Shown piece by piece: positions 1-32,434 of a stretch of 32,434 bases of DNA (position 1 is its first letter; every line of letters begins with the position of its first letter). The translations under genes were made by a program, and so were the position numbers. This DNA is from an uncultured Thiotrichales bacterium (lineage in GTDB: Bacteria > Pseudomonadota > Gammaproteobacteria > CAIRSR01): positions 1-32,434 of the forward strand of contig CAIJYR010000258.1 of NCBI GenBank assembly GCA_903824965.1, given 5' to 3'. Under the pieces are notes generated by a model. The model was not told where the DNA came from, did no database searches, and worked only from the letters and a program-made list of their open reading frames with translations.

Positions 1-1
1 A

Positions 2-910
2 CCCTCTGAGATTCAACTGCGCAACGATATAGACAATTTGCGTAATTTGCGTAATACGGCACAGGGGATGGATCAACTTGTGGATACCCTGCGTCTTTTG
101 GATCAGGGTGTTGCTGATGCTGCGCAAAAAGTCGTAGAAACCTTGGCTGTGGGTCTTCATCGTATCTGCAACAATAAGGTGGGAGAGCGTGCACTCAGAG
201 AGAAACAAAGGATGTTGCGCAAAGTACGTGAGATCCAAGAAGTCAATCCCATGTTGGGTCATCGTGGGGTGCGACTTGGCATCACCTACCCCGATATTTA
301 TCGGATGCAGATCCGTGCCGTGCTGGAGGCAGCGGCCGAGTGTGTCAAAGCGGGTGTACCGGTCAACCCAGAAATCATGGTACCCCAGGTATGCACTGCG
401 AAAGAATTGGAAGTAGTACGCGCCATTGTGGATACGGTACGTACCGAAGTAGAAGGTGCCTATGGTTTCCGCGTGCCGTTCAAGTTTGGTACCATGATTG
501 AAGTTGTGCGTGCCTGTATGCGTGCTGATCAGTTGGCTGCTTCTGCGGAGTTCTTCTCTTTTGGCACCAATGATTTGTCACAGGCTACGTTCTCGTTCTC
601 CCGTGAAGACGCAGAGAATAAATTCCTACCATTCTACAACAACAACGGCATCCTGCGAGACAATCCGTTCGAGGTCTTGGACATTCATGGGGTTGGGCGA
701 CTGATGAGAGTTGCAGTAGAATGGGGCAGAACCACGAATCCAGAATTGAAAGTAGGCATTTGTGGAGAACAGGGAGGTCATCCTGCTTCGATTCGTTTCT
801 GTCAATATGTGGGGCTGAATTATGTTTCATGTTCAGGCCCACGAGTACCGATAGCGCGTTTGGCAGCCGCACAAGCCAAGCTCAAAGAGAGAGACTACCA
901 GTTTAAATAG
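2..910 (+). CDS. ppdK: Pyruvate phosphate dikinase, C-terminal part (5' end outside window)
   Basis: The frame is open from the left edge, so this is the 3' end of a longer gene. PPDK interconverts pyruvate, ATP and phosphate with PEP, AMP and diphosphate in the cytoplasm. The visible part is the C-terminal PEP/pyruvate-binding TIM barrel. It shows the family blocks NPMLGHRGVRLGITYPDIY, FKFGTMIEVVRA, FFSFGTNDLSQ, KVGICGEQGG and NYVSCSGPRVPIARLAAAQA. The Cys in the last block is the expected catalytic cysteine. The segment before NPMLGHRG looks longer than usual and does not resemble the family. The nucleotide-binding and phosphohistidine domains lie outside the window. The next gene follows a 216-bp repeat element, so it is probably transcribed separately. 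Confidence 0.93.
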   Translation, partial: PSEIQLRNDIDNLRNLRNTAQGMDQLVDTLRLLDQGVADAAQKVVETLAVGLHRICNNKVGERALREKQRMLRKVREIQEVNPMLGHRGVRLGITYPDIYRMQIRAVLEAAAECVKAGVPVNPEIMVPQVCTAKELEVVRAIVDTVRTEVEGAYGFRVPFKFGTMIEVVRACMRADQLAASAEFFSFGTNDLSQATFSFSREDAENKFLPFYNNNGILRDNPFEVLDIHGVGRLMRVAVEWGRTTNPELKVGICGEQGGHPASIRFCQYVGLNYVSCSGPRVPIARLAAAQAKLKERDYQFK

Positions 911-950
911 GCGCTGCTGAACTAATCTAACCCAGGTTGTAGCCTTTGAT

Positions 951-1166
951 AAACCCCTTCCCGATGAGTCGGGGAGGGGCTGGGGGAGGGGTTGATCTTT
1001 TGATGTTGATTTTCTTTCTGATTTTTTGTTTCTGTTCTTTTGATTCTTTTTGTTATTTGTTTGTTATTTATTTTTTATTTATGAATAAAGAAAGAGAAAT
1101 CAAACCCAGCAGACTACCCCTCCCCAACCCCTCCCCTGTCAGTGGAGGGGCGCGCTGAAAGTCAAC
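951..1166 (+). repeat. 216-bp GC-rich-ended intergenic repeat element, copy A
   Basis: The ends are GC-rich and can form hairpins (cccttcccgatgagtcgggg on the left, cctcccctgtcagtggaggg on the right). The centre is a T-rich stretch of about 100 bases. The left and right G-rich arms are also imperfect inverted copies of each other. A second copy of nearly the same length (217 bp) lies at 8333-8549. Both copies end in a conserved agtcaac a short way before a start codon (14 bp here). An open frame runs through the element, but it is typical of spurious proteins called in such repeats. Confidence 0.75.
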
Positions 1167-1180
1167 GGATCTTCTCAAGC

Positions 1181-1798
1181 ATGATATCCGATCCCTCCCC
1201 TGTCCATCTAAATGATGTTGAACTCTCCGATGACGATGTGCGAGATGCCATGCGTCGGATCCCTGGCTATCTGGACATTACCCTTGGGGATTTCCGAGAA
1301 CTCTACAAACTGGCACACGATCATGCGGTTGTACGTGTTTTTTCGCATATCCGAGCGTGTGCGATCATGTCTCGTGGTATCAAACCGCTTCAACCAGGCG
1401 ATATGTTGGATCAAGCCGCACGCAGCATGGCAGAACAGCGACTAAAATCCATGCCCGTGGTCGATGAAAGCAATCGGGTTGTTGGGATACTTACGGAAAA
1501 AGATTATCTGCGTCGTTTTGGGACAGAGAGTTTCTTGGCGTTGTTACTACGACTCATGGCCGATCCGGATGGGCTGGGCCATCGTTGCCATGAAACGGCA
1601 GTGCGTGTGGCTATGACGGCCCCTGTCATCACGGTCTTGGAAAGTGCAGACTTTGCGGACATTGTGCTTGCTTTCCGACAGTGTCAAGGACGTAGTGTGC
1701 CCGTGGTGGATGACACAGGACAACTCAAAGGTTTGTTGATGCGTAAACAATTTGTCGCCGCTTGTCATCTTGGGCCTTTTGGGGAAATAGAATCGTAG
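1181..1798 (+). CDS. CBS-domain pair protein (likely partner of the downstream HPP protein)
   Basis: A 205-residue cytoplasmic protein. A helical N-terminal part containing LSDDDVRDAMRRIPGYLDIT is followed by two CBS motifs, at about residues 60-120 (RLKSMPVVDESNRVVGILTE) and 145-200 (GRSVPVVDDTGQLKGLLMRK). CBS pairs usually bind adenine nucleotides and regulate a partner enzyme or transporter. In other bacteria CBS domains are often fused to or encoded beside HPP membrane domains, and the next gene, 38 bp downstream, carries an HPP domain. I chose the ATG at 1181 because an upstream GTG at 1142 lies inside the repeat element. No strong ribosome-binding site is visible. The regulatory role is inferred from family and context. 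Confidence 0.8.
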   Translation: MISDPSPVHLNDVELSDDDVRDAMRRIPGYLDITLGDFRELYKLAHDHAVVRVFSHIRACAIMSRGIKPLQPGDMLDQAARSMAEQRLKSMPVVDESNRVVGILTEKDYLRRFGTESFLALLLRLMADPDGLGHRCHETAVRVAMTAPVITVLESADFADIVLAFRQCQGRSVPVVDDTGQLKGLLMRKQFVAACHLGPFGEIES

Positions 1799-1836
1799 AC
1801 CCATGGGCGGTAGGCCACTCTTGCTAGGTACCTCTG

Positions 1837-3252
1837 ATGTCCACTGTCCAACGCATTTTCATGGTATTGATGTTGTGCCTGTTGTTGCCCGTTACACAGG
1901 CCAAAGAGACCGAACTGGTTCTCTTGCTGGACAATTCAAGCCACATGAAAGAAAACGATCCCCATTTTCTCCTTCGTTCTGCATTGCCTGTCTTTCTCGC
2001 ACAACTGAAGCCCGATACACGCCTCGCTGTATTTCTATTCGACAAGAAGGCGTCTCTACTCCTGCCATGGACGCCTGCAGCTTCCGCACACAAAACGATA
2101 CTCCGATCGCTACAACGGATCACATACCGTGATCCACAGGCCAATGTTGCTATTGCTCTAGAAAAGGCGCTGGCTATACTGAAGAAAAATGCGCGATCAG
2201 GTGCCAAAAAGATCATCGCATTGTTGAACCATGACACTTTAGATACCCACCGAAACAAGACAAAACAGCAACTCCATGCCCTGGCCGATCAGTGCGAAAA
2301 AGAAAAGGTGATGCTATTCGGTATTGGCTTTGCTGATTTTCCAGAAGATCACTTGCTTCAATCATTGACTTGGCACACGCACGGACAATATTTCCGTATT
2401 TTGGAGATGCAAGACACTTTTCGTGATCTATCGAAGACCCTTGCGCCCATGACCAAACAACCTAATGCGCTCAATCTCCCGACTCCCGTGCAGCCCCCTC
2501 CCCCACCACAACCGGAAATCCATCCACCTACACCAGCACAAACAGACCCAATATTATCCGTGAACAACACGACACCGATACAGGCTGTCCCGAATACTCG
2601 CACGGAGAGTGCACCGCATACGTCCGTTGTCTCGATGGTGGAGTGGTTGTGCGGTTTTTGCGTGCTGTTGGGTTTGTTATGGCACGCTAGGAAATACACA
2701 TCCTTCGATATGCACGGCTACCTACACAAAATGCGCGGTAGCTTTAACGGCAGTCCACCACGGGTCAACACCTCAGAAATCGTTTGGTCTTGGATAGGGG
2801 GCTTTATCGGGATCGGTACCGTTGCCTTATTATCCGAATGCTGCTTTCAGGGAACCGATTCAACACTGATCATTGGTTCTCTCGGATCCTCAGCGGTGCT
2901 CACCTACGGGGCCATTCGCAGTCCGCTCGCACAACCCCGCAATGTCTTGGGTGGTCATATCGTCTCTGCCATCATTGGCGTGGCCTGCTACCAGCTACTC
3001 CCAACGATGCCCGCCCTCGCGGGGGCTTGTGCAGTGTCCACCGCCATTGCAGTGATGCACCTAACCCGTACCCTACATCCACCAGGCGGAGCTACCGCCC
3101 TCATCGCCGTCATCGGTTCGGAGAGCATCCATCAGATGGGATGGCTGTATGCCTTACTCCCCGCAACCCTTGGCCCACTCATTCTGATCGTCATCGCTGT
3201 GCTCGTCAACAATATCTCGGATAAGCGACGTTATCCTGAGGTGTGGTTCTAG
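1837..3252 (+). CDS. VWA-HPP fusion membrane protein
   Basis: A 471-residue protein. Residues 1-22 form a signal peptide or signal anchor. Residues 25-200 are a von Willebrand A-like domain that starts ELVLLLDNSSHMKENDP. A proline-rich linker spans about 214-236, and a membrane helix lies at 268-284. Residues 315-471 form an HPP integral-membrane domain with several helices and the signatures RSPLAQPRNVLGGHI and TRTLHPPGGATALIA (the HPP triplet is 414-416). HPP proteins have been linked to nitrite transport in chloroplasts and cyanobacteria. VWA domains usually bind ligands through a metal site. That site looks damaged here: DNSSH instead of DxSxS, the expected Thr near residue 102 replaced, and NHD where a TDG-like motif is expected. 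The VWA part is probably periplasmic. I do not know an established function for this fusion. Confidence 0.82.
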   Translation: MSTVQRIFMVLMLCLLLPVTQAKETELVLLLDNSSHMKENDPHFLLRSALPVFLAQLKPDTRLAVFLFDKKASLLLPWTPAASAHKTILRSLQRITYRDPQANVAIALEKALAILKKNARSGAKKIIALLNHDTLDTHRNKTKQQLHALADQCEKEKVMLFGIGFADFPEDHLLQSLTWHTHGQYFRILEMQDTFRDLSKTLAPMTKQPNALNLPTPVQPPPPPQPEIHPPTPAQTDPILSVNNTTPIQAVPNTRTESAPHTSVVSMVEWLCGFCVLLGLLWHARKYTSFDMHGYLHKMRGSFNGSPPRVNTSEIVWSWIGGFIGIGTVALLSECCFQGTDSTLIIGSLGSSAVLTYGAIRSPLAQPRNVLGGHIVSAIIGVACYQLLPTMPALAGACAVSTAIAVMHLTRTLHPPGGATALIAVIGSESIHQMGWLYALLPATLGPLILIVIAVLVNNISDKRRYPEVWF

Positions 3253-3274
3253 GCGCATGATGTGTTCCGGACTG

Positions 3275-3548
3275 CTAGGCCAACAGTGCAACCGATAGAG
3301 GTTTTAGCAGACTTTTGCCGCGCAGTCGGGTGTTATGGACGAACTGGAAAAATCCCAGGTATCGCGGAAGTTTCTTCTGAGAGTTGCCCCCCGTGTGGAC
3401 GCAACCAAGAACGCAACAGCGACCAGAATCCCTCCCTGGTGTTGACGTGAACCTCATGGAAGCCATCGCCGTCTTCGTCACGCACGTACTCACCTCGGTT
3501 GTGGCAGACCGTCTTGTGTCCATACGCCTTACGAATTTTCGTAAGAAG
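3275..3548 (-). pseudogene. IS1595/ISXO2-type transposase, C-terminal remnant with frameshift
   Basis: Read on the minus strand, the upstream part has the transposase text GHKTVCHNRGEYVRDEDG and REGFWSLLRSWLRPHGG. The frame then breaks near 3380-3390. The continuation in another frame, KLPRYLGFFQFVHNTRLRGK, runs to a stop at 3275-3277. This is the C-terminal end of an ISXO2-like DDE transposase. The N-terminal two thirds are missing. The remnant overlaps the 3' end of the minus-strand CYTH-CHAD gene. No intact terminal repeats were identified. Confidence 0.72.
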
Positions 3549-5091
3549 ACTGCCAGAAACACGGCTGATTGCAGAAGGCTGCCCATGCGCTCTCAAAGAA
3601 TGCAAGGTTCTGTTCAATCATTGCTGCTTTCCACCCTAATACCAGGTGTCTGGCAGGCATGGGTATAGCAGGATACTTGGGGTCGGTACCTAACTCAGTA
3701 AGTAATCGGCTCGCAACGACTGCATCGTTGAGAACGCCCAGGATATCCTGCACCTTGGCAACCGAACGCAGAAAATCACGCACTGTGGATTCAGGGTACA
3801 GCGCGGCAAAAAACTCACCTGCGTAACGCAATCGTTTGCACAGAATCCGCAAACGGTGGCGTTCTTCTGCGGAGAGCTGTAGAAAACCATCGCACCCTTG
3901 TCGAACACGGGCATAGCGTTTTGCGAGAACACGCGCAGCGAATCCAATTGCCGGACGGTGTAGATCTCGCAGCAGTTTGGGAGTCAACAAATCGCGCCAG
4001 TCGCAGCGTGTCCGCCACAAGCCGATCCCAAGCAGCAGTCGTGTATACCGTGCCGATTCTACCGCAGCTCGTGCCCTCTGGTAAGCATTTGCACGAGCCT
4101 CTAGGGTCGCCAACCGGAGGCTCGACAAGATGTCTGGAAAGTGACGCTCTAAGGGGGACAATGTCTCCTCCAGAAAGACATCCCAATCCCGCGCAAAAGC
4201 CAATTCACTGCTCAACCAACGTACCTCTGTATTGACGAGATCGCTTGCTGTACGCGGTATCAGTGGCCGGAACAAACCGAGGCAAGAACGCAAACGTCGC
4301 GTTGCAACCCGCATCTGGTGTACGCCTTCCGTGTCCTCTCCCTGGCACACCACGGCAGCGTTGGTATGGAGGTGATCGAGACAGTACTGGACAATCGTTT
4401 GAAACGCTTCTTCTGCGCTTGCGTTTTGATCCAGGGAACAAACGCCAGCCTTTTGTGCAATCAGGGGCTTCGGAGGTGCCAACAAAGCATAGCCACGGGC
4501 AGCCTTGCTCGTGTTCTCCAGACGAATTGGCAATGCCTCTGCGAGTGCATGGGCAACCTCGTAGAGGCGTTGGGGCGAACCTGCTTTGAGTTCCAGTTCT
4601 AGTTCACAAATGGGTGTTGTACGTCCTAGACCAGAGACTTTACCGCGATCCACTGCCAATTCAATCAGGCTACTGTCCGCGAAAACGAGCAACCAGGTTG
4701 TGCGCCAAAAATCCGTGGTGAACAACGGTTGCAAGGTAGTGCGTAGCGCAGGGTCCACGAAGACCGCAGCAATCTCCGGCTCTGCGTCACACAGCCTGAG
4801 ATCCAGTTTGTGGTTCGGCAGTTCCCACTCCCACTCACCGCGACTGTGCATTCCCGCATATACGGTACCCGCTGTTTTGACGGTTTGCAGAAAGCGTTTC
4901 TCGACACGTCGTACCCGTAGTGCTACCCCAGCCGCCACAAGGCGTTGATCCGATGTGTCGTAGTACACATTGGTGAGGTGGCGGCGGATACCACGGCCTC
5001 GCGCATGTTGGCGCACGATGGGCAATCGCGCAACCCGCTGTAGCGCATCACACGCGAGAGACAATTTCAGTTCAGTTTCAGTGGCCATCAT
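3529..5091 (-). CDS. CYTH-CHAD protein, probable inorganic triphosphatase
   Basis: A 520-residue cytoplasmic protein. The N-terminal CYTH domain (about 1-200) opens with the ExExK signature as ETELK at residues 5-9, and has basic and acidic tunnel-type residues such as VALRVRRVEKRFLQTVKT and CELELELK. These residues bind triphosphate and divalent metal in the family. The C-terminal CHAD domain (about 225-505) is helical and rich in conserved His and Arg, for example VHQMRVATRRLRSCLGLF and RHRLRILCKRLRYAGEFFAALYP in part; CHAD domains bind polyphosphate. Family members such as E. coli YgiF hydrolyse inorganic triphosphate. The last residues (FWQSSYENS) are read from DNA that also belongs to the transposase remnant, so the original C-terminus may have been replaced. 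The gene is divergent from the DUF2939-like gene. Confidence 0.88.
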   Translation of the reverse strand: MMATETELKLSLACDALQRVARLPIVRQHARGRGIRRHLTNVYYDTSDQRLVAAGVALRVRRVEKRFLQTVKTAGTVYAGMHSRGEWEWELPNHKLDLRLCDAEPEIAAVFVDPALRTTLQPLFTTDFWRTTWLLVFADSSLIELAVDRGKVSGLGRTTPICELELELKAGSPQRLYEVAHALAEALPIRLENTSKAARGYALLAPPKPLIAQKAGVCSLDQNASAEEAFQTIVQYCLDHLHTNAAVVCQGEDTEGVHQMRVATRRLRSCLGLFRPLIPRTASDLVNTEVRWLSSELAFARDWDVFLEETLSPLERHFPDILSSLRLATLEARANAYQRARAAVESARYTRLLLGIGLWRTRCDWRDLLTPKLLRDLHRPAIGFAARVLAKRYARVRQGCDGFLQLSAEERHRLRILCKRLRYAGEFFAALYPESTVRDFLRSVAKVQDILGVLNDAVVASRLLTELGTDPKYPAIPMPARHLVLGWKAAMIEQNLAFFESAWAAFCNQPCFWQSSYENS

Positions 5092-5116
5092 CTATTCAAT
5101 ATGCCTGAAATGTGCG

Positions 5117-5145
5117 TGGACAGTGCTCAACTGGACAGGTACCAT
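5117..5145 (+). promoter_or_regulatory. Candidate sigma-70 promoter for the DUF2939-like gene
   Basis: TGGACA (5117-5122), a 17-base spacer and TACCAT (5140-5145) match the -35/-10 consensus at 5/6 and 4/6 positions. The expected transcription start near 5152 fits the ATG at 5176 and argues against the in-frame ATG at 5101. Found by eye only. Confidence 0.35.
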
Positions 5146-5175
5146 GAACCCATGCTGATATCTGTCGGAGAAAAC

Positions 5176-5640
5176 ATGCGTTATCTGATGCTGCCTTTGT
5201 TTGTGTTCACGCTGGCCTTTGGTTCCTGGCCCTACGTCCATGTGCTGCGCTTGGATCGTGCTCTGATCCAATACGATCACGCTACCTTGGGCACCTTGCT
5301 GAACCTTGACGCGATTCGTGTCGAGCGGAAGCGTGTCTTGGAACTACACGCAGTAGATACACACAACCCCGTGAGCCATGCGTTGCACCAGGTAGCCAGC
5401 GTACTTAGTGGCAACAGCGTTGACAACACTGTAACCCTAGATTGGGTGCGTGAAACGCTACGTCCGGTGCCTGCGCGACCCAACGAAGACTATCCTTCCA
5501 TTCTCCACTATGCCAGTTTTGCCTTCTTTGAAGACCCGCAGCACTTCGTTGTGCGCATCCGTGATCTAGGTGAAAATCCTATTCACCTTCGCTGGACACT
5601 CCGTGATTGGGTATGGCGGGTGACGGCCATTTACGACTAA
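5176..5640 (+). CDS. DUF2939-like small membrane-anchored protein
   Basis: A 154-residue protein with an N-terminal hydrophobic segment (about 3-18) that could be a signal peptide or anchor. A soluble domain follows, consisting of two similar stretches, one around YDHATLGTLLNLDAIRVERK and one around FEDPQHFVVRIRDLGENP. This resembles DUF2939 proteins, whose role is unknown. An in-frame ATG exists at 5101, but GGAG at 5167-5170 lies five bases before the ATG at 5176, which I prefer. The gene is convergent with the phosphoribulokinase-like gene, with only five bases between stop codons, and divergent from the CYTH-CHAD gene. The DUF assignment is by remembered resemblance, not search. Confidence 0.7.
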   Translation: MRYLMLPLFVFTLAFGSWPYVHVLRLDRALIQYDHATLGTLLNLDAIRVERKRVLELHAVDTHNPVSHALHQVASVLSGNSVDNTVTLDWVRETLRPVPARPNEDYPSILHYASFAFFEDPQHFVVRIRDLGENPIHLRWTLRDWVWRVTAIYD

Positions 5641-5645
5641 ACACG

Positions 5646-6602
5646 TTACCGTGCCGATCGTTTTCGATCCACCAATTCGTGGATCCGGGGAGCGCAGATC
5701 GTTTCTAGTGCTTGTCGGAGTTTATCCCCTGGGATGACGATGGTATTCAGACGTGACATAAAGGAGTTGTCGATGCGAGAAAGGAGATTGGGAAAGTCAA
5801 AGCGTTTTGGTTCTCGGAAACGCACCACGAAGAGACTTTCGTTCGCCGTTGGCACATCGGAGACGGTGAAGGGATTGGAGGTATCCACCGTAGGAACCCG
5901 TTGGAAATTGATGTCGGTCAAAGAGAACTGGGGGACAATGTAGCGGAGATAATCCGGCATGTGTTGTAAGAGACTGGAGACAACTGCTTCTTCGCTCGCA
6001 CCTCGGAGATTCACGTCACTGTGAATCTTTTGTATCCATTCCAGGTTGACAATGGGCACTACGCCGATTAGCAAATCCACCCAACGCGCCACATCGACGC
6101 CTGCATCGGACTGTGCCTCTAATTTCATTCGTTCGCGAATCACTCGTGGGTTATGAGAAGGCCCCATGGAGCGTCGGCTCCAAGAAGCCTCAATACACCC
6201 GCCATGAAGTCCTTCGTATAATAACAAATCAGCTTCTGCAGGAATCTCGCGCCAAGGCCCGAAAGTTCCACTGGGGACGTTTAGGCGTGCTGCACTCTCT
6301 GCGTCTTGTATATATTCCCTAATAAGGCCGGTACCGGTTCGGGAATACTCTCGAAACAGCCCCTCCAATCGGTCGAATAGATTGGCCTCGGGACCAAAAT
6401 GGCTTATAGGGGATCCCGCAGCAAGAGCTTCAGTGCGTTTTTGTTTCATCGTCATGCGGTCAAAACGACGAAAAGCGTTGCCTTCCACGTAAGCGGCCTG
6501 GATATCCAAACGCCGGAAAACCTCTTGGAATGCGTGTTTAACAGTGGTTGTACCCGCTCCGGAGGAGCCAGTCACGGCAATGATGGGGTGTTTTATGGAC
6601 AT
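5646..6602 (-). CDS. Phosphoribulokinase-family protein with altered active-site residues
   Basis: A 318-residue protein. The Walker A motif is VTGSSGAGTTT (residues 10-20). Other conserved blocks are SHFGPEANLF, LLLYEGLHGG, VDLLIGVVPIVNLEWIQKIH, INFQRVPTVDTSNPF and SFMSRLNTIVIPG. They place it in the proteobacterial phosphoribulokinase family, which phosphorylates ribulose 5-phosphate in the Calvin cycle. Two things are odd. The usual EGDSFHRYDR motif is EGNAFRRFDR, with Asn at 42 (normally the catalytic Asp) and Arg at 45 (normally His). In addition, about 28 extra residues lie between GLHGG and the VDLLIG block. I checked both codons in the DNA (AAC and CGT). It may be a non-canonical paralogue rather than the Calvin-cycle enzyme. 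A TATAAT (6615-6620, minus) lies only about 12 bases before the start codon. Confidence 0.85.
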   Translation of the reverse strand: MSIKHPIIAVTGSSGAGTTTVKHAFQEVFRRLDIQAAYVEGNAFRRFDRMTMKQKRTEALAAGSPISHFGPEANLFDRLEGLFREYSRTGTGLIREYIQDAESAARLNVPSGTFGPWREIPAEADLLLYEGLHGGCIEASWSRRSMGPSHNPRVIRERMKLEAQSDAGVDVARWVDLLIGVVPIVNLEWIQKIHSDVNLRGASEEAVVSSLLQHMPDYLRYIVPQFSLTDINFQRVPTVDTSNPFTVSDVPTANESLFVVRFREPKRFDFPNLLSRIDNSFMSRLNTIVIPGDKLRQALETICAPRIHELVDRKRSAR

Positions 6603-6748
6603 GCTTCGAGTCTCATTATAAAAAGAACAGGTTTGCTTCCTCTACTCCCTGTGCGTCCTTCAGGCAGGCGGCGCAGTATACAATGCCTGAACCCTACGGC
6701 CAAAGGGGGTGCTTTGTAAAGCCTCTCGACGATTCATGGAAACATAGC

Positions 6749-8323
6749 ATGCCGCCCTCCGAAAACCCATCGATCCCAACGTTTCCTGTGCGTGATGCTT
6801 CTGCACTGTATCGTGCGTCCCAAGTGCGTGCGCTCGATCGCCGCGCCATTGAGGAGTTCTGGATCCCAAGCGCCACACTCATGGCCCGTGCAGGCAAAAT
6901 GGCCTTCCAAACATTGCGCCGGTATTGGCCGAAAATCAACCGCATCGCCATCGTGAGTGGATTGGGCAACAATGCGGGGGATGGCTATGTAGTGGCACGT
7001 TTGGCACATGATGCAGGGTTCCGGGTGCGTGTCTTTCAGGTGGGAGAGGCATCGCGACTTCAAGGGGATGCCTTGCTTGCCTACCAAGCACTGTTGGCGA
7101 CGGGTACGACTCCCCTTCCCATGACCGTTGGGTGCCTGGAAGATGGGGGCGATGAAGTCATTGTCGATGCGCTGTTGGGGACAGGTCTAAAGGGAGAGGT
7201 ACGCCCTCCCTTTCGGGAGGCCATCGCGGAGATCAATCGCCGCGCTGTGCCGACTTTGGCTGTGGATGTCCCCTCGGGTCTGTGCACCGATACCGGATCG
7301 GTGCTGGGTGCGGCGGTGCGTGCAACCGTAACGGTGACTTTCGTTGGGAATAAGGTGGGATTGTTTACAGGAGAAGGGCCAGCCTACGCTGGCCATGTAG
7401 TCTTCTCTGACCTTGATATTCCGCCTGAGGTGTATCTCCCCCTAGTGCCTACTACACAGTGTTTGGATTTGAAAGCATTGCCCTATTGGTTGCCACAACG
7501 CCACAGGACAGCCCACAAGGGCCATTTTGGGCATGTCTTGGTCGTTGGAGGTGCCCCTGGCTATGCGGGGGCAGCACGCTTGGCGGCAGAGGCGGCGGCT
7601 CGTGTTGGGGCGGGGCTTGTGAGTCTTGCCACCCACCCTGATCATGCCGCGCAAATCGCTGCCATGCGTCCTGAGGTCATGGTACATGGCGTGACCAAGG
7701 GCGATGACCTTGCGCTTTTGCTAGAACGTGCGACGGTACTGGTGCTTGGCCCTGGGTTATCTTGTGGTGCGTGGGGTCTATCCCTCTGGAAAGCAGCCCT
7801 GGCTACGAAACGGCCCACCGTCTTGGATGCCGATGCACTGAACCTTTTGGCGGAACATCCCAAAGAGCGAGAACAGCGCGACTGGGTGCTGACCCCCCAT
7901 CCAGGAGAAGCGGCGCGATTGCTCGGTTGTTCGGTGGCTGACATTCAGGCGGATCGCTGTGCTACCCTGGGATCGCTGGTACAGCGTTATGGTGGAACAT
8001 GGGTACTGAAAGGCGCTGGTACATTGGTGGGGAGTGATCGATTGTCGGTACCTGGATTGTGTCCTGTTGCCAATCCGGGCATGGCGAGTGGTGGTATGGG
8101 AGATGTGTTGGCAGGGGTGCTAGGCGGCTTGATGGCCCAAGGGGTTCCTGCACAGGAAGCGGCTTGCCTGGGGGTGTGCCTCCATGCGGAGGCGGCAACC
8201 TGTGCCAGCATCGCGGGGGAACGGGGATTACTGGCGAGTGATTTGATGCCGCACCTGCGTACCTTGGTGAATCCGTCGCCATCCGTGCGTAAGAAGAAGA
8301 AGAGTAATAAGCAGCATAAATGA
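6749..8323 (+). CDS. nnr: Bifunctional NAD(P)H-hydrate epimerase / ADP-dependent NAD(P)HX dehydratase
   Basis: A 524-residue cytoplasmic metabolite-repair enzyme. The N-terminal YjeF-type epimerase domain (about 10-215) contains SGLGNNAGDGYVVAR and VDALLGTGLKGEVRPPF and interconverts R- and S-NAD(P)HX. The C-terminal ribokinase-like dehydratase domain (about 225-510) has HKGHFGHVLVVGGAPGYAGA, VLTPHPGEAARLLG, WVLKGAGTLV and the catalytic loop ASGGMGDVLAGVLGG, and converts S-NAD(P)HX to NAD(P)H. An in-frame start at 6683 would add 22 residues. I prefer the ATG at 6749 because GGAAA lies a few bases upstream and the conserved sequence begins soon after. The C-terminus ends in an unusual lysine-rich tail. 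The gene is divergent from the phosphoribulokinase-like gene. Confidence 0.93.
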   Translation: MPPSENPSIPTFPVRDASALYRASQVRALDRRAIEEFWIPSATLMARAGKMAFQTLRRYWPKINRIAIVSGLGNNAGDGYVVARLAHDAGFRVRVFQVGEASRLQGDALLAYQALLATGTTPLPMTVGCLEDGGDEVIVDALLGTGLKGEVRPPFREAIAEINRRAVPTLAVDVPSGLCTDTGSVLGAAVRATVTVTFVGNKVGLFTGEGPAYAGHVVFSDLDIPPEVYLPLVPTTQCLDLKALPYWLPQRHRTAHKGHFGHVLVVGGAPGYAGAARLAAEAAARVGAGLVSLATHPDHAAQIAAMRPEVMVHGVTKGDDLALLLERATVLVLGPGLSCGAWGLSLWKAALATKRPTVLDADALNLLAEHPKEREQRDWVLTPHPGEAARLLGCSVADIQADRCATLGSLVQRYGGTWVLKGAGTLVGSDRLSVPGLCPVANPGMASGGMGDVLAGVLGGLMAQGVPAQEAACLGVCLHAEAATCASIAGERGLLASDLMPHLRTLVNPSPSVRKKKKSNKQHK

Positions 8324-8332
8324 TTTTGTACT

Positions 8333-8549
8333 AAATCCCTCTCCGAATCTTCGGAGAGGGGCTGGGGGAGAAGTTGATATTTTGCAGTTGATTCTGACTG
8401 TTATTTATTTTTATTTATTTTTGTACTGTATACTTACTTGTATTTGTTTGCTCTTCAAATAACAGAATCAACCAATAAAGTCAAACCCAGAAGACTGCCT
8501 CACCCTGCCACCCCTCTCTTTTCAGGAAAGGGGCGATCTAAAAGTCAAC
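8333..8549 (+). repeat. 217-bp intergenic repeat element, copy B
   Basis: Same plan, length and orientation as 951-1166. It has a left hairpin (ccctctccgaatcttcggag), a G-rich arm with gaggggctgggggag, an AT-rich centre of diverged sequence, a conserved right segment gtcaaacccagaagactgcc, and a terminal agtcaac. It begins 9 bp after the nnr stop and ends 27 bp before the wecB ATG. A short stretch, cggagaggggctg, recurs near 16115 and may be a fragment of the same element. Confidence 0.75.
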
Positions 8550-8576
8550 AGCTTTATTGATTGGACAACCAACCCT

Positions 8577-9713
8577 ATGGCGCCTGCAAAGAAGCGGGTC
8601 ATGATCATCTTCGGAACCCGTCCCGAAGCAATCAAAATGGCTCCCGTGGTCAAAATCCTGCGATCACACCCAAGCATCGAGTGTCAGGTGTGTATTACGG
8701 CCCAGCACCGCGAAATGTTGGATCAGGTTTTGGCGATGTTCGCCATCCAACCCGAGGTCGATTTGGGGCTGATGCGGCCTGGCCAGCGTTTGGCGGATCT
8801 CACGGCAGCCGTCCTCTCTGGTGTGGATCGCGCCATGTCTGACTTTCGCCCCGATCTGGTGTTGGTGCACGGCGATACCACCACGAGCTTTGCGGCAAGT
8901 CTTGCGGCTTTTTACCAACACATTCCTGTCGGACACGTAGAAGCAGGTCTACGAACGCATGACCTCACCGCTCCCTGGCCAGAGGAAATGAACCGCCGTT
9001 CGGTCGATATGCTGGCCTCGCTCCATTTTGCGCCTACGTCTCAAGCAGCCGAACATTTGTTACGTGAAGGGATATCGGCCACGACCATCGCCATCACAGG
9101 CAATACGGTCATCGATGCACTCCTGATGGTCGTAGAGGCACTGGAGCAGGATCCAGCCACTCGTCACGCACTAGAAGAACGTTTTGATTTTCTGAAAGAT
9201 CGCAAACACACCCTTCTCGTCAGCAGCCACCGACGGGAAAATTGGGGCGAGGGACTCACCCATCTATGCCGTGCCCTGCTGCGTCTTGCGGATCGGGGGG
9301 ATGTAAACATCGCCTATCCGGTTCACCTCAATCCCATGGTGCGTGAACCCGTGATGCGCCTCCTGGGTGGGCATCCGAACATCCACCTGCTCGATCCTTT
9401 GGAATACCAGCCTTTCGTGTACTTGATGAGCCGATCCGCGTTGGTACTCACCGATTCCGGCGGCATTCAAGAAGAAGCGCCCTCGCTTGGCAAGCCCGTC
9501 CTGGTGATGCGTGACAAAACCGAACGCCCCGAAGCCGTAGACGGCGGAACCGTTCGGTTGGTGGGTATGGATGAAGAACGTATCATTCGTCAGGTAGAGC
9601 ATTTGCTGGACGACGAGAGCGCCTATACCCGCATGGCCAAGGCGCACAATCCCTACGGCGATGGTCACGCCGCAGAACGTATTTTGGAGCGTATTCTGGG
9701 CTATTTTGGGTGA
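8577..9713 (+). CDS. wecB: UDP-N-acetylglucosamine 2-epimerase (non-hydrolysing)
   Basis: A 378-residue cytoplasmic enzyme that interconverts UDP-GlcNAc and UDP-ManNAc, supplying ManNAc-derived sugars for surface polysaccharides. The expected motifs are all present: FGTRPEAIKMAPV with Lys20, VHGDTTTSF with Asp100, VGHVEAGLRTHD with Glu122, PWPEEMNRR with Glu136 and Arg140, SSHRRENWG, and LTDSGGIQEEAPSLGKPVLV near the C-terminus. They align with the E. coli WecB catalytic residues at a constant offset of five. Length is normal and the gene is intact. Its last 229 bp recur in diverged form at 10016-10244, and its last ~76 bp at 11846-11921. No polysaccharide biosynthesis cluster surrounds it. 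The start lies 27 bp after the repeat element and has only a weak ribosome-binding site. Confidence 0.95.
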   Translation: MAPAKKRVMIIFGTRPEAIKMAPVVKILRSHPSIECQVCITAQHREMLDQVLAMFAIQPEVDLGLMRPGQRLADLTAAVLSGVDRAMSDFRPDLVLVHGDTTTSFAASLAAFYQHIPVGHVEAGLRTHDLTAPWPEEMNRRSVDMLASLHFAPTSQAAEHLLREGISATTIAITGNTVIDALLMVVEALEQDPATRHALEERFDFLKDRKHTLLVSSHRRENWGEGLTHLCRALLRLADRGDVNIAYPVHLNPMVREPVMRLLGGHPNIHLLDPLEYQPFVYLMSRSALVLTDSGGIQEEAPSLGKPVLVMRDKTERPEAVDGGTVRLVGMDEERIIRQVEHLLDDESAYTRMAKAHNPYGDGHAAERILERILGYFG

Positions 9714-9754
9714 AATCTTGCAGTGGATACTTGATGATATTTGGAGGATTTCTC

Positions 9755-10045
9755 ATGAATGCCGCCATTTCCGCAAGAGTCAGTCTGATTGAATGCTTCA
9801 CGAAAGACCAAGAGACAACAATCAGGTTACTGGATAAGATTATTCAACACTTGATGGACGATGACAGGCGCAAGTTATCAGAACTTACAGAGAGATTACG
9901 GTCTTTTGAGGCCCGATACGCATTATCTACGGCAGAGTTTCAACAAAGGTTCGACGCTGGTGCATTGGGAGATGATATGGATTATTTTGAATGGGATGCT
10001 ATTGCTGATATGGTTGCTTGGCAAGCCCGTCTTGCTGATGCGTGA
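9755..10045 (+). CDS. Small antitoxin-like protein, C-terminus replaced
   Basis: A 96-residue protein that starts at an ATG with GGAGG about eight bases upstream. The text FEARYALSTAEFQQRFDAG followed by LGDDMDYFEW resembles a family of small acidic antitoxin-like proteins often paired with a short toxin gene. Here no toxin follows. From 10016 on, the reading frame runs out of frame through a duplicated piece of wecB, so the last residues (WQARLADA) are not native. It is probably a truncated antitoxin orphan. The family assignment is from memory of the motif and is moderate at best. Confidence 0.5.
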   Translation: MNAAISARVSLIECFTKDQETTIRLLDKIIQHLMDDDRRKLSELTERLRSFEARYALSTAEFQQRFDAGALGDDMDYFEWDAIADMVAWQARLADA

Positions 10046-10244
10046 CAAAATCGAACGGCCCGAAGCTGTAGACGCTGGAACCGTTCGGCTGATATGGATG
10101 GGCGAAGAACGCATCGTCCGTCAGGTAGAGCATTTGCTGGACGACGAGAACGCCCATGCTCGCATGGCCAAGGCACAACCCTATGGAGATGATCACGCCG
10201 CAGAGCGCATTCTGGAGCGTATTCTGGGCTATCTCTCAGGATGA
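10016..10244 (+). pseudogene. wecB 3'-end fragment (second copy)
   Basis: The sequence from gcttggcaagcccgtc to the stop TGA at 10242-10244 matches wecB 9485-9713, at roughly 85-90% identity by eye, with one codon lost and one gained. The translation keeps LLMRDKIERPEAVD, RQVEHLLDDENAHARMAKA and HAAERILERILGY in one open frame. It has no start of its own and lacks the first ~300 residues of WecB. It cuts the antitoxin-like gene at 10016. Confidence 0.88.
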
Positions 10245-10283
10245 CGATTGGTACCTTGGAAATATTTGCTCATACAAGCAATG

Positions 10284-11108
10284 CTATTGCTGATTCTCTG
10301 TTGATGGCGCTTCTTTATACTTCTTTGATGACTGTGATTTTTCTTTATCCTGCTGAGGCTCACCTTTACTTGCATTGTTTCCTTCTCCTGCTTTGGATGC
10401 CTTTATCATTTCTGGAATCATAGCCACTATCTTTGCTTGTAGTGTTTCAAGGGGAATATCCTTTATTTGTTGGAAGGCTGTTGTAGTATCGCGATTCCAG
10501 TCAAATATTCTCTCGTATTCCTTGATGTCAATCGTAGCACCATCTAGGTACATATAGAGCCGTCCAAAGCGGAGAGCGTGTCTTCTCTCTCTGAGTTTTG
10601 TGCCCTCATGATAAAATGACTTTGCGAAATTCTGCAACACATAAACAGATGACAAAACAAAGGTCGTGAATGCCGCTGCTTGGAAGAAACGCAATGCAAG
10701 AACATATCCTGTTAGATGACCAGGATCTGGCGGTGAATCGTGCAGGAAATTATACGCCACATATGCAGCAATAAGCAACACAGCAACTGCGGCTATCAGA
10801 GAGCCAATCCCAAGGCGAAATAATTCATTTGATCGATCAGTTAAAAATCTCTGTGCTTTTTCTACAAAGAGATCGGTGGACACCAATTTTGTTAGATACG
10901 CACGCTGTGCTTGATCATTACGATCTAGACCCATCGCTTCACCAAGCTCCGCAATGCCAGTCTTGATAAGATTGGCACGATTCTTAATGATCTCTAGAAC
11001 TATATCATGCTCGATCTGAACATGCTTTGCTTCAGATCTAAACTTCATACTTTCGTTCGTGTCTCCTGTTTTATCTACGTTTTCTTGGGCGCTTTCTTTA
11101 TGTACCAT
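10284..11108 (-). CDS. Unrecognised two-helix membrane protein
   Basis: A 274-residue protein I do not recognise. A charged N-terminal cytoplasmic-type region (1-95) contains QIEHDIVLEIIKNRANLIKTG. Two hydrophobic helices lie at about 99-118 and 137-158, separated by a short loop with PPDPGH. A basic stretch, KLRERRHALRFGRLYMYLDG, follows. The tail from about 238 to 274 is very rich in Lys, Glu, Ser and Gln and is probably disordered. The start is uncertain: ATGs at 11114 and 11108 and a GTG at 11120 are all in frame. It sits between two wecB 3'-end fragments, and its codon use looks more AT-rich than that of wecB, which suggests acquired DNA. Confidence 0.7.
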   Translation of the reverse strand: MVHKESAQENVDKTGDTNESMKFRSEAKHVQIEHDIVLEIIKNRANLIKTGIAELGEAMGLDRNDQAQRAYLTKLVSTDLFVEKAQRFLTDRSNELFRLGIGSLIAAVAVLLIAAYVAYNFLHDSPPDPGHLTGYVLALRFFQAAAFTTFVLSSVYVLQNFAKSFYHEGTKLRERRHALRFGRLYMYLDGATIDIKEYERIFDWNRDTTTAFQQIKDIPLETLQAKIVAMIPEMIKASKAGEGNNASKGEPQQDKEKSQSSKKYKEAPSTENQQ

Positions 11109-11208
11109 GAGCATTCTCACTATTGGCTGAATTGGCTACTAGAACGTTTAAGAATACGGTTTGCACACGAAACGGTTATTTGTTCCTAGACATATTCTAC
11201 AAACACAC

Positions 11209-11264
11209 ATCACACTGCAAGTGTGATAAGGAAAGAAGGCGGTGTCCCGCCTCCCTTTCTGATA
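11209..11264 (-). terminator. Two adjacent inverted repeats, possible terminator of the upstream minus-strand gene
   Basis: A perfect palindrome with 8-base arms (atcacact gca agtgtgat, 11209-11227) is followed at once by a GC-rich hairpin (11231-11264, arms gaaagaaggcgg and ccgcctccctttc with mismatches). They lie 9-64 bases past the stop of the 108-residue gene and before the start of the next minus-strand gene. There is no long T run, so intrinsic termination is only one option. The remaining ~100 bases up to 11108 show nothing I can name. Confidence 0.4.
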
Positions 11265-11272
11265 GGCGCTTA

Positions 11273-11599
11273 CTAGCAGCTACCCAAGATCGTTCCTTCC
11301 CAAACAGCAGCATCATTCACGAGTATCTTGACGACTAGGCCAGTCGGAATGACGCCCAACAATGAGTTGCTGCAAGTCTCCGCACATGCCTTTATTGATT
11401 CAGAAACATCAATATGCACGGGAATCGTGATGCAAAAATCCCCATAAATTGGGACCGTAAAACAGATTTGACCATTATCGTAACGAGCACCAACACAAAT
11501 GGATAGTTGGAGTTGATGGAGATCCTGAATTTGCGCATGAGCAGCATTCATGCTTTGATGGGTCGAAGAGACTACGGTACCAGGTTGTGGAGCGGCCAT
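11273..11599 (-). CDS. Small unrecognised protein with four cysteines in the central part
   Basis: A 108-residue protein that I do not recognise. It has no clear signal peptide. The N-terminal third is Gln/His/Ala-rich (QSMNAAHAQIQDLHQLQLS). The middle is beta-like with hydrophobic strands and cysteines (ICVGARYDNGQICFTVPIYG, then FCITIPVHIDV and KACAETC). The C-terminus is ILVNDAAVWEGTILGSC. The ATG at 11599 is chosen over an in-frame GTG at 11641 because no ribosome-binding site favours the GTG. Its upstream region has the same tandem TTGACA arrangement as the CHAP-protein gene. It lies between wecB 3' fragments, so it is probably part of the accessory cargo. Confidence 0.6.
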   Translation of the reverse strand: MAAPQPGTVVSSTHQSMNAAHAQIQDLHQLQLSICVGARYDNGQICFTVPIYGDFCITIPVHIDVSESIKACAETCSNSLLGVIPTGLVVKILVNDAAVWEGTILGSC

Positions 11600-11698
11600 T
11601 TTAGTTCTCACATGGTTGGGCACGCTGTGAAGCGAACCCACGTTGTCGTACGGATAGCACGATGGCTTTCCCTATAGGGTTTATGAAAATCGATGCCA

Positions 11699-11741
11699 CT
11701 TTTACCTATACGCACATGCTTGTCAACGCTTTACATGTCAA
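11699..11741 (-). promoter_or_regulatory. Tandem TTGACA upstream region of the small cysteine protein
   Basis: On the minus strand, TTGACA (11741-11736) and TTGACA (11726-11721) start 15 bases apart. The second is followed at 16 bases by TAAAAG, a 4/6 match to the -10 consensus. The same pair with the same spacing occurs upstream of the CHAP gene (14834-14814). The plus strand here also has a TTGACA at 11762-11767. Confidence 0.4.
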
Positions 11742-11845
11742 GCAACTTTACATAGTAACGCTTGACATTTGTAATTAGTTATGATGTATGGTCTGATGAG
11801 CCACGAGACCACACCTACACCACGCCACGAACGATTTCTACCTTG

Positions 11846-11921
11846 CAAGGCGCACAATCCCTACGGAGATGGTCACGCCGCAGAACGCATTCTGGAGCGT
11901 GTTTTTGGCTATTTTTGGTGA
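11846..11921 (+). pseudogene. wecB 3'-end fragment (third copy)
   Basis: From caaggcgcacaatcc to the TGA at 11919-11921 this repeats the last ~76 bases of wecB (AKAHNPYGDG, HAAERILER, then VFGYFW and stop). At several third positions it agrees with the second copy and not with intact wecB (for example GGA GAT and CGC ATT CTG). The surrounding stretch 11600-11996 has no convincing gene. Besides this fragment and the promoter-like region at 11699-11741 I see nothing else in it. Confidence 0.85.
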
Positions 11922-11996
11922 GACCGGTGTTCCTTGAGCACTTTGACTACGTCTGTGATGGTGCCACAGACACAGACAAAGTGTTTAGGTATCGGA

Positions 11997-14714
11997 TCAC
12001 GGCTTTTTCACATGAATATAATTATCAAATGTTGATGCCGCTACTTTCCTAGTTCTAGATTCAAAGTCCCAACTAGAACCTGGCGTTGCATAACTCGATT
12101 CCGAGATCCACAATGAACCATCAGCATTTACATTTTCGACAACCGCAACATGACCAAGCTGATAACTAGTACTTGCGTTGATTTGTGCAATTGCACCAAC
12201 ACTTGGATGGCTATCAACGGTAATATTTGCATTTCTAGCCAAATTTGCCCATGTTCCTGCGTTACCTGTCAGAATGTTTAGGCTAGCGGTATTATACCCA
12301 ACTTGACGTAGGCGACCATTCGCATACCACGTACAGTTGCCTTTCGACTGACCCAGAAGACTCTTGCTTGAATCGGAATAAAATCGTGCCGGAGCATACC
12401 CACTTTTCCAAAATGGATTATCTGCACGATATGCGCTTGAAGCAAAATCTACTCCAGGCAAAGCAGGGATGAGCGTAAATGAAGCAGTGACGCTTGTATT
12501 GGCAGTCATGATTACGGTGCATGGACCTGTTCCACTGCACCCGCCACCTGACCATCCCGCAAAGGTGCTGTTAGATGCGGACGTCGCGGTCAGGATCACC
12601 TTAGTGCCGCTAGAATAGCCGGATGTCGTGTTACCTGAGATAGTCCCGGCACCAGTACCCGATGTGAAGGTATTAAGCGTATATGTGCTACCCGTCACGT
12701 TGATGGTCTGCGTTCGTTGAGCAGCCGCGACGTAACTGCCGTTACCTGCTTGGTTGGCGGCAATCGTGCATGTCCCCGCAGCAATGCCCTTCACTGCGTT
12801 GCCAGTGCTCGTACAGACAGTAGCTGGGGTGGCACTGAAAGTGGGTGCCAATCCAGAACTTGTTGTTGCCGAAACCGTTGTAGTGTTGCCTACCGTTAGC
12901 GTAGTAGGATAGAAGGTGATTGAATTAATCGTTTGGCTTTGTTTGGTAATGCTGATGTTTTGAGTAACCTGAGGAGCCATGGCGTAGTCGCTGTTACCAT
13001 TTTGGTTAGCAGCAATCGTACAAGTACCCGCCGCAGTGCCCTTTACAGTGTTGCCGCTAACGGTGCAGATACTTGATGTGAGAGAACTGAAGACCACCTG
13101 CAACTTGGAGGTTGCAGAGGCACTGGCTGTTGCAGTGTTTCCTACTGTCACCGTCGTGGGGTAAAGACTGAAGGAAGAAATGGTCTGTTTCTGCGCGGTC
13201 TTGTTGACAGTGATGCTGGCGGTGATTTGCGGTGCAGCACTGTAGGTGGTACTGCCTGATTGATTGGCGGCAATCGTACAGGTGCCCGCAGCGGTGCCCT
13301 TCACGGTGCTGCCGCTAACGGTACAGATACTCGACGTGATGGAACTGAAGCTCACCGGTAAGCCAGAGGTTGCACTGGCGCTGACCGTTGTCGTACCCCC
13401 GATCGCAGAAATATTAAATGTGCTAAAGGTGATCGAACGAATCGTTTGACTCTGCTTGTTGGCCTTGACTGCAGTGGTCGATGTAGTTGCATTGAAACTT
13501 GCCGTGACCGTTGTGTCGGCATTCATCGCCACGAGGCAAGTTGACACGCCTGAACAACCCCCTCCCGACCATCCAGCGAATGTGGAACCGGAGATTGCCG
13601 TAGCCGTAAGAGCGACGTTGGTACCCGTGCTGAAGGGAGCACTGCAACCACCGCAGTTGACGCCAGAGGGATTGCTGGTAACAAACCCGCTACCTGTACC
13701 AGATGGGCTGATCGTCAACAGAGCTGTGCTACATGGACTCGTTAGGATTGTGCCACTCTGGCCTACGATCGCGAACTGTCCATCAATCCAGGCTACGCCA
13801 TTCAGCACCCTGGCAGTACCTGGCGATCGTACAGTCCAGGTTATCCCATCCGTACTCGTTAGAACCACACCATTACTCGTGCCATCATAGCCCACGGATA
13901 TGAATTGATCGCTGAGCCAAGCTACCCCATAGAGCGAAGCATTTATGCTCAAGGGTATATTCATAGTCTGTGGCGACCAAACCAACCCGTCTGGACTCGT
14001 CAGGATTGTACCAGTCGATCCAACAGCCACGAATCGATTGTCACCCCAAGCAACGTCGAAAAGCGTACCACCACTTGCGTTTGTTGAGTGCCAGGCCCAT
14101 GTGACCCCGTCTGTACTTGTTAAAATTGAGGAACTTCCACCGACAGCCACGAATCGGCTGTTACCCCAGGTGACACCCCAGAGTGAGTCTGTCGTGCCAG
14201 ACGATTGAGTAGTCCAAGTGATCCCATCATTGCTGGTAAGAATAGTACCATCAAGCGCCACGGCTACAAATTGGTTGTTGCCCCAGGTAACGTCATTAAA
14301 TGAGTGATTGAACTCACTGCGCGTCTCCAATGCGCGATTTGCCCAGGTGACTCCATCTGGACTTGTCAGGATCGTGCCACTCGTGACACCTAAGCGTTGC
14401 GTATAACCAACAGCCACAAATTGGTTCTCACCCCAAGCGACTGCAAAAAGATTGCTGGTCACTCCAGACGATCGACTGATCCACGCCGTTCCATCGTTAC
14501 TAGTCAGGATCGTACCGTACATTCCTACGGATACCAGTGTGTTTCCGCCACGCGCAACGCTTCTTAAGGTGTTAGTTGTTAATGGATTTACCGATTTCCA
14601 TAGAGCACCACAAGTGGCGGATGTTACCGCTGTTGCATGGACGCTACCCATGAACAAGAAGGGCAGCAATAGGAGAATGGTAAGTATGGGCGATGTAAAT
14701 CGTATCTTATTCAT
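11997..14714 (-). CDS. Secreted seven-bladed propeller / Ig-like repeat / CHAP amidase protein
   Basis: A 905-residue exported protein. The ATG at 14714 has AGGAGA five bases upstream and opens a clear signal peptide (about 1-27), so I reject a longer upstream frame. Residues 48-328 hold seven ~40-residue units of the type AWGxxxFVAVGxxGTILTSxDGxTW. The seventh lacks its final strand, which LWK near residue 38 could supply, as in a closed seven-bladed propeller; Cys35 and Cys328 flank it. Two domains with FAGWSGGGCSG and VTASF (about 335-407 and 675-745) enclose three Ig-like repeats that each begin near SQTI (about 420-665). The C-terminal CHAP domain (754-905) has GNCTWYANG with Cys794 and LGHVAVVENV with His855, the expected cysteine/histidine pair. 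It probably cleaves peptidoglycan amide bonds outside the inner membrane; the target is unknown. Confidence 0.85.
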   Translation of the reverse strand: MNKIRFTSPILTILLLLPFLFMGSVHATAVTSATCGALWKSVNPLTTNTLRSVARGGNTLVSVGMYGTILTSNDGTAWISRSSGVTSNLFAVAWGENQFVAVGYTQRLGVTSGTILTSPDGVTWANRALETRSEFNHSFNDVTWGNNQFVAVALDGTILTSNDGITWTTQSSGTTDSLWGVTWGNSRFVAVGGSSSILTSTDGVTWAWHSTNASGGTLFDVAWGDNRFVAVGSTGTILTSPDGLVWSPQTMNIPLSINASLYGVAWLSDQFISVGYDGTSNGVVLTSTDGITWTVRSPGTARVLNGVAWIDGQFAIVGQSGTILTSPCSTALLTISPSGTGSGFVTSNPSGVNCGGCSAPFSTGTNVALTATAISGSTFAGWSGGGCSGVSTCLVAMNADTTVTASFNATTSTTAVKANKQSQTIRSITFSTFNISAIGGTTTVSASATSGLPVSFSSITSSICTVSGSTVKGTAAGTCTIAANQSGSTTYSAAPQITASITVNKTAQKQTISSFSLYPTTVTVGNTATASASATSKLQVVFSSLTSSICTVSGNTVKGTAAGTCTIAANQNGNSDYAMAPQVTQNISITKQSQTINSITFYPTTLTVGNTTTVSATTSSGLAPTFSATPATVCTSTGNAVKGIAAGTCTIAANQAGNGSYVAAAQRTQTINVTGSTYTLNTFTSGTGAGTISGNTTSGYSSGTKVILTATSASNSTFAGWSGGGCSGTGPCTVIMTANTSVTASFTLIPALPGVDFASSAYRADNPFWKSGYAPARFYSDSSKSLLGQSKGNCTWYANGRLRQVGYNTASLNILTGNAGTWANLARNANITVDSHPSVGAIAQINASTSYQLGHVAVVENVNADGSLWISESSYATPGSSWDFESRTRKVAASTFDNYIHVKKP

Positions 14715-14790
14715 CAATGTCTCCTGTTGGAGATTTAACAGCACACCAGAGTAGATCCGTGGAGAAGTGGATCGAGCAAAACGAGGTGTG

Positions 14791-14834
14791 AGTATTTTGT
14801 ATGTTCTTGCATTTGTCAAGACTCCGCATGTCAA
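14791..14834 (-). promoter_or_regulatory. Tandem TTGACA promoter region of the CHAP-protein gene
   Basis: On the minus strand, TTGACA at 14834-14829 and again at 14819-14814 (starts 15 bases apart). The second is followed by a 17-base spacer and AATACT (14796-14791, 4/6 match). Transcription would start near 14784, giving a leader of about 70 bases. The arrangement matches that upstream of the small cysteine protein. Confidence 0.45.
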
Positions 14835-14995
14835 ATAATAATACACTAACGCAATCTAACATTATCAACAAGTTGTTGGTTTTTTCCTGCATCTTTGCTA
14901 TTTTGTAGATGTAAAGAAATCAATCATTCTCCGCAACTCGCATGTGCGCGACAGAGCGTGCTAGCATGACTCGTACACCACCGGATCCCCCCACC

Positions 14996-16096
14996 ATGAC
15001 CACGAACGACCTCTACCTCGGATTGATATCTGGCACCAGCATGGATGGCATTGATGTTGCATTGACGGCGTTTGAGGACGATCGACCGCGCTTGTTGGCG
15101 GCCCACTGCCAGCCCTACCCTGCTGCCGTGCGCCAAGAGATTCTGGCGTTATGCCAGGAAGGAAGTGTTCACGCGCTCGGAGAACTGGATGTGGTGCTGG
15201 GCCAGCACTTTGCAAAGGCTGCTTTGGCACTGTTGGCAAAGGCGGAGGTTGCACCAGAGAAAATACGCGCCATTGGTAGCCATGGGCAGACCGTTCGTCA
15301 CAGCCCTGCGGGTGTGCATCCGTTTACCCTGCAAATCGCCGATCCCAATACCATCGCCGAGAGGACAGGGATCACAACGGTGGCCGATTTTCGCCGCCGT
15401 GACATGGCCGCTGGAGGAGAAGGTGCACCCCTGGTTCCTGCGTTTCACCAGGCGGTGTTTTCTACGAACCGATCCAGGGTGATCCTGAACATCGGCGGCA
15501 TTGCCAACATCACTCGGTTGTCCACTGACCATCCAGTGGTTGGGTTCGATACCGGCCCTGGCAACACCCTGATGGACGCATGGATCCGACAACACCAAGG
15601 ACAGAGCTACGACAAAGCAGGTCAATGGGCCGCTGGGGGGCGCGTGGTCGAGAGTCTATTAGGGACGCTACGGGCCGATCCGTATTTCTCCCGATTGCCC
15701 CCCAAAAGCACCGGGCCTGAGCATTTTAACCTGGGCTGGATGGACGCTGCGCTTGCCGCTCATCCAGGCGTATCGGCCCAGGACATCCAAGCGACGCTCT
15801 GTGAACTGACAGCGACCACGGTCGCAAGTGCAATACGCGAACAGTGCCCAGAGACCGACGAGGTATTGGTATGCGGTGGGGGTGTTCACAACCAGACGCT
15901 GATGGCACGTCTTGCCGTGCACCTTGCACCGTGTTTGGTACAATCGACGGCGGTGGAGGATATCGATCCGGATTGGGTCGAGGCGATGGCCTTCGCGTGG
16001 CTCGCAAGGCGTACTATGCAGGGATTGCCGGGTAATCTACCCGCCGTCACAGGCGCACGGAAATCCGTGGTGCTGGGCGGGATTTATGCAGCATAA
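14996..16096 (+). CDS. anmK: Anhydro-N-acetylmuramic acid kinase
   Basis: A 366-residue cytoplasmic enzyme that hydrolyses and phosphorylates 1,6-anhydro-MurNAc to MurNAc-6-phosphate during recycling of cell-wall fragments. The family signatures are intact: LYLGLISGTSMDGIDVALTA at the N-terminus, AIGSHGQTVRH, the catalytic-loop block DFRRRDMAAGGEGAPLVPAF, ILNIGGIANIT, GFDTGPGNTLMD and VCGGGVHNQTLM. The ATG at 14996 gives a normal family length. Upstream in-frame starts at 14942 and 14969 would add residues that are not conserved. The gene is divergent from the CHAP amidase gene, with about 280 bp between them. Confidence 0.94.
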   Translation: MTTNDLYLGLISGTSMDGIDVALTAFEDDRPRLLAAHCQPYPAAVRQEILALCQEGSVHALGELDVVLGQHFAKAALALLAKAEVAPEKIRAIGSHGQTVRHSPAGVHPFTLQIADPNTIAERTGITTVADFRRRDMAAGGEGAPLVPAFHQAVFSTNRSRVILNIGGIANITRLSTDHPVVGFDTGPGNTLMDAWIRQHQGQSYDKAGQWAAGGRVVESLLGTLRADPYFSRLPPKSTGPEHFNLGWMDAALAAHPGVSAQDIQATLCELTATTVASAIREQCPETDEVLVCGGGVHNQTLMARLAVHLAPCLVQSTAVEDIDPDWVEAMAFAWLARRTMQGLPGNLPAVTGARKSVVLGGIYAA

Positions 16097-16158
16097 GACA
16101 CTCTTCGAGGTAAATCGGAGAGGGGCTGTGAGTGCGATAGACGGAGCACCGCAAGGAT

Positions 16159-16251
16159 GACTTCGGTCTTCACTGCCATCACATCGGTCTTGGTGGCCAA
16201 TGCAGTGTCTAGTGCCTCGGAGAGCGATTGCTGTTGCGCCTCCACAATGGC
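16159..16251 (-). pseudogene. Remnant of a DUF1640-like coiled-coil protein
   Basis: On the minus strand a 31-codon stretch reads AAIVEAQQQSLSEALDTALA followed by TKTDVMAVKTEV. This resembles the central part of small DUF1640-like proteins (a helix followed by ATK-D coiled-coil repeats). Neither its normal N-terminus nor its C-terminal membrane helix is present. It fills most of the gap between anmK and scpA. The match is from memory of the family pattern. Confidence 0.45.
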
Positions 16252-16275
16252 GGCCCCTCCTCCACCGGAACTCCC

Positions 16276-17094
16276 ATGCAGCAGGATAACACAAATCCCC
16301 CAGAAATCGTTGTGCCGTTGGGCTGGGTGCGGGGGGAGCCTTTTGTCGGCCTTCCACACGACCTTTACATCCCCCCAGACGCCCTAGAAGTCTTTTTGGA
16401 GACGTTTGAAGGCCCACTTGACCTGCTTTTGTACCTGATTCGGCGTCAAAATGTAGACATTCTGGACATTCCCATCGCCGACATTACACAGCAATACATC
16501 ATCTACATCGAATCGATGGAGGGAATGCGACTCGAACTGGTCGCGGAATACCTGGTCATGGCCGCCTGGCTGTGTGAGATCAAGTCACGGATGCTTCTGC
16601 CTCGTTCCCCAGAAGCGCACGAGGAAGACGACCCGCGTGCTGATCTCATTCGTCGTCTGCAAGAATATGAACGGTATAAAAAAGCGGCAGAAGACCTCGG
16701 CCACCTTCCGCGCTTAGAGCGTGATTTATTTCACGCACACGCGCCGTTGCTGGATTACACTCGGCCAAGGGTGCATCCCGAAGTGACGTTGTCCGAGTTG
16801 ATAAGCGCCCTACGCGAGACACTCACTCGGGCCGCGCAGTACGGCCACCACCAAATCACCCGTGAACCGCTTTCGGTTCGCGAACGGATGTCACACGTCT
16901 TGGCCGCCTTGGAACAAGGCGATTTCGTCGTATTCACTGCGTTGTTCACCCACGAAGAAGGAAAACGCGGGTTGGTGGTCACGTTGCTGGCCATTCTGGA
17001 ACTGGCACGCGAACAGTTGGCAGAAGTGATTCAGATCGATACCTTCGGCCCCATCCATGTACGGCGTAGCCATGTGACTCTGGTAGAATTGTAG
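16276..17094 (+). CDS. scpA: Segregation and condensation protein A
   Basis: A 272-residue kleisin that bridges the SMC heads in the chromosome-condensing SMC-ScpAB complex. The N-terminal block FEGPLDLLLYLIRRQNVDIL and ADITQQYIIYIE are diagnostic. VAEYLVMAAWLCEIKSRMLL is the helical region that contacts SMC, and the C-terminal winged helix covers about 190-272. The ATG at 16276 is chosen; an in-frame start at 16228 lies inside the DUF1640-like remnant. scpB is not in the window: an unrelated membrane-protein gene follows instead. The last ~48 bases (encoding GPIHVRRSHV) recur in degraded form at 18356-18405, beyond that gene. Confidence 0.93.
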   Translation: MQQDNTNPPEIVVPLGWVRGEPFVGLPHDLYIPPDALEVFLETFEGPLDLLLYLIRRQNVDILDIPIADITQQYIIYIESMEGMRLELVAEYLVMAAWLCEIKSRMLLPRSPEAHEEDDPRADLIRRLQEYERYKKAAEDLGHLPRLERDLFHAHAPLLDYTRPRVHPEVTLSELISALRETLTRAAQYGHHQITREPLSVRERMSHVLAALEQGDFVVFTALFTHEEGKRGLVVTLLAILELAREQLAEVIQIDTFGPIHVRRSHVTLVEL

Positions 17095-17156
17095 TGCGCA
17101 TGGTTAATGTAACGAAACATCACCCAATGACGGTTCATTGATGCAAGGCATCTAGA

Positions 17157-18320
17157 ATGACGACACCCTCACCAGAAAAACCAGAGACCATCCTTCCCTT
17201 TGTTCTGACGCTCTTTTTTGTCATCGCCATGCTAGAGATAGCATTATACAGGATGCCCAGTATTCAAGAATCACAACTGTTGCTAGGTTCCACGGTGCAT
17301 CGATCATGGTTGGTGAAGTTGAGCATAGATGCAGGCGATGATAAATATTATCCTGTGAATCAGGCATGGAAAGAGTATATAGAAAAGAACACTACCATCG
17401 TGAGCACAGGCGGAATTGTATGGACACAAAAAAATCCTATACAAGTTACACCCATGAGTGTTTCTTGGAAGTCAGGAAGAACGGCCTCTACGGTGCTGGG
17501 TGCTCAATTAGAGATTGAAGGAGAATGCACGACCACCACACGCGCATCCATGGAAGATAGGCAAGGATCGATCCTGCTTCAACTCCCCAAGGTACCCAAT
17601 GGTGTAAAAGCCAGCATTCTGACACACGATCTCGTACTCGATGCTGCTACTGGAAACGCCATACTCAGCAAGGTAACGATCCTCCAGAAAGAATCGGAGC
17701 TTGTCACAAGACCGTTATGGATGGCGCTCTGGTATGCAATCCCCTACGCAATGATGATTCATGCTGTCTTATGGATGATGATACTGCTCGTTGATCATCA
17801 CCAAGAAGAGAAAACATCAAAAACAGGAACCCAGCTTTCATTGCCGCACGTTTTTAGGCCAAGAAAAATCATCACCAGAATAGGTGCAATAATATCCTTT
17901 CTTTCTGGTGCTGCTGGGGCGGTTTTCATCTGGAGATTCGACCCACTCATGGATATGCTCGGACAATGGGGCGCTGGTCTTTCCATTCTGTCCGTGATAC
18001 CCATCGCAATCATAGCGGCACGGATCGCAAAAAGAAAACTTTATTATGCGATCGTGGATACTGATCACTTTTCTTATGCACAAGCACCGGAGGAGTCTAG
18101 CTGGAAAAAGGTTCCATGGCGTGAAATTGTAGAAATCAAACCAACAGAAATACGCACCTATGGGCGCGTAATCCGTCGATGGGTAGAAGTAACCTTGTCA
18201 ACAGGCGATGTGAAGACTTTCAGTCAGTCCTATCTTGTTCATTACGCTGCGTTTCTAGAAATCATGCTGGCCCTGCATACTCAGAACCGTGATCAAACCG
18301 TCGTATTGGATGCGGGGTGA
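17157..18320 (+). CDS. Unrecognised four-helix membrane protein with C-terminal PH-like region
   Basis: A 387-residue protein of unknown family. Predicted membrane helices lie at about 11-30, 188-212, 239-259 and 271-290. Between the first two is a ~150-residue, probably extracytoplasmic, beta-rich region (GSTVHRSWLVKLSIDAGDD, then GIVWTQKNP, and SILLQLPKVPNG). After the last helix, residues 295-380 look like a bacterial PH-like fold: WKKVPWREIVEIKPTEIRTY and RWVEVTLSTGDVKTFSQSY. The layout suggests a membrane sensor or scaffold, but that is inference. It sits between scpA and a degraded copy of the scpA 3' end, so it is probably an insertion. The start has no clear ribosome-binding site. Confidence 0.72.
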   Translation: MTTPSPEKPETILPFVLTLFFVIAMLEIALYRMPSIQESQLLLGSTVHRSWLVKLSIDAGDDKYYPVNQAWKEYIEKNTTIVSTGGIVWTQKNPIQVTPMSVSWKSGRTASTVLGAQLEIEGECTTTTRASMEDRQGSILLQLPKVPNGVKASILTHDLVLDAATGNAILSKVTILQKESELVTRPLWMALWYAIPYAMMIHAVLWMMILLVDHHQEEKTSKTGTQLSLPHVFRPRKIITRIGAIISFLSGAAGAVFIWRFDPLMDMLGQWGAGLSILSVIPIAIIAARIAKRKLYYAIVDTDHFSYAQAPEESSWKKVPWREIVEIKPTEIRTYGRVIRRWVEVTLSTGDVKTFSQSYLVHYAAFLEIMLALHTQNRDQTVVLDAG

Positions 18321-18355
18321 AGCGTTCGCGTGTGCCTCCCAGGGTACATGGTACA

Positions 18356-18405
18356 TTTGGCTCGATCCATGTACGACGTAGCCACGTCCATCATGGTAGA
18401 ATCCT
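18356..18405 (+). pseudogene. scpA 3'-end fragment
   Basis: The sequence ttggctcgatccatgtacga and onward, to atggtagaatcctag, aligns with the end of scpA at 17046-17094, with roughly three quarters of positions identical by eye. One frame reads GSIHVRRSHV, against GPIHVRRSHV in ScpA. It lies directly downstream of the unrecognised membrane-protein gene and 45 bp before the pilG start. Confidence 0.7.
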
Positions 18406-18449
18406 AGGGGCGTGAGAGAGGGGTGCGAAGCGACTCAACGGAGGGCAAG

Positions 18450-18905
18450 GTGGTCAACGAGCGTGAGGACAGCGGGTTGGATGTGTCGGTGCACGAAGAT
18501 GTCGGGCTGGACGGTCTCAAAGTGATGGTGATCGACGACAGCAAGACCATCCGCCGCACCGCTGAGATTTTGCTCAAGAACGCCGGTTGTGAGGTTATCG
18601 TCGCAGGCGATGGCTTCGAAGCCTTGTCCAAGATCGCAGATCACCGCCCAGACATCATCTTCATCGACATCATGATGCCGCGCCTTGATGGCTACCAGAC
18701 TACAGCACTCATTAAGCGGAACAGCCAATTTAGCAGTACCCCCGTCATCATGCTCTCCAGCAAAGACGGTCTCTTTGACCGCGCACGGGGTCGCGTCGTA
18801 GGCTGCGAGGAATACCTTACAAAGCCCTTCACCAAAGAGGATCTGCTCGGTGCCATCCATCGATGTGTGATCGGTGCCGCCAAGCCTCCGAGCACGGGAG
18901 CCTAA
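18450..18905 (+). CDS. pilG: Twitching motility response regulator PilG
   Basis: A 151-residue single receiver-domain protein of the Pil-Chp system. It closely follows Pseudomonas PilG: LKVMVIDDSKTIRRTAEILL, the phospho-acceptor block IIFIDIMMPRLDGYQT, VIMLSSKDGLFDRARGRVVG and YLTKPFTKEDLLGAI with the conserved Lys. PilG is phosphorylated by ChpA and promotes pilus extension. The N-terminal extension of about 25 residues is not conserved. The GTG at 18450 is preferred over a GTG at 18423 because ACGGAGGG lies four bases before it. It is the first gene of the cluster, and pilH follows two bases after its stop. Confidence 0.94.
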   Translation: MVNEREDSGLDVSVHEDVGLDGLKVMVIDDSKTIRRTAEILLKNAGCEVIVAGDGFEALSKIADHRPDIIFIDIMMPRLDGYQTTALIKRNSQFSSTPVIMLSSKDGLFDRARGRVVGCEEYLTKPFTKEDLLGAIHRCVIGAAKPPSTGA

Positions 18906-18907
18906 CG

Positions 18908-19273
18908 ATGGCCCATATCCTCATTGTTGATGATTCTCCGACCGAGGTCTATGTCCTGAAAACGATGCTTGAACGACACGGGCACCGTATCTCGACGGCT
19001 GACAACGGCACCGATGCCGTGACCTTGGCCCACCAAGAACACCCCGATGTAATCCTGATGGACGTTGTAATGCCGGGCATGAGTGGTTTTCAAGCCACCC
19101 GTTTGATCACCAAAGATCCTGCCTGCGCTTCGATACCCATCTTCGTGATCACCAGCAAAAGCCAAGAAGCTGACAAAGTATGGGCGCTTCGTCAAGGCGC
19201 ACGTGACTACCTGATCAAGCCGGTGTTAGAGGCCGACTTGATCGCAAAACTCCGAACCGTCCTGGGCGGTTAG
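18908..19273 (+). CDS. pilH: Twitching motility response regulator PilH
   Basis: A 121-residue single receiver domain. It follows Pseudomonas PilH closely: MAHILIVDDSPTEVYVLKTM, VILMDVVMPGMSGFQATRL with the phospho-acceptor Asp, and LRQGARDYLIKPVLEADL with the conserved Lys. PilH acts opposite to PilG, as a phosphate sink or promoter of pilus retraction. The ATG at 18908 is two bases after the pilG stop, so translation is probably coupled. Confidence 0.94.
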   Translation: MAHILIVDDSPTEVYVLKTMLERHGHRISTADNGTDAVTLAHQEHPDVILMDVVMPGMSGFQATRLITKDPACASIPIFVITSKSQEADKVWALRQGARDYLIKPVLEADLIAKLRTVLGG

Positions 19274-19290
19274 CCGAAAGCGAGTGCACT

Positions 19291-19827
19291 GTGGATCGTT
19301 CCAACCCCTTTGCTTTGCTCTACAACATTGAAGTTCGCGCCCGAGCACGCGTTCGTGGTTTGCCGCGTCGTAGCGAAGGCAAACCCACCTGGTCGGGCAT
19401 TGTCTTTCGCCTGGGCGATCAGGAGCTGGCCGCACCCCTCCTCGAAGTCAACGAAGTGTTGGCATTCCCTGCGGTCTCACGGGTACCTGGTACCAAACCA
19501 TGGGTGAGAGGCTTAGCCAACGTTCGCGGCAACCTGCTCCCTGTCATGGATCTCCGCACCCTCCTAGAAGGCACTCCAGTGGTGCGTGGTCGCAAAAACA
19601 GGGTGTTGGTCATCAAACACAAAGAACTCTTCGCGGGTCTCCTGGTAGACGAAGTGATCGGTCTTCGGCATTTTTTACAAGAGGAAAGCACTCCACAACC
19701 TCCTGTGGCGGAAACGTCTCTCGCACCTTACCTCCAAGGCGGGTTTGAACGGAATGGGCGGTATACGCCCGTGTTCGGACTCTACGCACTGGCGGAAAGC
19801 ACAGCATTCATGCAAGTCGCAACATAA
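19291..19827 (+). CDS. pilI: CheW-like adaptor PilI
   Basis: A 178-residue CheW-domain adaptor that links the receptor PilJ to the kinase ChpA. Typical CheW elements are visible: GIVFRLGDQELAAPLLEVNE, then RVPGTKPWVRGLANVRGNLL and PVMDLRTLL, and later FAGLLVDEVIGLRHF. The start is the GTG at 19291, 17 bases after the pilH stop. Position and order match the Pseudomonas cluster. Confidence 0.92.
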   Translation: MDRSNPFALLYNIEVRARARVRGLPRRSEGKPTWSGIVFRLGDQELAAPLLEVNEVLAFPAVSRVPGTKPWVRGLANVRGNLLPVMDLRTLLEGTPVVRGRKNRVLVIKHKELFAGLLVDEVIGLRHFLQEESTPQPPVAETSLAPYLQGGFERNGRYTPVFGLYALAESTAFMQVAT

Positions 19828-19882
19828 ACAGCATCCACATCCTTGATCCTTGGCAGACGTTTTAAACGATTTTGGGGAAGAT

Positions 19883-21949
19883 ATGAACGAAACCGTTACA
19901 CAGACGAAGAAACTTGGTGCAGGGGTTGGTCAATCACTGGTACTCGCGCTGCTCGTGGTTGTGCTGCTCTTGATGGGATTTACCTTTTATTACGTCTCCG
20001 TGTACGAAGGCTATGACGCACGGTATCGCAACGCAGCAACGGATGAACAGTTGCTCACGCAGCGTTTCGACAGAGCAGCACAAGGCGTGGCCCTCAATGA
20101 GGCTACAGCCTTTGCGATGCTCAAACAAAGCCGTATGCGTTTTGAACAAAATCTCACTCTCCTCGAACAAGGTGACAGTAACACGGGTTTGCCGCCAAGC
20201 CCTGCCATGGCCGATCCAGCCTTCAAGTCCCTGAAGGAACATTGGTCTGCGGTGCGCGGAAACATCGACCTGGTACTATCGGGCGTACCAGCACTTCAAG
20301 AGATGCGTGGCGCGGCCACACGACTCCAAGATCAGACAATCCCTGAGGCGATTCGGCAGACAGACGAGTTGATAGCCATTCTGGTGGAAAAAAACATCCC
20401 GCCCGTTGTGATCAACCTCATGGGGCGCGAGCGTGTACTGGCACAACGGATGGCGAATCGCATCGATCGAATCGTACTGTTGGGTGGCACTGCTGCCGCC
20501 TCCGCAACGGACGAGATGGCACGTGATCTTACGTTGTTCGTGCGCATCCTGGACGGTCTGCAATCGGGGGATGAGTTGCTTCAAATCAAACCCCTTCAAG
20601 ACCCTGAGGGCCTTGCCAAATTGCCCCCTCTGATCGCGGAGGCCCGTGTCCTCAAGGATCAAATCGATGCCTTATTGGCAAAAAAAGATACCTTATTCCA
20701 GGTACAAGCGGCCATTGCTCGGATTATCGATCAAAGCGATCGCTTGATGGGCGATTGCACCCAACTCTTGGGGATCTATGACCGCCTGGGAGAGACGCGT
20801 ACCCTTTCACGCACCACAGGGTATCTGTTGGCGAGTTTTGCCCTTGTTTTGTTGATCTGGTTGGGGATAGGTTTGCTGCGGGATGTACGCCATCGTCAAT
20901 GGGAGAGTGACAAACAACAGCAAGCAGCAGCCGAAGCCACTCAACGCAACCAAGAGGCGATTTTGCGTCTGCTTGATGAGATTACCAACCTTGCCGACGG
21001 TGATCTTACTGTACGTGCGACCGTGACCACGGATTTTACGGGGGCCATCGCGGATTCCATCAATTTTGCGGTGGATGCCTTGCGTGATCTGGTCGCTGCA
21101 ATCAATACCACCACCGTACAAGTATCGGGTGCCGCCCAAGAGACACAGGCGACCGCAATGCACCTCACCGATGCGAGCGAACACCAGGCCCAAGAGATTC
21201 AGCGTGCAAGCACGACCATTGATACCATGGCGAGCGCCATGGGACAAATGGCGATCAAGGCTGACGATGCGGTGGTGGTCGCCCAAAACGCAGTGCGCAC
21301 TGCGAAGCGCGGTGCTGAGGCCGTGCGCGATACCATCAAAGGCATGGGAGACATTCGAGACCAGATCCAAGAGACCTCCAAACGGATTAAGCGGCTTGGG
21401 GAATCTTCCCAAGAGATCGGCGAGATTCTCGCACTCATCAACGACATTGCTGACCAAACGAACATTCTGGCACTGAACGCAGCAATCCAGGCAGCGATGG
21501 CAGGTGAGGCAGGGCGGGGATTTGCAGTCGTCGCGGACGAAGTACAACGTCTCGCGGAACGGGCAAGCAACGCAACCAAACAGATCGATGCCTTGGTACG
21601 CACGATTCAGAGTGACACCAACGAGACGGTCATTTCCATGGAAGAAACCACAACCGATGTGGTACGGGGTGCCAAACTCGCCGAAGATGCCGGAGGTGCA
21701 CTCTCTGAAATCGACAATGTGTCTGCGCAACTCGCTGAGCTTATCCACCACATTTCACAGTCTGCACAGAAACAAGTCCGCAGTGCCGTGCATATTTCTG
21801 AGACGATGAATGTCATCCAAGAGATCACCACGCAAACCTCCTCCGGTACCCAGGATACGGCTGCATCCATTGGTCATCTTGCGGAGCTCTCTAACGATCT
21901 GAGACGTTCCGTGGCTGGCTTTAAGTTACCAGCGCCCGGAAAGGGATAA
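19883..21949 (+). CDS. pilJ: Methyl-accepting chemotaxis protein PilJ
   Basis: A 688-residue inner-membrane receptor, close to the 682 residues of Pseudomonas PilJ. Membrane helices lie at about 18-40 and 312-333. Between them is a periplasmic PilJ-type double helical region. A HAMP-like segment includes ILRLLDEITNLADGDLTVRA, and the cytoplasmic signalling domain contains the hairpin tip DQTNILALNAAIQAAMAGEA and GRGFAVVADEVQRLAERA. The ATG at 19883 is preferred over an upstream TTG at 19850 because GGGGAAG lies three bases before it. Pseudomonas has the methyltransferase gene pilK after pilJ, but here chpA follows directly (21 bp). Confidence 0.95.
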   Translation: MNETVTQTKKLGAGVGQSLVLALLVVVLLLMGFTFYYVSVYEGYDARYRNAATDEQLLTQRFDRAAQGVALNEATAFAMLKQSRMRFEQNLTLLEQGDSNTGLPPSPAMADPAFKSLKEHWSAVRGNIDLVLSGVPALQEMRGAATRLQDQTIPEAIRQTDELIAILVEKNIPPVVINLMGRERVLAQRMANRIDRIVLLGGTAAASATDEMARDLTLFVRILDGLQSGDELLQIKPLQDPEGLAKLPPLIAEARVLKDQIDALLAKKDTLFQVQAAIARIIDQSDRLMGDCTQLLGIYDRLGETRTLSRTTGYLLASFALVLLIWLGIGLLRDVRHRQWESDKQQQAAAEATQRNQEAILRLLDEITNLADGDLTVRATVTTDFTGAIADSINFAVDALRDLVAAINTTTVQVSGAAQETQATAMHLTDASEHQAQEIQRASTTIDTMASAMGQMAIKADDAVVVAQNAVRTAKRGAEAVRDTIKGMGDIRDQIQETSKRIKRLGESSQEIGEILALINDIADQTNILALNAAIQAAMAGEAGRGFAVVADEVQRLAERASNATKQIDALVRTIQSDTNETVISMEETTTDVVRGAKLAEDAGGALSEIDNVSAQLAELIHHISQSAQKQVRSAVHISETMNVIQEITTQTSSGTQDTAASIGHLAELSNDLRRSVAGFKLPAPGKG

Positions 21950-21970
21950 ACAAGAGGGGCAGCACCGCCC

Positions 21971-24900
21971 ATGTCTACCAATAATCTTGCGAAAAACGCC
22001 ATGGAGCCCGGGCCTCTGTCCTGGGTCAAAGGGGAGATTGATCACACCCTCGGCCTTGCCAGTGCCGCGCTCGAACAGTACGCAGAGGATCCAACAGATC
22101 CGAGTGCGCGTGAAGCGTTGCAAAGCTGTCTCGGGCACCTCCATGAAGTCACCGGCACCCTGCGGATGGTCGAGGTACAGGGGGGGATTCTCCTTGCGGA
22201 GGAAATGGAACAACTGCTGCTGGCCCTGGTCGGCGGACATGTCGAGTCTAGCGCAGCAGAAGTATTGGTGCGTGCCCTCCTCCCCCTCCCAGACTACCTC
22301 GAACGCTTACAAAACGGTGCCCGAGATTTTCCAATCGTTTTGCTCCCGATCATCAACGAACTGCGTGCAGCGCGTCATGAAGCAGCGTTGGCGGAGGATT
22401 TGTTTTTCTTTCCTGATCTTTCGGTGGTGCCTGCGTTTGATCTCCCGCCCGTAGCCCTGGATGGTGGGGAGAGACAAAACATCGCACGACGGGCGCGTTC
22501 TCTGTTTCAGTCGGGCTTGGTGGCATGGTCACGCAACCCCGCAGATACAGAAGCTGTGCATCGCTTACGGCAAGCGATGGAGCAGCTATATACCGTAACC
22601 ACCCATCCCGATGCCATGCGTCTTTGGTGGGCAGGCGCGGGCTTGGTCGAGGCGGTGCAGGACAATGGGTTGGAACCGGCCGTTGTTCGACCCTTGTTTG
22701 GTAAGGTAGAGCGCCAGACGAAGCGTTACCTGGATGCGGGTGATCCAGGCGTTAGCGCCAATCCACCGTGGTCATTGACACGACAAATCCTCTACCACGT
22801 TGCCTGTGCACGATCGCATGGCCCGCTGGTTTCTGCGCTGCGCTCATCCTTTTGCCTCCAAGACGCTTTGCCAACGGAATCCGATCTGGCAGCCGCCAGG
22901 GGCAGCTTGCGAGGAACCAATCGTGCGCTCATGGAAACCGTTTCTTCCGCTTTGCGTGAAGATCTCACGAAGGTTATGGAGACCCTGGATCTGTTCGTGC
23001 GTCGGCGCGATCAAAACGTTGCAGCGTTGCGCCCGATGCTCGAACAAGTGCATCAGATCGCAGGGACGCTCGCGATCATTGACCAGGAAGTCGCACGCAC
23101 CGAGTTGCACTCGGTTGCTGAAATCCTTGCAACCCTGATCAACCCGGCACCGGGTACCTCTGCACTCACTGCCAACGCGATCACAGCCATGCTTCTTCCT
23201 TTGGCGGATCGCTTTGTGCACGTCGAATCGATCCTGGCAGGACTTGGAGGGGCATCGTCAGCGGGGGAAGGATCACCCAATTTTGCCATGGGTGATCGGC
23301 AGTTGCATCAAGCGGTGTTCCAGCAGGCAATTGACAGTCTGAACCGTGCCAAAGCAGCCACTCTGGTTTTTGCACAAACCCCCACCGCACGTGATGCGCA
23401 CGCCTGGGAAACCCTACAAACGGCACTGCATGAGGTTTCGGGTGGATTGGGAATGCTGGGCTTAGAGCGTCCTTCTCAACTTGCCTTGGCGTGTTTGCAT
23501 GGGTTGCACGAACTCCCTGAATCGATTTCGGGTGCGTGGTTGGATCGTTTGGCAGATGCCATCGCCGCCTTGGAGTTGTATTTAGAGGAACAGATCCAGA
23601 ATCGATCAGGGGAGTCTTTTCTGGTACAGGGAGAGTCTGCCATCGCTGCTTGGGCGTCGCTTGCGGGTGCCACCCCTGCACTGCCGAGTGCATCGGTTCC
23701 ACCACTGGTACTGTTATCATTGGAAGAAGAACCGCCGCTCGTCTTAGAGGGCTTTGAAGATACGTCGCAGCTCTTGTTCCAATCGCTGCAGGAAGAAGAT
23801 CCGCCGCTCGTCTTAGACGGCTTTGAAGAGACGTCGCAGCTCTTGTTCCAATCGCTGCAGGAAGAAGATCCGCCGCTCGTCTTAGACGGCTTCGAAGCGG
23901 AGGAACCAGAGGAACAACCTCTGTCTTCTGTTCCGATGCCTCAGCAGAAATCGGGATCGGATGTCGATCCTGAAATGGTCGAGGTGTTCACGGAAGAAGC
24001 CACAGAAGAAATGGCAACCCTCGATCAGCATTTGCCACTCCTACGGGTTGGGTTGTTCCCGCAGGAGGGTGGACAGTGTATCGTGGTGAGCCACACACCC
24101 CAAGACTCACTGCTGACGGTGCGCCGATCGTTCCATACACTGAAGGGCAGTGGTCGTATGGTGGGTGCTATCCGGCTGGGTGAATTGGCGTGGGCCGTGG
24201 AAAATTTGCTCAACCGTGCGATAGACCACACGGTAAGAATCTCCCCCTCGCTCTTGCATGTCGTAGAGGATGCACGCCTTGTACTGCCGACTTTACTCGA
24301 AGATTTTCAAACAGGTCGTAACACCGCACAAGGGGTAGAAGAAATCGCAGAACAGGCTTGGCGGCTCGCACACGCTGGGCCTCGCCTCACCACGCCCTCT
24401 GTTCCAGTACCCACCCCCACGCCAGACGAACCCGGTATCAAACCGAGTGCCGCCGTAGCGGATCGAGCACGTGCGGACATCGAATCGAATGTCTTCGCTC
24501 TGTTTGAGGCAGAAACAAAAAAACATCTTGCTACGGCAGAAGAAGCCATCGCAGTCTGTCGAGACAATGGCGGGGGGTTCTCGAACCCTGAGGGATTGCT
24601 GCGTGCTCTTCATACCCTCCAGGGGAGTGCTAGGGTTCTCCATACCATCGAGGGCAGCGCCAAAACGGTAGGAGTGGGTGGGATCGGCTATATCGCACAA
24701 GCGTTAGAACAGTATGTGCGCACTTGTCTTGCGACCGATATAGCCCTTGACGAGCAGGGTCTTCAGTGGGTGGAAGCGGGGGTAGGGTTTATCCGCGTGT
24801 GGCTCTCTGCCCTGACCGATCAGAATACTGTCCCCAGCATCGATGATTGGCTGTCACAAATCGAAGCGGCTACCCATACCATGGTCTCGAACCATGTGAG

Positions 24901-27811
24901 CCAATCGCCTCCCGCCGCCGAGATAGACGAAGCCCTAGAGATGTTCTTGGAAGAGGCCACAGATGCGCTCAAAAACGCTGAACAGATCCTAGCAGAATGG
25001 CAGTCAGACACCTCCAACGTAGCGGTTTTGCAGCCATTGCAATCGCTCCTGAAAACAGTGGCGAGCAATGCTGACCTGGTTGGCATTCCCGCGATTGCGG
25101 CGTTGTGTGGGACGCTGAACGACCTACTGGAACGGATCGCGGTGGACGCACAAATCTGCCACGATGATACCGTACCTCTCTGTATTGGGGCGATGGAGCA
25201 GTTGTGGATCATGCTGGATGATGTGCACGATCATCAATCCGCAACACCGCAGGATGAGCTTTGCCATGCCATTGCAGAGCTACTGCGAACGCAGCCGATC
25301 AGTCCGTTGATCAATGCAGCGGTTTTGGCAGATCCCCCCTCCCAACCCGCCCTTGTCACCCCTGCACCTCCCAGCTTCACGCAAACCAGCACGCCCCCCC
25401 CAGACACAGAACGGGGAACAGAACGGGGTGATCTGATGGAGATGTTCCTGGGAGAGGCTGAGGATCTGATGGGCACTATGGATGGTCTGCTGCGCCAACT
25501 GTCCGTTGCCCCCAACCATGTGGCGTTGGTCGCTGAACTGCGCCGTACCCTGCATACTCTCAAGGGTGGCGCACGCATGGTGGGCATTCAAGCCATTGCC
25601 GACTTGTCGCACGCCCTAGAGTCGATGATCGACAGTGTGGTGGATGGTCACTTACCTGCCACCCAACGGTTGTTTGATCTTGTGCAAACGGCTGGCGATC
25701 ACCTCTCTGCGATGATCGATCGTGTACGTGCAGGACAACCGGTTGAGCCCGCGACGGTTCTCCACCACCACATCGAGAATTTGGTCACGCAGCAATTGTC
25801 GTTGCGACCCGCAGAGACAACAATACCCTCAGCCTCCCCCCCACCACCGAGCGACGCCGAGGGATCTGGCGCTCGTGCTGTGTCCAATGGTGTGGACAAC
25901 GAACCAGGCGATCGGCGAACCGCACCACGCATTGTGTCAGAACAGGTGCGGGTGGCGGCTGATCTCCTCAACCAGTTGGTCAATTATGCGGCGGAAGTGA
26001 GCATTACACGATCCCGTGTGGATCAACAAATGGCAGGACAACGCCACAGCCTACAGGAAATGGCACAAACAGTGTCCCGTTTGCGCGATCAATGGCGTCG
26101 CTTGGAAATGGAGACCGAGTTTCGGATCCTGCACCTTCATCCTGAGGTAGGCGGAGCGGACTTTGACCCCCTTGAACTAGAACGCTACTCAAACCTGCAA
26201 CAACTCTCCCGAAGTCTCATGGAGAGCGTATCCGATCTGGCGAGTCTTCACGGAATGCTGAGCGCAACGACACTGGATGCTGAAATGCTCCTCTTACAGC
26301 AGTCACGCATCACCAAAGAGCTACAAGAAGGCTTGATGCGGACACGCACCGTACCCTTTGCGGGCGTTGCCCAACGTCTGCGGCGGATTGTCCGACAGAC
26401 GGCACAGGAATTGAACCTTCAGGCTGAGTTGCGCTTAGTGGGTGCCGAGATTGAGTTGGATCGCACCGTACTCGATCGGATGCTGGCTCCCCTGGAGCAT
26501 ATGCTGCGCAATTCCATCAGCCACGGTTTGGAACCACCTGAGGTACGTCGTGCGGCTGGCAAACCAGAAACAGGCCTGATTACGATCCATTTGCGTCGTG
26601 ATGGCCAGGAAATTGTCATCTCTGCGGGGGATGATGGTCGCGGTTTGGACATCCCTGCGATCCGACGTAAGGCCAAAGAACGGGGTCTGCTAGCACACGA
26701 TGCTCTCCTCGCTGACAAAGAAGTCATGCAGTTCATCTTAGAACCAGGCTTTTCTACGGCAAGCCAAGTGACCCAAATCGCGGGACGGGGTGTCGGCATG
26801 GACGTTGTACGCAACGAAGTGCTTGTGCTCGGTGGCACACTCTCCATCGATTCGGAGGTGTCGCGTGGCACCACCTTCACCGTGCGCCTACCCTTGACGC
26901 TTGCGGTCAGCAAGTCTTTGTTGGTCAATGTTCAGGGTGACCTTTTTGCCATTCCGCTGGTCGCTATTCTGGCGGTGCTGCAACTGTCTCACGACGAGGC
27001 CAATCGTCTCTACGAAGATCCACGTCCCGTGTTGATGCGGGGTGGCGTAGAGTATACCTTTGCCCATGCTGCGACGCTCTTGGAGGCACCGCTGCCTACC
27101 CGTCCTTTGGCGGTGGGGGAAAAATTGCCCGTGTTGTTGTTTGGCATTGGGGAGATCCACACGGCACTGGCGGTGGATGGACTGCTCGGTGCGCGTGAGA
27201 TTGTGGTGAAATCCGTCGGCCCCCAACTGGGTCGGGTGCGCGAGATTGCCGGTGCGACCATTCTGGGCGATGGTCGGGTCGCGATCATCCTAGATATGGC
27301 CGCACTCCTCCGAAAGAGTGTTGCACTGTATGGATCAGTTCTGCCAACAACGGATCGCCTGACCCAAAAAGGCTTGGAAGAATCGGCCCCCTCGGTGTTA
27401 GTGGTGGATGATTCCATTACGGTTCGCAGGGTTACAGCCCGACTCCTAGAACGCCACCACATGACCGTGTTCACCGCACGAGACGGCGTGGATGCCGTGG
27501 CATTGCTCCAAAAACAAATGCCTGATCTCATCCTGATGGACATTGAAATGCCACGCATGGATGGCTACGAATTGGCCACCTATATTCGAAGCGATCCAAG
27601 ACTCCAGCACATTCCGATTATCATGATCACGTCGCGTACCGGCCCCAAACACCGTAAACGGGCGGCAGAAGTCGGGGTGACGCACTATCTTGGAAAACCC
27701 TACCAAGAAACAGAATTATTGGAAGCGATCCATCGCTTACGGTTGCGTGCGCCGACTTTGTCTACGTTGCGTACAGCATCCCTCCCCCATGCCCTCGGAC
27801 GCCTTCACTGA
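21971..27811 (+). CDS. chpA: Hybrid chemosensory histidine kinase ChpA/PilL
   Basis: A 1946-residue kinase of the Pil-Chp system. The N-terminal ~500 residues hold FimL-like helical modules with histidines at 58, 361 and 487. Canonical Hpt motifs follow: FHTLKGSGRMVG (His722), LHTLQGSA (His881), LHTIEGSA (His891) and LHTLKGGARMVG (His1195). A further Hpt-like block near 1028 has lost its histidine. A dimerisation region starts near 1325. The ATPase has an N box with Asn1514 (MLRNSISHGLE), DDGRGLD at 1554-1560 and AGRGVGMDVV. A CheW-like domain spans about 1640-1790, and a receiver (about 1808-1925) has Asp1857 in LMDIEMPRMDGYE. It autophosphorylates and passes phosphate to PilG and PilH. Odd features are a tandem H-box at 881/891 and three 23-residue repeats near 585-643. 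Its stop overlaps the chpC start. Confidence 0.95.
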   Translation: MSTNNLAKNAMEPGPLSWVKGEIDHTLGLASAALEQYAEDPTDPSAREALQSCLGHLHEVTGTLRMVEVQGGILLAEEMEQLLLALVGGHVESSAAEVLVRALLPLPDYLERLQNGARDFPIVLLPIINELRAARHEAALAEDLFFFPDLSVVPAFDLPPVALDGGERQNIARRARSLFQSGLVAWSRNPADTEAVHRLRQAMEQLYTVTTHPDAMRLWWAGAGLVEAVQDNGLEPAVVRPLFGKVERQTKRYLDAGDPGVSANPPWSLTRQILYHVACARSHGPLVSALRSSFCLQDALPTESDLAAARGSLRGTNRALMETVSSALREDLTKVMETLDLFVRRRDQNVAALRPMLEQVHQIAGTLAIIDQEVARTELHSVAEILATLINPAPGTSALTANAITAMLLPLADRFVHVESILAGLGGASSAGEGSPNFAMGDRQLHQAVFQQAIDSLNRAKAATLVFAQTPTARDAHAWETLQTALHEVSGGLGMLGLERPSQLALACLHGLHELPESISGAWLDRLADAIAALELYLEEQIQNRSGESFLVQGESAIAAWASLAGATPALPSASVPPLVLLSLEEEPPLVLEGFEDTSQLLFQSLQEEDPPLVLDGFEETSQLLFQSLQEEDPPLVLDGFEAEEPEEQPLSSVPMPQQKSGSDVDPEMVEVFTEEATEEMATLDQHLPLLRVGLFPQEGGQCIVVSHTPQDSLLTVRRSFHTLKGSGRMVGAIRLGELAWAVENLLNRAIDHTVRISPSLLHVVEDARLVLPTLLEDFQTGRNTAQGVEEIAEQAWRLAHAGPRLTTPSVPVPTPTPDEPGIKPSAAVADRARADIESNVFALFEAETKKHLATAEEAIAVCRDNGGGFSNPEGLLRALHTLQGSARVLHTIEGSAKTVGVGGIGYIAQALEQYVRTCLATDIALDEQGLQWVEAGVGFIRVWLSALTDQNTVPSIDDWLSQIEAATHTMVSNHVSQSPPAAEIDEALEMFLEEATDALKNAEQILAEWQSDTSNVAVLQPLQSLLKTVASNADLVGIPAIAALCGTLNDLLERIAVDAQICHDDTVPLCIGAMEQLWIMLDDVHDHQSATPQDELCHAIAELLRTQPISPLINAAVLADPPSQPALVTPAPPSFTQTSTPPPDTERGTERGDLMEMFLGEAEDLMGTMDGLLRQLSVAPNHVALVAELRRTLHTLKGGARMVGIQAIADLSHALESMIDSVVDGHLPATQRLFDLVQTAGDHLSAMIDRVRAGQPVEPATVLHHHIENLVTQQLSLRPAETTIPSASPPPPSDAEGSGARAVSNGVDNEPGDRRTAPRIVSEQVRVAADLLNQLVNYAAEVSITRSRVDQQMAGQRHSLQEMAQTVSRLRDQWRRLEMETEFRILHLHPEVGGADFDPLELERYSNLQQLSRSLMESVSDLASLHGMLSATTLDAEMLLLQQSRITKELQEGLMRTRTVPFAGVAQRLRRIVRQTAQELNLQAELRLVGAEIELDRTVLDRMLAPLEHMLRNSISHGLEPPEVRRAAGKPETGLITIHLRRDGQEIVISAGDDGRGLDIPAIRRKAKERGLLAHDALLADKEVMQFILEPGFSTASQVTQIAGRGVGMDVVRNEVLVLGGTLSIDSEVSRGTTFTVRLPLTLAVSKSLLVNVQGDLFAIPLVAILAVLQLSHDEANRLYEDPRPVLMRGGVEYTFAHAATLLEAPLPTRPLAVGEKLPVLLFGIGEIHTALAVDGLLGAREIVVKSVGPQLGRVREIAGATILGDGRVAIILDMAALLRKSVALYGSVLPTTDRLTQKGLEESAPSVLVVDDSITVRRVTARLLERHHMTVFTARDGVDAVALLQKQMPDLILMDIEMPRMDGYELATYIRSDPRLQHIPIIMITSRTGPKHRKRAAEVGVTHYLGKPYQETELLEAIHRLRLRAPTLSTLRTASLPHALGRLH
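23723..23899 (+). repeat. 69-bp tandem repeat inside chpA (2.5 copies)
   Basis: Units at 23723-23791 and 23792-23860, plus a partial unit at 23861-23899. Each begins gaagaaga and includes ccgccgctcgtcttaga; the units are almost identical in DNA. They encode an acidic 23-residue linker unit, EEDPPLVLDGFEETSQLLFQ plus SLQ, between the N-terminal FimL-like part and the first canonical Hpt. The near-identity points to recent expansion. Confidence 0.95.
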
Positions 27812-28293
27812 TGAAATCTCGTGCTGCGATACGTAGTTTGTTTCTTCCTGTGTCGGGGAGCGTGCCTTTGTTGCTGCCGAGTGCGGTTCTTGCGGAGGTT
27901 ATCAGTTATCGAGCACCGGAATCGCTGTACAGCAGCACTCCTTGGTTGCTCGGATGGATGGAGTGGCGGGGAATCTCTGTGCCTCTCATCTCTTTTGAGA
28001 TGTTGTGTGGCCATGCAGATCGGGGCGCAATCGCTGGCACCCGGATTGCCATCTTGAATGGGATCACGGGTCATCCCAAATTGCCTTTTCTTGGGTTGCG
28101 TATCCAGGGGATTCCGCGTCTTACGCTGGTGCGAGAAGAAAGCCTGGTGCTACAGGAGAACGTATCTGATACGAGCCTGTACGCAGCGGTGGATCTCTCC
28201 GATCAACCTGCGCTCATCCCTGACCTCGAAGTCCTTGAGGGGTTGCTTGTCCCATATCTTCGTGACGATGTGACTGCGTCAAGTGAGACATAG
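27811..28293 (+). CDS. chpC: CheW-like protein ChpC
   Basis: A 160-residue CheW-domain adaptor. It resembles Pseudomonas ChpC: FLPVSGSVPLLLPSAVLAEV, the motif YRAPES, then WLLGWMEWRGISVPLISFEM. A conserved C-terminal part has GLRIQGIPRLTLVREESL. The ATG at 27811 overlaps the chpA stop (tgATGa type), so the two are probably translationally coupled. In Pseudomonas chpB, a methylesterase gene, lies between chpA and chpC; it is absent here. Confidence 0.88.
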   Translation: MKSRAAIRSLFLPVSGSVPLLLPSAVLAEVISYRAPESLYSSTPWLLGWMEWRGISVPLISFEMLCGHADRGAIAGTRIAILNGITGHPKLPFLGLRIQGIPRLTLVREESLVLQENVSDTSLYAAVDLSDQPALIPDLEVLEGLLVPYLRDDVTASSET

Positions 28294-28305
28294 GGGGTAT
28301 CCAGC

Positions 28306-28812
28306 GTGGCAACCAATGAGGCAACCATTGTTTTGGCGAACATCCTGAACCGTCATTCGGTGCGTGCGTTCGAGCCGGGTGCGCTGGCCGAAGAGGATCT
28401 TCAGACCCTCCTCCGTGCAGGCGAGGCTGCTCCCTCCGCAGGAGGGCTGAAATCCAGAAATTTAATTCCTGTGACCCATCCAGAGGATTTGGAGTTCATC
28501 ATTCGATACATCTTTTCCGCCCGTATTCGGCAACAGCGGGAACGCTTTAAGAACGTGTCCTGCATCCTCTTGATATGTGCGAACATTACCTCGGCCACGG
28601 CAAAATACAGAAGAGGCCGTTTGTACGCCCTACAGGATGCTACCCTAGCGGGACAGAACGTCCTGTTGATGGCCCATGCGTTGGGAATCTGTGCTTGTTG
28701 GATTGGTCAGATCAGGGAGCGCAAGATTGTGCAAAAATTCAACCTTGGCAAGGAGTATAAACTGGTCGGACTCATTGCGTTGGGTCGTCAACCTGCAACT
28801 CCGAACGATTAG
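28306..28812 (+). CDS. Nitroreductase-family FMN protein
   Basis: A 168-residue protein with the nitroreductase N-terminal block LNRHSVRAFEPGALAEEDLQ and RAGEAAPSAGGLKSRNLI (FMN-binding type), then DATLAGQNVLLMAHALGICA in the second half and GLIALGRQP at the end. Members use FMN and NAD(P)H to reduce varied substrates, so the substrate cannot be named. It starts at a GTG with AGGGGG upstream, 12 bases after chpC, and may be co-transcribed with the chp genes. It is shorter than most family members but has no visible break. Confidence 0.82.
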   Translation: MATNEATIVLANILNRHSVRAFEPGALAEEDLQTLLRAGEAAPSAGGLKSRNLIPVTHPEDLEFIIRYIFSARIRQQRERFKNVSCILLICANITSATAKYRRGRLYALQDATLAGQNVLLMAHALGICACWIGQIRERKIVQKFNLGKEYKLVGLIALGRQPATPND

Positions 28813-28821
28813 GAAATGATT

Positions 28822-29025
28822 TCATCCACCAATCAAAGGGAGAATGGCCTGATCAAAGTGTTTCCGTTGCGCTGCGGAAAGGCTGGCCAGGTTGCCATCG
28901 TTTGCGATGAGCAATTTCACGACCCCGTGAGCCACGATTGGATCCAGACCACATTGCGCACACAACCTGTCGATTGCCGTAGGATTTTCCTCTTTGAGCA
29001 GAAACAGAGCACGTAGATTGAGCAT
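28822..29025 (-). CDS. Small unrecognised protein downstream of the DUF3050 gene
   Basis: A 67-residue protein starting MLNLRALFLLKEENPTAIDR and ending AILPLIGG. It has two Cys (CAQC) and appears helical. GTGGAG lies seven bases before the ATG at 29025, which supports translation. The gene lies 41 bp after the DUF3050 gene on the same strand and converges with the nitroreductase gene (9 bp between ends). I recognise no family. A real gene is likely but not certain. Confidence 0.5.
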   Translation of the reverse strand: MLNLRALFLLKEENPTAIDRLCAQCGLDPIVAHGVVKLLIANDGNLASLSAAQRKHFDQAILPLIGG

Positions 29026-29066
29026 GATGTTCTCCACGATGGAATGTTTTTATTGTAAACGCTAGG

Positions 29067-29852
29067 TCAACTGCGTTGATGCATGGCCGTCAGCACGCCG
29101 TCCCACAACGCCAAGCGTGCTTCTATTGCAGTATGGGCTGCCCTTTCTGCTTCGCGTGATTTTTCTGCGCTGCCACCGATCAACTCATTGACCATTTTGA
29201 GCGCCATGGGTGCGTGAAAATCTTCATCAAGGTGTATGTGGCGTTTCATATAATAATGGAAAATCGGTGCATCCTGTTCTGTGATACCCATTTTCGCTAA
29301 CAGCGATCGGAACATCTCAGGAATAATGTGCTCACGCCCAAATGCAAAGGCAGAGGCAACGATATGCGCTTCTCCCGTTGCAAGGAAAGAGAACGTGGAT
29401 GCCATAAAATGCTGTGCTGCCTCTGGTACAATCCCCAACGCAAAACCAGCTTCGATGCCTTGTTGTGTCGCAACCCTAGAAAATTGCAACACATCGGAGG
29501 GATCAGCGCCAATTTCACGCATGGCATCACAGTATAGCTCAAAATGACTCGCGTAGGTTGGCCTGCCTGTAGAGTCTGGCAAACCTTCGTCGGATTCCTC
29601 ACCGAGAACAATTTGATTGATAAAATACCGTACTGAAGAACTCCCGACCGGTGCCCATGGTACATGCGCAGGCGCAATGTGATTCTGTAAATATTTTAAC
29701 AGCGACATGAAATCCCAGACCGGATAGACATGGTATTTCATAAAAAAACGCAGATCTTCTCGCGTTTGAATAGCAGCATACAAGGGGTGATTATTCAGCC
29801 TAACATGTGCGTGTGCAAGCACGGATAGATCAAGGTTGGTTTGCTGGATCAT
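29067..29852 (-). CDS. DUF3050 heme-oxygenase-fold protein
   Basis: A 261-residue helical protein. NNHPLYAAIQTREDLRFFMK, HVYPVWDFMSLLKYLQ, VLGEESDEG and SHFELYCDAM are typical of DUF3050, which belongs to the heme-oxygenase/PqqC-like fold. The C-terminal RHIHLDEDFH (His205 to His213), with Glu residues in GEESDE, could bind a di-iron centre as in heme-oxygenase-like diiron oxidases; that is inference. A longer open frame starts at 30167, but its first ~100 residues overlap the hemN start region. A TATAAT at 29909-29904 would place transcription near 29897, so I prefer the ATG at 29852. It is divergent from hemN and followed by a small gene. Confidence 0.8.
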   Translation of the reverse strand: MIQQTNLDLSVLAHAHVRLNNHPLYAAIQTREDLRFFMKYHVYPVWDFMSLLKYLQNHIAPAHVPWAPVGSSSVRYFINQIVLGEESDEGLPDSTGRPTYASHFELYCDAMREIGADPSDVLQFSRVATQQGIEAGFALGIVPEAAQHFMASTFSFLATGEAHIVASAFAFGREHIIPEMFRSLLAKMGITEQDAPIFHYYMKRHIHLDEDFHAPMALKMVNELIGGSAEKSREAERAAHTAIEARLALWDGVLTAMHQRS

Positions 29853-29903
29853 GTATTTCTGTCTGCTAGGTGGTAAGCGGTGGATCATCGTGTTTATGAC
29901 CCA

Positions 29904-29909
29904 ATTATA
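29904..29909 (-). promoter_or_regulatory. Candidate -10 box for the DUF3050 gene
   Basis: A perfect TATAAT on the minus strand, with a poor -35 (TAGGAT at 17 bases). The predicted transcript start near 29897 gives a leader of about 45 bases to the ATG at 29852. Confidence 0.35.
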
Positions 29910-29973
29910 CACGCTGGTGCGCTTGGATCCTATCCGTGACCTACACGATATAGCACTGTGCGGTACGCCTTCC

Positions 29974-30019
29974 TTGCTCGAAGGCAGAAGCAACGCTATA
30001 CTGATCGTTACTGATCGTT
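29974..30019 (+). promoter_or_regulatory. Candidate hemN promoter with tandem repeat at the transcription start
   Basis: TTGCTC (29974-29979), a 17-base spacer and TATACT (29997-30002) form a good sigma-70-type promoter. The 10-base unit actgatcgtt occurs twice in tandem at 30000-30019, over the expected start of transcription, and could be an operator. The hemN ATG follows at 30072. Confidence 0.5.
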
Positions 30020-30071
30020 TTCTCTGTTCGTTGTATCCGTGTCCCAGAAACCGCAAAAGGCCCCTGTCCCC

Positions 30072-31454
30072 ATGGACCAAACCCTGGTCTTCGATCCAGA
30101 GATTATCCGTCGGTATGATTGCTCTGGGCCACGCTACACCTCCTATCCTACTGCCGTACAGTTTCATGAGGGTTTTCGGGCTGATCGCTACTGCGAGGTT
30201 GCCCGTGCATCCAACGAAACCACCCGACCCCTATCGCTGTACTTTCATCTGCCTTTCTGCGATACGGTATGCTTTTATTGCGCCTGCAATAAAGTGGTCA
30301 CCAAAGATCGAACGCGCAGTGGCCCCTACCTAGAACGATTGCACCGAGAGATCCGCCTACAAGGCGCGTTGTTCGATCGAAGCAGAGTCGTCACCCAACT
30401 GCACTGGGGCGGTGGTACTCCCACGTTTCTTTCCCACGGGGAGATGCAAGCCTTGATGGAGGAAACGCGCCATCATTTTACGCTTTTAGAAGACGGTAGC
30501 GGCGAGTATGCCATAGAAATCGATCCTCGTGAGGCACAGGTAGATACCATTGCTTTGTTGCGATCGCTCGGCTTTACGCGCATAAGCCTGGGGGTACAGG
30601 ATTTTGACACACGCGTACAGCAAGCAGTCAATCGCATCCAGACCGAGAAGGAAACCACGATCGTCCTGGAAGCCGCACGATCGCAGGGTTTTGGATCAAT
30701 AAGCGTAGATTTGATCTATGGCTTGCCTTTTCAGAGTGTGAAGAGTTTTGGAACAACCCTCGAAAAGATTTTGGCGGTGCGTCCGGATCGTATCTCCCTG
30801 TTTAATTACGCCCACCTGCCTGATCTCTTCCCGCCCCAACGACGCATTCGCGCAGAAGACCTGCCGAGTCCCGCAGAAAAGTTGGCGATTCTTCATAGTA
30901 GCATTGATCATCTCACGGCCGCAGGGTATTTATACATTGGCATGGATCATTTTGCCATGCCCGGAGACGAATTGGCACGCGCACAACGCGAAGGAACGTT
31001 GCATCGCAATTTCCAGGGCTATTCCACACAAGCCAATGTCGATTTGATTGGCCTCGGATCTACGGCCATCAGCCAGGTTGGGAGTACCTATAGTCAAAAT
31101 GCGAGAGACCTAGAGCATTATTATACGCGGTTAGGCGAAAACGAGTTACCCCTTTTTCGTGGGATAGAATTGAACGAAGACGATCGGATCCGTCGCGAGG
31201 TCATTACCCAGTTGATATGCCATTTTCGATTGGACTATGCAGCAGTCGCACGGGAATACGGGATTCAGTGTGCTGACTATTTCTCCCAAGAAATTTCCGA
31301 ATTGGCCATCCTGGAGAACGATGGCTTGATCGCTTTGTCTCCAATCGGTATCCAGGTGCAACCCCGAGGGAAATTGTTGATCCGAAATATCTGCATGGTG
31401 TTCGACCGTTATCTGCGCAGCCAGACCCAGCGTCGGTTTTCCAAAGTCATCTAG
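30072..31454 (+). CDS. hemN: Oxygen-independent coproporphyrinogen III oxidase
   Basis: A 460-residue radical-SAM enzyme that decarboxylates coproporphyrinogen III to protoporphyrinogen IX without oxygen in heme synthesis. The iron-sulfur motif is HLPFCDTVCFYCACNK, with Cys63, Cys67, Cys70 and Cys72, almost the same positions as in E. coli HemN. Other family blocks are YTSYPTAVQF, LHWGGGTPTFLS, RISLGVQDFD, DLIYGLPFQS and GLGSTAIS. The ATG at 30072 is preferred over an in-frame GTG at 30039. A candidate promoter lies about 70 bases upstream. tonB starts 12 bases after its stop, so the two probably form an operon. Confidence 0.95.
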   Translation: MDQTLVFDPEIIRRYDCSGPRYTSYPTAVQFHEGFRADRYCEVARASNETTRPLSLYFHLPFCDTVCFYCACNKVVTKDRTRSGPYLERLHREIRLQGALFDRSRVVTQLHWGGGTPTFLSHGEMQALMEETRHHFTLLEDGSGEYAIEIDPREAQVDTIALLRSLGFTRISLGVQDFDTRVQQAVNRIQTEKETTIVLEAARSQGFGSISVDLIYGLPFQSVKSFGTTLEKILAVRPDRISLFNYAHLPDLFPPQRRIRAEDLPSPAEKLAILHSSIDHLTAAGYLYIGMDHFAMPGDELARAQREGTLHRNFQGYSTQANVDLIGLGSTAISQVGSTYSQNARDLEHYYTRLGENELPLFRGIELNEDDRIRREVITQLICHFRLDYAAVAREYGIQCADYFSQEISELAILENDGLIALSPIGIQVQPRGKLLIRNICMVFDRYLRSQTQRRFSKVI

Positions 31455-31466
31455 GAATGGGTCATC

Positions 31467-32261
31467 GTGTTGGGTCGAGGTAACCCCCCCCCTGAGACGC
31501 GCATCGGGGTAGCCTTTTGCATTGCCCTGGGGCTACACGTTGCGATCTTTGCGGAATGGCGAGTATTCTCACAGACGATGCGCTCTGTCGAGCCTACACC
31601 CGCCACCTTGCGTGTGACCCTGGAGCGAGCATCGCCACGACCGACGACGCAGGCAGAACCAGTGCCATCGATGGTTTTACCGATGGTTTTACCACAGGCC
31701 GACACACCGCCTGTTGTGCCGATTCCCCAGCCGATATACCAGCCGATACTGCATCCTGTGCGGCATCTCGCTGCAAAACCGCCTATTGCGAAACCTCTTG
31801 TGAAACCTCTCATGGCGCAGCCCAAGCATCGGGAACAATCCGTATCTACACCCCTAGTTGCGCCCCCGGTTGTTTCTATGGTTGCGCCCGACCCAAAGAC
31901 TGCTGTACCTTCGGTGGACTCGTCTCCCGTATCGATCGAACCCACGCACTCGGAGACCTTCTCAGCACCGATCGAAGAAATCCATCATCCGGTTGCGTAC
32001 CGCAACAACCCAAGTCCTGTATATCCGCTGTTCGCAAGACGGCAAGGATTCGTGGGAACGGTGCGTTTGGCCGTCGTGGTCGATGTCTCCGGCTTTCCGA
32101 TTCAGGTGGGCATCAAGGACAGTTCTGGGTATTCTGTCCTGGATGAAGCAGCGCGAGAAGCAGTTCAACACTGGCGCTTTGAACCCGCACAGCAGGCAGG
32201 TCAGGCCATGATCGCCACTGTGGAAGTGCCGATACGCTTTCAATTGACAGAATCCCACTGA
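31467..32261 (+). CDS. tonB: TonB-family energy transducer
   Basis: A 264-residue inner-membrane-anchored periplasmic protein that passes proton-motive energy to outer-membrane receptors for iron, heme or cobalamin. A membrane anchor lies at about 13-31. A long proline-rich spacer (about 50-165; for example PPVVPIPQPIYQPILHPV) leads to the C-terminal TonB domain at 175-262. That domain includes NPSPVYPLFARRQGFVGTVR, SGYSVLDEAAREAVQHWRFE and the final IRFQL strand. It starts at a GTG with AGGA near the hemN stop. No exbB or exbD is seen in the window. Pairing with hemN suggests a heme or iron context. Confidence 0.9.
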   Translation: MLGRGNPPPETRIGVAFCIALGLHVAIFAEWRVFSQTMRSVEPTPATLRVTLERASPRPTTQAEPVPSMVLPMVLPQADTPPVVPIPQPIYQPILHPVRHLAAKPPIAKPLVKPLMAQPKHREQSVSTPLVAPPVVSMVAPDPKTAVPSVDSSPVSIEPTHSETFSAPIEEIHHPVAYRNNPSPVYPLFARRQGFVGTVRLAVVVDVSGFPIQVGIKDSSGYSVLDEAAREAVQHWRFEPAQQAGQAMIATVEVPIRFQLTESH

Positions 32262-32302
32262 CTTTACTGCTCTAGTGGTGACGTGTCAACACCGAGCCTT
32301 GT

Positions 32303-32358
32303 CCAATGTGAGATGAGCCTGAACGAGAGGGTGTGTTTCCAGCGTGAGGTGAGCCTGG
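32303..32358 (+). repeat. Short direct repeat upstream of the edge ORF
   Basis: A 20-base unit, ccaatgtgagatgagcctga (32303-32322), recurs with 4 changes as ccagcgtgaggtgagcctgg (32339-32358), a period of 36 bases. It lies between tonB and the possible transposase start and may be a subterminal repeat of an insertion sequence. Confidence 0.4.
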
Positions 32359-32385
32359 AGGTGCGAGAGTTGGGATCATGGAGAC

Positions 32386-32434
32386 ATGATCGTGACCCTA
32401 CATACCCAAAGACTACAGACGCTGACACAGGTAC
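32386..32434 (+). CDS. Possible transposase/integrase N-terminus (cut by window edge)
   Basis: Only 16 codons are visible: MIVTLHTQRLQTLTQV. This opening resembles integrase-core transposases that begin with LHTQRLQTL-QVRAF. GGAG lies just before the ATG. If it is right, an insertion sequence follows tonB. The fragment is too short to be sure. Confidence 0.4.
   Translation, partial: MIVTLHTQRLQTLTQV

Follow-up and report, generated by a model that had tools for sequence, protein, structure and literature searches.

Phosphoribulokinase (PRK) and RuBisCO are used together as genome markers for the Calvin cycle. In Arabidopsis PRK, Asp58 and His106 constitute the Asp-His dyad that forms the catalytic base (PMC9978339). 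In the enzyme of R. sphaeroides, His45 and Lys165 bind Ru5P and Arg168 binds ATP, and in archaeal PRK the phosphate site for Ru5P is bound by an Arg, a Tyr and a His (PMC5241800). A profile alignment to solved structures placed identical residues of archaeal PRK at D42, H45, R49, Y98, H100, E131, K165, R168, D169 and R173, and profile alignment likewise suggests that the plant dyad corresponds to D42 and H100. Mutation of Asp42 in R. sphaeroides PRK is reported (Miziorko group, 1994) to cripple the enzyme by several orders of magnitude, and the older literature of that group assigns R31, R234 and R257 to the NADH/AMP site.

The altered active site of a PRK-like protein

The window analyzed here, a stretch of 32,434 nucleotides from an uncultured Thiotrichales bacterium, carries a gene for a PRK-like paralogue, whose features are collected in Table 1.

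Table 1. Position and strand of the PRK-like paralogue, its key sites and its immediate surroundings in the window (Rs, R. sphaeroides PRK)
Feature	Position	Strand	Remarks
PRK-like paralogue, 318 aa	5646..6602	-	Model annotation phosphoribulokinase; NCBIfam NF011997, Pfam PRK; dN/dS far below 1
Codons 42-49, NAFRRFDR	6456..6479	-	Asn42 for catalytic Asp, Arg45 for His, Arg49 retained
P-loop region TGSSGAGTTT, residues 11-20	6543..6572	-	Intact
Residue 99, Gln (Rs His100, which pairs with the catalytic Asp)	6306..6308	-	
26-residue insert, residues 141-166, WSRRSMGPSHNPRVIRERMKLEAQSD	6105..6182	-	In 0/68 canonical PRKs; insert here in 27/27 family members
Residue 195, Ser (Rs Arg168, ATP/lid)	6018..6020	-	
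Intergenic gap separating the starts of the paralogue and of the divergently oriented NAD(P)H-hydrate repair gene (6683-8323)	6603..6682	.	
DUF2939 gene, convergent with the paralogue	5101..5640	+	Synteny with the paralogue in G001 only

Translation of the gene gave VEGNAFRRFDR in place of the canonical pattern EGD-x-FHR, in agreement with the motif that the first-pass annotation had singled out. Thus, codon 42 is AAC (6479-6477), encoding Asn, and codon 45 is CGT (6470-6468), encoding Arg, and these two residues align to Asp42 and His45 of R. sphaeroides PRK (PDB 1A7J). Both positions had been described as conserved in proteobacterial PRKs, and indeed D42 and H45 were each found in 68/68 canonical sequences, as were R49, H100, E131, K165, R168, D169 and R173. 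The window protein also departs from the canonical invariants at H100 (Gln99), R168 (Ser195) and R187 (His214); Lys165, Asp169 and the Walker-B Glu131 are all present. The first-pass annotation had described the ATP-binding loop and the remainder of the fold as intact, which was correct for the P-loop and the fold, but not for the chain as a whole, in which 15 canonical-invariant sites are changed and 26 residues, which that annotation did not mention, are inserted.

The loss of catalytic residues could point to a decaying duplicate or a sequencing error. However, the frame is open and the same residues occur in two further independent genomes, G001 and G003, which belong to the same genus and family and read VEGNAFRRYDR and VDGNAFRRFDR, respectively, so the Asn42 and Arg45 codons are not read errors. 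Pairwise pN/pS among family members ranged from 0.13 to 0.20, and the canonical PRK, compared across those genome pairs, gave 0.07 to 0.11; the paralogue protein evolves approximately twice as fast as the canonical one, yet far from neutrally. This purifying selection bears out the view that the gene is not decaying, and decay or error is barely credible as an explanation.

An AlphaFold2 model built from 51 sequences reached a mean pLDDT of 89 and a TM score of 0.93 to 1A7J (normalized by 1A7J), with an rmsd of 2.3. In this model the insert has middling confidence (pLDDT 66-76) and a predicted helix at residues 152-163. It was used instead of an earlier model from 10 sequences, which was weak (pLDDT 78.5, with part of the insert below 50).

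The window protein matches Pfam PRK and has the full-length PRK/uridine-kinase fold with a P-loop. NF011997, the NCBIfam equivalog model for PRK, accepts it with 417 bits against a cut-off of 362, and automated annotation will therefore call the paralogue a phosphoribulokinase. This acceptance, the shared fold, the 49-61% identity among family proteins and canonical PRKs and the occurrence of the paralogue with RuBisCO would all suit an enzyme that is still a phosphoribulokinase, as a slow or differently regulated isozyme. Such an isozyme is nevertheless highly improbable, given that the window protein is without both dyad residues, His45 and Arg168, each of which is present in 68/68 canonical PRKs and conserved in archaeal PRK, and given the reported crippling of Asp42 mutants. 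Bacterial-type PRKs are defined by Asp42, the dyad histidine His100 and the Ru5P ligand His45; all three are absent from the window protein, and for this reason it should not be classed with the PRKs.

A separate insert-bearing family

Of the 80 relatives nearest in GTDB, nine were found to have an insert following the Walker-B motif YEGLHGG and the other 71 were not; His45 is missing from all nine. A profile search with the insert region gave strong matches in 18 of 369 class genomes, belonging to ten families, and a phylum-wide sample of 398 genomes added one further carrier (G569), being otherwise negative save for the window genome. The family as defined here rests on the 27 sequences sampled. 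With the insert columns removed, all 27 proteins formed one clade (FastTree SH support 1.0; bootstrap 60/60). The phylogeny of PRK homologues that had been proposed as a check therefore places the N42/R45 protein in a monophyletic family apart from the canonical PRKs. The window protein has the features of this family, namely, an insert of roughly 20 to 29 aa with an invariant W and R, replacement of His45 by Arg or Leu, and a place in the separate clade. New family-wide invariants lie almost all within the insert (W141, R144 and G168 in 27/27 members, R158 in 26/27, and H150 and P152 in 25/27); C303 is also newly invariant.

Our best explanation is that the family arose once, from a bacterial-type (octameric) PRK, in autotrophic Gammaproteobacteria. 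A plasmid collection yielded 133 PRK records, every one below 60% identity, and nothing related at the DNA level to the window region; the 15 plasmid records listed were about as long as canonical PRK. No published account of such a PRK paralogue was found in the open-licence literature.

The two halves of the active site fare differently in the family. At the dyad and Ru5P sites, H45 is found in none of the 27 members, D42 in 14 (N in 8, E in 3 and S in 2) and H100 in 5, with Asp42 and His100 both present in five members. R49 is kept in 17, R168 in 18 and R173 in only 3, Lys taking its place in 16. For its part, D169 is present in all 27, E131 and K165 in 24 each, and R31, R234 and R257 in 25, 21 and 26, respectively; the P-loop is retained family-wide save for Thr18 to Leu in three members. 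Mapping onto the tree indicated a single loss of H45, at the family's base, and no change of D169. At least five changes were counted for D42, and an acid at position 42 is therefore not required. Among canonical-invariant positions, losses were enriched at catalytic or substrate sites (6/11 versus 14/93; Fisher p = 0.006), the list of functional sites being drawn in part from the cited papers.

Two variants within the family were also observed. The sub-branch formed by L024, L050 and L108 has Leu for Thr18 in the P-loop (GAGLST), and its insert is shorter, reading HFP instead of HNP. In the member at L005:6001-6978, the Walker-B motif is YKGLHGG, with Lys for Glu131, which is another hint that catalysis may be dispensable.

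Since the ATP-side catalytic residues are so well retained, the main rival to the reading preferred below is a catalytically active kinase that acts on some other phosphoryl acceptor, in which the ATP half would be kept and the Ru5P half (His45, Arg49, His100 and Arg173) re-tooled, the basic, aromatic insert (W-x-x-R ... H-x-P ... R) serving as a new acceptor pocket or lid. The counts for D169, K165 and E131, the P-loop, the conservative replacement of R173 by Lys, the new invariants directly after the Walker-B strand and the purifying selection are all consistent with it. On the other hand, the position of the base varies among D, N, E and S over those five or more changes, and N or S cannot act as a base; nor is there a metabolic gene neighbourhood hinting at a substrate. 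Taking both sides together, we regard this kinase as possible but doubtful.

Genomic context and the Calvin cycle

The source genome (3.22 Mb in 265 contigs, 98.4% complete) was searched for a second, canonical prk and for RuBisCO, as the first-pass annotation had advised, and both were found. The canonical gene lies at C150:23466-24089, with the motif EGDSFHRYER and all key residues, and is the only PRK-family gene besides the paralogue; there is one RuBisCO large subunit, on C75. The earlier caution that the paralogue is weakened as evidence for a Calvin cycle is right for the gene taken alone. For the organism this weakness does not matter, because with a canonical PRK and RuBisCO in the same genome the Calvin cycle does not rest on the paralogue.

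The same coexistence was seen in other carriers. RuBisCO was present in 14/14 class-sample carriers at least 90% complete, versus 166/314 genomes of the class sample (hypergeometric p = 1e-4, a value that overstates independence, since the carriers are related genomes and not independent events). Canonical PRK was likewise found in 14/14 good-quality class-sample carriers and in 17/19 carriers overall, the two without it being 72% and 79% complete; presence calls for RuBisCO and PRK depend on genome completeness.

The paralogue appears to be a single-gene unit, with no same-strand gene adjoining, and the DUF2939 gene is not considered part of its system. A scan for promoters and terminators around it gave nothing above chance. 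The window and the same-genus genome G001 share the DUF2939, CYTH-CHAD, NAD(P)H-hydrate repair and UDP-GlcNAc 2-epimerase genes near the paralogue, and the rest differ. Beyond this synteny, no conserved operon or neighbourhood was found for the family, including one with prk or cbb genes. Three larger neighbourhood clusters (1 to 3) around the paralogue were rejected, as they seem to consist of spurious frames overlying prk itself.

The absence of an operon shared with cbb genes and the variation of neighbours between genera would be in accordance with an unrelated binding role, as a scaffold, chaperone or nucleotide sensor that is not aimed at PRK or the Calvin cycle. The confinement of the paralogue to RuBisCO-bearing genomes in the good-quality sample argues against it, and we consider it improbable.

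Several other genes of the region were recorded. The CYTH-CHAD fusion protein of the window (3529-5091) is encoded near the paralogue in the same genus only. Genes resembling Ser/Thr kinases and PP2C phosphatases lie within several kilobases of the paralogue at L007, L008, L009, L024, L143, L147 and L153; these recurrences come mostly from close relatives, and kinship explains part of them. A type IV pilus chemosensory cluster occupies 18423-28293 of the window and comprises two response regulators, a CheW, a PilJ-type MCP, a 1946-aa Hpt/HATPase/CheW/receiver kinase and a CheW. The gene for this kinase contains a tandem repeat of 69 bases, a multiple of three, at 23722-23897.

A possible regulatory role and comparison with known systems

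The genomes compared establish a separate family with residue losses, an insert, constraint and coexistence with canonical PRK and RuBisCO. The initial suggestion that this may be a paralogue acting in regulation or on a different substrate gains support from this comparative evidence (the separate family, the insert, the canonical prk in the genome and the purifying selection). Our preferred reading, to which we give a rough probability of 0.45, is that the window protein may be a regulatory pseudo-PRK. It fits best because the base position varies, the ATP and allosteric-type sites and the insert are conserved, and a canonical PRK coexists with it. On this view the family has preserved the PRK fold together with the ATP/Mg site and the majority of the allosteric-type arginines, but has lost the Ru5P and catalytic-base site and gained a conserved insert of about 26 residues. 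Such a pseudo-PRK would bind ATP, and perhaps NADH/AMP effectors too, with no formation of RuBP, and would tune the canonical PRK or the Calvin cycle, the simplest route being co-assembly with the canonical PRK via the inherited oligomer surface or the insert.

Some observations count against the pseudo-PRK reading, namely, that about half of the family still has Asp42, five members having His100 as well, that there is no conserved prk/cbb operon, and that the genomes in which RuBisCO accompanies the paralogue are related to one another. In addition, the retention of the P-loop, the Walker-B Glu, Lys165 and Asp169 would fit a working phosphotransferase or ATPase, which argues against a pure scaffold. 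A more specific version, in which the pseudo-PRK subunit would mix with or cap the canonical PRK and so make Calvin-cycle flux responsive to ATP and NADH in autotrophic Gammaproteobacteria, we hold to be unlikely. If true, the subunit would be a regulatory PRK paralogue, and its role could be likened to the one that CP12/GAPDH has in cyanobacteria and plants.

Calvin-cycle calls are inflated and confused by a family that passes a curated PRK model while missing the residues of the dyad and of the Ru5P site, and each carrier shows two "PRK" genes. If the paralogue is regulatory, it would represent a new layer of control on carbon fixation in autotrophic bacteria; if it is an enzyme, it would be a kinase, as yet unassigned, with a link to autotrophy.

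The closest described system is the bacterial-type PRK (CbbP; R. sphaeroides, 1A7J; NF011997), to which the window protein is similar in its full-length fold (TM 0.93, 46% identity), its P-loop, Walker-B Glu, Lys165 and Asp169 and its R31, R234 and R257. It differs in being without Asp42, His45, His100 and Arg168, in the 26-residue insert after Walker B and in its separate clade. With the canonical PRK of its own genome (C150, locus L001) it shares 155 of 290 aligned residues; unlike in the window protein, the catalytic and Ru5P residues of L001 are all present and the insert is absent, and L001 lies on another contig, adjoining MutY-like and PilM-like genes. Uridine-cytidine kinase, pantothenate kinase and glycerate kinase, of the PRK/uridine kinase superfamily, have the same P-loop kinase fold (Foldseek matches), but with 12-17% identity to the window protein their kinship is far more distant than that of PRK. 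Finally, the form IV RuBisCO-like proteins are comparable by analogy only, as paralogues of a Calvin-cycle enzyme minus the canonical active-site residues; they differ in having no homology to the window protein, and some of them have other known reactions.
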